DNA of 54,351 nt, taken from NCBI GenBank assembly GCA_028285085.1, contig JANQQI010000117.1, positions 1-54,351 of the forward strand, in the 5' to 3' direction. The stretch's first letter is position 1, and every line of letters begins with the position of its first letter. The notes under the pieces were generated by a model. The model saw nothing but the letters and a program-made list of their open reading frames with translations. It was not told the origin of the DNA and did not search any database. The position numbers and the translations under genes are program-made. Below are positions 1-54,351 of the stretch, in pieces. This DNA comes from Saprospiraceae bacterium. GTDB lineage: Bacteria; Bacteroidota; Bacteroidia; Chitinophagales; Saprospiraceae.

Positions 1-1065
1 AATCTGGTGATCATTACGGATAATAACTTCAGAGTAAAATATGCCAATCAAGCCGTAGAAAAAGAATTCAACGTCAACCGGGATAAAGTCAACGAACAGA
101 TGATTCTGGATTTGTTTCGCAGCGATATCCGGGAAGAATTCATTCCTTCGATGCGTAAGATTCGCAATCTTAAATCCAATGATCGCTTCACCCAGGAATT
201 CAGCTTCGAGCTAGATGGGGAAATGCGCCATTACTTGCTCATCATCACCCCGATTGATAATGCTAACATCATTCGGAGTGGTTTCACCTTTGTAGGCATC
301 AACCTGACCAAGCTCAAGGAAAATCAAGCGAAACTCGAGGCATCCAATCGACAGCTCGAGCGGTTTGCTTATATCGCTTCGCATGACCTCAAATCGCCTT
401 TACGGAACATTGTCAGCTTCCTCGGTTTGATTAAACGTAAGGTCAGTAAAATTGACGACCCATCATTACAAGAATACATGGAATTTGCTACGTCTAATGC
501 AACCAGCATGTATCGTTTAATTGAAGATATTCTGGAATTCTCGCGTATGCGTAAAGAGCAAAAAGGAGAACACCAGGTCGTCGATCTGAACTTAGTGATC
601 CAACAGATTCAAAATACCATTAAGGATTATTTTGAAAACTACAATTGTGAATTCGAGTGCCCGGAGTTACCCACCATCATGGCTAATCCTACACAAATGT
701 TGCAGCTATTCCAAAACTTGATTGAGAATGGCTTTAAATACAACGAAAGTGAACTGCGTCGGGTCCGGGTAAAAGTCCAGGAAGTTCCCGGCAAATTGGT
801 GTTTTCTATTCAAGACAATGGCATCGGTATCGAAGAAAGCTTCCTCAATGATATTTTCGAGATTTTCAAACGCTTGCACTCCAATAATGAATACCCCGGC
901 TCCGGTGTGGGCTTGGCCATTTGCAAGCATATCGTTGAAGAGCACCACGGTGAAATCACCGTGATTTCCGAACCGGGCAAAGGATCCACTTTTACATTCT
1001 CTATTCCACAAAAGAAGGTCACACCAGAATTGGCAACCGCCGAGGTTGATACCGTCACTAACTAG
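1..1065 (+). CDS. PAS-domain sensor histidine kinase, 3' part
   Basis: The reading frame is open at the first base, so the N-terminus lies outside the window; the GTG at position 7 is probably internal. Counting from that GTG, residues 1-105 look like a PAS fold, followed by a short coiled linker. The dimerisation/phosphoacceptor H-box is ASHDLKSPL with the histidine near residue 126. The ATPase part has an N-box (LFQNLIENGFKYNE), a G1 box (DNGIGIEE) and a G2 box (GSGVGLAICKHIVEEHHG). This order is typical of HWE/phytochrome-like HisKA kinases of Bacteroidota that autophosphorylate in the cytoplasm. No receiver domain or response regulator follows, so its partner is unknown. Kinase identity is certain; the signal sensed is not visible. 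Confidence 0.93.
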   Translation, partial: NLVIITDNNFRVKYANQAVEKEFNVNRDKVNEQMILDLFRSDIREEFIPSMRKIRNLKSNDRFTQEFSFELDGEMRHYLLIITPIDNANIIRSGFTFVGINLTKLKENQAKLEASNRQLERFAYIASHDLKSPLRNIVSFLGLIKRKVSKIDDPSLQEYMEFATSNATSMYRLIEDILEFSRMRKEQKGEHQVVDLNLVIQQIQNTIKDYFENYNCEFECPELPTIMANPTQMLQLFQNLIENGFKYNESELRRVRVKVQEVPGKLVFSIQDNGIGIEESFLNDIFEIFKRLHSNNEYPGSGVGLAICKHIVEEHHGEITVISEPGKGSTFTFSIPQKKVTPELATAEVDTVTN

Positions 1066-1113
1066 TCCAATTTTCTTTAGTTACCAACAATTTTTAAAAA
1101 ATTGAAAAAAGAT

Positions 1114-1144
1114 TTTGTCAGGCATTAAAATATCAATACTTTTG
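1114..1144 (+). promoter_or_regulatory. Bacteroidota-type promoter of the ArsR-SRPBCC gene
   Basis: TTTG at 1114-1117 and TACTTTTG at 1137-1144 are separated by 19 bases. This matches the -33 TTTG / -7 TAnnTTTG consensus known for the primary sigma factor of Bacteroidota. Transcription would start around 1149, inside the palindrome that follows. Confidence 0.75.
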
Positions 1145-1168
1145 ACATGTTACCTTTTAGTAACATGT
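1145..1168 (+). promoter_or_regulatory. Palindromic operator, likely for the ArsR-type repressor
   Basis: ACATGTTAC (1145-1153) and GTAACATGT (1160-1168) are perfect 9-base inverted arms around a 6-base spacer. The dyad starts right after the -7 box and ends 13 bases before the ATG of the HTH gene, so a bound dimer would block transcription initiation. Autoregulation is an inference from position and from ArsR family habits. Confidence 0.7.
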
Positions 1169-1181
1169 AGAAATCCACAAT

Positions 1182-1928
1182 ATGATTTGGAAGGCATTAG
1201 CAGATCCGACCAGACGATCAATTTTGAATTTCTTAAAAAAGGCACCACATACAACTGGTGAGCTTAGCGAAAAATTCTCAAACCTCTCACGCTACGCTGT
1301 CATGAAACACTTGGGCGTATTGGAGAAGGCGAACCTGATCACTGTCAGAAGAGAAGGGAAGTACAGGTGGAACCATCTCAACAGTACACCCATCCAGCAA
1401 ACTTACGAGCAGTGGATGCGTAACTTGATGCAGCTACAATTGCTGGTCAATCAAAGCCCTGAGGAAATGGGGGAAAGAAACACTATCAGTACAACAACGA
1501 TTTTTGTAGAAACAACCATTGCACAGCCGCAGGCCCGAGTATGGCATGCGCTGACCGAAGAAACCAATCGGTGGTGGCAGCCGGAATTTTACGAGCATCC
1601 GAATGCAAAAAACCTGATTTTGGAGTCAAAGGTAGGCGGGAAATTCTACGAAGACGCAGGACAAAACGAAGGCCTGTTGCGGGCTTCGGTGATCGGAATT
1701 AATTCTCCGCATTCACTACAACTGCAAGGACAATTAGGAGCGAAGGCTGGTGGTCCGGCCATCTCCTTTATTCACATTCAGTTGGAAGCCCAGAAGCAAC
1801 GCACTTTATTAAAATTAAGTGACTCCATTTTTGGCCCCATTTCCAAAGCTTTGGAAAACCGACTCTCGGAAGGCTGGACAGCTATTCTTGAGAAAGGCTT
1901 AAAGCCTTATTTAGAACAAATCGTATAG
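1182..1928 (+). CDS. ArsR-family HTH regulator fused to SRPBCC (AHSA1-like) domain
   Basis: The first ~85 residues form a winged helix of the ArsR type: it opens with KALADPTRRSILNFL and has a recognition helix region around RYAVMKHLGVLEKANLI and a wing at VRREGKYRW. No metal-binding cysteine pair is present, so this is not a metal sensor of the classical kind. From about residue 105 the sequence resembles the START-like AHSA1/SRPBCC fold (VETTIAQPQARVWHALTEE, then GGKFYED), a hydrophobic ligand-binding cup. In many bacteria these two domains are separate adjacent genes; here they form one polypeptide, suggesting that a small ligand bound by the C-terminal cup controls DNA binding. The ATG at 1182 fits the promoter and operator just upstream. 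The ligand cannot be read from sequence. Confidence 0.85.
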   Translation: MIWKALADPTRRSILNFLKKAPHTTGELSEKFSNLSRYAVMKHLGVLEKANLITVRREGKYRWNHLNSTPIQQTYEQWMRNLMQLQLLVNQSPEEMGERNTISTTTIFVETTIAQPQARVWHALTEETNRWWQPEFYEHPNAKNLILESKVGGKFYEDAGQNEGLLRASVIGINSPHSLQLQGQLGAKAGGPAISFIHIQLEAQKQRTLLKLSDSIFGPISKALENRLSEGWTAILEKGLKPYLEQIV

Positions 1929-1958
1929 ATTCTAAGACATTTATCATTCTCCTTGTCG

Positions 1959-1995
1959 AAAAGCCGTTAGAGCAGAGGCGCTCTGCGGCTTTTTT
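1959..1995. terminator. Bidirectional rho-independent terminator
   Basis: AAAAGCCG (from 1959) pairs with CGGCTTTT, with an inner AGAGC/GCTCT stem. T-runs follow on both strands. It separates the ArsR fusion gene from the convergent CHU_C gene, whose stop codon is only three bases to the right. Confidence 0.85.
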
Positions 1996-1997
1996 CT

Positions 1998-3959
1998 TTA
2001 TCGGATTACCGTGACGTCACCGGAATAGCTCACGATTACGCCATCAATAAATTCAACTTCAGCGTAGTAGACGTAAACGCCTTCACTGACCACCTGCCCT
2101 TTGAAGGTGCCATTCCACCCCAAGCTGGGCACATTGAGAGCTGCGAGCCCGGAGTCGAATACTTGTGCGCCCCAGCGATCGTATACACTTAGCCGACGCA
2201 CTCGGGCAACGTCTTGCCCTTGCAGAAAAAACCAGTCATTGGTACCATCAAAATCAGGAGTAAACGCATTAGGGATATAAATCTGACGGTCGGCCTGGAC
2301 GCGCACTACAATATCATCGGTGGCCCAGCAATCGACATTATCACTGCTAATGGTTAATTGATAACGCGCATCCACCAGCGGGCGGGCCCAGGTAGCAAAA
2401 GCATTCGGCGCCCGCAGAGAATTGCCCAACGGATCAGACCACAGAAAATCAAAATCTTCCGTTTCCGAGCTGTTGAAGTATTGGGGCTCTAACCAAACGC
2501 TATCACCTAAGTCCAAGGTAATATCCGGCCCTAATTCTACCTCAAGTCCATCAAAGGATACCCAAACGGAATCCACGCGAGTAGCACAGCCAGAGGTAAC
2601 GGTCACACTGTACCACCCCTCCTCCGTCACTTCCAACTCAGGTGTCATTGCACCAGTATTCCAGAGATAAGATAGCGCATTGGGTGCCATCCCGTCTAGT
2701 GCTATCGTATCGCCGGGACAACCATTGAGCTCCGTGGGAAAATCTAATACGAAAGGTTCCACCCAAAGATCGGTAGAGTCATCCAGCGCCAGCGTTCGAG
2801 GATTATCTGATGAAGACGCTCCCCCCAGACTAGCCGGCAAGTTGGTCAATCGTGCCTGATTCTGACGCAATCCCATGGCATTTGGTCCGACCTCGACCCG
2901 AAGCAGGATGCTATCAATACCTGTAGGAATCGTCATCTCCACAATTTCCAAAACGTTATCCCCTACTCCGCTGACGACCTGGCCACCAAAAGGATTTTGG
3001 ATAATTTCAGTAATCGTTAAATCCGGCGGCAAGGCATCTGTTAGCTTGACACCCATTTGGGGTACTTGCGAACTGTTAGCAATCCTGAAGCTGTAAATTA
3101 CCTCGGTACAGGGAATCGTTACTTCTGGAGATACCGTTTTTTGCAATTCTACAGTATAGGGACAGCTGCAGCCATCTTTACTTGCCGTCATCGGCCCTTG
3201 TGCTTCGACCGTAAAAGTCCCAGTCGTTTTATCAATGCTATAAAAATTGACAGCGAAATTAGCGCCCAGCGCATCACCGTAGCCAAACAGATTGCCAAAG
3301 GCATCAAAAAAGATTGCCCCCAGCGCATCGCATTGATCCGTTGTCGGATAACTAATCTCATCTACATCTAAAGTGGTCAAATCAAGAGTAACCAAACGAT
3401 TAGCTCTTTGATCAAAACCGTACATCAAACCATCCGTTGGATCAAAAGCAATATCCGCACAGAATACATTGTAATCTCCCGTTTGGTTGATCGTCAAGAT
3501 ATCCACATCGTAATTATCCAAATCAACTAAAGCAATCTGCCTGGAACGGTAGGGTTCTCCTCCCGATCCTAATAAGGCTAGGTATTGCCCATCGGGAGTA
3601 ACATCCCCAGCAAAGTAATCGAAGCCAGACGTCAAGTTGAGGTCAGACAGGAAAATCGCCTGCTGGTTTTGCCCAATTCGATACAGTCGATGTAAGTTGG
3701 GTTGTACGGCATAGATGTAATTGTCCGTTCGACGGTAACCGACAGCGTTTAAATAATTCGGTGTCCCATTGGGAGTAAAGGGGGTAAAGTCAACGGTACC
3801 AGAGGGAGGATCGACAATAACTCGATAGAAAGTGGTAAGGCCATCGCTGTTAATCGACAGGTATAAACTGCCGTCGCAAATCAGGGGCTGAGATAGGCCC
3901 GGAAGGAGGCCACCACACCAAAAAAGGAGGGTAAATAGGTAATACTTTTGAATTGACAT
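1998..3959 (-). CDS. Secreted surface protein with DUF11-like repeat and CHU_C (T9SS type B) sorting domain
   Basis: 653 residues. A signal peptide occupies roughly residues 1-23 (hydrophobic FTLLFWCGGLLPG, then GLSQP). Residues ~25-260 are rich in beta strands and GxxY/D patterns and may be a propeller. Around 270-385 there is a DUF11-like domain (KTVSPEVTIPCTEVIYSF, with TDALPPDLTI), then a short Ig-like segment. The last ~90 residues are the gliding-motility-associated C-terminal domain: IYIPNAFTPDFDGTNDWF, YDRWGAQVFDS, GWNGTFKGQ, GVYVYYAEV. That domain is the type B signal for the type IX secretion system and is usually matched to a SprF/PorP-like partner; such a pair lies at 26.3-29.8 kb. 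Its role, probably adhesion or surface attachment, is not resolved. It shares its terminator with the preceding gene. Confidence 0.88.
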   Translation of the reverse strand: MSIQKYYLFTLLFWCGGLLPGLSQPLICDGSLYLSINSDGLTTFYRVIVDPPSGTVDFTPFTPNGTPNYLNAVGYRRTDNYIYAVQPNLHRLYRIGQNQQAIFLSDLNLTSGFDYFAGDVTPDGQYLALLGSGGEPYRSRQIALVDLDNYDVDILTINQTGDYNVFCADIAFDPTDGLMYGFDQRANRLVTLDLTTLDVDEISYPTTDQCDALGAIFFDAFGNLFGYGDALGANFAVNFYSIDKTTGTFTVEAQGPMTASKDGCSCPYTVELQKTVSPEVTIPCTEVIYSFRIANSSQVPQMGVKLTDALPPDLTITEIIQNPFGGQVVSGVGDNVLEIVEMTIPTGIDSILLRVEVGPNAMGLRQNQARLTNLPASLGGASSSDNPRTLALDDSTDLWVEPFVLDFPTELNGCPGDTIALDGMAPNALSYLWNTGAMTPELEVTEEGWYSVTVTSGCATRVDSVWVSFDGLEVELGPDITLDLGDSVWLEPQYFNSSETEDFDFLWSDPLGNSLRAPNAFATWARPLVDARYQLTISSDNVDCWATDDIVVRVQADRQIYIPNAFTPDFDGTNDWFFLQGQDVARVRRLSVYDRWGAQVFDSGLAALNVPSLGWNGTFKGQVVSEGVYVYYAEVEFIDGVIVSYSGDVTVIR

Positions 3960-4035
3960 AGCTTTTTAGTTTCTTGCCTGGTAGGAAAGTAATGTTTTTT
4001 TTATTCAAACCCTTCCCTATACTAAAAAATTATCT

Positions 4036-4043
4036 TATCTTTG
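4036..4043 (+). promoter_or_regulatory. -7 box upstream of the L31 gene
   Basis: TATCTTTG matches TAnnTTTG exactly and lies 33 bases before the start codon, within an AT-rich stretch. No convincing TTTG is present 19-21 bases upstream, so only the -7 element is claimed. Confidence 0.6.
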
Positions 4044-4076
4044 CAGTCCAAATTTACAATGTAAAGAATAAGTAAA

Positions 4077-4349
4077 ATGAAAAAAGATATTCATCCATCA
4101 AATTATCGTTTTGTCGTCTTTAAGGACATTTCAAACGATGAATCCTTTTTGACACGTTCTAGTGTAGAGACGAAAGAGACGATTACTTGGGAAGACGGTA
4201 AGGAATACCCTTTGGTTAAGATGGAAATCTCCAGTTTTTCACATCCGTTTTTCACCGGTAAGATGAAATTCGTTGATACCGCAGGACGTATCGATAAATT
4301 TAATAAGAAATTTGCGAAGACACGTTTTGCGAACAAGGAAAAGAGCTAA
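4077..4349 (+). CDS. rpmE2: 50S ribosomal protein L31 type B
   Basis: 90 residues, the usual length of type B L31. It begins [19 protein letters not shown] and contains the conserved [24 protein letters not shown] segment (cited here only as a landmark around residues 55-78). There is no CxxC pair, so this is the zinc-independent form. It is a monocistronic gene with its own -7 box and a strong terminator, as is common for this gene in Bacteroidota. It acts at the central protuberance of the 50S subunit. Confidence 0.96.
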
Positions 4350-4370
4350 TGCAAACAGCAAACGATAAAC

Positions 4371-4404
4371 AAAAAAGCCCGTGCCTTGGTGCCGGGCTTT
4401 TTTT
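4371..4404 (+). terminator. Rho-independent terminator after L31
   Basis: AAAAAAGCCCG (4371-4381) pairs with CGGGCTTTTTT, with a seven-T tail at 4398-4404. It begins 21 bases after the L31 stop codon. Confidence 0.93.
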
Positions 4405-4500
4405 ATGTGCTAAACACATCATTAGTTTTATCGATAGGAATTACCCAAAGTCCCTGATTAAACCGTAACTTGCGGTAGAAAAGTAGACGACCAAAAGACT

Positions 4501-5718
4501 ATGGAAAACGTCATTCTCTTTGATAGTGATGTCCGCGACAATTTACTCCCTTTAACCTTTACCCGCCCCATTTGCGAGTTGCGTGTAGGTATCCTTCGGA
4601 TTCGAGAAAAATGGGAGAAATGGTTCGACGCAAAAGTATCCTACATCACGCAGGACTACCTGTCCAAAAAGTACCCTATCCACATCGAAGATGATAATTT
4701 TGTCATCAATGGTGCTGCCTTGCCATCGGAGCCGCTCTGCCGTCTGATTACTCAGCTGGAGCCGAACGAAGCCTTACTCAAAGACGGCGAATTGATTGCA
4801 GCACGCATGAATCGCCAGCAGTTTGACAGCTTGATTCACGAAGAAGAAATCGATGAATTAGCTGGTTTTGAATTAGGCGAAACACCTTTCTTAAAAATCG
4901 ATTTTCCCTGGGAATTATTCTCGCTTAATGATCAAGCTATCCGAGAAGATTTTCGGCTATTGACGGAAGACCGCACTTCACAAAAGCTCAGCGATTCTAA
5001 TCGAATTATTGGCAATGGTGCCATCTTCGTTGAAGAAGGTGCAACCGTTGAAGATGCAACTTTGAATACGACCACGGGACCGATTTATATTGGGCGCGAA
5101 GCGCAAATCATGGAAGGTTCGCTTATTCGAGGGCCTTTTGCCTTGTGCGAGCATGCGACGGTCAAAATGGGAGCAAAAATCTACGGCGCCACCACCATTG
5201 GCCCGCACTCCAAAGTGGGTGGCGAGGTCAATAATATTGTCCTCACTGCCTATTCCAATAAGAGCCACGACGGCTTCCTCGGTAATGCAGTGCTCGGCGA
5301 GTGGTGTAATCTCGGGGCCGACACCAACAATTCTAATCTTAAGAATAACTACTCCGAAGTCAAGCTTTGGCACTACCCCAGTGAGCGCTTTCATCCGACA
5401 AACTTACAATTCTGTGGTTTGATCATGGGCGATCATGCCAAATGTGGGATCAATACCATGTTCAATACAGGAACGGTCGTTGGCGTCTCTGCAAATATTT
5501 TTGGTGCAGGCTATCCGCGCAATTTTGTGCCGTCATTCACCTGGGGTGGCCCTGGTGGGATGAGTACCTTTCAAACGTCCAAAGCTTTCGACACGGCCAA
5601 GCGCATGATGATCCGACGTAATATTGAGTTTGACGAAGTAGAATCTAATATTCTAAAGAGGGTGTTTGAACTCACAGCCCAATTCCGCCGGTGGGAGAAA
5701 CAATCTAATCCGGTTTAG
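4501..5718 (+). CDS. GlmU-like bifunctional sugar-1-phosphate nucleotidyltransferase/acetyltransferase (alternative Bacteroidota type)
   Basis: 405 residues. The N-terminus MENVILFDSDVRDNLLPL followed by FTRPICELRVGILRI is the signature of the alternative GlmU group of Bacteroidota, in place of the classical GxGT(R)M motif. From about residue 165 to 330 the sequence has a left-handed beta-helix hexapeptide pattern (IIGNGAIFVEEGATVED, later GAKIYGATTIGPHSKVGG). In this family the two halves are believed to make UDP-GlcNAc from glucosamine-1-phosphate for peptidoglycan and lipid A. The downstream methyltransferase-like gene begins 11 bases after the stop, so the two are probably cotranscribed. 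The family assignment is secure; the precise substrate is inferred. Confidence 0.85.
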   Translation: MENVILFDSDVRDNLLPLTFTRPICELRVGILRIREKWEKWFDAKVSYITQDYLSKKYPIHIEDDNFVINGAALPSEPLCRLITQLEPNEALLKDGELIAARMNRQQFDSLIHEEEIDELAGFELGETPFLKIDFPWELFSLNDQAIREDFRLLTEDRTSQKLSDSNRIIGNGAIFVEEGATVEDATLNTTTGPIYIGREAQIMEGSLIRGPFALCEHATVKMGAKIYGATTIGPHSKVGGEVNNIVLTAYSNKSHDGFLGNAVLGEWCNLGADTNNSNLKNNYSEVKLWHYPSERFHPTNLQFCGLIMGDHAKCGINTMFNTGTVVGVSANIFGAGYPRNFVPSFTWGGPGGMSTFQTSKAFDTAKRMMIRRNIEFDEVESNILKRVFELTAQFRRWEKQSNPV

Positions 5719-5729
5719 ACCACAGACCT

Positions 5730-6410
5730 GTGCAACAACCGTTTTGGAAACGTTGGTTGAGTTATCTATTTGAATTTCACATCGAGAGTACCTCCAGTGA
5801 ATATAATCCTCACCTTTATGTGAGCCTCAATCGTGATCGCTACCAGCTTTGCACCGCTAATGCGATCTATTCTTACGAAGATCTTTATGATAACTTCACC
5901 GAAGCCTTTCGGAAGATTCCGCTAAACCGTCATACCATTAAAAATGTGCTAATCCTCGGCTTTGGGCTCGGTAGCGTTCCTATGATTCTAGAGCAAAAGC
6001 ATCAATTCAATTTTCATTATACCGGTATTGAGATCGACGAAGAGGTGATCTACCTGGCCAGTAAATATGCACTCCCTAGCCTCCAATCGCCTATCGAATT
6101 AATCTGTGCCGATGCGGCTGCTTACGTTGCTCAATGCCAAACGACCTACGACCTAGTCATCATGGATGTTTTTCTGGATGATGTGGTGCCGGATACTTTT
6201 GAGCAACAGTCCTTTTTAGAAAATCTCAAGAAGTGCATCACTCCAAACGGTATTTTGATGTACAATCGACTGGCGTATAATCGGCAAGATTTGGAACAAA
6301 CTCGCGCATTTTACGAAAAACAGTTTAAGCCCGTCTTTACAGAAGGGAGTTATCTGGAAGTACACGGTAATTGGATTCTGTTAAATCGAGCGGATTTGTT
6401 GGCCTCCTAA
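5730..6410 (+). CDS. Spermidine synthase-like class I methyltransferase-fold protein
   Basis: 226 residues from a GTG start 11 bases after the preceding stop; no ATG is available near it. The Rossmann motif is LILGFGLGSVPMILEQ (about residue 72), then an acidic strand end at YTGIEIDEEVIYLASKY, and VIMDVFLDDVVPDTF, which matches the spermidine synthase/SAM-dependent fold. The N-terminal beta domain of true polyamine synthases is reduced, and the catalytic Asp cannot be placed with certainty. It may therefore be a methyltransferase-like or aminopropyl-transferase-like protein. Its pairing with the GlmU-like gene is by spacing only. Confidence 0.75.
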   Translation: MQQPFWKRWLSYLFEFHIESTSSEYNPHLYVSLNRDRYQLCTANAIYSYEDLYDNFTEAFRKIPLNRHTIKNVLILGFGLGSVPMILEQKHQFNFHYTGIEIDEEVIYLASKYALPSLQSPIELICADAAAYVAQCQTTYDLVIMDVFLDDVVPDTFEQQSFLENLKKCITPNGILMYNRLAYNRQDLEQTRAFYEKQFKPVFTEGSYLEVHGNWILLNRADLLAS

Positions 6411-6447
6411 TCGGAAATGCCGAAATTTTAGTTCTGAACTTATCACT

Positions 6448-6972
6448 ATGCTATTTTCACGCTTACGTCTGCTATTAATTGGCCTCTTTCTGGTATTGGG
6501 CATTGTATTGCATGTCCAGAAAGGTATTGGGGTAGCATGGTATCTTTACGTGACATCGCTTATTCTACTTGCGACACATTTTTTGTACGGTAATGTTTGG
6601 GCCGCTTTTTCCAAACTCCGCAAAGGCCAGCTTGAAGAAGCAGAACGTTTGCTAAAGCAGACCACTAATCCAGCTTGGTTGGCGCCAGGTCCCAAGGCTT
6701 ATTATCACTTCATTCGGGGCATGATTGCACTGCAACGAAAAGCTTTACCCGAAAGCGAGAATCACTTACAGAAAGCGCTCGATCGGGGCCTACGCACCAA
6801 TAACGACAACGCTTTGGCGGCCCTCAACCTGGCCCATATTTGCTTCTATGAGAAACGCTGGAAAGACTGTGCTAAGTACTTGGAACAATCCAAGGCCCGG
6901 CAGCCCAATGACTTAATGATCAAGGAGAAAATTCGCGAGATGGAAAAAGTACTCGCACAACAGCTTAAATAA
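6448..6972 (+). CDS. Membrane-anchored TPR protein, paralogue of the convergent neighbour
   Basis: 174 residues. Two hydrophobic helices lie at about 5-24 and 30-48, followed by three TPR-like units (for example KGQLEEAERLLKQ, YYHFIRGMIALQRKALPE, ALAALNLAHICFYEKRWKD). The gene at 6986-7573 encodes a protein with the same plan and clearly similar motifs. It starts 37 bases after the methyltransferase-like gene, so it may be the last gene of the GlmU-like operon. The function is unknown; TPR units suggest a protein-binding scaffold at the inner membrane. Confidence 0.8.
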   Translation: MLFSRLRLLLIGLFLVLGIVLHVQKGIGVAWYLYVTSLILLATHFLYGNVWAAFSKLRKGQLEEAERLLKQTTNPAWLAPGPKAYYHFIRGMIALQRKALPESENHLQKALDRGLRTNNDNALAALNLAHICFYEKRWKDCAKYLEQSKARQPNDLMIKEKIREMEKVLAQQLK

Positions 6973-6985
6973 AATAATCTAGGAC

Positions 6986-7573
6986 TTAGATACGCTTCAT
7001 GCGGCCACCGCCTTTACCCCCTCGCATGGTGCGGGCGTGCTTCATCTGACCACGATTCGTCAAAGCCTTCTCGAACATTTTAATCTGCTCTTTGAGCTGC
7101 GGCTCGGTCACTTTACACGCTTTAGCTTTACGGAAGTGGTTCTTGGCGCTATTCCAGTTGCCTTTAGTTGCTTGAATATTTGCCAATTGAAGCGCCACCA
7201 TTGCTTTTTCATTATCGGTAGGCAGTTCTATTTCTTGTGCTTTGTTCAACCACTCTTCGGCCGCATTATTGTCTTTACGCTGCATCGCGATGGTTCCTTT
7301 CATCAGGTAGTAGAAAGCGCGATTAGTGCGATAAAGCCAATTAGGTTTGAAGGTCAGGCCAAGACGTTTTTCTGCTTCGTCTAATTGCCCCGTTTGTACT
7401 AATTGCGCTGCTGATTGTACTGTTCCCAGCAAAAAGTAACTTACTAATACTAAAACGCCAATCAACAAAAAGGGAAAGGCATACCAGAAACCATAAGCAA
7501 AAGCCAGAGCGGTACCTCCAAGCAAAAGCAAACCAATCAGAGCAAATTTGAGGTATATATTAAGTGTAAACAT
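6986..7573 (-). CDS. Membrane-anchored TPR protein, paralogue of the convergent neighbour
   Basis: 195 residues. Two transmembrane helices at about 6-26 and 30-50 are followed by TPR units: TGQLDEAEKRLGLTFKPNWL, YYLMKGTIAMQRKDNNAAEE, AMVALQLANIQATKGNW. These align with the neighbour's KGQLEEAERLLKQ, IRGMIALQRKALPESE and ALAALNLAHICFYEKRW. The C-terminal tail is basic and Gly-rich (RTMRGGKGGGRMKRI), which the paralogue lacks. The two genes face each other with stops 13 bases apart and no hairpin between them. The function is unknown. Confidence 0.8.
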   Translation of the reverse strand: MFTLNIYLKFALIGLLLLGGTALAFAYGFWYAFPFLLIGVLVLVSYFLLGTVQSAAQLVQTGQLDEAEKRLGLTFKPNWLYRTNRAFYYLMKGTIAMQRKDNNAAEEWLNKAQEIELPTDNEKAMVALQLANIQATKGNWNSAKNHFRKAKACKVTEPQLKEQIKMFEKALTNRGQMKHARTMRGGKGGGRMKRI

Positions 7574-7705
7574 GAATCACATTTTTAAAAATGATTCTCT
7601 GACCTTGAGGAAGTCAAAGAGATATTAGATCAAACAAACTACAATCCATTCGGTTGCACGCCGCAAAGTTACAACTTGTTATAGGAAATCGGTAATTCTG
7701 TGAAG

Positions 7706-9487
7706 TTACTTCTTCATTCGTCCTCTGACAAAAGTATTAAGAAGCAGGATGGCCGATAGGAAGAGGGCTACCCGGCCAATTAAGTCACCGTATTTGACGT
7801 AAAAGGTAATCGCATCGTTAGTTGCAATGCGGCCACTCAACGCAATAGGCTCGTTGTATTGGGTGGCATCCTGCAAATCTCCTCGTTGATTAATGAAGCC
7901 AGAGATACCAGTATTCGCCGAACGGGCAATACTCCGTCGGGTTTCGATCGCACGCAAACTGGCAAATTGAAGATGCTGCACGTGCCCCGGTGTTAAATCC
8001 CACCAACCATCATTGGTCACAATGAAAATGGCTTGTGCACCATTCCGTACATAGCCCGTTGAGTATTCACCGTAAACGGATTCGTAGCAAATGACCGGAG
8101 CGACAGCAGTGCCATCCTCCGCTCGAAAGACGCCTCGCTCCTCTTGCTTCCCGTAGCCCGCCATACTGCCACCGAGCTGATCGACGAGCGGTTTCAGAAA
8201 GAAGAAAATATCGCGGTAGGGTAAGAATTCTGCCCCCGGCACCAAAATCGACTTTAAATAGGATTGGATATCTGCTCGCCCGCTTTCGATTTGCATAGCG
8301 GCGTTATAAGCTTCCCAGTAGGTGATTTGTCCCGTTCGAGGATCAACGTATTCCCGAGTAGATTCGGTATGCGTTTCGCCGGTTCGGAAGATTCGCCGGG
8401 AAGATACCCCGGTAACCAGTTTCAATCCTGGCTTTTGATCGACAAAAGCACGCAAATCCTGCACCACTGAACTCGACATCGGATTGCGCTGATCAATGCC
8501 TCCAAAACTTGTCTCCGGGAACACCAAGTAATCCGTACTATCCCCTACCGCTTCAGTTGATAGCTGCATAAATCGACGGAATTGCTGTAGTCGACCAATA
8601 TTGAATTTTTCGTAATGAGGTTCGAAATTAGGTTGCACCACAACCACCTCAATCGTCTTTGATCCCTCTTCGTAGCGATAATACATCACCAATGAAATCA
8701 AAATGGGGATCAGTATCAACAACAAGGGGCGGATCGTCTTGCGTAAAGCAATTTTGATTCTTTTGAAATAGTAGTTTTGGACCAGTTTTAAAAAGAAAAC
8801 ATTGGCGACTAAAATCCAAAGACTCCCTCCAAACACGCCAGTATATTCATACCACTGCACCCAGGAAGGATACTGTGCAAAACTATTCCCCAAGGTTAGC
8901 CAAGGCCACGATAGCTGGTGTCGCATATGTAAGTATTCAAATGCCAACCAGAATGCAATAAAGGCCGCATAACCTAAGCTTGGCAAACGCTTACGTACCT
9001 GATGAAACAGCACTAAGGGAATCGCCATGAAGAGGGAATTGACAAAAATGGCAAACACTCCAGCAAAGAAAGCTGTATTGGCTACCCAAAAGGTGGTCAG
9101 TATATTCCAAACCACCATGCTGTGGTAGCTGTACTTGAAAAACAGCCATTTGGCGGGCGCTTCGCGCCAATCCGCCAGCGTTTTTTCCACTAAAAGCAAA
9201 GGAACAAAACCAACAAACATTAAAGTCGTGAAGGGCAAATTCGGAAACCCTAACCATAGCAAGATACCCGTCAAGGTAGACAGACCAAGCAAGCGATAAG
9301 GTTGTGGATGCTTCGCCCATCGCTTTCCTGTCAACAACGCCAGCCCCATCCAGCCGCCCATAAATAAGCCCAAAGGCCAATAGCCCCAAAGCTCTTCAGC
9401 GGCTAATCGACTCACCATGACCCAGCCCGACAAAACGGCTAGAGCGAATCCAATGATAATGAGTGGTATTCTGATTTTGTTTGACAT
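7706..9487 (-). CDS. lnt: Apolipoprotein N-acyltransferase
   Basis: 593 residues from the ATG at 9487 (a TTG one codon upstream is less likely). The first ~260 residues contain about eight hydrophobic helices. A nitrilase-fold domain follows with the three expected catalytic positions: Glu in LVFPETSFGG, Lys in SYLKSILVPGAEFLPY and Cys in VICYESVYGEY. Lnt transfers the third acyl chain to the N-terminal cysteine of lipoproteins in the inner membrane with the active site in the periplasm. The stop of metG... lies upstream on the same strand with 12 bases between metG's stop and this start, so the pair is probably cotranscribed in the order metG, lnt. Confidence 0.94.
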   Translation of the reverse strand: MSNKIRIPLIIIGFALAVLSGWVMVSRLAAEELWGYWPLGLFMGGWMGLALLTGKRWAKHPQPYRLLGLSTLTGILLWLGFPNLPFTTLMFVGFVPLLLVEKTLADWREAPAKWLFFKYSYHSMVVWNILTTFWVANTAFFAGVFAIFVNSLFMAIPLVLFHQVRKRLPSLGYAAFIAFWLAFEYLHMRHQLSWPWLTLGNSFAQYPSWVQWYEYTGVFGGSLWILVANVFFLKLVQNYYFKRIKIALRKTIRPLLLILIPILISLVMYYRYEEGSKTIEVVVVQPNFEPHYEKFNIGRLQQFRRFMQLSTEAVGDSTDYLVFPETSFGGIDQRNPMSSSVVQDLRAFVDQKPGLKLVTGVSSRRIFRTGETHTESTREYVDPRTGQITYWEAYNAAMQIESGRADIQSYLKSILVPGAEFLPYRDIFFFLKPLVDQLGGSMAGYGKQEERGVFRAEDGTAVAPVICYESVYGEYSTGYVRNGAQAIFIVTNDGWWDLTPGHVQHLQFASLRAIETRRSIARSANTGISGFINQRGDLQDATQYNEPIALSGRIATNDAITFYVKYGDLIGRVALFLSAILLLNTFVRGRMKK

Positions 9488-9499
9488 CAAGCGTAAAGC

Positions 9500-11626
9500 T
9501 TATCGGACGGTGAAACCATTGCCCCAGTCTTTTTGAGGGCTGACGAAACTCAACGCCCCTTTTTCATCTTCCGCCATCAGGATCATACCCTGAGATTCAA
9601 CCCCACGCAACTTGCGCGGTGCTAGATTGGCTAAGAGTAAGACTTGCTGACCAATCACTGCCTCGGGCTGATAAAACTCCGCAATACCGGAAACGACTGT
9701 ACGGGTTTCAAAGCCTAAATCAACAGTGAGTTTTAGCAATTTATTGGCTTTTTTAATTTTCTCCGCAGCTGTGATCGTCCCGGTGCGAATATCCAGTTTG
9801 GTGAAATCGTCGAATGTAATTTCCGGCTTCAGAGGCTCACGCTCTTCGGCTTTTTCTGCTTCCAAAATAGCTTCGAGCTGTGCCTTTTGGGCCTCAATCA
9901 GAGCTAAGCGAGATTGATCTTTGCGATCGTGGATCTTCGCAAAGAGTAGTTCCGGCTCACCGATTTTGTGTCCGATAGGTAAGACAATACCACTTTCGGA
10001 TAAAGTCTCATTCAATTGAGCCAGATCACCATCTTTGAGCACTGGCAATGCCAATAATCGTCTTAGTTTATCTGCCGTAAAAGGGATAAAAGGCGCCACA
10101 ACGCCACTCAATACGGTGACAATCTGCAAGCAGATGAACATACAACGTTTAATGGCTTCGCTCTCAGGATCTTCTTTGAAGATTTTCCAAGGTGAAACGT
10201 CCTGTAAATAAGTATTCCCGAAAGAAGATATCTCCATGAGTGTCTGTACTGCCGCTTTGAAGCTATACGCCTCAATTTCTTGCTGCAGGCGATGGGTCAA
10301 TTGCCGTAATTCTGCCAGCTCAGCTGAGTCTTTTAGCTCTACCTCTGGTACCACTCCGTCAAAGTACTTGTTGGTCAAAACAATCACTCGATTGACAAAA
10401 TTACCGAGGTTGTCCGCAAGTTCTTTATCATGGTATTCTACAAAATCGTCCCACTTGAAATCGCTATCTCGATTCTCGGGCATATTCCGAATCAAGGCAT
10501 ATCGCAGCGCATCTTCCTTATTTGGAAAATCTTTAAACGTATCCAGATATTGGTGCTGTTCAATCCCCCACCCTTTGGATTTTGAAAATTTGCGACCTTC
10601 AAAATTCAAAAACTGATTAGCGGGTACATTAACTGGTAGAATGTAATCCCCATGTGCTTTCAACATTGAGGGAAAGACAATACAGTGAAAAACAATATTA
10701 TCCTTACCGATGAAGTGAATTAGCTCTGCATCGTCACTTTGCCAGTAGTCCTTCCAGTCCTTGCCGTGATCCATTGCCCACTGCCGGGTCGCTGAAATGT
10801 AACCGATGGGGGCATCAAACCATACATAAAGTACTTTGCCTTCCGCCTCATTTAAGGGTACCGGAATCCCCCAATCCAAATCACGAGTGATAGAACGTGG
10901 CTGTAAGCCTTCTTCACTATCAATCCAGGATAAACACTGTCCCACAACGTGTTTTTTCCAGGCTTTCGGATCGTGATGAGCCGCGCCTTCCAGCTGACCA
11001 TCCTTAATCCACGTTCGTAACCAATCGGCGTGCTTATCGAGCTTAAAAAACCAATGCTTTGTGGTTTTGAGCACTGGCGCTTCACCACTAAGGGTAGATT
11101 TGGGTTCGATCAAATCTGTAGGCGACAGCGTTGAACCACAGTTCTCGCATTGATCACCATAAGCTTCGTGATGACCACATTTCGGGCAAGTCCCGGTGAT
11201 GTAGCGATCGGCTAGAAACTGATCAAATTTTGCATCGTAATATTGCTCACTGGTCCGTTCTTCAAACTCCCCGCCCTGATCGTAAAGCGTTTTAAAGAAA
11301 CCTTGCGCCGTTTCATAGTGCAAAGGGTCACTTGTACGGTGATAGATATCAAAAGAAATCCCCAATCGTTCAAAAGAAGACTTATTCAGCTCGTGGTACT
11401 TATCGATAATATCACGAGGAGAAATGCCCTCTTTTTTGGCACGGATAGTAATTGCCGCGCCGTGCTCATCTGAGCCACAAATAAAGACAACATCCTTGCC
11501 TAGCAAACGCAGGTAACGCACGAAAATATCGGCGGGTAAATAAGCACCAGCCAAATGCCCCAGGTGCAGAGCACCATTGGCGTATGGCAAAGCCGAAGTA
11601 ACGGTATATCTTTTTGGATTGGACAT
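9500..11626 (-). CDS. metG: Methionyl-tRNA synthetase with C-terminal tRNA-binding domain
   Basis: 708 residues. The class I HIGH motif appears as HLGH in PYANGALHLGHLAGAYLP and the KMSKS motif as FSKSKGWG. A zinc knuckle is present in the connective peptide (CPKCGHHEAYGDQCENCG). The anticodon-binding helical domain follows, and the last ~110 residues form an EMAP-II/Trbp111-like domain (FTKLDIRTGTITAAEKI ... RKLRGVESQGMILMA). This is the full MetG1-type architecture. It charges tRNA-Met in the cytoplasm. lnt follows closely on the same strand. Confidence 0.97.
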   Translation of the reverse strand: MSNPKRYTVTSALPYANGALHLGHLAGAYLPADIFVRYLRLLGKDVVFICGSDEHGAAITIRAKKEGISPRDIIDKYHELNKSSFERLGISFDIYHRTSDPLHYETAQGFFKTLYDQGGEFEERTSEQYYDAKFDQFLADRYITGTCPKCGHHEAYGDQCENCGSTLSPTDLIEPKSTLSGEAPVLKTTKHWFFKLDKHADWLRTWIKDGQLEGAAHHDPKAWKKHVVGQCLSWIDSEEGLQPRSITRDLDWGIPVPLNEAEGKVLYVWFDAPIGYISATRQWAMDHGKDWKDYWQSDDAELIHFIGKDNIVFHCIVFPSMLKAHGDYILPVNVPANQFLNFEGRKFSKSKGWGIEQHQYLDTFKDFPNKEDALRYALIRNMPENRDSDFKWDDFVEYHDKELADNLGNFVNRVIVLTNKYFDGVVPEVELKDSAELAELRQLTHRLQQEIEAYSFKAAVQTLMEISSFGNTYLQDVSPWKIFKEDPESEAIKRCMFICLQIVTVLSGVVAPFIPFTADKLRRLLALPVLKDGDLAQLNETLSESGIVLPIGHKIGEPELLFAKIHDRKDQSRLALIEAQKAQLEAILEAEKAEEREPLKPEITFDDFTKLDIRTGTITAAEKIKKANKLLKLTVDLGFETRTVVSGIAEFYQPEAVIGQQVLLLANLAPRKLRGVESQGMILMAEDEKGALSFVSPQKDWGNGFTVR

Positions 11627-11788
11627 ATCAGTAAAAGCGAGTTGTGGTTAGAAGCCAAGGGAAAATAGTCACGCTAAGGCCTCTCCGACATTAAGTTTTG
11701 TTGGTTGAAATCGAGGACGAATATACGGGATTTCAACAGAAAGTCTGTCGAATAAGTTTCTTCATGCCATCGTGTAGGAAAGGAAGCT

Positions 11789-12349
11789 TTAAAATTGATA
11801 ATCAGCCCCGAGGTGGAATACCAGATTGAAGGTATTCTCCTCTCCGCTTTCTCCAACTTTAGTGATCCCGGGAACTAAACGGGCCAGCAACCCCCACTGC
11901 TCCGTAAGAGCGACATGAGCACCAAGAACTAAGCCGACGTCCAGCTTGCGAATGGATTCGGTGATATCGTCACGGCCATCGTTAACGTGTGCTTTATAAA
12001 GCACCGAGAGCTGCGGGCCCAGATGAATATTTAGCCGACGGCCTTGTTGCCACACGGCTAATAGAGGGACTTCCAGATAAGATGTGGAGAACTTCGTATT
12101 GCCATTTTTCGTGCCTTTCTGGGAAAATAGTAGCATTTCGGGTCGGAAGGCCCAACGTTCTTTGACTTGAATCTCAGCAAAACCACCGATGAAAATGCCT
12201 GTCCGAGCACGATTGTTAGCGCCGGCATCTCGTCCAACGACATTGCTAAAGTTGAGCCCGCCCAGCAGGCCAAAATTTGGGCTTTGAGCAAAAAGGGAGC
12301 TCCCCAGTAGCAGTACCACCAGGGTAAGAATAAGTTTAAGGTGCTTCAT
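11789..12349 (-). CDS. Small outer-membrane beta-barrel protein (PorT-like family)
   Basis: 186 residues with a clear signal peptide (LILTLVVLLLGSSLFAQSP; cleavage likely after FAQ). The mature part opens with FGLLGGLNFSNVVGRD and continues as alternating strands such as IFIGGFAEIQVKERWAFRPE and ends LVFHLGADYQF with a terminal aromatic residue, as outer-membrane barrels do. It fits the short OMP_b-brl_2/PorT family widespread in Bacteroidota. It lies alone between metG and the nqr operon terminator. A 9-bp inverted repeat at 11704-11737 lies downstream of its stop. No specific role can be read. Confidence 0.8.
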   Translation of the reverse strand: MKHLKLILTLVVLLLGSSLFAQSPNFGLLGGLNFSNVVGRDAGANNRARTGIFIGGFAEIQVKERWAFRPEMLLFSQKGTKNGNTKFSTSYLEVPLLAVWQQGRRLNIHLGPQLSVLYKAHVNDGRDDITESIRKLDVGLVLGAHVALTEQWGLLARLVPGITKVGESGEENTFNLVFHLGADYQF

Positions 12350-12414
12350 TTTAAAATGGTTTTTCAGTGTGTGAATTCAGGTATTCTCAAATACCTTTGC
12401 CTTTAGTACAATTG

Positions 12415-12447
12415 AAAAAGGCTTATCCCAAAACGAGATAAGCCTTT
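12415..12447 (-). terminator. Terminator of the nqr operon
   Basis: AAAGGCTTATC (12417-12427) pairs with GATAAGCCTTT (12437-12447). Read on the minus strand, the hairpin is followed by a T-run. It starts 25 bases past the nqrF stop codon. Confidence 0.9.
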
Positions 12448-12471
12448 CGCAAATTTTATAGAATCACGGAA

Positions 12472-13791
12472 TTAGCTTCCGAAATCGTCAAAAGCAATGT
12501 TTTCTTCGGGTACACCCAGTTCGTCAAGCATCTTCATTACTGCTTGCAACATCAATGGTGGGCCACAAAGATAGTATTCTACTTCTTCTGGCTCAGGGTG
12601 ATCCTTCAGATAGTTGTCGTAAAGTGCTTGGTGGATAAATCCAACGAAGCCTTCACCACTTTCATCACCGATATTTGATTTCACCGTCCATTTGTCTTCT
12701 TCCAATGCATCGGACAAAGCAATATGGTAGCGGAAGTTGTCAAAGTCTTTCTCAATATTACGGAAATCATCGGTGTAGAATAACTCACGACGTGAACGAC
12801 CACCGTACCAGTAAGATACCTTACGATCTTTAGTCTTCAAGGTGTGGAACAAGTGGAAAACGTGAGAACGCAAAGGAGCCATTCCTGCACCACCACCAAT
12901 GTAAATCATCTCTTTCTTGGTAGGCTTGATGAAAAACTCACCGTAAGGCCCTGAGATGGTTACTTTATCGCCCGGATTACGCGTGAACACGAAAGACGAA
13001 CAAACGCCAGGATTCACTGGCATCCAAGTATTCGCTTTACGATCCCACGGTGGCGTTGCAATACGGATGTTCAACATGACGATATTACCCTCTGCCGGGT
13101 GATTCGCCATTGAGTACGCACGGAATTGTGGCTCGTCGTTTTTCATCGACAAGTCCCACATCTTAAATTTATCCCACTCGGGCTGGAACTCATCCGGCTT
13201 TTGTCCCATACGTGGGTGAGCCGTGATATCGATATTTTTAAAATCACAAGTGATCACCGGTACATCGATTTGGATATAACCACCAGATTCGAAATTGAGT
13301 ACCTCGCCTTCAGGTAATTTCACTACAAACTCCTTAATAAAGGTCGCGACGTTGTAGTTAGATACCACTTCACAATCCCACTTTTTAATCCCAAAAATTT
13401 CTTCCGGTACACGGATGCGCATATCTTGACGCACTTTCACTTGACATGCTAAACGCATATTTTCAGCAACCTCACGGCGGGTCAAGTGGTTCATTTCAGT
13501 AGGTAGAACATCTCCACCACCTTCATCCACGTGGCATTCGCACATAGCACAAGTACCACCACCACCACAAGCAGAGGGCAAAAAGACATTGCGATCAGAA
13601 AGTGCAGACAAGAGCGAAGAACCCGGAGAAACAACTAAGGGGTTCTCATCGTCATCGTTGATGACAATTTTTACATCACCTTGTGGCATCAAACGCTTAC
13701 GCGCTGTGATCAACATAAAAGATAAAGCCAGGATGACCAGAACGAAGACCAGAACGGCCCAAACAATGGTCATAGTTGCCAGATAAATCAT
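12472..13791 (-). CDS. nqrF: Na+-translocating NADH:quinone reductase subunit F
   Basis: 439 residues, one N-terminal transmembrane helix ([20 protein letters not shown]). The plant-type 2Fe-2S centre is seen as [14 protein letters not shown] with the fourth cysteine in LACQVKV. The FAD-binding motif RAYSMANHP and the NADH-binding [12 protein letters not shown] follow, and the C-terminus ends [14 protein letters not shown]...DDFGS. NqrF takes electrons from NADH and passes them into the complex. It is the last gene of the operon and is followed by the terminator. Confidence 0.97.
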
Positions 13792-13819
13792 ATCTTATCG
13801 TATTAAAACGTTAACGTTG

Positions 13820-14434
13820 TTACTTACCAGCCAATGCAGAAGGATCAATCCCCATCAAGCTCATGAAAGCGATCCCCATCAAACCAGTCAAAATAAAAGC
13901 CATACCTAGTCCGCGCAGTGCGGGTGGTACATTTGAGTAGCGAATTTTTTCGCGGATCGCGGCAATTGCAATGATCGCCAGGAACCAGCCAAAACCACCA
14001 CCAAGACCGAAGGCGACAGATTCACCGAAGTTGTACTCACGTGATACCATGAAAAGTGAACCACCGAGGATCGCACAGTTTACAGTAATCAACGGGAGGA
14101 AGATACCAAGTGAATTGTAAAGTGCAGGAGATACCTTTTCCACCACCATTTCTACTAACTGTACCATCGAAGCAATTACTGCGATGAACAAGATGAAGCG
14201 TAGAAAGGTCAAATCTTGTCCAAGAATCCCTGTCTCACTCAACAGATATTCGTTCAAAATCCAGTTGATCGGCATCGTAATTCCAAGAACGAAGATTACT
14301 GCCAATCCCAGACCGAAAGCCGTAGTTACGGTTTTGGATACCGCCAGATAAGAGCACATTCCAAGGAAATAGGCCAAAACCATATTTTCCACGAAGGCCG
14401 CTTTTATGAAGATATTTAATAATCCTTCTTCCAT
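13820..14434 (-). CDS. nqrE: Na+-translocating NADH:quinone reductase subunit E
   Basis: 204 residues with six predicted transmembrane helices. The start [20 protein letters not shown] and [13 protein letters not shown] are typical; the cysteine in GMCSYLAVS and the one in [10 protein letters not shown] are the intramembrane iron ligands proposed for the NqrD/NqrE pair. It is homologous to NqrD and RnfA. The gaps to nqrD and nqrF are 33 and 28 bases. Confidence 0.96.
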
Positions 14435-14467
14435 TTTTATTGAAATTATTAGTAGTCGTTAGAGAAA

Positions 14468-15187
14468 TTAGGAGATGTCGATCAATTTTTTGTTCCAGCT
14501 ACGCTGGATCCAAATCATGATCCCAATAATAAACATAGCCGCAGCAGGCAATACCATCAGACCATTATTAGAATACCAACCGAATAAGGCGCTGGTTTCT
14601 GTATTGATCATAAAATCGGCACCTGCACCGATTAATTTCATCTCCAAGGGGCTACCGGCAAAGAGAGAACCTTTTCCGAAAATTTCGCGGATAACGGCGA
14701 CCATAATCAAAATCGCACCATATCCCAGACCGTTTCCGATTCCGTCGAGGAAAGAACGCCAAGGCTTATTCGCCATGGAGAAAGCTTCCAAGCGGCCCAT
14801 TACAATACAGTTAGTAATGATCAGACCAATGTAAACGGAAAGTTCTTTATAAATCGGATAGTTAAAACGCTTCAAGGTCAGCTCTACAATGGTTACCAGA
14901 GTAGCGATAATGACCAGCTGTACAATCATCCGCACTTGCTTTGGAATCGCATTACGAATTAATGAAGTGAACAGACTGGAAAAAGCGGTTACAAAGACTA
15001 CCGCAATGGCCATTACCACAGAAGGGTAAACCAAAGAAGTCACCGCCAAAGCTGAGCAGATACCAAGTACCTGTACCGTAATAGGATTATTATCATTCAA
15101 AGGATCGGTCAATAGCTTGCGCTCCTTCTTTCCGAATAAAGGCTCGGAGGTTTTGACCTTAGGCTCCTGAACTGTATTTTCTGCCAT
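14468..15187 (-). CDS. nqrD: Na+-translocating NADH:quinone reductase subunit D
   Basis: 239 residues, somewhat longer than the usual ~210 because of a charged N-terminal tail of about 25 residues (AENTVQEPKVKTSEPLFGKK). Six membrane helices follow. The cysteine motifs LGICSALAVTS and TNCIVMGRLEAF correspond to the conserved iron-ligating cysteines shared with NqrE. It forms part of the membrane sodium-translocating core. Confidence 0.96.
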   Translation of the reverse strand: MAENTVQEPKVKTSEPLFGKKERKLLTDPLNDNNPITVQVLGICSALAVTSLVYPSVVMAIAVVFVTAFSSLFTSLIRNAIPKQVRMIVQLVIIATLVTIVELTLKRFNYPIYKELSVYIGLIITNCIVMGRLEAFSMANKPWRSFLDGIGNGLGYGAILIMVAVIREIFGKGSLFAGSPLEMKLIGAGADFMINTETSALFGWYSNNGLMVLPAAAMFIIGIMIWIQRSWNKKLIDIS

Positions 15188-15220
15188 GATAAACTAATTT
15201 TCGAATTTTATACTTAAGGC

Positions 15221-15988
15221 TTACTTGGTACCTTTCAGACTATTAAAGAATGGCTCATAATATTTAATCCCACGCTCCATCATTTCCTCGACACCGACTG
15301 AAGTTACAGTCGCACCAGAAATGGCATCAACAGCGTGTGGGTTTTTCTTGCCCGCATTTTTCTTCACTGCAACGGAAATCAACCGACCATCGGTGTTATA
15401 GATTTCCTTACCGATGAAGCTTGCCGGAAATTTAGGATTATCCTTGATCTCCGCTCCAAGTCCCGGGGTTTCCCCTTTATGATCAAAGGATGCACCAACA
15501 ATGGTATTGAGGTCGCTTTTCAGGGCAATGTTACCCCAAATTTCGTCCCAAAGCCCTTTTCCTCGAATGGAGACAATGTAAAACTTACCTTCATTGCTAT
15601 TGAAAATGTAAAGCGGCAAGATGCGCACAGCTTCATCCTTCTTCTTTTCTTTAGCCATATCAATGTTCTCGGCTTTGCCACCAGGATAGCCGCTAGCTTG
15701 AACCTGCTCAGGTCCCAGGCGATTACCTGCCATATCCAAAGCAATTTGCTCAACCTGCTCATCGAAGATTTTAATGATCTCATCATCTGGCAATTTCTTA
15801 GGGTCTTTTGGATTACCATCAGCATCATTACCGAGGTACTCCTTAACCGCAGAAAGAATAGAGCGTTTGTTAAAGATGGCTTCGTTCTCTTTGATTTTCT
15901 CCGCCCAAGTCTGGGAGAGCAAAGCCAAAGATAGGGCCACTAGGGCAGTCATAATGACGACGAATCGTACGACGTATGCTGTATTCAC
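15221..15988 (-). CDS. nqrC: Na+-translocating NADH:quinone reductase subunit C
   Basis: 255 residues from a GTG start; no ATG is present in frame between it and an upstream stop. One N-terminal membrane helix (RFVVIMTALVALSLALL) anchors a periplasmic FMN-binding domain. The covalent FMN attachment motif is SGATVTS near residue 228, with the second Thr as the expected acceptor. FMN is attached by ApbE, which is not in this window. Confidence 0.95.
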   Translation of the reverse strand: MNTAYVVRFVVIMTALVALSLALLSQTWAEKIKENEAIFNKRSILSAVKEYLGNDADGNPKDPKKLPDDEIIKIFDEQVEQIALDMAGNRLGPEQVQASGYPGGKAENIDMAKEKKKDEAVRILPLYIFNSNEGKFYIVSIRGKGLWDEIWGNIALKSDLNTIVGASFDHKGETPGLGAEIKDNPKFPASFIGKEIYNTDGRLISVAVKKNAGKKNPHAVDAISGATVTSVGVEEMMERGIKYYEPFFNSLKGTK

Positions 15989-16071
15989 TTTAATTGAGTT
16001 TTAAAACCAGTGGTTTATTATTATAAGTGAAAGCCCGGTCAATTAGTTGAACGTGGCTCTCATTTTTGACT

Positions 16072-17346
16072 CTATGCTGACTTTACTTTCGCACGTGCTA
16101 AACGGCGGTTGATATTCGCTTGCAGAACGTAGTGATCGATCAGTGGCGCAAAGACATTCATGAACAAAATCGCAAGCATCCATCCCTCAGGATAAGCCGG
16201 GTTCAATACCCGCACAATCATGCCCACAAAACCAATCATGAAGCCGTAAATCCATTTACCGGTATTCGTCGAAGACGCCGTCACAGGATCGGTAGCCATG
16301 AAGACCATCGCAAATAAGAAACTTCCCATGTAGAATTGGTACAACCACGGTACTTCCATGAAGCCATTGGCGCCCCAAGCATTGAGAATGAGTCCCATCG
16401 TTAATCCACCAAGGAGCATACTCAACATGATTCGCCAGCTGGCAATACCAGTGACGAGCAAGAAAGCTGCACCAATGAGAATAGCCGGTTTGCAGCTTTC
16501 TCCTATAGAACCGGGGATTGTTCCCCAGAACATTTGGCCGATAGAGTACTGCTCCAGCACACCATCCCAGCCCGCTTTGGCGGCAATACCCAGCGGGGTA
16601 GCGCCACTATAGCCATCGACCACCGCCATTTGGGCGGTCTGCCCAAAGGTTGATAAATTAAACCAGCTGAAAATGCCATCAAAGAATGAGGTATGGAACC
16701 AACCGTAGCTCGCCGCAAAAACATCATCTGCATTACGCTCCAAGCCAGCAATCCAGACTTCATCACCCGAAATAGTAGTTGGGTAAGCGAAGAAGACAAA
16801 GACACGAGCCAATAAGGCAATGTTCAAAATATTCATACCGGTACCTCCGAAAGCTTCTTTACCAATCCATACCGCAAAAGCGACGGAAATAGCCAGAATC
16901 CAAAGCGGAATGTCCGGTGGCATAATCAAAGGAATCAAAGCTCCCGAAACGAGGAAGCCTTCCTCTATCGCGTGACCTTTCTTAGCAGCGTACCAGAATT
17001 CTATACCTAGCCCCACGACGTGTGTGACGACGAAAATGGGTAGCATCTGGATCAGACCAAAGGCCAGTTTCAGGTGAATCGCTTCGACAAAACCAGTGTA
17101 TTGTCCCAGAGCGACAAAGTGCTGGTGACCGATATTGTACGTACCGAATAAGTAGCACAACTGCATTGCAATCACTACGTGCACCATCGTACGCTTCAAA
17201 TCCATACCATCACGAATGTGCACACCTCCTTTCGTTACTGAATTTGGAGCGAAAGCAAAGGTGAAGAATCCGTCATACAAGGTGTGTAAGAGTGGCGATT
17301 TCTTCTTGTCTGGTTCTATTTTTTTAAAGAAACTTAAAAGTCCCAT
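16072..17346 (-). CDS. nqrB: Na+-translocating NADH:quinone reductase subunit B
   Basis: 424 residues, ten or so hydrophobic helices. The covalent FMN threonine lies in GYSGATPLG. Other landmarks are VTKGGVHIRDGMDLKRTM near the N-terminus and MATDPVTASSTNTGKWIYG near the C-terminus, both strongly conserved in NqrB/RnfD. It is the main sodium-channel-bearing subunit. Confidence 0.97.
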   Translation of the reverse strand: MGLLSFFKKIEPDKKKSPLLHTLYDGFFTFAFAPNSVTKGGVHIRDGMDLKRTMVHVVIAMQLCYLFGTYNIGHQHFVALGQYTGFVEAIHLKLAFGLIQMLPIFVVTHVVGLGIEFWYAAKKGHAIEEGFLVSGALIPLIMPPDIPLWILAISVAFAVWIGKEAFGGTGMNILNIALLARVFVFFAYPTTISGDEVWIAGLERNADDVFAASYGWFHTSFFDGIFSWFNLSTFGQTAQMAVVDGYSGATPLGIAAKAGWDGVLEQYSIGQMFWGTIPGSIGESCKPAILIGAAFLLVTGIASWRIMLSMLLGGLTMGLILNAWGANGFMEVPWLYQFYMGSFLFAMVFMATDPVTASSTNTGKWIYGFMIGFVGMIVRVLNPAYPEGWMLAILFMNVFAPLIDHYVLQANINRRLARAKVKSA

Positions 17347-17388
17347 CGATTAAATTTGTTTTCCTTTTTTAATCAAAAATGAATTTGT

Positions 17389-19026
17389 TTAGCCTTGCTC
17401 ACGCATCACATCCAAACCTTCACGTAAAATGCTCTGAAGTGGCTGCTTAGAGGTACATACAAATTCACAAAGTGCTACATCTTCTTCACTCAGCTCGTAG
17501 ATTCCCAAGCCTTCCATGCGCTCGAAATCGTTCATGAGGATCGATTTCATGAGGTGTTGCACATAAATATCCATTGGTAATACCTTCTCGTACTGCCCTG
17601 TGACTACGAATGCACGTTTTTCACCGTGAGTATTGGTATCGGCTTCAAAGCGTAAATCCGGGTAAAGGAAGTTAGGAAAGGTATTCGAAACACTTGGTCG
17701 TGGCCGAATAGGTAGCAGCCAGCCAAATAATTCGTGATAGTTACCTTCTTTGATCACGGTCAATTGGTCATCAAAAAAGTTGAGGAACCCTTCAGTAGTT
17801 TTGACTTTACCGGAAAGAACATCACCAGAAATAATACGAGTATTATCCTCAGTAATGTTATCGGCAAGAATATCTTTGATATTAGCACCTTGATACGTGC
17901 GCACATATTTAGCAGTGTTCAACTCTCCTCCGGTCAAGGCAACAACGCGCTCAGCATTGTAGCGGCCTTCAGAGAAAACAGCACCAAGAGTAATCACGTC
18001 TTGAACGCCAAGTACCCATACTTTGTCTCCTGCATTAATCGGATCAGTGTGGTGGATTTGAACCCCTACATTTCCAGCTGGGTGAGGACCACTGAATAAA
18101 CGCGTAGTTACACCACTCGCTTCCATGAAAGCCTTAGATGGCGACTCATCCTTCGCATCAATACCCAGAAAGATTTCTCCTTCAGTCAGTTTATTCAGAA
18201 CATCCAAACCTTTTTGGAACGCAGACTCACGACCGGCCACAACGACATTGCCGTCTGGTGCGAGAGGTGCCGTATCAAAGGTAGAAATGAAAATATTTTT
18301 TGGTGTATCCTGAGGATCGGCGACTACATCGTAAGGTCGCTGACGGATCACGGTCCAAGCTCCGGTTTCGAGCAGATAATTCACCAACTCTTCGCGGCTA
18401 CTCCCTTCGAGATCGAAAGATGACAAATCGCGGTAGCTGATTTCCTTATCTTTCAAAATCACTATCTCAGCGATAGATCGTTTTTCACCACGGTTGACAG
18501 CGATGACTTCTCCACTTACTGGCGCCACATATTTCACTTCCGGTCTCTTCTTATCGAAGAACAACACATCACCAGCCTTTACATTTTCACCAACTTCGAC
18601 TACCATTTTAGGAATGGGAGACATGCCGATGAAATTTTTAGGCTGTATCGCAAAAGTGTTGACCTGTGCCTCGTGCACCGTTGTATCATCGATTTGGCCT
18701 TCCAAAAGGATGTTATGTCCTTTTTTCAGCACAGTCACCGGATGATTTGCGGTGTGTCGAGGTAATTTTTCCCGAGCTATTTCGTTAGCTTTGGGGAAGA
18801 TTGAGTAATTGACGCCTTTCCGTTCGACACCGATTTGCTTGGCTTCAATACGCAGCAAATTATCCGATACTTGTAAAATAACGGTAATCAAAATAAGGGC
18901 TGCGACGACGACTAAGGTAATAACAAAGTAGTTGGAAGATTCGCCACCTGAATTTTGGGCTGAAGCTGCAAGAGATGTCGTAAGGAAGAAAATCAGGAAT
19001 GTGATCTTGTTTATTCCGTTCTTCAA
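17389..19026 (-). CDS. nqrA: Na+-translocating NADH:quinone reductase subunit A with N-terminal signal/TM extension
   Basis: 545 residues, about 95 longer than ordinary NqrA (~447). The core begins near residue 96 (VTVLKKGHNILLEGQ) and has the biotinyl/lipoyl-like PVSGEVIAVNRGEKRSI segment and the C-terminal CEFVCTSKQPLQSILREGL, so its identity is firm. Before the core there is a signal-peptide-like stretch (ITFLIFFLTTSLAASAQ) and then a transmembrane helix (NYFVITLVVVAALILITVIL). The start is a TTG; the upstream frame has no ATG and the next Met comes only near residue 130. GTG codons exist at the core start (in PVTV), so a shorter product is possible but would ignore a well-formed membrane segment. 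In Vibrio NqrA is peripheral on the cytoplasmic face. Confidence 0.92.
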   Translation of the reverse strand: MKNGINKITFLIFFLTTSLAASAQNSGGESSNYFVITLVVVAALILITVILQVSDNLLRIEAKQIGVERKGVNYSIFPKANEIAREKLPRHTANHPVTVLKKGHNILLEGQIDDTTVHEAQVNTFAIQPKNFIGMSPIPKMVVEVGENVKAGDVLFFDKKRPEVKYVAPVSGEVIAVNRGEKRSIAEIVILKDKEISYRDLSSFDLEGSSREELVNYLLETGAWTVIRQRPYDVVADPQDTPKNIFISTFDTAPLAPDGNVVVAGRESAFQKGLDVLNKLTEGEIFLGIDAKDESPSKAFMEASGVTTRLFSGPHPAGNVGVQIHHTDPINAGDKVWVLGVQDVITLGAVFSEGRYNAERVVALTGGELNTAKYVRTYQGANIKDILADNITEDNTRIISGDVLSGKVKTTEGFLNFFDDQLTVIKEGNYHELFGWLLPIRPRPSVSNTFPNFLYPDLRFEADTNTHGEKRAFVVTGQYEKVLPMDIYVQHLMKSILMNDFERMEGLGIYELSEEDVALCEFVCTSKQPLQSILREGLDVMREQG

Positions 19027-19084
19027 AACGCTAGTTTTTTTTATTAAAAATGGATGAAAAACTATCGATTTTCTAAAATCTTCG

Positions 19085-19092
19085 CAAAGATA
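19085..19092 (-). promoter_or_regulatory. -7 box of the nqr operon promoter
   Basis: On the minus strand the sequence reads TATCTTTG, an exact TAnnTTTG. It lies about 60 bases before the nqrA TTG. A TTTTG occurs only 14 bases upstream of it, shorter than the usual spacing, so no -33 element is claimed. Confidence 0.6.
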
Positions 19093-19629
19093 TAAAGCTT
19101 TTACCTCAAAATATATACTACCTATTGTAATTTTGGATGCCCCATATTATTTAGACTACTTCTAAATAAACTACTACTTTATCTCTTCACTGTGGATTGT
19201 TGAAATAATCAATAACGTAACCCCGGCACCTTCGTAAGGTTCTCTCCATTTGTCAAATTCTTTCCCTAAGCAAAAAGAGCTTCTTGTTTATCGTCCATAA
19301 ATCCTGTCTATGGGGCAAGAATTGCCGATTTTCTTGCACTCGATCAAGATATAATGCCTCAACAAGGGCTTTTTTTTATACATTTATTATATTTGTAATT
19401 GTTTCGCTATGCACTTTAAATTAGCAGCTTTTCCGCTCCTAGGCTGCCATTTGAAATGGTTTGAAGCGTTCTCGTATTGACACGAGAGCCGCTAAAATCA
19501 AAACTTTGACTACCGCGTGATTTCACGATGAGCTAAAAGCAACACAACTCCCCACAGTCGTTTCCCTCATTGGCCGCTCACGATAATAGTCAGAGCAAGT
19601 AAACATTTATAACCTCATTGTGCATCACT
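19093..19629. other. 537-bp divergent intergenic region between nqrA and the TPR/HTH gene
   Basis: No coding frame is convincing. Inverted repeats visible are GCAAGAA/TTCTTGC (19315-19337), CCATTT/AAATGG (19447-19459) and TCTCGT/ACGAGA (19470-19487). An eight-T run lies at 19371-19377 and beyond. A -7-like TATATTTG lies at 19388-19395 on the plus strand, which would give the regulator gene an mRNA leader of roughly 230 bases that contains the last two hairpins. Confidence 0.5.
19388..19395 (+). promoter_or_regulatory. Candidate -7 box for the TPR/HTH regulator
   Basis: TATATTTG fits TAnnTTTG; no TTTG sits 17-23 bases upstream. If used, the leader to the ATG at 19630 would be about 230 bases. 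Confidence 0.35.
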
Positions 19630-21375
19630 ATGGTCAAAAAGTGTCTTCTCACTTTATTAGTATTCTGTGGATGGATTGGCATGTCATGTGCCAACCAGAT
19701 CGATAGTCTAAGTGCGCTTCTTACTCAACAAGAAGGCCAGTTGAGAATAGAGACACTATTGGCGATTGCTAAATTGACTCCAGAGGCCCAACAATGGCTC
19801 ATCGAAGCGCGTACGCTTTCCCGAGATATCCGCTACCAACCAGGCGAGCTCAATGCCTTGATTGCATTAGGCGACTTCTACGCCGATAAAGATCAATCTC
19901 GCCTCGCCTTGCGTCACTATCGAGATGCTTACTATCTCAACTCGGCTGATAATTATTCCGATCAATTGAATACCATTCTCATGGGGTTGATCAAGAGTAG
20001 TTTCAATGCTCGGGTTTATGAAGAAAGCGCCGCGTATCTTGATCAGCTCCGCAAGCGGGCTGAAGACAATCAAGACATAGCGACCTTAGCTTACGCATAC
20101 AAAACCTTGGGCCGCTTACACGGGATTGTTCTTGAGGATATGCCCCAAGCCCGGCAATACCTACTTGAGGCCGTCAATTATTATCAGGAGGCCGAGCAGC
20201 CAGAAGCCTTATCGAGTGTATATAATAATATTGGGATCACCTATCTCAATGAAAAACAATACGAATCGGCGCTTTTCTATTACGAGATTGCCATTGAGAT
20301 GGCAAAAAAGTATCAAGCGCCGGATGACGTCCACCTTTTATATAGTAATATCACGAGCCTCTATATTGACCTGCAGCAGTTTGAACAAGCAATGCGCTAC
20401 AATAAGCTGGCGATGGAACAAACCGCCTTGCATCAACGAGAGGAAATGCTGGCTTTCGACTACCTCAATCGAGGGTTGATTCATTACCGCCAACAACAAT
20501 ATGCTTTGGCTGACAGCTTTACGCTACAAGGCGTTCGTCTGGCCGAAGAGGCTAATGACCTGATTCGTAGGAGTTGGGGGTATGAATTGCTGAAAGATAT
20601 TTACAAAGTGCAGCGCCGCTTCGAGAAGGCGACTTACTACACGGAGCAGCTCCTCTTGGTTAAAGATAGTCTTAATTCGATCGAAGCGGTGCGCCAATTA
20701 GCGGAACAAGCTTCCGAACGCGAGCTTGTCGAAGCCGAACAGGAAGTAGCACGCATGGAATCCGACGCTTATCGACAAGGCTTGATCCGTAATGGTATCA
20801 TTATCCTGGCCTTGATTACCATTGTATTTTTAGGCCTTTGGATCAATCGAAATCGAACGATTGTACGCCTGCAAAAACAAGAGTTGGATAAGCTTAACCT
20901 GATCCGTGAAATGAAAGCGAAGGAGGAGGATTTCTTGCGCGAAAAACTACAGCAGCAAGAACGAACCCTAGCCTCAAACACCATGCAACTGATCCAGAAA
21001 AATGAGATGCTGCAAGATATCAAAAGCAACATTGACGATTTGGGTGAAAGTCAATCAGAAAATGCCAAGGTCCAAATTCGTGAATTGCATCGAACCATTG
21101 AGAAGAATATGAACTTCGATGATGATTGGCAACGCTTTAAGTTGCACTTCGAAAAAGTCCACTCTGATTTTTTTGATAAGCTGACTCAATTTTCTGGTTT
21201 AAATAGTAACGATATTCGCTTTTCAGCGTATATTAAGATGGGTTTAAACACCAAGGAGATCGCTCAGTTGATGGGCATCAACGCCTCAAGTGTACAAAAG
21301 GCACGCTATCGACTCAAGAAGAAGTTGAATTTAGAAAAATCAACGAACTTGATCGATTTTATTCAGAAAATATAG
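19630..21375 (+). CDS. TPR-containing, membrane-anchored HTH (LuxR-like) regulator
   Basis: 581 residues from the ATG at 19630 (a TTG four codons upstream is possible). A signal/lipoprotein-like N-terminus (LLTLLVFCGWIGMSCAN) is followed by about seven TPR units between residues 60 and 340, for example LSSVYNNIGITYLNEKQYES. A transmembrane helix (GIIILALITIVFLGLWI) lies near 395, then a long coiled coil (~410-480). The last ~60 residues form a helix-turn-helix, NTKEIAQLMGINASSVQKAR, resembling the GerE/LuxR type. This layout, periplasmic TPRs linked through the membrane to a cytoplasmic DNA-binding end, is common in Bacteroidota regulators. The target is unknown; nqr is divergent. Confidence 0.85.
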   Translation: MVKKCLLTLLVFCGWIGMSCANQIDSLSALLTQQEGQLRIETLLAIAKLTPEAQQWLIEARTLSRDIRYQPGELNALIALGDFYADKDQSRLALRHYRDAYYLNSADNYSDQLNTILMGLIKSSFNARVYEESAAYLDQLRKRAEDNQDIATLAYAYKTLGRLHGIVLEDMPQARQYLLEAVNYYQEAEQPEALSSVYNNIGITYLNEKQYESALFYYEIAIEMAKKYQAPDDVHLLYSNITSLYIDLQQFEQAMRYNKLAMEQTALHQREEMLAFDYLNRGLIHYRQQQYALADSFTLQGVRLAEEANDLIRRSWGYELLKDIYKVQRRFEKATYYTEQLLLVKDSLNSIEAVRQLAEQASERELVEAEQEVARMESDAYRQGLIRNGIIILALITIVFLGLWINRNRTIVRLQKQELDKLNLIREMKAKEEDFLREKLQQQERTLASNTMQLIQKNEMLQDIKSNIDDLGESQSENAKVQIRELHRTIEKNMNFDDDWQRFKLHFEKVHSDFFDKLTQFSGLNSNDIRFSAYIKMGLNTKEIAQLMGINASSVQKARYRLKKKLNLEKSTNLIDFIQKI

Positions 21376-21410
21376 TGTTATTAAGGCTTTTGGGCAATTT
21401 TAACACTTTT
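21374..21410 (+). terminator. Terminator overlapping the regulator's stop codon
   Basis: AGTGTTA (21374-21380) pairs with TAACACT (21401-21407), followed by TTT. The left arm starts inside the TAG stop codon. The stem is AT-rich and only seven base pairs long. Confidence 0.5.
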
Positions 21411-21966
21411 GTCCTAGCAATGTCCTAGATTTTTTCTTGCTTGCTTAGTGTATTTTCAACAATTTTGCACTGCCTTTATACAAATGACAAAGCATTAGAA
21501 AAAAGTTTAATAGACTTTAGAGAGAGTTTGACCTTTATTGTTCGCTTTGAACAAAGAGAATTAATTATCACTGTTGTTGTTTAGAGTGGGAAGAATATTT
21601 AAAAGGCATCCCTTCTTAAATGTTTCCCTTTCATTAAAAGTGTATTGAAATAATACACCAATTGTATCATTTCCCCATTCGTACCAAATGAAAACGTATT
21701 GCATAACGCGATAGGTACAAAAGTGTATCTAGTCGTCAAAGATATTGGTAAGTCTATTAAGTGACTTTACCATTGGTTTGAATTTGAAAGTGGTTATGTT
21801 TTCTTAAGAGGCTTCCTCCAAACAAACAAGCACATTGACGAGTTCAAGAACAATTAACGCAGAGAATAAGGAGTAGAATGTTTAGAATGTTAATTGTACG
21901 AACGTCCCAAAACTGTTTAACGTGCAGATGGATAAAGTGATGCGGGTGAATCAAGAGGAACCTCTT
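21411..21966. other. Non-coding stretch downstream of the TPR/HTH gene
   Basis: About 550 bases without a supported gene. A duplicated GTCCTAG is seen at 21411 and 21422. Near its end an AAGGAG-like sequence precedes a 20-codon frame (21878-21940) whose TGA overlaps the ATG of a second 17-codon frame (21940-21993); the latter runs into the hairpin at 21967. Both are too short to call as genes. Confidence 0.4.
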
Positions 21967-22010
21967 CCTGGTGGGTTGATAGGGGTTAGATAATCCACCA
22001 GGCTTTTTTT
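21967..22010 (+). terminator. Strong plus-strand terminator without an adjacent gene
   Basis: CCTGGTGGGTT (21967-21977) pairs with AATCCACCAGG (21992-22002) over 11 base pairs with one G-T wobble, and seven or more T follow. The nearest plus-strand gene ends about 590 bases upstream, so it may end a small RNA. Confidence 0.8.
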
Positions 22011-22097
22011 GAAGTAATTAGGTTTTTCATAGTTTTTAGGGTTTTGAAATACTGTCTGAGAGAACAGAATTTTAGGTGAAGAATAAGGGAGTGACCT

Positions 22098-22142
22098 GGT
22101 CTTGGCGGCATAAATTCCTTCGGGAAGCTGCCAGGACCTTTT
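22098..22142 (+). terminator. Bulged hairpin with TTCG loop and T-tail
   Basis: GGTC/GACC and TGGCGGC/GCTGCCA form a stem (22098-22109 with 22127-22138). A second stem TTCC/GGAA caps it with a TTCG tetraloop (22119-22122). TTTT follows at 22139-22142. It could be a terminator or a structured part of an RNA; on the minus strand no T-run follows. Confidence 0.55.
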
Positions 22143-22231
22143 CCCATCTTCCAATCTCCGCTCACCCCAACCAAATGTAATTTTGGTTTATCCAATTGGC
22201 TTTTTACTCATATTAGATACGGGAGTCAACG

Positions 22232-22280
22232 GTCTTAGCAGTTACCTCATCATTGATGGGGCCTGCTAGGACTTTTTTTT
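22232..22280 (+). terminator. Plus-strand terminator facing the end of pnuC
   Basis: GTCTTAGCAG (22232-22241) pairs with CTGCTAGGAC (22263-22272) with one wobble, followed by eight T. Its arms resemble those of the hairpin at 22098. The T-run is on the plus strand, so it does not terminate pnuC, which is on the minus strand. Confidence 0.75.
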
Positions 22281-22288
22281 GCCATTTA

Positions 22289-22942
22289 TCAAACGGTAGG
22301 CATGCGCTGTTGTCGATACTGACGACGCCAGGTGAAATACCCTACAGTCGCTACAACGGTATAAACAGCCATCAATACGGCGTATAATAACAAGTCCCTG
22401 GACTGATACATCCACACGCTCACCGCATCGATGATAATCCAATAAATCCAATTTTCGAGTACCTTACGGGCTACCATATAGGTTGCGATGAAGCTAAAAA
22501 TGGTCGTAAATGCATCTAGTACGGGTAGGCGTGCGTCCGCAATAAAAGTATTAAGCCCCCAAGCTAAGAGCAAGGCCAATATGCTTCCTACCACAATCCA
22601 TCCTAAATGATACACCAGTGGCCATACACTAATCGCCAACTGTCGTGACTCAGATTTTGCATCCAATATCTGAGTATTACTAGCATCTTGCCTACTCCAC
22701 ATCCACCATCCGTAGATCCCCGCTACCACATAATAAAAATACAGCATCGATTCAGCGTAGAGTTTAGCCTGAATAAAGAGGTAAATGCTCAAGCCGGAGC
22801 TGATGATTCCCCAGAACCAACACCAAATATTTTCACGCGCGGCTAATACGACATAAATGATCCCTGTCATTACTGCCACGACCTCCACCCAGCTCAAAGC
22901 ACGCGCGGCTATCATAATTTCTTCCCAAAAGCTTGTTGTCAT
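22289..22942 (-). CDS. pnuC: PnuC-family vitamin precursor transporter (nicotinamide riboside or thiamine)
   Basis: 217 residues with about seven membrane helices. Landmarks of the PnuC family are the N-terminal VEVVAVMTGIIYVVLAARENIWCWFWG and the aromatic GIYGWWMW; LPVLDAFTTIFSFIATYMV with RKVLENWIYWI follows (cited as landmarks, not as one run). PnuC transports nicotinamide riboside by facilitated diffusion; relatives (PnuT) carry thiamine and are often under TPP riboswitches in Bacteroidota. No TPP-riboswitch core is visible in the 61 bases to the divergent moxR-like gene, which gives mild support to nicotinamide riboside. Starts at 22942 or at the Met nine codons later. Confidence 0.88.
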   Translation of the reverse strand: MTTSFWEEIMIAARALSWVEVVAVMTGIIYVVLAARENIWCWFWGIISSGLSIYLFIQAKLYAESMLYFYYVVAGIYGWWMWSRQDASNTQILDAKSESRQLAISVWPLVYHLGWIVVGSILALLLAWGLNTFIADARLPVLDAFTTIFSFIATYMVARKVLENWIYWIIIDAVSVWMYQSRDLLLYAVLMAVYTVVATVGYFTWRRQYRQQRMPTV

Positions 22943-23003
22943 GTTTTCGCTAATTTCAACTGACTTATGTATTTTTCCGTTTTCTTACCAAAGATTCGCA
23001 AAA

Positions 23004-23837
23004 ATGTCATCTTTTCAGGGTACTGCCAACTATATTGCTACGCGTGAGTTACAAATTGCCGTCAATGCTGCTATTCACCTGCAAAAACCATTGTTGGTCA
23101 AAGGTGAGCCCGGGACAGGTAAAACCCTACTGGCACACGAAATAGCCCAGGCGTTGGAAAAGCCCATTATTACCTGGCACGTGAAGTCAACGACAACCGC
23201 GCAACAAGGGTTGTACGAATACGATGCGGTCTCCCGCTTACGCGATTCTCAACTGGGCGGCGCCATTGATGATATTGAGCGCTATATCAAAAAAGGTAAG
23301 CTCTGGGAAGCCTTTGCCGCGCCAAAGTCTGTGGTGCTACTCATCGATGAAATTGACAAAGCGGATATTGAATTTCCCAATGACTTACTCCTTGAATTGG
23401 ATAAGATGGAATTTTACTGCTACGAGCTACAACAAACCATCCGGGCACAGCATCGCCCAATTATTCTGATCACTTCCAATAACGAGAAAGAGCTCCCCGA
23501 TGCATTCCTCAGACGTTGTTTGTTTCACTACATCCGCTTTCCTGACCGGGAGACGATGTCGGCCATCGCCGATGTGCACTTTCCTGATCTCTCGGAAGAT
23601 CTGCTCTCCAGTGCCCTCAAAGTATTCTATGAGCTACGGGACGTTCGTGGGTTAAAGAAGAAACCTTCGACCAGTGAATTGATCGACTGGATTCGTTTGC
23701 TGCTATTCGAAAAGATTAGCCCGGAGGAACTGGCTCAAATTGATTTGCGCGAACAGTTGCCACCATTCTTGGGCGCGCTGCTGAAAAACGAGCAGGACGG
23801 CGAATTGCTCGATATGCTCCTCAAAGGACGGCGCTAA
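23004..23837 (+). CDS. MoxR-family AAA+ ATPase
   Basis: 277 residues from the ATG at 23004; the longer open frame upstream overlaps pnuC on the other strand and is not used. Walker A is GEPGTGKT (residues 34-41), Walker B is VLLIDEID (about 111-118), sensor 1 is ILITSNNEKELPDAF and an arginine finger pair follows in LRRCLFHYIRFPD. MoxR ATPases act as chaperones that usually work with a VWA-domain protein encoded next door; none is found in this window, and the gene is followed by a terminator, so it stands alone. The cytoplasmic AAA+ identity is certain; its client is unknown. Confidence 0.92.
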   Translation: MSSFQGTANYIATRELQIAVNAAIHLQKPLLVKGEPGTGKTLLAHEIAQALEKPIITWHVKSTTTAQQGLYEYDAVSRLRDSQLGGAIDDIERYIKKGKLWEAFAAPKSVVLLIDEIDKADIEFPNDLLLELDKMEFYCYELQQTIRAQHRPIILITSNNEKELPDAFLRRCLFHYIRFPDRETMSAIADVHFPDLSEDLLSSALKVFYELRDVRGLKKKPSTSELIDWIRLLLFEKISPEELAQIDLREQLPPFLGALLKNEQDGELLDMLLKGRR

Positions 23838-23842
23838 ACGAA

Positions 23843-23879
23843 AATTGCCCAAAAGCACTGCTGTGACTTTTGGGCAATT
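23843..23879. terminator. Long perfect hairpin between convergent genes
   Basis: AATTGCCCAAAAG (23843-23855) and CTTTTGGGCAATT (23867-23879) are a perfect 13-bp inverted repeat, extended inside by CAC/GTG. It lies between the ATPase and the DUF1573-coding end of the OmpA operon and could stop transcription from both sides, although neither side has a long T-run. Confidence 0.7.
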
Positions 23880-23898
23880 AACTTTAGGCTAGTTGATC

Positions 23899-24276
23899 TT
23901 ATTCGTATACTATAGCCCGATATTTTAACTCTAAGAGTACAGGATAACCCGTTTTTGGATCGGTATGATCTAGTAAGATATCGATCGTCTTTTCTACATC
24001 ACCATCTTCCGACTCACTTTTGAACGTCACTTTAATTTCACCGCTTTGCCCCGGTTTGAATGTCTTGTATTCTGGCCAATCCAGATCAGAACATTCACAG
24101 CCCGAAACCAACTCGAAGCGTAGATTCTCGTCGCCGGTATTGGTAAAAGGATAAACGTGGGTTACCTTATTTCCTTTTTTTACGCGACCGAAATCATGGT
24201 ATTCGTGATCAAAAGTAACGACCGGACCTCTTTTGGCTGCCGGCTGCTTAGAGCTAGAACTACTACTTTTTAGTTC
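23899..24276 (-). CDS. DUF1573 domain in the -1 frame behind the OmpA gene, without its own start codon
   Basis: From 24276 down to the TAA at 23899 the minus strand encodes 125 residues in the -1 frame relative to the OmpA gene. After a Ser-rich linker (ELKSSSSSSKQPAAKRG) comes a complete DUF1573 fold: VVTFDHEYHDFGRVKKGNK, then FTNTGDENLRFELVSGCEC, WPEYKTFKPGQSGEIKVTFK and a final LLELKYRAIVYE. DUF1573 is an Ig-like domain usually found in exported Bacteroidota proteins and starting behind a signal peptide. Here no ATG or GTG exists in frame; the only TTG (24109-24111) would cut the domain in half. The domain can thus be made only by -1 slippage on the A-run at the end of the OmpA gene, or the sequence has lost one base in that run. 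Either way OmpA-DUF1573 is the likely full protein (~796 residues). Confidence 0.75.
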   Translation of the reverse strand, partial: ELKSSSSSSKQPAAKRGPVVTFDHEYHDFGRVKKGNKVTHVYPFTNTGDENLRFELVSGCECSDLDWPEYKTFKPGQSGEIKVTFKSESEDGDVEKTIDILLDHTDPKTGYPVLLELKYRAIVYE

Positions 24277-26288
24277 TTTTTTTTTAAGCGTGTCTTCTCG
24301 ATTTGGATGCTCGTTGGTCCAGCAACAATCTTGAACTCAGTACGACGATTATACTTGTGTTCTTCGTCCTCACACTTCACACCATTTACACAGCGGTTTC
24401 GAATCTGCGATTCACCGTAACCTACCGCCTGAATACGCTCAGCCGTAACACCGCGATCTACCAACCATTGCTTGGCGGATTCCGCACGACGCTGAGACAG
24501 CTTACGGTTATAACCAGAGGTACCTCGTGAATCCGTGTGAGAGGACAGTTCAATAACCATATCAGTATACTTATTCATCAACTCCAATACCACACTAAGA
24601 TCAGGCTCCGCTTCAGATAGAATCTCTGCACTTTCGAATTCGTAGAAGATATTCTCCAATTCGATGGGTTCGTCGATGGTGTATGTTTCAAACTCTGGTT
24701 CTGGCTCAGGTACTGGATTCAGCTTCAAAGATTTTTCGATGGTCAATGAAGTTTCAATTCCCGTTGTTTCAAAAGTCAAAGAATCCGGGAAGTAACCTTC
24801 CGCGCGAGCGATGATCTTATACTTAATATCGCGCTGCAGTGAGAACGAAAAGGCATTAGACGTTGCTTTGGTAGACACCTCTTTATCCGCAGGGACACCA
24901 TCAATAATTGGTTGCAGTTCGACAGTTGCGCCGTTCAGTGGATCTTTGCCGGTAAAAGTCGTTGCTAACAATTGCACCACCACTTTTTCTTTATTCACCG
25001 ACCAGATATCATTACAGCAGGTCTTACCGTGAGCAGAACGGGTTCCCGGGCGATTAGACACCAAAAATCCGTTATAACCTTCCTCATCGATTGAGAAAAA
25101 TAAATCATCGGCACTGGAATTATAACCTTTACCCATGTTAGTTGGGGCTTCCCAAGTCTTACCATTCCAAGCGGAAGAAAAAATATCAAAGCCACCGATA
25201 CCAGGATGTCCGTCGGAGCTGAAGTACAACGTACCATCGCGGTAGTATGGGGTCTCTTCATCACGGTTCGTGTTAATCACTTCACCGAGGTTTACTGGTG
25301 GAGCGTAAGTATCACCGGTACGGGTGCAGTAGTAGATATCAAATCCACCGTAACCACCTTCCATATCAGAAACGATAAAGAGTACTTCCTTACCAAACAA
25401 TTCTCCAACTGCGGGCTGCTTCACCAAGTAGTCACCATTGACACCTTGTACTTCATTGGCAGCCCCCCAGCTATTGCCATCACGCTTACTCATGAAGAGT
25501 TTACTCTCTGACATTTGGTTGGCATCTAGCAACACACGAGTAAAGAACATATACTGCCCGTCGGATGTAATCGTCAAATTTGCGGTATGGTAGCCTTCAC
25601 GATTAATGTTTGTACCGAGAGCCGATGGCTTACCCCAGCCTTTTTTCCCTTTGCGAGAGATAAAAGCTTTGGAGTGAAAATCTTCCTTGGCATCTTCGAT
25701 GACGATAACTTCATCAGATTGAATTGCAGTGAAGTACATTTCATCTTCTGCGTAAAGGATCGGCGAATATTCGGAATATTTTGAATTTACTTTTTTACCC
25801 AAATTCTCGACATTAAGCCCGGGGACTGGGTCCATCTCACGGCCCATCTCACAACCAGCCAATTCGATACGAGCCAGAGCGATACGAGCAGGATCTTCTG
25901 CCTCACTAATGTACAATTGGAATTCAGACATGGCCTCACCGTAGTTGCCGTTCATTTTAAGCATACGCGCATATTCAAAACGCGCTTCCGGCATATAGGG
26001 GTTAGGTTTTTTGCGAGAACGTTTGTTGACAATTCGCTTGAACCAGCGCTCTGCTTTGTTGTAATCGCGCAATTGCAGGTGCATATTGGCAATTTTGAAA
26101 GCGATGTCCAGATCGCGATTTTCCTCGTAATAATCAGCGTAGCGTTCCAGTGCATTGTAGTAGTCCAGGTTGGCTTCCGCTTCTTTGGCCGCTTCCAGTG
26201 TAGCATCCGCTGTAGCCTTATTGATCGGCTGTGCCTGCAGGCTGGCAACGGTGACGAAAGCGATTAAAAGGAGAAATATATTTTTCAT
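24270..26288 (-). CDS. OmpA-family protein with TPR, PD40 and carboxypeptidase-regulatory-like domains
   Basis: 672 residues in the zero frame. A signal peptide (FLLLIAFVTVASLQAQP) is followed by TPR-like helices (~20-130), a WD40-like PD40 propeller (~190-420, with repeats such as TPYYRDGTLYFSSDGHPGIGG), a carboxypeptidase-regulatory-like beta domain (~430-520) and an OmpA peptidoglycan-binding domain (~545-660: ELSSHTDSRGTSGYNRKLSQ, RRAESAKQW, YNRRTEFKIV). This is the layout of PorE/SprD-type OmpA proteins that accompany type IX secretion genes and hold outer-membrane parts to the cell wall. The PorP/SprF-like gene ends 49 bases upstream, so the two are very likely cotranscribed. The reading frame ends just after a nine-A run, and the DUF1573 domain follows in the -1 frame. 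Confidence 0.93.
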   Translation of the reverse strand: MKNIFLLLIAFVTVASLQAQPINKATADATLEAAKEAEANLDYYNALERYADYYEENRDLDIAFKIANMHLQLRDYNKAERWFKRIVNKRSRKKPNPYMPEARFEYARMLKMNGNYGEAMSEFQLYISEAEDPARIALARIELAGCEMGREMDPVPGLNVENLGKKVNSKYSEYSPILYAEDEMYFTAIQSDEVIVIEDAKEDFHSKAFISRKGKKGWGKPSALGTNINREGYHTANLTITSDGQYMFFTRVLLDANQMSESKLFMSKRDGNSWGAANEVQGVNGDYLVKQPAVGELFGKEVLFIVSDMEGGYGGFDIYYCTRTGDTYAPPVNLGEVINTNRDEETPYYRDGTLYFSSDGHPGIGGFDIFSSAWNGKTWEAPTNMGKGYNSSADDLFFSIDEEGYNGFLVSNRPGTRSAHGKTCCNDIWSVNKEKVVVQLLATTFTGKDPLNGATVELQPIIDGVPADKEVSTKATSNAFSFSLQRDIKYKIIARAEGYFPDSLTFETTGIETSLTIEKSLKLNPVPEPEPEFETYTIDEPIELENIFYEFESAEILSEAEPDLSVVLELMNKYTDMVIELSSHTDSRGTSGYNRKLSQRRAESAKQWLVDRGVTAERIQAVGYGESQIRNRCVNGVKCEDEEHKYNRRTEFKIVAGPTSIQIEKTRLKKKN
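24276..24282 (-). promoter_or_regulatory. A AAA AAG slippery heptamer (candidate programmed -1 frameshift site)
   Basis: The minus strand has nine A followed by G (T-run 24277-24285 on plus). In the OmpA frame the last codons read TTA AAA AAA AAG AAC TAA, so the heptamer A AAA AAG is in the phase used by E. coli dnaX. Slipping back one base leads into the DUF1573 frame. An AGAACTA/TAGTTCT inverted repeat follows directly on the A-run, closer than the usual 5-9 base spacer of a stimulatory hairpin. Confidence 0.6.
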
Positions 26289-26337
26289 TATAATGATTTG
26301 AATGTTTAAGCTATTCGGTTAAAGAATTGGACAATGA

Positions 26338-27348
26338 CTAGAATCGTGGGCAGAAGATAACCGGCTTGATCGTCGGCTTCTTAAAGATTTTAGCAATGTA
26401 CCATACCGCGATTTCAAAACCACCTTGATTGTTATTAGCCGAAGACAAGTCAGAAACGGTCAGGTCGTACGCCGCAGCTACTTTGAATTGCTTATAATCT
26501 ACACCGATGAGGAAATTAACTGCATCACCCAGACGATAACCAGGACCAAAGTTCAAGCGGAAATCCGGGTTAAGTTGGTAACCTAACCAACCTTGAATAT
26601 CAAACTCATTGGCGCTCGCCATATTATTAATGATGAATGTTGGCGACAAGCTCCACTTATCGGTCAGCATCGTATTGAAAGTACCGTGAGCAGTAATACG
26701 CATCGGCAGATCCTCTTGTGCGTTGTTGATCAACCCATATTCAGGTGTCAGGATGTGACGCAGAGCGACACCAATTTTAAGATCTGAAGTCTTATTGAGT
26801 TGAGTCGATAGCTGTACACCTGCATTGAAGTCAAAGAAGTTTGTAGACTCTCCGATCTTTTGTCGATCGGGGCTTTCACCGGTCATATAGGTTCCATCCA
26901 ACTCAGAACCAAGCGTCAATTCCATGCCATCAATCTTTCGTTGCATCATCCCTCCTTGTAGACCAAAGGTCAGGACCGAAGTTCCTTTTTTATTCATAGC
27001 GAGGTGATAAGCTGCAGAAAATAAGGTTCCGGTGTATCCCAGATCACCTGTACCAGCCTTATCACTAAAAAAAGTAGCGCCTACGCCGATCCAGTCGTTT
27101 TTACGAAAACCACGGATGATGGGGGCATCGACATAAAAAGAAGGGGTTCGAAAACCGTTGATGCCAGCTACATTATATTGATCTCGGTAGATTCCACCAA
27201 TGCGAAACGTCCCTTCGAAGGCACCTGTATTGGCCGGATTGATCGTCAATGGAGACATGTTGAATAAGGACCAGTGGATATCTTGAGCCACCATTTGCCC
27301 GGCTAGAAAAAGTGCACAAAATAAAAGTAGAGATTTCACCAATTTCAT
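26338..27348 (-). CDS. PorP/SprF-family type IX secretion system outer-membrane protein
   Basis: 336 residues from the ATG at 27348. After the signal peptide (LLLFCALFLAGQMVAQ) the mature part begins DIHWSLFNMSPLTINPANTGAF, the classic PorP/SprF opening (YNPAxxG type), then strands such as FRIGGIYRDQYNVAG. The C-terminal region has GVDYKQFKVAAAYDLTVSDL. Members help export and attach CHU_C (type B) substrates; SprF of Flavobacterium is required for SprB. The CHU_C protein gene lies directly upstream (168 bases) and the OmpA gene directly downstream, forming a substrate-translocator-anchor cassette. Confidence 0.92.
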   Translation of the reverse strand: MKLVKSLLLFCALFLAGQMVAQDIHWSLFNMSPLTINPANTGAFEGTFRIGGIYRDQYNVAGINGFRTPSFYVDAPIIRGFRKNDWIGVGATFFSDKAGTGDLGYTGTLFSAAYHLAMNKKGTSVLTFGLQGGMMQRKIDGMELTLGSELDGTYMTGESPDRQKIGESTNFFDFNAGVQLSTQLNKTSDLKIGVALRHILTPEYGLINNAQEDLPMRITAHGTFNTMLTDKWSLSPTFIINNMASANEFDIQGWLGYQLNPDFRLNFGPGYRLGDAVNFLIGVDYKQFKVAAAYDLTVSDLSSANNNQGGFEIAVWYIAKIFKKPTIKPVIFCPRF

Positions 27349-27516
27349 AAACAAGTTTTTAGGTGTATTTCTGAAAAGCGGTTTTTATTAGTTTTTAGGA
27401 AACCGAAATATAGGCTTTTTTATGAATAATATATTGCAAGTTATACGTTAAACTTTGCTCCTTGGGCCCTCGAAGAGCCGGAATAATAACGGACATCCGA
27501 CAAAAAGGGATTTATC

Positions 27517-29847
27517 CTATCGCACCAAAGTGACGTCCCCACTGAGTTGTTGATCCGAGAGACCATCATTGTAAGTGAGCAGCCAAACGTAGACCCCATC
27601 GTTGGCAACCTGGCCTTTAAAGATGCCGTCCCAGCCTAATTCTGGGTCGTTAGTTGAGAACACTTCGGCGCCCCAACGATCAAATATTTGTAGCCGGAAA
27701 TCCAAGATCGGACAATTAAAGTACGTCAAAAAGTAATCATTATTGCCATCAAAGTTTGGCGTAAAAGCATTGGGCACGTAGACTTCACAGCAGCTAATCA
27801 ACTCCAGACGAACTTCATCTGTCACCTCCGTACAGCCATCGGTCACCGTCAAAGCGTACTGCCCGGTGGTATAAATCGTGCGCTCCGGTTGGGTAGAACC
27901 ATTTTCCCAGAGGTAGGCCACCGGAAAAAATTGCTCGCCGTCCAGCACCACAGAATCGCCAAAGCAAAAGGTCGTATCAGGTCCTAAATCCAGGGTTAAG
28001 ACTTGGTCAAGAATATCAACGCTAATGCTTTCTGAATAGTCACCACAAGGTAAAGTGACGGTCACAGCATAGTCGCCGATCGCATCTATCGTTCTGATGG
28101 GTTCTTCGAGGCCATCATTCCATAAATAGCCCAATGCATCTGGCAATGTCGCGTCCAAGCTCAGGCTATCACCCGCACAGAGCAGAGTATCAGCGGGGAG
28201 TAAATTAATCGTTGTCGTATCAAAGTAGTTAACCTGGATTTCGTCCGTAAGCAAGCCACAATCGACCGTCACACTCACGGCAAAGAGGCCTCCGGGATTG
28301 GTGACCGTGTAAATGGGTTCATCGGAATCATCCTGCCAGCTGTAGGCCGTTGCACCGGGAATCGTCGCATCAAGTAAGAGGCTCTGTCCGGGGCAAAGCG
28401 TCGTGTCGGGTCCTAAATCCAGGGGCGCCGGAGGCGCTTCAAAGGTGACAAAAATATCGTCGATGCTTTCATTATCGCAATCATCCGTAATGGTTACCGA
28501 GTAGAGACCGGTTTCGGTAACCTCTAAGGTTGATTCCGTGGAATTATCTTGCCAAAGGTAGGCTGTGGCCCAGTCTTGGGTAGCATCAAGTACCAGTGTT
28601 TCTCCTTCACAAAGGGTGACATCCGGCCCTAAATCGAAGTTGTAATCTATTGGCCCTACAATTGTGACGTAAGCCACCGCAATGTCACTTACATCTCCAT
28701 CACTAGCAAAAAGTTGTACCTCAATTTGACGTTCTCCGGGTGTAAAAGGATTTGCGGTATTATCGTAAATGATATTCATCAAGGCCGTTTCCAAATCCGC
28801 GGCCGTAGTACTTCCATTATTAATAATTGTGATTTGCGTTGTCCCTTGTCCTTCGACGATAAAAGGACCGATATCGCCTAGGTAATCTAATTGCTCGGCG
28901 GTACCATCTTGTATGCCTCCAGTTAAAGTAATCACGACTGAATCGAATGGCCCTTCTATATACACTTCTACGTCTTCATCGGCAATAAAACTCATGTTCT
29001 CACCACAGGGATGAACGACCTGATAATCAAGTCCCAGAGCTCCAGTACTATTATCACCATCCAGATCAATAATATAATCACAATCAGCCGCCAGGAAATC
29101 TGTATCCATCGTAGCGCCAAAGATAAAACCATTGATTAGTTCACATTCAAAGGTGGCATTAGCATTACTTACATCTACTTGATAAATACTTCCATTGGCA
29201 AAGCCATAAGTTTCAGTATCCCCACAATTAGTGGAATAGGTGACCACGCCAAAAAAGAAGCCAAAGTCAATACTTTGCATGGTGCCAACAACCGTACTCG
29301 CCGATGGATTATCAATATTGACCAGTAGTAAATCATTATTACTACAAGCCAGATATAATTCGCCACCATTAAAAGCTAAATCTCCACCCGAAAGGCAAGG
29401 CAAAAAGTCTCCAATTTGTATGGTAACACCAGTATTCACATCGATTTCAAATAAAAAACTACCAGCCATGTACATCGTACCATCTGCGGCGGACACCAAA
29501 GCATTTACCCCAATTGCCTGGCCCACAAGCGGGGCAATAAGTGTCCCTTCCAAGGTATTTAAATCCACAACGTAGAAAGCCGTTCCATCAATCGCATAAA
29601 GATTGCCATTGGGATGAAAGGCAAGATCACTAGCGATTAAAGGTGCAGAGTTACTCCCCGTCCACATGTTCCCTAAAAATTCGACATTACAGTCTGGATC
29701 ATTGGGATCAGATCTATATAGCAGACCGGCTTCATCAGAAAAGTAGATAAACTGTGCTTGTAGGGATATTGCTCCAAACAAGAAAAAGAATAGACAAAAA
29801 ACAACAGGCCAATATCGGCTCGATGGATGTATTGTAGAATAGTTCAT
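27517..29847 (-). CDS. Large secreted protein with four Ig-like repeats and CHU_C (T9SS type B) sorting domain
   Basis: 776 residues. A signal peptide (WPVVFCLFFFLFGAISLQAQ) is followed by a propeller-like part (~35-260). Around 400-680 there are four repeats of about 65-70 residues, each opening with a form of DLGPDTTLCPGQSLLLDAT and containing a YLWQDNS/YSWQDDS core; the second PLDLGPDTTLCP and the fourth LDLGPDTTFCFG are nearly the same. The C-terminal domain is CHU_C: EVYVPNAFTPNFDGNNDYF, FDRWGAEVFSTNDPELGW, GDVTLVR. The CHU_C gene at 1998 has the same last domain. It is probably the substrate of the PorP/SprF-like protein next to it and may act as an adhesin. Confidence 0.92.
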   Translation of the reverse strand: MNYSTIHPSSRYWPVVFCLFFFLFGAISLQAQFIYFSDEAGLLYRSDPNDPDCNVEFLGNMWTGSNSAPLIASDLAFHPNGNLYAIDGTAFYVVDLNTLEGTLIAPLVGQAIGVNALVSAADGTMYMAGSFLFEIDVNTGVTIQIGDFLPCLSGGDLAFNGGELYLACSNNDLLLVNIDNPSASTVVGTMQSIDFGFFFGVVTYSTNCGDTETYGFANGSIYQVDVSNANATFECELINGFIFGATMDTDFLAADCDYIIDLDGDNSTGALGLDYQVVHPCGENMSFIADEDVEVYIEGPFDSVVITLTGGIQDGTAEQLDYLGDIGPFIVEGQGTTQITIINNGSTTAADLETALMNIIYDNTANPFTPGERQIEVQLFASDGDVSDIAVAYVTIVGPIDYNFDLGPDVTLCEGETLVLDATQDWATAYLWQDNSTESTLEVTETGLYSVTITDDCDNESIDDIFVTFEAPPAPLDLGPDTTLCPGQSLLLDATIPGATAYSWQDDSDEPIYTVTNPGGLFAVSVTVDCGLLTDEIQVNYFDTTTINLLPADTLLCAGDSLSLDATLPDALGYLWNDGLEEPIRTIDAIGDYAVTVTLPCGDYSESISVDILDQVLTLDLGPDTTFCFGDSVVLDGEQFFPVAYLWENGSTQPERTIYTTGQYALTVTDGCTEVTDEVRLELISCCEVYVPNAFTPNFDGNNDYFLTYFNCPILDFRLQIFDRWGAEVFSTNDPELGWDGIFKGQVANDGVYVWLLTYNDGLSDQQLSGDVTLVR

Positions 29848-30020
29848 AGTCGTCCAGCTTTAACATATAAAGAGAAAACAGAGAGGCATGTTGCCTTTAA
29901 TAACATCTAATTAAATTAGAATTCAGAAAATTGTTCTCAAAAGTGACCTGATGTTGAATCGCAGAAAGGAAAGCTATTATGATAAAGATACCTCTTATTT
30001 TGGGTTAATGGTTGGCTAGG

Positions 30021-31016
30021 TCAAGCAAAATACCCCTTAATGGCAGTTACAATACTTAAAATATCAATCTGTTGCATGCAACGAAAATGCCCTTTCGGAC
30101 ATTTGGCGTAACCTATTTTTGAGCAAGGCCGGCAAGATAAATCTTTGACCTCGACAATTTGATGAGCCGGACCCTTTGCCGGCAAATAGGGATACATTCC
30201 AAAATCGGGTACGGTATTCCCCCAGACGGAAATAATTGGTTTGCGAAAGGCCGCTGCGATGTGCATTAGCCCTGTATCATGGGTAACGATCACGTTTGCT
30301 TGTTGTACCAGTGAGGCAGATTGATGTAAAGAGAATCCCCCACATGCATTATACACATGAGAGCCGGCAGATCGAGCGATCATAGCACCATTATCCCTAT
30401 CATTCGGACCACCAAGCAGCACAATAGGCATCGTCAAAGCTTGGCAAAGTTCGATCAATTTAGATGAAGGCAAACGCTTGGTCACATGCGCCGCCCCAAT
30501 GACCAGTCCCAGGTACGGCTCATTGATATTTAAGGCCTTGACCACATCGACTTTTTGCTCCGGCGGAATAAAATAATCAAGCCCTTGTCCATCGTTTTTG
30601 ATTCCTAGGGGCCGCGCGGCCGCCAGGTAGCGATCCACAATGTGCCGCGCGGGCATTCGATTGAGTTTCAGATTTACCAGTAGCCATTTCTCCCAGTTGA
30701 GCTTATCAAAACTGTACGTCTTTGCCGAGAGCCCCAGACGTACTTGTCCACTCCGCAAATTTTTGTGCAGATCAATGACAGCGTCAAAGCCTTCAGCCTG
30801 CAATTGCGGCAGCACCTCCCCCACTTTTCGCTCAATAGTCCACACCTTATGCACATAAGGATTGACCTCAACAATCCCTGCAAAGCTTCGCTTGGTCAAG
30901 AAGTGGACCTCGGCGTCGAGCTGCTGCAGCAGCCCTCGAATGACGGGCGTGGTCAGCACGATATCACCAATAGAACTAAAGCGGATGATGAGTATTTTTT
31001 GACCGGTGGCTGGCAT
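30021..31016 (-). CDS. Glycosyltransferase family 9 (heptosyltransferase-like)
   Basis: 331 residues from the ATG at 31016; the open frame extends 25 codons upstream, but GQKILIIRFSSIGDIVLTTP right after this Met is the normal GT9 start. Other landmarks are DAVIDLHKNLRSGQVR, LVIGAAHVTKRLP, PIVLLGGPNDRDN and VTHDTGLMHIAAAFRKPIIS with a final WGNTVPDFGMYPY. GT9 enzymes add heptose or other sugars from nucleotide donors to lipopolysaccharide core on the cytoplasmic side. The cysteines near the C-terminus (CRPCSKIGYAKCPKGHFRCM) are a common feature of Bacteroidota members. The acceptor is unknown. Confidence 0.92.
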   Translation of the reverse strand: MPATGQKILIIRFSSIGDIVLTTPVIRGLLQQLDAEVHFLTKRSFAGIVEVNPYVHKVWTIERKVGEVLPQLQAEGFDAVIDLHKNLRSGQVRLGLSAKTYSFDKLNWEKWLLVNLKLNRMPARHIVDRYLAAARPLGIKNDGQGLDYFIPPEQKVDVVKALNINEPYLGLVIGAAHVTKRLPSSKLIELCQALTMPIVLLGGPNDRDNGAMIARSAGSHVYNACGGFSLHQSASLVQQANVIVTHDTGLMHIAAAFRKPIISVWGNTVPDFGMYPYLPAKGPAHQIVEVKDLSCRPCSKIGYAKCPKGHFRCMQQIDILSIVTAIKGYFA

Positions 31017-31298
31017 GGAGTAAAGGTAAGAATAATATGGAGCTACCCGAATAGCTAAACATGCAAGAGTGCACCAGCAATTGCTTTGCATTGTATACGT
31101 AGCCCCACCTCAAATCGTCGGACAGCCAACAAAATTTAGCCCCAAGTCTACCCCTGTCATTATTTCCCCGTAATTTGTAGCATCATTTATGCGTTCCTTT
31201 CTAAAATTCACGTGCTTAACCGTTGTTCACGTTTAAGTGAAAACAACAAAGCCCGCATAAGGACCGGAATCTATCAAAGCAACAAATCAAATTACGCT

Positions 31299-33113
31299 AT
31301 GTCTTGCGCAAAATATTTATTGGGGGTTTTATTCATCTTTGCTACCATAATCTCATCAGCTCAATCCCTGGCCGATCAGAAATGTGGGCACGACTGGGTA
31401 CAACATCTGCGGGCAGAAGCACATCCCGATTATACCGCAGAACTAGCGGAGTATACTAATCGCATCTTGCCACAACTGGCACAGGCCAACGCTGCGCAAA
31501 GCCGCGATGTATTGATTACAATTCCTGTCGTTGTGCATGTTATTCACTCCGGTGAAGGTGTCGGTAGTGGTCGGAATTTATCCTTATCTCGCATCAACTC
31601 TCAAATTCAGATTCTGAATGAGGATTACCGCCGCATGAATGGTGATGCCAATGAAACGCCTAGCATCTTTCAAAATGACGCCGCCGATGTAGAAATCGAA
31701 TTTTGCCTCGCTCAGTTAGATCCGAATGGCAATGCGACCAATGGCATCACCCGACATCAATACAATAATATTGGTTCAATTGACTACGTCGAAGGAACGA
31801 TCAAACCAGCGACAAGTTGGGATTCTGATCGTTATTTGAACATTTGGACGGTCGATCTGCCGAGTAGTTCCATCGTGGGCTATTCTTATTTACCGACAGT
31901 CACTATGGTCGGTAGTATTCAAGATGGCGTCGTGATCAACTACAATAATTTTGGGTTTATCAATGTCAATAATCGAGGCCGGACTGCTACCCACGAAGTA
32001 GGACATTATCTTGGATTACGGCACCCTTGGGGTGATAATGATAATAACGGCGATCCTATTGGTTGCTCAAGCGATGATGGGGTTAGCGACACCCCTACTT
32101 CGAGCGGCCCGTATTACGGTTGCCCTTTTTCTGGTAGTTCCTGTGGAAGCACCGATATGTTTATGAATTACATGGATTATGTGGATGATTACTGTATGAA
32201 TATGTTCACCACAGGTCAAAAAAACGTCATGCAATCGATTTTACTAGGGATTCGCTCGGAGCTTGCCGATCACTCTGAAGTCGCCTGCAATGTCTCCAGT
32301 TCATGTGTCAACTTGGCCTTTGGCGATTTGGAAATGGGCTTCGAAAATGGTCAATCAACTAATGGCTGGGTGATAGAAAACGCAAACAATGATAGTCGTA
32401 CCTGGACACTGACGACCGACGCTACCGATGATTGGGGGCCCGCAACTGGAGCCGGCCATGCTGTATACCTTTGGAACTCCACCACCGCGGCCGATGATTA
32501 CTTGTTCACACCTTGCCTGGCATTGACGCAGGGACATACTTACGAATTGACCTTCGTGTACGCTTGTGCAGAAGATGAGCAGGCACTCTATCCCGAGCGT
32601 TTTGAAGTTGGTTTCAGTCAAGGGCAAAACGCGCTAGATTTCTTTACTGTAAATGATGACTGGGTATTTGATCCGGTCGAAAATGCTTACCCCGATTTCG
32701 AAACCGGCGGTTTTTTATTTGAGCCTAGTTCTGATCTCGATATCAGCCTTGGCTTCCACGTGTTTAGTGATGCGGATCAATACGCCCTACAAATTGATGA
32801 TATCCGCATCCGAGATTTGGGTTTCAATACCTCTTCTACGGAAGCCGTGATCGTAGGTAATCATTTAGCGATTTACCCCAATCCCAGTTCTGGCCAGTTT
32901 ACTCTAGATTATAAATTTGAGCAAATGCCGAACGAGCTGACGATTGTAGTCTACGATATGCTCGGTAGAGTGATCTACGAAGCTCAGCGTCCAGGACAAC
33001 GTGAAGGTCAAGAAAACATCCTGCTAGATCGGGTCCAATCAGGCATATATTTTGTAAATATGAAAACGGAAAATGGTAGTTTGAGCCAAAAATTGCAAGT
33101 CTACCAGGAGTAA
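31299..33113 (+). CDS. Secreted zinc metalloprotease, M43 (cytophagalysin/pappalysin) family, with T9SS type A sorting domain
   Basis: 604 residues from the ATG at 31299, which is followed directly by a signal peptide (LLGVLFIFATIISSAQS); a TTG-like start 29 codons earlier is not supported. The zinc site HEVGHYLGLRH (HExxHxxGxxH) lies near residue 230, and the Met-turn is MNYMDYVDD. Residues ~350-520 form a cleaved-adhesin/choice-of-anchor-like beta domain. The last ~80 residues carry a type A C-terminal sorting domain: LAIYPNPSSGQFTLDY, VYDMLGRVIYEA, GIYFVNMKTENG. Such enzymes digest proteins at the cell surface or outside. Confidence 0.94.
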   Translation: MSCAKYLLGVLFIFATIISSAQSLADQKCGHDWVQHLRAEAHPDYTAELAEYTNRILPQLAQANAAQSRDVLITIPVVVHVIHSGEGVGSGRNLSLSRINSQIQILNEDYRRMNGDANETPSIFQNDAADVEIEFCLAQLDPNGNATNGITRHQYNNIGSIDYVEGTIKPATSWDSDRYLNIWTVDLPSSSIVGYSYLPTVTMVGSIQDGVVINYNNFGFINVNNRGRTATHEVGHYLGLRHPWGDNDNNGDPIGCSSDDGVSDTPTSSGPYYGCPFSGSSCGSTDMFMNYMDYVDDYCMNMFTTGQKNVMQSILLGIRSELADHSEVACNVSSSCVNLAFGDLEMGFENGQSTNGWVIENANNDSRTWTLTTDATDDWGPATGAGHAVYLWNSTTAADDYLFTPCLALTQGHTYELTFVYACAEDEQALYPERFEVGFSQGQNALDFFTVNDDWVFDPVENAYPDFETGGFLFEPSSDLDISLGFHVFSDADQYALQIDDIRIRDLGFNTSSTEAVIVGNHLAIYPNPSSGQFTLDYKFEQMPNELTIVVYDMLGRVIYEAQRPGQREGQENILLDRVQSGIYFVNMKTENGSLSQKLQVYQE

Positions 33114-33317
33114 CTAATAGCTCTAGGACGGGCAGCACTGTCCGGCGGCGAACAGTTTGTGAACAACTTTTCTTAATAAAAAGTTAAAAATATCATAAGG
33201 TCATTAAATCAAATTGACGAGCCTGACCTAAATGACTAATTTTAAATGATATAGGTTCTTTACGAATTCAGATAAACAACCACTTTTCATATTTTTCATC
33301 ACAAAAAAATTTTCACC

Positions 33318-33836
33318 ATGAAGAAGTTCTTCTTACTCTTTGCCCTAATGGGACTCGTGAGCGTAGGTGTTAACGCTCAAACTTGTACTAAATCTAAAAC
33401 GGCTTGCACTAAGTCTGCAAAAACCGTCAAAGCTGATAAAGCATCAAATGCTTACCTCGTAGCGGCTTCTGCTGCTGCTAAGCACGACGAAAGCGTTGAA
33501 GAGCGCGTGTGCGCTAAATCTGGCAGTGTATCTTTCGTTCGTAAAAGCGTTTGCTCAACAAGTGGTAAAGTAAGCTACCAAGATGTAGAATACTGCACCA
33601 AGTCTAAGAAATTTGTCAATATGTCACCTAGCGAAGGTAAGAAAGCGTCTTGCACAAAGAGTGCAAAAAGCTGTACCAAAGAAGCTAAAGGTGCTTCCGC
33701 CACTAAGGTGTCTAACAAGACGGCTAGCGCCAACAAGAAAAGCTGTAGCAGCAAGAAAACAGCTTGCTGTGCTAAGAAAAAAGCAACTGGTACAACCAGC
33801 GCAGCTAATGCCAAGTTGGTGAAAAATGAAAAGTAA
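33318..33836 (+). CDS. Secreted Cys/Lys/Ser/Thr-rich small protein, unrecognised family
   Basis: 172 residues. A standard signal peptide (KKFFLLFALMGLVSVGVNAQ) is followed by a low-complexity basic N-terminal part with CTKSKTACTKSAK. Residues ~45-100 look folded (SNAYLVAASAAAKHDESVEE, then FVRKSVCSTSGKVSYQ). The tail has repeated C-T-K motifs (CTKSAKSCTKEAK) and ends in a CSSKKTACCAKKK stretch. Thirteen or more cysteines in an exported, very basic chain suggest metal binding, disulfide cross-linking or binding to a negatively charged surface, but no known family is recognised. It has its own terminator downstream. Confidence 0.8.
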   Translation: MKKFFLLFALMGLVSVGVNAQTCTKSKTACTKSAKTVKADKASNAYLVAASAAAKHDESVEERVCAKSGSVSFVRKSVCSTSGKVSYQDVEYCTKSKKFVNMSPSEGKKASCTKSAKSCTKEAKGASATKVSNKTASANKKSCSSKKTACCAKKKATGTTSAANAKLVKNEK

Positions 33837-33862
33837 AAACTGGTTTTGATATATTAAAACAA

Positions 33863-33895
33863 ATGCTTCTCGATGCTACATCGGGAAGCATTTTT
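33863..33895 (+). terminator. Rho-independent terminator after the Cys-rich gene
   Basis: ATGCTTCTCGAT (33863-33874) pairs with ATCGGGAAGCAT (33880-33891) over 12 positions with one wobble, followed by T. Confidence 0.9.
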
Positions 33896-33915
33896 GTTTT
33901 GAGGCAAGGATAAAA

Positions 33916-34341
33916 TCAAAGGACTAGCTCAGAGTAACGACGTCCTTTGCGGTATTGCTCCAAAACGTGCCGCACCGTTTCGGTCATATTCCCCGGTAGT
34001 TGATCGACGGGAAACCAATCCACTTCTTTGAATTTTTTCGTCTCCCGCGCTTGCACGACCCCATCCCAGGCTGTGGGCCGGAAGTACAAGACAATCCGAG
34101 TGAGTTTGTTCTTTTTCTTGTGCAGCGTATGGACGAGTTCCAGATTGCGTTCTTCTAGGATAATTCCGGCCTCTTCTTCGCTTTCCCGAATCAATGATTG
34201 CCGGGCCATTTCATAGTTTTCGACCGTTCCACCAACCAAGGTATAGTTGCCACCATTGGCTTTCCGCTGCTTGAGCAGTAGCAATCGTCCGTGTTCTTCA
34301 AGGATCAATCTTGATTTCAAGAGGATTTTGGTAGTCGCCAT
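33916..34341 (-). CDS. NUDIX hydrolase
   Basis: 141 residues. The Nudix box is seen from GTVENYE through RESEEEAGI near residues 37-60: GX5E, seven residues, then RExxEExGI. It is a small single-domain hydrolase of nucleoside-diphosphate derivatives. The substrate cannot be told from sequence. Nothing around it suggests a pathway. Confidence 0.9.
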   Translation of the reverse strand: MATTKILLKSRLILEEHGRLLLLKQRKANGGNYTLVGGTVENYEMARQSLIRESEEEAGIILEERNLELVHTLHKKKNKLTRIVLYFRPTAWDGVVQARETKKFKEVDWFPVDQLPGNMTETVRHVLEQYRKGRRYSELVL

Positions 34342-34716
34342 AGGTTTATTATCAGAACCTCAATCAATGGTCGAAATATGGATAATTCTTTTGTAAAAAA
34401 GATTAAATTAACTTGATTTTTTTAAATATCAGATGGTTTTGTTATAATTTTGACCCCAGAGAATGTTCTAAAATTCTTGCTTTTTGAATGACAATCTCTT
34501 AAGAACCACGATACTAGATTAGTAATTGGATTACTGTTTTACCGTCTGTTTGGTCTATTTCCAGTCCGTTAAACGCCTGTACTAATCTTGAGTCAAAAGC
34601 TTAAACTGTTGACCTTCAATTTGTACTAATTTTTCAACATACGCTCAGAAAACCGTAGATGACACCTCAGTATTAATACCTTTCTGTTCGTTAAGACCAA
34701 ACAATTTTATACACCT
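34342..34716. other. Intergenic region between NUDIX and the PLP enzyme
   Basis: About 375 bases, AT-rich and without a supported gene. A TAATTTTG that fits the -7 consensus lies at 34445-34452 on the plus strand, but has no TTTG at the right distance upstream, and the leader would be about 260 bases. Confidence 0.4.
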
Positions 34717-35751
34717 ATGAGATATAATAACATCCTTGAGGCCATAGGTCATACCCCTTTAGTAAAGCTTAATCGCATTACCCGAGGAATCAGAGGTACT
34801 TTCTACGCCAAGCTAGAGTCATCAAATCCCGGCCTATCCGCCAAAGATCGGATTGCCATCCATATGGTCAATAAAGCGGAAAAAGAGGGCCGCCTCAAAC
34901 CCGGCGGAACTATTATTGAAGCGACTTCGGGTAATACCGGCTTTAGCATTGCCATGATCAGCGCTATTCGCGGTTACCGTTGTTTTTTGACCGTTACCAG
35001 CAAGATTTCCCAAGAAAAAATCAACCTGCTCAAGGCCATGGGGGCCAGAGTTATTCTTTGCCCAAAGAGTGTGAAGCCGGAAGACCCACGCTCTTATTAC
35101 ATGCGCGCCAAGCAACTAGCTAAGGAAATTCCCAACTCGTTATACCTCAATCAAAATTTCAATACCGACAACTGCGAAGCTCATTATCTGTCGACCGGCC
35201 CGGAAATATGGGAAGCCACAGAAGGTAAGATCACGCATCTGCTTTGTAGCACGGGGACAGGAGGAACGTTGAGTGGTACCGCTCAATATCTTAAGGAAAA
35301 GAATCCGAATATTCAGATTGTGGCCATCGATGCTTATGGTTCCGTGTTGAAAAAGTACTACGAAACTGGGGTTTACGACGAAAATGAAATTTACTCCTAC
35401 CGTATCGAAGGAACAGGTAAAAATATCATCCCGGCAAATGTCAAGTTCGAACACATCGATCGTTATGTAAAGGTGACGGATAAAGATAGTGCTTTCAAAG
35501 CCCGACGACTTGCTAAACAAGAAGGGATGCTGGTCGGCTACTCGAGTGGTGCCGTCATGCAGGGATTGTATGAGATTCGCAATGATCTAAAGAAAGACGA
35601 TGTAGGCGTGTTAATCTTTGCCGATCACGGGAGTCGTTACCTCGGAAAAATTTTCAACGATGAGTGGATGGAAGAACAAGGTTTCCTCTACGGGTCGAAC
35701 GATTATAAATATATGTTGAAGTGGAGAAAATTTTTGCGGAGTATCTCCTAA
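34717..35751 (+). CDS. Cysteine synthase-like PLP-dependent enzyme (CysK/CysM/CBS family), candidate cysteate synthase
   Basis: 344 residues, fold type II PLP enzyme. The PLP lysine is in SAKDR (Lys near residue 43), the substrate loop is TSGNTG, the phosphate-binding loop is STGTGGT and the C-terminal YSSGA is present. It has no CBS regulatory domains. Family members make cysteine from O-acetylserine or O-phosphoserine, or condense serine with other nucleophiles. It is separated from the cupin and other genes downstream by 168 bases on the same strand. Given the oxoamine synthase and SDR gene 3-5 kb downstream, a role as cysteate synthase (phosphoserine or serine plus sulfite) is possible; this is an inference. 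Confidence 0.88.
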   Translation: MRYNNILEAIGHTPLVKLNRITRGIRGTFYAKLESSNPGLSAKDRIAIHMVNKAEKEGRLKPGGTIIEATSGNTGFSIAMISAIRGYRCFLTVTSKISQEKINLLKAMGARVILCPKSVKPEDPRSYYMRAKQLAKEIPNSLYLNQNFNTDNCEAHYLSTGPEIWEATEGKITHLLCSTGTGGTLSGTAQYLKEKNPNIQIVAIDAYGSVLKKYYETGVYDENEIYSYRIEGTGKNIIPANVKFEHIDRYVKVTDKDSAFKARRLAKQEGMLVGYSSGAVMQGLYEIRNDLKKDDVGVLIFADHGSRYLGKIFNDEWMEEQGFLYGSNDYKYMLKWRKFLRSIS

Positions 35752-35919
35752 ACTAAATTCAGAGGCTGCGCGTTTCAGCCATGAGATGAACTACTAACCC
35801 AAGGAGCGATGAGAGAACAGATAATCAACTATTGTGAGAAAAACAGTACCTCCATCCGTTTTTATCTTTTCCTCTCCCGGTTAACGAATCGCCACTTGAA
35901 CTATTAAAAAGCTGTCGTT

Positions 35920-36762
35920 ATGAAACTCCAACCAATTGAAAGGCGAAGCGGGCTCACCCGCCGCGAGTTTGAAGAAGAGTATCTGAAAAAGAACAAACCC
36001 GTCGTCTTTACTGATCTGGCTGCTAAATGGCCCGCTACAGAAAAATGGACCTTTGAATGGCTTTCCAAAAATTATGGGCATTTAGAAGTCCCACTTTACG
36101 ATAATAACTTCCGTAAACCTGGTAAGGGCTATCTCACCCCAACCAAGCACATGCCATTCGGTGATTATCTGGCTTTGATTCAACAGGGACCAACTGAGTT
36201 ACGCATGTTCCTGTACAATATCTTCAAGCATGCACCGGAGTTGACGAGTGATTTTGCCATGCCCCACGTCACGGATGGATTTTTGAAAAATTTCCCGATG
36301 ATGTTTTTCGGTGGTCAAGGTGCTAAGGTAGACTTACACTATGACCTGGATTGCGCTACGGTATTCCTGACCCAATTCCAAACTCGAAAACGCGTCATTC
36401 TCTTTGCCCCAGATCAAGGGGATTACCTTTATCAGCATCCTTTTACCGTGCAAAGCGAAGTCAAACTGGACCGACCAGATTTTGAGCTGCATCCTGCACT
36501 ACTCAAAGCCCAAGGCTACGAAGTGGTTCTCGAGCACGGTGAAACGGTCTTCATGCCGCATCTGTGGTGGCACTACATTTACTACGAAGATGGTGGCTTT
36601 TCATTGAGCCTGCGCCGACATAGCACTTATACGCGTACACGCGGTATCTTCAACATTACCCGCCACTTTGTGGTGGATAAAGGGATGAATTACTTGCTAG
36701 GCCAACGATGGACTAATATCAAGGCCAATATGGCGAAAAAACGCGCTATGGCAGTGCTTTAA
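35920..36762 (+). CDS. JmjC-like cupin (cupin_8/FIH type) Fe(II)/2-oxoglutarate oxygenase
   Basis: 280 residues. N-terminal KPVVFTDLAAKWPATEKWTF and WLSKNYGHLEVPLYD are typical of FIH-like JmjC proteins. Iron ligands are visible as HYDLD (His and Asp) near residue 145 and the distal His in FMPHLWWHYIYY; a 2-oxoglutarate-binding region follows (SLSLRRHS). Family members hydroxylate proteins or small molecules. The next gene starts 18 bases after its stop, so both are in one operon. The substrate is unknown. Confidence 0.88.
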   Translation: MKLQPIERRSGLTRREFEEEYLKKNKPVVFTDLAAKWPATEKWTFEWLSKNYGHLEVPLYDNNFRKPGKGYLTPTKHMPFGDYLALIQQGPTELRMFLYNIFKHAPELTSDFAMPHVTDGFLKNFPMMFFGGQGAKVDLHYDLDCATVFLTQFQTRKRVILFAPDQGDYLYQHPFTVQSEVKLDRPDFELHPALLKAQGYEVVLEHGETVFMPHLWWHYIYYEDGGFSLSLRRHSTYTRTRGIFNITRHFVVDKGMNYLLGQRWTNIKANMAKKRAMAVL

Positions 36763-36780
36763 ATTTCTGTTTACCCATTT

Positions 36781-37764
36781 ATGAAAGTATTAGTCACCGG
36801 TGCGGACGGGCTTCTCGGTAGTAACCTCGTGCGCGAATTAATCGATAGAGGCCACGAAGTCAGTGTTTTCTTATTGCCCAACAGCCAAGCGAAGTCTTTG
36901 GATGGTTTACCCATCAAACGATTTTTTGGAAATATTCTGGAAATAGATACGCTACTGCCCGCTTTAGCCAAACAGGAGGCGCTTATTCACGCCGCTGCCA
37001 ATACGAATATCTGGCCGAGTCGTTCGGAAATTGTGCGCAAGGTCAATATCGAGGGCACCCAAAATGTGATCGAAGCGACGTTGCGTCAGCAGATCAAGCG
37101 AATGATCTACATTGGAACGGCTAATTCCTTTGGCTTTGGCAGCAAATCTCGGCCCGGTACAGAAATTCAGCCTTACGCTTCGAGTCGTTACGGCCTCGAT
37201 TATATGGATTCCAAGTACGAAGCACAACAGCTTATCCTTGATGCTGTCCGTGATCGACAATTGCCAGCGCTTATTGTCAATCCTACTTTTATGCTTGGGC
37301 CTTATGATTCCAAACCGAGCGCCGGGGCGATGATCCTGGCCATCTACCATCGCAAAGTCCCCGGCTTTGCTCCCGGCGGCCGGAATTACATCTACGTCAA
37401 GGATGTCGCCACGGCCATCGCCAATGGCCTGGAAAAAGGCCGAATCGGTGAATGCTACATTGCCGGGAATACCAATCTTTCCTACCGCGAAATGTTTACC
37501 CGCATTGCGAAAATTGTCAAAGTGAAACCGCCGAAGGTGGGCTTTCCTGCTTTTATCCTGCACCTCTACGGCGGGATTGGTTCATTAGTTGGCAAGTTGA
37601 CCCGCCGCGCCCCTACCGTCAGCTATCCTATGGCTCTCATTTCTTGCGACGAGCATTACTTCAACGCTCAAAAAGCCGTTGAGGAATTGGATATGCCCCA
37701 GACCAGTATCGATCAAGCTATTCAAGAATCCTTTGAATGGCTGAATGACAATGGGTATGTATAG
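36781..37764 (+). CDS. NAD(P)-dependent epimerase/dehydratase-like reductase (extended SDR)
   Basis: 327 residues. The nucleotide-binding glycine motif TGADGLLGSNLV is at residues 7-18; the YxxxK pair is in YMDSKYEAQ near residue 142; GNTNLSYREMF follows as in dihydroflavonol-reductase-like enzymes. It belongs to the extended SDR group that also includes CerR, the 3-oxo-ceramide reductase of some bacterial sphingolipid pathways. It is translationally close to the cupin gene. Function remains open. Confidence 0.82.
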   Translation: MKVLVTGADGLLGSNLVRELIDRGHEVSVFLLPNSQAKSLDGLPIKRFFGNILEIDTLLPALAKQEALIHAAANTNIWPSRSEIVRKVNIEGTQNVIEATLRQQIKRMIYIGTANSFGFGSKSRPGTEIQPYASSRYGLDYMDSKYEAQQLILDAVRDRQLPALIVNPTFMLGPYDSKPSAGAMILAIYHRKVPGFAPGGRNYIYVKDVATAIANGLEKGRIGECYIAGNTNLSYREMFTRIAKIVKVKPPKVGFPAFILHLYGGIGSLVGKLTRRAPTVSYPMALISCDEHYFNAQKAVEELDMPQTSIDQAIQESFEWLNDNGYV

Positions 37765-37876
37765 TGTTAACAAGGTTTTAAGGTTAGTATAATATTACCG
37801 ATTCTTAGTGTAATGTTTTATCATTGAACTACGCCTTCAATAAATAGTTACCGTTCATTTTTAAATTTATTGACCA

Positions 37877-38599
37877 ATGAGATTCTCTCTTCTCTTGGCC
37901 TTCTGGGCTATGACAACTATTACCATTGCAGGCGCACAAGATCATCAAACCACTCCGTGGCGTACTCATTTTTGGGCAGGCTATGGCTTTTTTAATACAC
38001 ATACAGATTTTACGGATGAATATTCGATCTTTAGTCCCGGAGAGGGGGCGCATTTCTTTGGTGGTAATATCGCCGAAACGGTATCGGGTATTTCCATTGG
38101 CCTGGGTCAGAGTTATCGATTTCACCCGCGTTGGTCCCTTCAGTTAGAGACTCGTTTTTTTGATGGGGATAGAGTTTATGAAAAAGATCGTTATACCTTG
38201 AGTAATGGGCAAAGGTTTGACTTCCCGGCCGCCGAAGGCGAAATTAGCTCGTGGCAAGCTTCGGCCTTAATAATGTATCGTTTCAATCCTCAGCATCGGG
38301 TTCAGGTTTCCGTAGGGACGGGCTTTGTTGCTGGCCGCTATTGGCATCACTATCGCAATCTGGTCCGCTTGGATTATACGCTGGTAGAAGGTGAAGTCAC
38401 GATATTAGAAGAAACCTTCACTAAAGTCTCGAAAGATCATTATGGTATTCCTCTTCAGGTCTCGTGTGAGATGCTGCTTACTCCACGTTGGTCAGTTGGC
38501 ATTACGACCTTCCTGAGTAATTATCTTTACGATAATTTCTCCTTATTTGATGGAGACTTTGAAGGTGGGATCAATTTGATGGCCGCTTATCAATGGTAG
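37877..38599 (+). CDS. Exported outer-membrane beta-barrel-like protein of unknown function
   Basis: 240 residues. A signal peptide (LLLAFWAMTTITIAGAQ) precedes a strand-rich mature part: HFWAGYGFFNTHTDF, FFGGNIAETVSGISIGLGQS, then VQVSVGTGFVAGRYWHHY. The last strand ends in LMAAYQW, an aromatic C-terminus typical of outer-membrane barrels. No motif of known function is seen. It lies between the reductase and SDR genes on the same strand with 112- and 212-base gaps, so cotranscription is uncertain. Confidence 0.72.
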   Translation: MRFSLLLAFWAMTTITIAGAQDHQTTPWRTHFWAGYGFFNTHTDFTDEYSIFSPGEGAHFFGGNIAETVSGISIGLGQSYRFHPRWSLQLETRFFDGDRVYEKDRYTLSNGQRFDFPAAEGEISSWQASALIMYRFNPQHRVQVSVGTGFVAGRYWHHYRNLVRLDYTLVEGEVTILEETFTKVSKDHYGIPLQVSCEMLLTPRWSVGITTFLSNYLYDNFSLFDGDFEGGINLMAAYQW

Positions 38600-38800
38600 T
38601 ATATAAGGGAAAAATTCTGCCCTTCTATCAGTAATTAGATTAACAACTTGTGTTTTGGGACTTGCTGCAATATCAACAGGAGCCACTTCTCTGTGGTAGA
38701 ACCATTTCATATTTTGCCCGATGCTAACTTATCTTACACTGCCAAAGTTCTTTTTAAACGATAAATTCATCATTTCTCTTTAATCATTTTCGATTCACTT

Positions 38801-38808
38801 TATCTTTG
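38801..38808 (+). promoter_or_regulatory. -7 box almost abutting the SDR start codon
   Basis: TATCTTTG fits TAnnTTTG exactly and ends three bases before the ATG at 38812. With the usual distance to the transcript start the mRNA would be leaderless or nearly so. No TTTG is seen 19-21 bases upstream. Confidence 0.5.
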
Positions 38809-38811
38809 GGG

Positions 38812-39615
38812 ATGTTTCAAAACAAAACCATCGTTATTACGGGCTCAAGTATCGGTATTGGACGTACCCTGGCCCGTAACCTGGCGCAGCAAGGTGCCAA
38901 AATTGTCCTTAACGCCCGCAATGCGGAACGACTCGAGAAAACACGATTAGCGCTCAGTGAAGAAGGCTATGATGTACTCGCGGTTGCGGGGGATGTTTCT
39001 AAGATTGAAGATTGCGAACACTTGATAAAAGCCACCGTTGATCATTTTGGCGGACTCGATGTCCTCATCAACAATGCCGGCATCTCAATGGAAGGTGCCG
39101 TAGCGGATTTGCATCCAGACGTTTTTCGCAAAGTGATGGAAGTCAACTATCTCGGTTCCGTTTATCCTACTCAGGCGGCTCTGCCCCACCTCCAAGCTTC
39201 CAAGGGTAGCGTTATATTCATTGGTAGCGCCGCGGGTATCCGCGGTATCCCGGGCTATGCCGTTTACTCTTCGTCCAAAATGTCTTTGACGGCGCTGGCC
39301 GAGGCACTGCGTACGGAGCTATACGAATCAGGGGTCCATGTGGGCTTAGCGTATGTAGGATTTACCCAAAATGATCCCGAGAAAACGATCTACAATGCAA
39401 AAGGAGAGATCATTCCCCAACCCAATCGCAGTTTTATCAAAGCTGAATCGCCAGAGCGCGTAGCGGAACGCATCATGCGTATGATCAAAAAAAGGCAATT
39501 CAAGCGGGTTTTCACCCCTTTGGGGCAGCTCAATGCCGTAATGAACCGCTTTTTTCCGGGCATCGTCGATGGAATATTGCGCCGAAATTACTTGAAACGG
39601 GGGCGAAAGTCGTAA
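38812..39615 (+). CDS. Short-chain dehydrogenase/reductase, candidate 3-ketosphinganine/3-dehydrocapnine reductase
   Basis: 267 residues from the ATG at 38812 (a TTG two codons earlier overlaps the -7 box). The classical SDR motifs are TGSSIGIG (cofactor), NNAGIS, the catalytic Ser in FIGSAAG and YSSSK (the YxxxK pair). The C-terminal half has a hydrophobic tail (MNRFFPGIVDGILRRNYLKRG), as in lipid-acting SDRs. It lies 177 bases upstream of the alpha-oxoamine synthase, whose product is a 3-keto amine, so reduction of that ketone is the plausible job. Confidence 0.85.
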   Translation: MFQNKTIVITGSSIGIGRTLARNLAQQGAKIVLNARNAERLEKTRLALSEEGYDVLAVAGDVSKIEDCEHLIKATVDHFGGLDVLINNAGISMEGAVADLHPDVFRKVMEVNYLGSVYPTQAALPHLQASKGSVIFIGSAAGIRGIPGYAVYSSSKMSLTALAEALRTELYESGVHVGLAYVGFTQNDPEKTIYNAKGEIIPQPNRSFIKAESPERVAERIMRMIKKRQFKRVFTPLGQLNAVMNRFFPGIVDGILRRNYLKRGRKS

Positions 39616-39792
39616 ATTTGAGGTTTGTAATAAGAACATCTATTTGTTTAATAGAATAATCCAGGCAAAGATCAACCAGAAGATGTGAGGCTTATTTATG
39701 GATGCGTTTTGAATTAAATAGTAACAATTAAACGACTCCCCGATCTTCAATTGCATCACACCCTGGATTAGAATTCAATAACAACTACACAC

Positions 39793-41046
39793 ATGGACTT
39801 ATTTGACAGAGTTAAAAACAATCGAGGACCACTAGGCCAATGGGCGGAAGTAGCAGAAGGCTACTGGATCTTTCCAAAACTAAGAGGCGAATTGTCCAAT
39901 CGCATGGAATTCAACGGCAAAGAAGTCATTTGCTGGAGTGTCAATAACTATCTCGGACTGGGTAATCATCCTGAGGTGCGCAAAGCGGATGCAGAGGCCG
40001 CCGCTGATTGGGGACTGGCTTATCCCATGGGCAGTCGTATGATGTCAGGAAATACAGACCTACACGATGAACTGGAAGAACAACTAGCAGATTTCATTAA
40101 CAAAGAAGAAGTCGTGCTGGTCAACTACGGCTACCAAGGAATCATGTCGGCAGTTGATTGTTTACTGACTCGCCGCGATGTGGTGGTCTATGATGCCGAA
40201 AGTCATGCTTGTATCGTTGATGGGGTACGCATGCATCTCGGTAAACGTTTTGCTTTTGAGCACAATAACATTGAAAGCCTGGAGCGACATCTCCAGTCCG
40301 CCGAGAAGATTGTACAGGAAACTGGCGGCGGTATTTTGGTGATCACTGAAGGGGTTTTCGGCATGCGCGGCGACCAGGGTAAATTACGCGAAATTGTCGC
40401 CTTGAAAGAGCGCTATCAATTCCGTTTACTAGTTGACGATGCGCATGGCTTTGGTGTGCTGGGTAAAACTGGCGCCGGAGCGGGCGAAGAGCAAAATGTA
40501 CAAGACGACATTGATATCTACTTCTCCACTTTCGCAAAATCTATGGCGAGCATCGGTGCTTTCCTTGGAGCGGATAAAGAAGTTATTGATTATTTGAAAT
40601 ACAACATGCGTTCGCAAATCTTTGCGAAATCCCTCCCGATGCCTATCGTGCAGGGAGCAATCAAGCGCTTAGAGATGCTGCGTAGCATGCCAGAATTGCG
40701 CGAAAAACTATGGGAGAATGTACGTGCTCTACAAAATGGTTTGACCGAGCGTGGCTTTACCATCGGTGAGACCAACAGCTGCGTAACGCCAGTTTACATG
40801 CACGGTTCGGTTGAAGAGGCGATGCGCATGGTACATGATCTGCGTGAAAATCACCGCATTTTCTGTTCAATTGTGGTTTATCCGGTAATTCCTAAAGGCA
40901 TGATCATTCTACGCCTGATCCCAACGGCCGCCCATAACTTGGATGATATCCGAGAGAGCCTTGATGCTTTCGAAGCCGTATCCTCTAAACTAAAAAGCGG
41001 CGCTTATCAAGAGGAAGTCAGCTGGGCAGAATTGTATCAGCGCTAA
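39793..41046 (+). CDS. Alpha-oxoamine synthase (serine palmitoyl-/cysteate acyltransferase-like)
   Basis: 417 residues. Fold type I PLP enzyme of the AOS family: active-site His in ESHACIVDG (about 138), DDAHGFGVLGKTGAG (Asp near 216, His near 218) and the PLP lysine in TFAKSMASIG (Lys near 249). The family contains serine palmitoyltransferase, KBL, BioF and the cysteate-fatty acyltransferase needed for capnine in Flavobacterium. The N-terminal EGYWIFPKLRGELSNRMEF is like the Bacteroidota lipid-making members rather than BioF, and no biotin gene is nearby. SPT and cysteate acyltransferase cannot be told apart by eye. Confidence 0.85.
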   Translation: MDLFDRVKNNRGPLGQWAEVAEGYWIFPKLRGELSNRMEFNGKEVICWSVNNYLGLGNHPEVRKADAEAAADWGLAYPMGSRMMSGNTDLHDELEEQLADFINKEEVVLVNYGYQGIMSAVDCLLTRRDVVVYDAESHACIVDGVRMHLGKRFAFEHNNIESLERHLQSAEKIVQETGGGILVITEGVFGMRGDQGKLREIVALKERYQFRLLVDDAHGFGVLGKTGAGAGEEQNVQDDIDIYFSTFAKSMASIGAFLGADKEVIDYLKYNMRSQIFAKSLPMPIVQGAIKRLEMLRSMPELREKLWENVRALQNGLTERGFTIGETNSCVTPVYMHGSVEEAMRMVHDLRENHRIFCSIVVYPVIPKGMIILRLIPTAAHNLDDIRESLDAFEAVSSKLKSGAYQEEVSWAELYQR

Positions 41047-41067
41047 TACATTCCTTTTAAGCTCACC

Positions 41068-41108
41068 GAAGGTGATTCAAGCTGTAGAAGTTTGAATCAC
41101 CTTCTTTT
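41068..41108 (+). terminator. Strong terminator after the oxoamine synthase
   Basis: GAAGGTGATTCAA (41068-41080) and TTGAATCACCTTC (41092-41104) are a perfect 13-bp inverted repeat followed by TTTT. It would separate the upstream genes from the VOC gene. Confidence 0.9.
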
Positions 41109-41130
41109 CCATCATCTCTAATCGCATACT

Positions 41131-42183
41131 ATGCCTATTATCAGCGGAATTCAGCAAATCGGGGTCGGTATTCCAGCCGTTTACGAAGCCTTTGACTGGT
41201 ATCGCAAACATCTCGGAATGGATATTCAGGTGTTCGATGAAGCGGCCGAGGCGGCTTTGATGTTGCCTTATACTGGCGGCGAACCGCGCGAGCGGCACGC
41301 TATTCTGGCGATCAACATTCAAGGTGGCGGTGGCCTGGAAATTTGGCAATACACCTCACGCGTTCCACAGCCCGCTGACTTTGAGGTACAGCTTGGCGAC
41401 CTGGGGATTTTTATCGCTAAGTTCAAAAGCCGAGATGTTGCTCGCTCGTATACCTTACTCCAAAAGCAGGGCGTGGAGCTATTGAGCCAACCCACCGCCA
41501 ACCCCGCTGGCAAACAACATTTCTATCTGAAAGATCCTTACGGTAATGTTTGCGAAGTGATCGAAGCGGATGATTGGTTTAAATTCTACAAATCGCATAC
41601 TGGTGGCGTCTACGGCTGTGTTATTGGCGTATCGGACATTGATCGCGCGCGCGCGGTCTATTCGGATATTTTGGGATACGATGAAGTTTGCTACGATGGC
41701 ACCGATACTTTTAATGATTTTTCTCCTATCGTGGGTGGCAGTAATCAATTCCGTAGAGTCATTTTAAAGAATAGTAAAAAGCGAGAAGGTGCCTTTAGCC
41801 GCTTGTTGGGTGATAGTGAAATTGAATTAGTCCAAGTTCAAGATCGTTCGCCTCGTAAAATTTACGAAAATCGCCTCTGGGGGGATTTAGGCTTTATCCA
41901 CCTCTGCTTTGACATCAACGGCATGGATGAACTCCGTGAGCTATGCACCGCGAAAGGGTTCCCATTCACGGCCGATAGCAGCGATAGTTTTGATATGGGT
42001 GAAGCGGCTGGTCATTTTTCTTATATCGAAGATCCAGATGGTACCTTAATCGAGTTTGTGGAAACCCATAAAGTCCCTGTTCTGAAAAAATTCAACCTTT
42101 ATCTTAATTTACGTAAACGTAATCCTCGTAAGCCTCTGCCGAATTGGATGGTGAGTACGTTGGCTTTTAATCGGGTAAAGTAA
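41131..42183 (+). CDS. Protein with two VOC (glyoxalase/dioxygenase-fold) domains
   Basis: 350 residues. The first VOC unit is at about 4-145 (ISGIQQIGVGIPAVYEAF ... FYLKDPYGNVCEVIEA), the second at about 150-315 (GGVYGCVIGVSDIDRARAVY ... YIEDPDGTLIEFVETHK). The two-unit layout resembles HPPD-like and ring-cleaving dioxygenases, but the metal-binding His/Glu set of HPPD is not complete by eye. It begins 84 bases after the oxoamine synthase with a terminator between. Its role in that pathway is not established. Confidence 0.82.
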   Translation: MPIISGIQQIGVGIPAVYEAFDWYRKHLGMDIQVFDEAAEAALMLPYTGGEPRERHAILAINIQGGGGLEIWQYTSRVPQPADFEVQLGDLGIFIAKFKSRDVARSYTLLQKQGVELLSQPTANPAGKQHFYLKDPYGNVCEVIEADDWFKFYKSHTGGVYGCVIGVSDIDRARAVYSDILGYDEVCYDGTDTFNDFSPIVGGSNQFRRVILKNSKKREGAFSRLLGDSEIELVQVQDRSPRKIYENRLWGDLGFIHLCFDINGMDELRELCTAKGFPFTADSSDSFDMGEAAGHFSYIEDPDGTLIEFVETHKVPVLKKFNLYLNLRKRNPRKPLPNWMVSTLAFNRVK

Positions 42184-42302
42184 GGAGGACTCTTAGAAGA
42201 TGTATAGGCATTTTGAGATGCTAAATCTTTGCCGTCAAAGTAATTGCTTTCTTGATTGCGTTCATTTTTCCTACAGCTGAAAAAGAACCAAAAAAGCCGC
42301 AA

Positions 42303-43001
42303 CTAAGATCTTTTGACAAAAAAAAGTTGCCCCTCTCGTTTCAAAATGCGTAGCAAAAACAAACCAGTGATACCTCCGACACTTAGGCCCGCTGACAGCC
42401 CACCCAGTAATCCACTCAGAGCAATCATCCACCACGGGGAGGTCTCCGTCGGCCAGCTGGCGAAGAGAAAAATCCAGAGCATCCCAAAAGCCCAGCCAAT
42501 CATATTGCCATAAATCCAGTCGTAGGCAGATTTGACATAACGACGTAGGGCCAACCATTGGAACCAGCCAAAAATGGCACCTAAAAACAGGCCCATTCCC
42601 AAGACCAAAACGTAAAATAGCAGGGTCGTTGGGCCAGGCGGTACAAAGCTAGATTCTGCGGCCGCCTCACTTGAGGTAATGAAAAGCGAAGGAAGCATGC
42701 CTAGTCCCCAACCTAACATCGCCACATAAATGGTGTATCTAATCCACCGTCCGTCAGGTATTTTCGGGAACAAAGTTTTCAGGACACGCCACTGCATCCA
42801 TCCCAAGATGCTCCCTTCGACCAGCCCTGCCCCTAGCATAACTACCCAGTTAACCAGGCGGCCAGAGAAAGTTGTCGGCTCTCCCCACCAGCTGTTAAAT
42901 AGCCAGGCCAGCATTGCAGCCCCACCGATGCCTAGTAATTCGCCCGCCGAGCAGTAAATGGTCCATCTTTTCCAAATTTGCCAGGATGTCGCCGGTTGCA
43001 T
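42303..43001 (-). CDS. Multi-helix membrane protein with internal duplication
   Basis: 232 residues from the ATG at 43001 (a GTG at 43016 adds five residues and begins MKKTS). About six or seven hydrophobic helices are visible. The halves look alike: GSILGWMQWRVLKTLFP in the first and GAIFGWFQWLALRRYV in the second, each followed by a helix with GWxxGM. No known family is recognised and no neighbour suggests a function. Confidence 0.7.
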   Translation of the reverse strand: MQPATSWQIWKRWTIYCSAGELLGIGGAAMLAWLFNSWWGEPTTFSGRLVNWVVMLGAGLVEGSILGWMQWRVLKTLFPKIPDGRWIRYTIYVAMLGWGLGMLPSLFITSSEAAAESSFVPPGPTTLLFYVLVLGMGLFLGAIFGWFQWLALRRYVKSAYDWIYGNMIGWAFGMLWIFLFASWPTETSPWWMIALSGLLGGLSAGLSVGGITGLFLLRILKREGQLFFVKRS

Positions 43002-43194
43002 AGATGTCTTTTTCACTCAATCTATTTCAAATCTGTACTAATCAGGATGAGGATCATTATTCCCACCGTTGATCATTCTCATTTTCTTAAAATTTGTTAA
43101 AATGAAATTACTTTTGTTAATGCTATCTTAAATAACCAACCATTCCATTCTCTTTCTTCGTCAAAGAGATAAAACCAACTCACCAAACAAGATT

Positions 43195-43671
43195 ATGAAA
43201 ATGAAACAACTAACGATGTCTTTTACTTTTTTGCTCGGAACATTTTTACTTTTTCAATGTAGCAGCCCTCAAACGGCTAATGACAATTCAACAAAATCAT
43301 CTTTTAGCAGCAAAGAAGAGACCGCCTACTTTGTCTGGGAAGGCGGGCAGTATGTTGCCCGAGAACTGGACGAGGAACCTGAATTCAGCGAAGGCGAATT
43401 GGCTTTTCTCAAACGCGTGTATCGAAAGATGAAATATCCAGCGGAGGCCCGCGAAAAGGGCGTTGGTGGCACTGTGCTTATTACCGTCTTTTTAGACGAA
43501 AAAGGACAGCTTGAAAATGCTGTATTGAGCAAAGGAATCGGCTATGGATGTGATGAGGAGGCACTAAAAGCTATTCAACACGCTTCGCAAAATGGCTTTA
43601 CGCCAGCAATTTATCAAGGTAAAGCCGTCAGAGTGAAGTTTGATTTGCCAGTAAAATTCAAACTGGTCTAA
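43195..43671 (+). CDS. TonB C-terminal-domain protein with lipoprotein-like N-terminus
   Basis: 158 residues. The N-terminus (FTFLLGTFLLFQCSS) looks like a lipoprotein signal, although Gln before the Cys is unusual. The C-terminal TonB fold is YPAEAREKGVGGTVLITVFL with LDEKGQLENAVLSKGIG and a final VRVKFDLPVKFKLV. The Pro-rich spacer and inner-membrane helix of a classical TonB are missing, so it may not energise receptors. It is followed by the repeat at 43717. Confidence 0.83.
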   Translation: MKMKQLTMSFTFLLGTFLLFQCSSPQTANDNSTKSSFSSKEETAYFVWEGGQYVARELDEEPEFSEGELAFLKRVYRKMKYPAEAREKGVGGTVLITVFLDEKGQLENAVLSKGIGYGCDEEALKAIQHASQNGFTPAIYQGKAVRVKFDLPVKFKLV

Positions 43672-43716
43672 ATAGAAGACCATGTTTCAACCAAAAATAT
43701 TATACACCCTTTTTCC

Positions 43717-43774
43717 AACGTAAATATAGTGAGGATGGGAGGCAGCGCCGGACGAGACGTTGCCTTTCTTTTTT
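43717..43774 (+). repeat. Terminator-bearing repeat, copy 1
   Basis: Opens with AACGTAAATATAGTGAG (43717-43733), the same 17 bases as copy 2. A hairpin follows: GGCAGCG pairs with CGTTGCC (43758-43764) with one wobble, then a T-rich tail to 43774. It lies 45 bases after the TonB-like gene. Confidence 0.8.
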
Positions 43775-43884
43775 AATTTCAAAAAAATCGCACTACCATA
43801 CAACCAAATCCACCTGTATTGGCACCTTATAAGTGTAACTTTTAGAACCAGTTACAAAGAGTAAGATAACAACACCCCATATTA

Positions 43885-43941
43885 AACGTAAATATAGTGA
43901 GAGATTTAAGGGCAACGCATGACGAGGCGTTGCCTTTTTTT
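43885..43941 (+). repeat. Terminator-bearing repeat, copy 2
   Basis: Opens with the same 17 bases as copy 1 (43885-43901). The hairpin is perfect: GGCAACGC (43911-43918) pairs with GCGTTGCC (43927-43934), followed by seven T that overlap the stop codon of the ankyrin gene on the minus strand. Confidence 0.85.
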
Positions 43942-45265
43942 ATTCTGTCTCTTTAAGAATAGCGATGATCGCCTCGCGCTCCCCAAGAGCATTGGCCTGG
44001 TCGAGCGCTGACCGTCCCTCACTGTCTACCGGCGATTGATTCGCCCCTTCGGCAAGTAACCCGGTTACCCAATCCGTACGTGCGTATTCAATGGCCCAGC
44101 CCAAAGGCGTCTTCCCGTCATCCATCTGATTAAGATCAATTTTATGACGGGCTAAGACAGGCAACACCCCGATACTCGCTTTCTCAATGGCCTTAACAAT
44201 CGGCGAGGGCACTTCCTGCCCCCCGAAATAAGGATTAGCCCCCGCTTGCAAGAGCAAGTCCAGCATGCGCGCGTCTTTATACGCCAAAAACTGCGGGCTC
44301 AACACTTGCTGCGGATCATTGAGCAAGGCCGGCATGTTTTCACCATTCTGTTCGATAATGAAGCGCACCAGATCGTATAAGCTATGACTCACCGCTTTAG
44401 TAAAGGCCGAGTGACGCAACTTCTCTATGTACAACAGTGGATCGGCACCCTTTTCGATGAGGTAGCGCGCCAGCTTGGCATTTTGTAGTTGAATGGCCAG
44501 CATTAGTGGCGTCATATTGTAAAAGACATCGTAGCCGTTCAAATCTTTCAGCTTCTCGGTAAAAATCTTCACCGCATCACTGTCTTTGCTGTGCATCGCT
44601 TTGAGTAATGGCCGCAAATATTCTCCATTTTGGACATCGTACAACTCTTCCAACTCGCGCTTAGCATCAGCCTCTGCTTGTTGCTGGCGCGCGGCCTCTG
44701 CCTGACGAGCGGCCTCGGCGGCCGCCTCCCGGCGCGCTTTCGCCTCGGCGGCCTTCGCTTTGAGAGCCTCGTGCTTGGCGCGATCTTCGGCGCGAGCGCG
44801 CTGGCGGCTGGCATCGCCGTAGTTGCTGAGCAGCGCGCGCATTTCACCGTTGGTTTGTTGCTCGGCTTCAGCCATCGGTGTCACTCCTTTGCCATTAGGC
44901 TGTAGTGGATCAGCTCCCGCGCTCATCAGTAGCTCCACGATGGTCGCATTTTCCCAATACACCGCTTTGTAAAGCGCCGTATCACCTTGTGGATCACGCA
45001 AATTAGGATTGGCCTTGGCTTCGAGTAACATGCTGACGATTTCGGCATTATTGCTATCCGTCGCGATGGGCAGGGCGACGCGATAAAGACCATCGCGATC
45101 GTTGGGATTGACGCCAGCCCGCAAAGCTCGCGCAACTTCATCGGGATCATTATCCTGAACGGCACGCAGCAAATCGGTAACATCCAGAGTGAGGCGATCC
45201 TTAATCGTTCGGCGGCTACGATCCAGAAAATCTCCTAGCTTATCAAAAAAATCGTCGGTAGGCAT
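43940..45265 (-). CDS. Ankyrin-repeat protein with central charged coiled coil
   Basis: 441 residues. N-terminal ankyrin units (~25-145, such as NDRDGLYRVALPIATDSNN, GDTALYKAVYWENATIVELL) are followed by an Ala/Arg/Glu-rich coiled coil (~150-205: AKHEALKAKAAEAKARREAA). A second ankyrin block occupies ~210-440 (MTPLMLAIQLQNAKLARYLI, KTPLGWAIEYARTDWVTGLL). No signal peptide is visible, so it is likely cytoplasmic. It lies 86 bases after the larger exported protein on the same strand; the pair may be functionally linked. Ankyrin stacks bind proteins, but the partner is unknown. Confidence 0.9.
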   Translation of the reverse strand: MPTDDFFDKLGDFLDRSRRTIKDRLTLDVTDLLRAVQDNDPDEVARALRAGVNPNDRDGLYRVALPIATDSNNAEIVSMLLEAKANPNLRDPQGDTALYKAVYWENATIVELLMSAGADPLQPNGKGVTPMAEAEQQTNGEMRALLSNYGDASRQRARAEDRAKHEALKAKAAEAKARREAAAEAARQAEAARQQQAEADAKRELEELYDVQNGEYLRPLLKAMHSKDSDAVKIFTEKLKDLNGYDVFYNMTPLMLAIQLQNAKLARYLIEKGADPLLYIEKLRHSAFTKAVSHSLYDLVRFIIEQNGENMPALLNDPQQVLSPQFLAYKDARMLDLLLQAGANPYFGGQEVPSPIVKAIEKASIGVLPVLARHKIDLNQMDDGKTPLGWAIEYARTDWVTGLLAEGANQSPVDSEGRSALDQANALGEREAIIAILKETE

Positions 45266-45351
45266 AGTTGTCGGTTTGTCTGGATGCTATATTAAACAAT
45301 TCGGCGCAAAATGGGGGGATTTTTTGGGGAAGAAATTTGATTCTCCCAAGC

Positions 45352-47616
45352 TCAATCCCCATCCTTTCCCTTGCGATAAAAATGCGTAAACGGAATATCG
45401 ACCGCCAGGGTGGCGCCGAAGCGCCAGGCATTGGGTTGAAGATCGCCTTCGGCATTATTGAGATCGCGGAGCTGAGGAGTGTACTGCGCTCCAACCATCA
45501 AAGCCAGTGGTGTTTTGCCAATCCCCCAAACGCCGTAGAATCCCGGCGAAAGAATTTGCTCCCATTCGATCTCCGTGGGGAAGCCTTCGTTGGCATCATT
45601 GCTCCAGCGATAACTGAAGGGCGCACCGATATCGATCACGGGAATGAAAAAGGAGAACGAATGGTTTTTTTGTTTCCAAAATAAGAGCCGATCCCCCCAG
45701 TTAAACGATATCCCAATCGGAGCCGTCACCCCACTGACGAAGGCTTGATGAGGGCCGAACAATTGATAGCCCTCCGAGCCGGCGTACAGGCCAGGATAGG
45801 CACTGAGACTGACACTAAATTGGCTTTGCCGCTTCACTCGGTAAGACCCAACGGGCGCGGCATATTTTTGGATGATGCTCTTGATTTCCGGGGTACTACT
45901 GGCGGACAGAATGTCAACCATGAAGCCGCCGTAAAACGCCAGATTGCGCACCACGGCTTTAAGAATCTGTCGTTCTTGCTTAAGTCGTTTTTTGGTTTTT
46001 TTATCTAAGCCGCCCGCCGATAACTTGGTATCGAGTTGAGTGAGGCGAGCATCGGTAATCGGCTGCAGTGTTTGTAGAGCATAGAGTAAGGTGAGACCAT
46101 AATCTTTGTCCAGTGCCGCTTCCACGGTGCGCAAAGTGCTCCGACTCAAAGGTTGATACAACTCGAAATAACGCCTTCTTAATTTTGAGTTGGAATCATA
46201 AAAACCCAATAAATCAAAGCTATAATCTACCAGATCAAAGATAGATTCTATTTGATCGAGTAGTGCCTGTTTGTACTTCGTTTCACTACTTTTATTGGTG
46301 GGGTAAGCATCTCTTAATTGAATGGCATCGTCTAGTTCATCGTAGGCCAAATCCGCCTCTTCCCAGAGTTCGTAAAACCGGCCCGCCTGTTCGATTAGCA
46401 ACGGATAATATGATTTCACGACGGCTACTAGTTGCAATAGATCACCATTAACGTCAAGCTTTATCTTTTCAAATAAAGATTGATTGCGTTGGTATACTAA
46501 GGCAGAAAAGTAAAGCTGCGCTGTATCTTCTGATCTAAGGAGTTTATTGAAATGTGCGCGTTCAAAATCACCTGCCGTATTTCTTAAATTTTGCGTCATC
46601 GCATATAAGAAGTCAAGGTGTTGGGATAACTCAGTGTCTTGTCCGCCAAATCGATCGTGCATATTTTCAAAAATATCCCATACTTCCTCATCTGCGTTGA
46701 CTTGTCGATACGTAAAATTAGCTAGCGTAAATAATTGGAATGGCAATTCTTCTTGCAAGGCTAGATAAGCCGGTTCCCGCTCGATGAGGTGCTCCAGGTT
46801 GTCCGTAAAGCCACCGATATCTTCCTTAAAGGCCGCTACCCAGGCTTTTCCCATTGTGGGGACTTTAAAAATATCTTGATTGCGCAATAATATCAGTGTA
46901 TTGGGCATCAACTGACGCAACTCTGGAGATTCATCCACCCGGGTTAGGAAGCGGTCAAAAAACGCCAATAGTAGTTCTTCCTGCACCCGATCTACCAGAA
47001 ACTGCGCCGAGGCGTCGATAATTTTTGTGGTTAAATCAAGTGGAGCGGAGGGAGCCGTAGTAGGCGCTATTGCGACCGCATCCGGCGGAGGTGTCGTTGG
47101 CATTCCCGCAGATACCGTGATCGGTAATTCCTCCATCGAGTCAATAAATTCGGCAAGTTCCTCCTCATCCTCCATCGCTCTGAGATTTGTTTCATAGCAA
47201 TCGAGATCTTCATCTCGTACGACAGCCGCCAAATTGCCCATGAAATCAGTGTAAGTGGCAGGAAAATCAGGACGGCAATTAAGCAATAACTGATAATGAT
47301 CTTCATCAATTCGCGCTTTACGTTCCTGAACATCTTTAATCGCTATCGATAAATTTCTGACTGCTCGGGGTTGTAATTTTCCAAAAACGATTGTATTGTC
47401 AAACGGATCACGTACGAAGCGTTGCAATTCAATCAATTGAACAGCGGTCGCTTGGGTAATCAATTCTTCCTGCTCGTATACATTAGTCAGCACCGGCAAT
47501 TCGGGCCAGGATAAAGTATCTTTTCGAGCGGCGATATCGATGGCACGATTAATTGTCGATTGACTCCACAAGCAGGAATAGAGGAACAAGCAGAACAGGG
47601 TAAAAGGGGTCTTCAT
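45352..47616 (-). CDS. Large exported protein with helical body and C-terminal outer-membrane barrel-like part
   Basis: 754 residues, signal peptide FTLFCLFLYSCLWSQS. The body to about residue 610 is mostly helical and charged, without recognised motif. The C-terminal ~150 residues alternate strands (FVSGVTAPIGISFNWGDRLL, FSFFIPVIDIGAPFSYRW, PLALMVGAQYTPQLRDL) and end AVDIPFTHFYRKGKDGD, like a small outer-membrane barrel or lid. No family is recognised. It precedes the ankyrin gene on the same strand. Confidence 0.72.
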   Translation of the reverse strand: MKTPFTLFCLFLYSCLWSQSTINRAIDIAARKDTLSWPELPVLTNVYEQEELITQATAVQLIELQRFVRDPFDNTIVFGKLQPRAVRNLSIAIKDVQERKARIDEDHYQLLLNCRPDFPATYTDFMGNLAAVVRDEDLDCYETNLRAMEDEEELAEFIDSMEELPITVSAGMPTTPPPDAVAIAPTTAPSAPLDLTTKIIDASAQFLVDRVQEELLLAFFDRFLTRVDESPELRQLMPNTLILLRNQDIFKVPTMGKAWVAAFKEDIGGFTDNLEHLIEREPAYLALQEELPFQLFTLANFTYRQVNADEEVWDIFENMHDRFGGQDTELSQHLDFLYAMTQNLRNTAGDFERAHFNKLLRSEDTAQLYFSALVYQRNQSLFEKIKLDVNGDLLQLVAVVKSYYPLLIEQAGRFYELWEEADLAYDELDDAIQLRDAYPTNKSSETKYKQALLDQIESIFDLVDYSFDLLGFYDSNSKLRRRYFELYQPLSRSTLRTVEAALDKDYGLTLLYALQTLQPITDARLTQLDTKLSAGGLDKKTKKRLKQERQILKAVVRNLAFYGGFMVDILSASSTPEIKSIIQKYAAPVGSYRVKRQSQFSVSLSAYPGLYAGSEGYQLFGPHQAFVSGVTAPIGISFNWGDRLLFWKQKNHSFSFFIPVIDIGAPFSYRWSNDANEGFPTEIEWEQILSPGFYGVWGIGKTPLALMVGAQYTPQLRDLNNAEGDLQPNAWRFGATLAVDIPFTHFYRKGKDGD

Positions 47617-47780
47617 GATATAGATATTGGGTTTGGGAATCAGAGCAAGCGCTCTTTCCTAAGATGTTCAAACGACAATGGGGAAGGATGGTTACAGATA
47701 AGTCGAATACTGCGAAGCAGACCATTAAAAAATAGACAATTGAATGGCAGAACACCTTTTCTTCCTCATTCAACTTTCCT

Positions 47781-47788
47781 TACCTTTG
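47781..47788 (+). promoter_or_regulatory. -7 box of the hutU promoter
   Basis: TACCTTTG matches TAnnTTTG, 26 bases before the ATG at 47815. No TTTG is found at the standard distance upstream. Confidence 0.6.
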
Positions 47789-47814
47789 CATAAAAATAAA
47801 ACCAAAATATTGTG

Positions 47815-49863
47815 ATGCACGCAGAGACGCCCTTTCAGACCGCTATACTTGAAGGTATTCCACAACAATTGCCCGCTCCAAAAGCTTACGACCCACACGT
47901 TAGTCACGCTCCTAAACGCGTGATTGAAGGTGTACTGAGCACTAAAGATAAACAACTCGCACTAAAAAACGCCTTGCGCTATTTTCCAACCGAACAGCAC
48001 GCTGAACTCGCTCCCGAATTCATGCGCGAGCTGGAGACCTACGGTCGAATTTACATGTACCGCTTACGCCCCGATTACGTGATGAGGGCGCGGCCGATTG
48101 AGGATTATCCCTATCGCTCACGCCAGGCGGCCGCTATCATGTTGATGATCCAAAACAACCTGGATTATAAAGTCGCGAAGCACCCCCACGAACTAATCAC
48201 TTACGGAGGTAATGGCGCCGTTTTTCAAAACTGGGCGCAATATCGCCTTTGCATGCAATACCTCGCTCAAATGACCGACGAGCAAACGCTCGTCCTATAT
48301 TCTGGGCATCCGCTCGGCCTATTCCCCTCCCACCCCGGGGCACCACGCGTGGTCGTTACCAACGGCATGATGATCCCCAATCACTCCAGCAAGGATGACT
48401 GGAATCGCTATAATGCTCTTGGTGTTACTTCCTACGGTCAGATGACGGCAGGTTCATTTATGTACATTGGTCCTCAGGGCATTGTTCATGGTACTACGAT
48501 TACTTTACTCAATGCTGGCCGTAAGATGGAATTGGGTGCAGATGATCTGCGCGGCCGTGTGTTTATCACCTCAGGTTTAGGTGGGATGTCAGGGGCTCAG
48601 GCACTCGCTGGCGTCATCACCGGCGCGGTATGTGTCATCGGTGAAGTCGACCCCGATGCGGTTCAACAGCGCGTCACTGATGGTTATATTAAAAAAGAAA
48701 ATGTTTATACCGATCTCAATGATCTGATCATTCGCATTGAAAGTTGCCGACGAAACGAAGAAGCTATTGCGCTAGTTTACCATGGCAACATTGTCGATTT
48801 GTGGGAAAAAATTGTTGCGGATAATATCACGGTAGAGCTAGGTTCTGATCAAACCTCTTTGCACAATATCGATGACTGTGGCTATACCCCAGTAGGTTTC
48901 ACCTTTGAAGAAGCCAAAGCATTATTATTACGCGATAAGCCCCGATTCATGGAGGAAGTACGGAGCACCCTGCGCCGCCACGTTGCGGCCATCAATACGC
49001 TTAGCGAGCGGGGGATGTACTTCTGGGATTACGGCAATGCCTTTCTCAAAGAAGCCGGCGAAGCCGGTGCGGATATTTGGGCCAACGAGGCCGAAGGCCG
49101 TTTCCGCTATCCCTCCTATGTTGAAGATATCATGGGACCGATGTGCTTTGATTATGGCTTCGGGCCTTTCCGCTGGGTATGTACTTCGGGTGATAAAAAG
49201 GACTTGGATACTACCGATGCCATTGCTGCGCGCGTCATTCGCAAAATGCAAACTGAAGCCCCCGACGATATTCAATCCCAGTTGCGTGACAACCTCATCT
49301 GGATCGAATCCGCCGACGACAATATCCCTATCGTCGGTAGTAAATCACGCATTCTCTACGCGGATGCAGAAGGACGTATCCGTATTGCGCAAGCTTTCAA
49401 CGACGCTATCAAAAAAGGGGAAATCAGTGCACCGATTGTCTTGGGACGCGATCATCACGATGTCAGTGGGACCGATTCGCCTTACCGCGAGACGTCTAAC
49501 ATCTACGATGGCTCCAGCTTCACAGCCGATATGGCCGTGCATAATGTGATTGGCGATGCCTTCCGGGGAGCCACTTGGGTGAGTCTTCACAACGGTGGTG
49601 GCGTCGGTTGGGGTGAAGTGATCAACGGTGGTTTTGGGCTGGTGATCGATGGCTCGGCTGAGGCGGAACAGCGCCTGCGTTCGATGCTTTTCTGGGATGT
49701 AAACAATGGGATTGCCCGCCGAAGTTGGGCCCGCAACGATGAAGCCATGTCGACGGCCCGCCGCGCGATGGCTAATTATCCCGATTTGCAGATCACAATG
49801 CCAAATCTAACGGATGAGGCTTTAATTGAGCAAGTGGTGGCGGAAGCGAAGAAGGTGGATTGA
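47815..49863 (+). CDS. hutU: Urocanate hydratase
   Basis: 682 residues from the ATG at 47815 (a GTG one codon earlier is possible). Signature parts include ELITYGGNGAVFQNWAQYRL, VVTNGMMIPNHSS, SYGQMTAGSFMYIGPQGIVH, ITSGLGGMSGAQ and a late cofactor/active-site region YGFGPFRWVCTSGDKKDL. Urocanate hydratase uses tightly bound NAD+ to turn urocanate into imidazolonepropionate in histidine breakdown. The length fits the longer Bacteroidota form. No other hut gene is in the window. Confidence 0.96.
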   Translation: MHAETPFQTAILEGIPQQLPAPKAYDPHVSHAPKRVIEGVLSTKDKQLALKNALRYFPTEQHAELAPEFMRELETYGRIYMYRLRPDYVMRARPIEDYPYRSRQAAAIMLMIQNNLDYKVAKHPHELITYGGNGAVFQNWAQYRLCMQYLAQMTDEQTLVLYSGHPLGLFPSHPGAPRVVVTNGMMIPNHSSKDDWNRYNALGVTSYGQMTAGSFMYIGPQGIVHGTTITLLNAGRKMELGADDLRGRVFITSGLGGMSGAQALAGVITGAVCVIGEVDPDAVQQRVTDGYIKKENVYTDLNDLIIRIESCRRNEEAIALVYHGNIVDLWEKIVADNITVELGSDQTSLHNIDDCGYTPVGFTFEEAKALLLRDKPRFMEEVRSTLRRHVAAINTLSERGMYFWDYGNAFLKEAGEAGADIWANEAEGRFRYPSYVEDIMGPMCFDYGFGPFRWVCTSGDKKDLDTTDAIAARVIRKMQTEAPDDIQSQLRDNLIWIESADDNIPIVGSKSRILYADAEGRIRIAQAFNDAIKKGEISAPIVLGRDHHDVSGTDSPYRETSNIYDGSSFTADMAVHNVIGDAFRGATWVSLHNGGGVGWGEVINGGFGLVIDGSAEAEQRLRSMLFWDVNNGIARRSWARNDEAMSTARRAMANYPDLQITMPNLTDEALIEQVVAEAKKVD

Positions 49864-50143
49864 GACTTTAATCTATAGATTTGCGATTTAATTGATAAAC
49901 TCTTAACATAAGATAAAACAAAACCAATTCAAATCTGGATAACAGAAAAATCATTAATCCTAAATCATTTCAACTACATAATATTTATCAGTAATCAAAA
50001 AACCGATTTTTTTACATAAAACAGCGTTCTTACTTAAAAGAATAAAATCTTTTATTAAGATAAGAATTCCTACATCAATATAGTTAGCATTGAATTATCT
50101 CTTTGGTTTTTCATTAAATTCTTAATCTTCAAAATTTTCAATT
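49864..50143. other. AT-rich gap before the EAD11-TM gene
   Basis: 280 bases with no coding frame. A short AATCTATAGATT palindrome at 49869-49880 follows hutU. The AT content rises here and stays high through the next gene. No exact TAnnTTTG promoter is seen on the plus strand before the start. Confidence 0.35.
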
Positions 50144-51100
50144 ATGGATCATATGGACTTGACTGAATGTAAGAGAACCATTGCAGAAGGTGAATTAGGA
50201 CAAGTGATTGATTTCTTATTTGAGAAGATTAACAATCTAAATAAGGGATCACAAAAAAAAAGAATAGAACCTTTAGAAAAAAGTTTAATTGCTACGTCTT
50301 ACCTGTACAAAGATTCTTTAAAATCATATCGGAACCAATTCATAAGCGCTGAAGAGCTTAGGACAATAATAAGTAAGATATGCTTCACCCTTACTGACAT
50401 AATAAATGATTTGATTAAATTTTCCGAAGAGAAGAAAGAATCTAAGAATGTAAAAAGTGACATTGAAAACTTTCCCCCAAATGGAATTAACATAGATCAT
50501 TTAAACTTACCCCAACATCCTAAGACTGAATATTCTTATTACAAGAATACTCATCCTGATTTAGTTGACATTTTCCACAAAGATCAAGACAAATCACAGT
50601 CTATAACACCTTTGTACAATTCAGAAAACCTTAATAGTGGAATAGCATATTATTCAAGCTTAAAAAAAATAAGAAGAAACACGATCAGTAAGCCTCAACA
50701 AGAATTTGACAACTTATCGTTCGCAAAAAACGATTATAGTCGACTTAATTTAAAAGTGGATAATAGCTCAATCCTTAACTCACAAAATAGCCATTCTTAT
50801 TCCAATCCTATAAAAACGCACGAAAGAGAAAAGCTCAACCAATATTTAGACCCTATTTATCAAGGTAAACCTACTTACAAAAACATTGATAGAGATTACA
50901 TAAATAATAGCAATAATAAAATACAAAAAAAGAATAATATTGGTGTAATGATTATTGGAATAACCATTGCTAGCTTCATAGGAATTCTATTAATATTTTC
51001 ATTTGAATCCATCTATAACAACATTAATAACATACTAGTAATATCAATATTAATTATAGTTAGCTATTTCTTATTTTTTTCAAAAGTATTTAGGTTCTAG
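50144..51100 (+). CDS. Effector-associated domain 11-like protein with C-terminal two-helix membrane anchor
   Basis: 318 residues. Residues ~5-95 match the pattern of Effector-associated domain 11: helix 1 with TIAEGELGQVIDFLFEKINN, a helix with LEKSLIATSYLYKDSLKSYR, then FISAEELRTIISKICFTLTD and IINDLIKF. In that family the typical sequence is (I/L)AxGxLxxAlxlL, then LLSxRYNxL, then G.IS.ee...ElnrI...Ll.li. Residues ~100-260 are Ser/Asn/Lys-rich and probably disordered. Two membrane helices lie at ~266-286 and ~295-313. EADs connect effectors to STAND, caspase and other sensor modules in bacterial conflict systems; here the effector end would be a membrane-piercing hairpin. Neighbours are housekeeping genes. 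G+C is very low: 17 of 60 bases at 50941-51000 against 34 of 60 at 49081-49140 in hutU. Confidence 0.72.
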   Translation: MDHMDLTECKRTIAEGELGQVIDFLFEKINNLNKGSQKKRIEPLEKSLIATSYLYKDSLKSYRNQFISAEELRTIISKICFTLTDIINDLIKFSEEKKESKNVKSDIENFPPNGINIDHLNLPQHPKTEYSYYKNTHPDLVDIFHKDQDKSQSITPLYNSENLNSGIAYYSSLKKIRRNTISKPQQEFDNLSFAKNDYSRLNLKVDNSSILNSQNSHSYSNPIKTHEREKLNQYLDPIYQGKPTYKNIDRDYINNSNNKIQKKNNIGVMIIGITIASFIGILLIFSFESIYNNINNILVISILIIVSYFLFFSKVFRF

Positions 51101-51112
51101 AGCTTATTTAAA

Positions 51113-51781
51113 TCACTCCTCTATTTCTATTAACTGTGCAGGTAGAAGCTTTTTTTGCACACCATCCCAGATACTAATCAAGAAAAATCCAACTCCTAAC
51201 TTAGAGGTAGGAATAGCGGTGACGGATTCAGTAGCTTTGGCACTGTAGATTTCATTTCCCAATTCGTCGGTGATATTGAAGTAATAATTCAACGATTCAG
51301 CTTGTTGATTATAACTTCCTAAATCCAAGATAAGATGGGTTTCGGCCATATTGGTCGCGACCTTGACGGTAGGTGTTTCACCTCGATCTACAGTAACGTA
51401 ATCAAGCCCCTCGATATAGACTGGAAAGCTACAAAATTGTTTTTGATAAAAACTACCAAACAACTCCACACGGCCACTAAAGGGAAAAGTAATCTTTGTA
51501 TGCAGTTTTAATAAATGAGATTGAAAGCCAGTACTAATGCCATAGTAGGTGGTCTCTTCTTTGGCGATCGTATCCCCCGCTTCACTCAATAAAACAAAGC
51601 CTGGATAGTAATATAAATGGCCAACGTGCACCGCATTAGAGACTTCGAGATAGAGTTGATCGACCTGCTCCCCTTTTACTAATCCCCGAATTTCAACAGC
51701 CAATTGATCGCAATCCATTTCGGTCTGTCCCGAAAGAAAAAAGCTCATCAAACAAAAAATAGATAGCCAAGCGTATTTCAT
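51113..51781 (-). CDS. Exported protein of unknown function
   Basis: 222 residues, signal peptide FCLMSFFLSGQT. The mature part is strand-rich (DQLYLEVSNAVHVGHLYYYP, GRVELFGSFYQKQFCSFPVY) and ends VGFFLISIWDGVQKKLLPA with LIEIEE. The ending resembles a type A sorting domain loosely, but the usual (Y/V)PNP start is absent, so this is not claimed. It converges on the EAD11-like gene with 12 bases between stops. Confidence 0.7.
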   Translation of the reverse strand: MKYAWLSIFCLMSFFLSGQTEMDCDQLAVEIRGLVKGEQVDQLYLEVSNAVHVGHLYYYPGFVLLSEAGDTIAKEETTYYGISTGFQSHLLKLHTKITFPFSGRVELFGSFYQKQFCSFPVYIEGLDYVTVDRGETPTVKVATNMAETHLILDLGSYNQQAESLNYYFNITDELGNEIYSAKATESVTAIPTSKLGVGFFLISIWDGVQKKLLPAQLIEIEE

Positions 51782-51868
51782 GATCGTGATTTTTTGTTTG
51801 TTCCCAAAACGAATACAAAACTAGGGTTATTTCTCCACAATCATTAAGGAAGTGTTATTGTCAGATGC

Positions 51869-52762
51869 TCAATGCGACTTCTGTTTGGATTTCGATAGCA
51901 TCTGATCCAATTGCGTCAACGCTTTAGGCCAGAGGCTATCCGCAAAACGCTTTTTGAAGAAGCCAAAATGACCGATGGACTTGGCACCGATAGACTGAGG
52001 GATAATTTTTGTAAAATTAATCCCGGCGCTACTTGCTACATTTTGCCAAAAGGCCGGCACTGAGTTTTTATTAGAGATCGGATCATCCGTAGCCCAGAAA
52101 ATATGAATAGGAAATTGGTAGGATTTAAAATTGCCCTTCGGAACAGATTTGCCGTAAAATTTGGGATCAAAAAAATAGTTCTTCTTTGAACACCAATCCC
52201 GCCATTGCCGCACCACATCTCGGGGCAAATTTTCCATATAGCCGAAAGGCTTCGCTTTAACGTAACCGGTAAAGAAAATACTCAAAGGGCTAAAAATGTA
52301 GAAAAAGTAAAATGACAGCAATCGATACCACCAGGGCATATCCGCCAGATAGCCCGTAGATACCGCAAAGCCTACGACACCCTGCACATCATCCAGGTGA
52401 GGCACAAATCCCAACTGCTGCCCACCCACACTGTGGGCAAATACAAAGAAAGGCAACTCAGGGTAAGTCATCCGCAAGTACTCCTTGATCGCTGGCATAT
52501 CCTTTACCCCATAATCCAAGAAGGTGTACTCACAGGTCGTTAACGTCTCCGGTGCCGAATCGCCACTACCTCGATAATCCCACAGACAACAGATATAGCC
52601 GTGTTGGACTAAGAAATGTAGAAAGGGCAAATAGAATTCTTTCTTAGCCGCCGTCCCGCCGTTGAATTGAATCACTGCTTTGGGTTGATCGGGAATCAAT
52701 AGCAGACCGCGTAGCGGAACGCCATCATTGCAGGTCACGGTAAATGGTTTTTCTTGAATCAT
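51869..52762 (-). CDS. Alpha/beta hydrolase, under TetR control
   Basis: 297 residues. The nucleophile elbow is AHSVGG (Ser near 111), the oxyanion region is QFNGGTAAKKEF, the Asp is likely in WATDDP and the His in IGHFGFF. This matches serine-hydrolase/lipase-like proteins of the Hydrolase_4 type. It is directly downstream of tetR with a 43-base gap that contains the operator at 52764-52781, so its expression is probably repressed by the regulator. The natural ester substrate is unknown. Confidence 0.88.
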   Translation of the reverse strand: MIQEKPFTVTCNDGVPLRGLLLIPDQPKAVIQFNGGTAAKKEFYLPFLHFLVQHGYICCLWDYRGSGDSAPETLTTCEYTFLDYGVKDMPAIKEYLRMTYPELPFFVFAHSVGGQQLGFVPHLDDVQGVVGFAVSTGYLADMPWWYRLLSFYFFYIFSPLSIFFTGYVKAKPFGYMENLPRDVVRQWRDWCSKKNYFFDPKFYGKSVPKGNFKSYQFPIHIFWATDDPISNKNSVPAFWQNVASSAGINFTKIIPQSIGAKSIGHFGFFKKRFADSLWPKALTQLDQMLSKSKQKSH

Positions 52763-52763
52763 G

Positions 52764-52781
52764 ATACTAAACGTTTAGTAT
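52764..52781 (-). promoter_or_regulatory. TetR operator upstream of the hydrolase start
   Basis: ATACTAAACGTTTAGTAT is a perfect 18-base palindrome ending one base before the hydrolase ATG. A nearly identical, less symmetrical sequence stands in the same place before the tetR ATG. Confidence 0.8.
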
Positions 52782-52805
52782 GTAAAAGGTGCAAAAAAAT
52801 TTATA

Positions 52806-53360
52806 CTAGATTTTCTCCAGTGCCCGGTCAAAGGCGCGTTGCACTAGGGTCGGATCGCGATGAAGTTGCATTAGAATAATTGATCCTTCAATATCTGCAA
52901 TGACTTGCTGCACTACATTTTGTAATTCTTCGTCAGCATATTTTTGACTATAAACTCCTACCAACGCTCGTTCCCAATGTTGAAAAAAGCTACGAATCTC
53001 TTCTAAAAAAGTATCCTCGACGTGCGCCGTCTCTAAAACAGTATTCGCAAAGAAACAACCGCCGGCTTCCTCGGTGAAAGCCCGAAATGCGAGCACTGAC
53101 ATATTTTCCAGACGTTCTTTAGCTGATTTATCTTTTTCGTAAGCCAAACTGAATATCCGTTCTTCAAACCATCCAATCGACATCCGCAGTGCCTGTCGCA
53201 TCACTTCTTCCTTATTAGAAAAATGATGATAAAATGCCCCTTTAGTCAAACCGGTAGCGGCCGCCAAATCTCGCATATTCGTACGGTAATATCCTTGACG
53301 CCGAAATACGCGAATACTTTCTCGAATGATGGCCTGAGGGGTTGTTTTTTGCAATGGCAT
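52806..53360 (-). CDS. TetR-family transcriptional repressor
   Basis: 184 residues from the ATG at 53360; the open frame runs 16 codons further but the operator lies there. The HTH is TNMRDLAAATGLTKGAFYHH in residues ~25-45, the standard TetR start of QAIIRESIRVFRRQGYYRT preceding it. The C-terminal ligand-binding domain is of the YcdC/AcrR-like size. Both it and the hydrolase are preceded by the same operator, so it likely represses itself and the hydrolase. Confidence 0.93.
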   Translation of the reverse strand: MPLQKTTPQAIIRESIRVFRRQGYYRTNMRDLAAATGLTKGAFYHHFSNKEEVMRQALRMSIGWFEERIFSLAYEKDKSAKERLENMSVLAFRAFTEEAGGCFFANTVLETAHVEDTFLEEIRSFFQHWERALVGVYSQKYADEELQNVVQQVIADIEGSIILMQLHRDPTLVQRAFDRALEKI

Positions 53361-53361
53361 T

Positions 53362-53379
53362 ATACTGAACGTTTGGTAT
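53362..53379 (-). promoter_or_regulatory. TetR autoregulatory operator
   Basis: ATACTGAACGTTTGGTAT (read on plus) differs from the hydrolase operator at two positions and ends one base before the tetR ATG. The two changes spoil perfect symmetry at one position each side. Confidence 0.75.
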
Positions 53380-53405
53380 GTAAAATAGGTAAAAAATTTA
53401 AAAGA

Positions 53406-53438
53406 CAAAAGTACAGGCGAAAATTTGTTCTCCTCAAA
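53406..53438 (-). promoter_or_regulatory. Promoter of the tetR gene
   Basis: On the minus strand TTTG (53435-53438) and TACTTTTG (53406-53413) are 21 bases apart, matching the Bacteroidota consensus. Transcription would start near 53400, so the operator is in the 5' leader, about 20-38 bases after the start. Confidence 0.65.
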
Positions 53439-53537
53439 TCGTCATCAACCGTTCTATTTTCACAAATACTATTTTAAAAATACATTCACTATCTTAGGAC
53501 AAGGATTCCCTAATCATGTGTTCTATCAAAGCAAGAG

Positions 53538-54351
53538 ATGACAAGCAAATTCTTCATTCCTTTTTGTATCTCCTCTATTTTGCTGCTTATCGCAGCTTGT
53601 CAAGCAGAACTACCTACAGAGGTAGAGCAAGCGATGGCAAACTTACCCGCAAAAGTAGATTTCAACGAACACATTCGGCCGATCTTATCGGATCGCTGCT
53701 GGTCTTGCCACGGCCCGGATGAAGCAGCCCGCAAAGCTAATCTCCGCCTCGATATAGAAGAAGAAGCCTTCAAAGCGCTTTCAAACGGGCGCCGAGCGTT
53801 CGTCAGCGGTTCACTCCGCAAAAGCGAAGCTTTTCAACGCATGATCAGCATCGATCCCGAGCTACAAATGCCCCCACCAGAATCACATTTAAGCCTGAGC
53901 GCAAAAGAAATTGCGTTGATTGCTGAATGGATTGACCATGGGGCCGAATGGAAAGGGCATTGGTCTTTTTTGCCCATTGAGGCCCCTACCCCACCGAAGG
54001 TCACTGCCGAAAGCATCACGCACAATCCGATCGATCAATTCATTCTCGCGAAGCTCGAAGAGCAGCAACTCCAACCGAGCCCGCAGGCCGAGCCCGCTAT
54101 TTTAATCCGACGCCTCTACCTTGATCTTACCGGGCTTATCCCCACACCGGAACAGGTGGAGCGATTCGTACAAAATCCTTCGGACGAACATTACGCTCAG
54201 ATTGTTGATTCCCTGCTTAGCAGCACCGCACACGCTGAGCGGTTGGCCATGGAGTGGCTGGATGTGGCACGTTACGCCGATTCCCACGGGATGCACGCTG
54301 ATGGCTGGCGGAGCAATTGGCCTTGGCGCGATTGGGTCATCCGCGCTTTCG
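53538..54351 (+). CDS. Planctomycete-type cytochrome c/DUF1549 lipoprotein, 5' part
   Basis: The frame starts at the ATG at 53538 and is open at the window end; 271 codons are present. The N-terminus (FIPFCISSILLLIAACQAE) is a lipoprotein signal with a likely lipobox IAAC. One haem c motif, CWSCH, lies near residue 58 (in HIRPILSDRCWSCHGPDEA), as in PSCyt1. A DUF1549 (PSCyt2) part follows, from NPIDQFILAKLEEQQL to WLDVARYADSHGMHADGW. Such proteins in Planctomycetes and Bacteroidota carry DUF1553 further on and are often near sulfatase or DUF1501 genes; the downstream part is outside the window. The redox role is inferred from the haem motif. Confidence 0.9.
   Translation, partial: MTSKFFIPFCISSILLLIAACQAELPTEVEQAMANLPAKVDFNEHIRPILSDRCWSCHGPDEAARKANLRLDIEEEAFKALSNGRRAFVSGSLRKSEAFQRMISIDPELQMPPPESHLSLSAKEIALIAEWIDHGAEWKGHWSFLPIEAPTPPKVTAESITHNPIDQFILAKLEEQQLQPSPQAEPAILIRRLYLDLTGLIPTPEQVERFVQNPSDEHYAQIVDSLLSSTAHAERLAMEWLDVARYADSHGMHADGWRSNWPWRDWVIRAF

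Follow-up and report, generated by a model that had tools for sequence, protein, structure and literature searches.

In a Saprospiraceae bacterium, a gene for a protein with an OmpA domain stops just past a run of nine A residues, and a DUF1573 domain follows in the -1 frame. The question raised by this locus is whether such an arrangement reflects a sequencing error, two genes, or one gene from which two proteins are made. The locus lies on contig JANQQI010000117.1, of which positions 1 to 54,351 were analysed; this whole stretch of 54,351 nucleotides is referred to as the window. As described below, comparison with relatives makes it likely that this A9 run, with which a gene for a PorE-like cell-wall anchor ends, functions as a slippage site.

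On the minus strand, the junction reads ...ACA CGC TTA AAA AAA AAG AAC TAA, and the short product of the PorE-like gene ends two codons past the run (Table 1). The -1 frame is open from stop to stop over 23899-24336. The initial annotation had described an OmpA frame ending in A9, followed in the -1 frame by a complete, start-less DUF1573 domain reaching 23899, and the sequence, the open reading frames and the PF07610 match (E 7e-20; 71.3 bits against a Pfam gathering cut-off of 26.1; domain complete) bear this out. Its statement that no ATG or GTG precedes the domain, and that a TTG cuts into it, also holds: between the preceding stop codon and the 20th codon of DUF1573, the -1 frame has no ATG, GTG or TTG, and the first start listed, a TTG at 24111, would cut the domain. 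In the AlphaFold2 model the DUF1573 domain has a mean pLDDT of 95.3 and is predicted as an intact fold; its structural neighbours in the PDB are the HYDIN PapD-like domains. A strong hairpin is located just behind the DUF1573 stop, and the transcript therefore probably runs through DUF1573, which would place the domain on the same transcript as the PorE-like gene. A consensus scan did not list this hairpin.

Table 1. Features of the PorE-like/DUF1573 locus and its neighbours in the window
Feature	Position	Strand	Basis
T9SS type B CTD cargo protein	27517..29847	(-)	TIGR04131 46.2 bits, cut-off 35
PorP/SprF-family gene, directly upstream of the PorE-like gene	26338..27354	(-)	TIGR03519 171.5 bits, cut-off 90.55
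PorE-like gene: Sec signal, TPR, weak PD40 propeller, OmpA peptidoglycan-binding domain	24270..26288	(-)	ORF and profile matches
Putative A9 slippage run, TTA AAA AAA AAG AAC TAA	24277..24285	(-)	Sequence; same position in three congeners (A9, A11, A9)
TAA ending the short product	24270-24272	(-)	ORF
Ser-rich linker, read in the -1 frame after a slip	24220..24276	(-)	Translation
DUF1573 (PapD-like Ig) domain, -1 frame, without its own start or signal	23959..24219	(-)	PF07610, residues 40-126 of a 145-residue open stretch
TAA ending the putative long product	23899..23901	(-)	Sequence
Strong terminator-like hairpin just 3' of the DUF1573 stop	23843..23879	(-)	Fold z -5.73; 0/200 shuffles as stable

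A run of nine A somewhere in the window is unsurprising, because base composition alone predicts 4.6 matches over both strands in dinucleotide shuffles, and two are observed. What goes beyond chance is the place of the run, not its presence. The only other A9 (50253-50261) lies inside an ORF on the plus strand (50144-51100), whose frame stays open past the run; it is possibly a second slippage site or a chance run.

The genes on the minus strand are transcribed in the order type B CTD protein, PorP/SprF and PorE-like protein, in agreement with the earlier description of a T9SS-associated cassette. In Porphyromonas gingivalis, PorE attaches to peptidoglycan via its OmpA domain and also to PorP, and PorP in turn holds a type B CTD protein (PMC9143113). 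The same three kinds of gene stand in a row here, and the architecture of the PorE family (TPR, propeller, OmpA and an adjoining PorP) is found, with a strong OmpA match (PF00691, E 1.2e-15) and weak TPR and PD40 matches. The NCBIfam models for PorE (NF052230; E 5.1e-90, 302.6 bits, cut-off 600) and CHU_0125 (NF053607; E 7.5e-99) both cover nearly the whole length of the protein. Since both scores are below the cut-offs, the protein is called PorE-like and not PorE. It differs from the PorE complex also in the out-of-frame DUF1573 and in the N-terminus, MKNIFLLLIAFVTVASLQAQP, which on direct reading has no lipoprotein Cys. PorP is upstream in seven of the eight related loci tested, including three of three with the out-of-frame arrangement; the sole miss is L170.

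In a first search of 59 related genomes, many members of the same GTDB family had a single frame of about 800-900 codons for both OmpA and DUF1573, and in all three congeners found the frames of the two domains differed. When 398 genomes of the family were searched by profile, at least 144 had listed matches, and 80 of the other 254 were searched again; 39 of the 56 non-fused rows picked from it were fetched, while most fused rows were left unfetched. In a further scan of genomes, the best 80 of 583 matches were taken; 40 of them lacked a DUF1573 within 1.2 kb, in some cases because the contig ended there. A locus was defined by a DUF1573 following the OmpA domain within 1.2 kb. Where several loci had an identical DUF1573 stretch, only one entered the count, and weak matches (<70 and <60 bits) were excluded.

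Among the matches listed and fetched, at least 105 distinct loci were obtained, which fall into three states. DUF1573 is fused to the anchor in one open frame in 67 loci, forms a separate ORF with its own Sec or lipoprotein signal in 18, and is out of frame and without an export signal in 20, referred to as slip loci. The separate ORF of L136 was classed as signal-bearing by eye, the scripted rule having missed it. The initial annotation had held that relatives in which DUF1573 has its own start codon and signal peptide would speak against a slip. Such genes do occur, in the 18 loci mentioned, but they make up a distinct state and are seen in none of the 20 slip loci. It should be added that in L098 and L147 the PorE-like gene is followed by two tandem DUF1573 genes, both of which carry a signal of their own.

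In the overlap, each of the 20 slip loci has a homopolymer 9-11 bases long, which consists of A in 19 loci and of T in one. The run is A9 in four (L001, L006, L008 and L104), A10 in 13 (L019, L029, L038, L057, L064, L065, L086, L099, L102, L109, L137, L140 and L182) and A11 in two (L007 and L135). In L172, from a metagenome-assembled genome of the Chitinophagales, a T9 (2931-2939) is present in the same overlap, again in the -1 relation, and the short frame stops four codons on. The four species of the window's genus have runs of 9, 9, 11 and 9 A, all in the -1 relation, and other genera keep this relation with A9-A10. The comparison of homologues called for by the initial annotation thus finds both the run and the two separate frames kept in this genus. 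Its A AAA AAG heptamer is indeed present, in the phase of E. coli dnaX; the conserved feature is, however, the long run, and the base that follows is G, T or C among the relatives. The emphasis placed on a ribosomal heptamer of the dnaX type thus has less support than slippage on 9-11 bases.

Such runs are rare elsewhere. The longest A run in the linker is eight or fewer in 64 of the 67 fused loci, no fused linker (0/67) has seven or more T, and outside the linkers only one run of nine or more A occurs in 173,328 nt of coding sequence from the 105 related loci. The three fused exceptions (L009 and L148 of genus g13, and L170) have A9-10 in frame, and in each of them another frame stops at once or a few codons past the run; here the long and the short frame seem to have swapped roles. 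In L009 and L148, both the -1 and the +1 frames stop within a few codons of the run; the -1 stop occupies the same position in the two loci, but the codon differs. Genes with transcriptional slippage have about nine or more A or T at the frame junction, and this is also the case at the slip loci.

The placement of the stop codon gives further evidence. In 8 of 11 genera, every member sampled has the stop of the short frame at the first codon past the run (background 5.7%), and in 10 of 11 this stop lies within four codons (background 16%). The binomial P values, about 1e-8 and about 1e-7, respectively, are naive, as they treat genera as independent, which is not fully so; L170, L172 and L182 are left out of the 11-genus count. 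In three species of genus g1 the stop, TAA or TAG, is 3-4 codons past the run.

These observations bear directly on the rival offered by the initial annotation, namely that one A is missing from the sequenced run and the protein is simply a fusion. Undercalling of homopolymers would always shift the frame in the same direction, 64 of the 105 loci are plainly fused, and the slip loci L162, L172, L182 and L195 come from draft metagenome assemblies; none of the slip loci surveyed came from a near-complete assembly. However, four congeners are in the -1 relation in spite of runs that differ in length. A stop directly past the run is not what undercalling of a homopolymer in a fused gene would produce, so that its occurrence in 8 of 11 genera (about 6% expected) speaks against error. 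Moreover, with runs of eight or fewer in nearly all fused loci, errors would have to pick the rare long-run loci. On account of the congeners, the stop placement and the distribution of runs, assembly or sequencing error was rejected as very unlikely.

Another explanation is phase variation, in which slippage during replication would switch the fusion on and off within a population. Runs of 9-11 can mutate, their length differs among congeners, and the product is surface-associated; in addition, the run is in frame in three loci and in +1 in one. The latter, L135 (A11), is the only one of the 20 slip loci not in the -1 relation; of the same genus, g6, are also L104, in -1 with A9, and L149, which is fused and has no run. 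Switching should, however, distribute the frames nearly equally, whereas the run-bearing lineages are divided 12 in -1, 1 in +1 and 2 in frame (chi-square P 6e-4, with lineages counted as independent, which they are not fully). The stop just past the run is kept as well, with different stop codons. From the frame spread and the kept stop, phase variation was set aside as improbable.

DUF1573 might also be translated separately, by re-initiation or from an internal start, or might be a decaying remnant. Separate DUF1573 genes do exist in the 18 loci described, and an in-frame ATG or GTG is present in the linker of some slip loci (e.g. L019, L038, L064 and L065), where a separate, unexported DUF1573 is possible. 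This does not extend to the window, which has no such start codon before the domain, and the product would miss the export signal that the separate genes carry. Decay is opposed by the selection acting on the domain. The three pairs in genus g103 have dN/dS values of 0.03, 0.08 and 0.11 for the DUF1573 part; in the other three of the six slip pairs dS is saturated and amino-acid identity is 71-79%. These values indicate that DUF1573 is under purifying selection where this is measurable. The lack of a start in the window, the lack of an export signal and the purifying selection led to rejection of separate translation, which is given hardly any weight. An out-of-frame extension that is conserved and selected, as in slippage genes, is what the slip loci present.

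The favoured reading is therefore that of a slippage site, and it may be outlined as follows. Read straight, the gene would give the short protein. Should an additional A be introduced as the run is copied or read, translation would continue in the -1 frame, and the linker and the Ig-like DUF1573 domain would be added to the anchor. DUF1573 would then be exported on the signal peptide of the anchor. The signal peptides of the separate homologues suggest that the domain needs export. As a result, the PorP/type B CTD complex would have two forms of peptidoglycan anchor, with and without DUF1573, in a ratio set by slippage. The frames, the run, the stop placement, conservation and selection together suggest that both proteins are probably made, and the proposal in the initial annotation of an OmpA and an OmpA-DUF1573 product from one mRNA gains support from the relatives.

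If slippage occurs, the RNA polymerase slipping on A9-11 is its most likely agent, at rather better than even chances, and the ribosome takes the smaller, still considerable share; both may act. Bacterial polymerases slip on nine A or T, and nine A is the length at which avoidance starts in many bacteria and the one used by Thermus dnaX (PMC1088944 and PMC5009743). Slippage by polymerase is favoured because no run in the slip loci is shorter than nine, because the base after the run is not fixed, and because T9 can stand in for the A run. It is also favoured because L135 needs the other direction, which -1 slipping of the ribosome cannot serve, and because the in-frame exceptions of g13 (L009 and L148) and L170 keep the run. 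T9 and A9-11 also serve ribosomes.

Programmed -1 frameshifting by the ribosome would consist of a tandem slip of tRNA-Lys on A AAA AAA or A AAA AAG, aided by a downstream hairpin in some lineages. Every -1 locus with an A run contains an in-phase A_AAA_AAA or A_AAA_AAN, A AAA AAG stands in the zero frame of the window, and the predominance of -1 (19/20) fits this mechanism. In the GeneTack clusters, A_AAA_AAG and heptamers like it are the common sites (PMC3711429). Furthermore, the RNA past the run is more structured than background across the slip loci (Fisher P on lineage medians, 0.009 in 50-nt and 0.005 in 70-nt windows). Strong hairpins start about 9-14 nt past the run in L057, L064 and L109, with perfect stems of 17 bp in L057, 12 bp in L064 (g103) and 11 bp in L109 (g101), a few bases past the A10 run; they favour -1 frameshifting by the ribosome, at least in the lineages concerned. 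A strong hairpin just past the A10 run is also seen in L065 (g103), and between L057 and L064 the stem is kept although the sequence differs. A uniform stimulatory hairpin sought across the slip loci was nevertheless not found: structure is strong in g103 and g101 and inconsistent in the window's genus, where the ranks in 50-nt windows are 0.26, 0.04, 0.96 and 0.96. Against the ribosome there also stand the run length, as 6-7 A would do, the variable following base and the opposite direction needed in L135. An upstream Shine-Dalgarno stimulator is unlikely, because ribosomes of Bacteroidia do not use Shine-Dalgarno pairing (PMC6847099 and PMC9976891). Measured against all explanations and not slippage only, ribosomal frameshifting is rather unlikely, though less so than the three rivals rejected above.

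The history of the three states was examined on a quick-method tree of the OmpA and DUF1573 domains with 74 rows, which leaves out two short rows as well as L170, L172 and L182. The 18 slip rows on it need 11 changes, at least six of which are forced by well-supported (starred) branches; the slip label is also more clustered than in 500 shuffles. Repeated passage between the separate, slip and fused states is suggested, because slip rows adjoin separate-gene rows in some clades and fused rows in others.

In E. coli, dnaX undergoes a -1 ribosomal frameshift at A AAA AAG. The window has this heptamer in the same phase and, putatively, two products; it differs in the longer run, the lack of a consistent hairpin in its genus, a phylum without Shine-Dalgarno use, and a slip that makes the longer product. 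In the dnaX of Thermus thermophilus and in the Chlorobi-type dnaX (GeneTack, up to 10 A), the RNA polymerase slips, according to PMC1088944, PMC5009743 and PMC3711429. As in Thermus, a run of 9-10 A inside a gene would lead to two C-terminal forms. However, the standard frame gives the long product there and the short product at the window locus, and the gene in the window is unrelated, the putative slip adding a whole exported domain. The fused OmpA-DUF1573 proteins of Saprospiraceae share the order of domains, usually with PorP upstream, but have a single open frame and, in all except the three loci mentioned, short linker runs. A search of open-access PMC text, as distinct from subscription papers and supplements, returned no report of OmpA/DUF1573 slippage.

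Only tentatively, at a little short of an even chance, it is proposed that RNA-polymerase slippage on a kept run of 9-11 bases gives two anchor forms across part of the Saprospiraceae, and that the domain pair has moved repeatedly among a separate exported protein, a slippage fusion and a permanent fusion. Slippage would then be both an encoded setter of the ratio and a bridge between two genes and one. To our knowledge, the conserved slippage genes are few, namely dnaX, insertion-sequence genes and some others. The closely related fused, slipping and separate versions would offer ready material for a comparative test of whether polymerase or ribosome slips in Bacteroidota. If slippage is true, gene callers overlook an exported domain of a secretion-associated anchor, and its occurrence throughout a lineage in an envelope protein would show how such sites arise and vanish.
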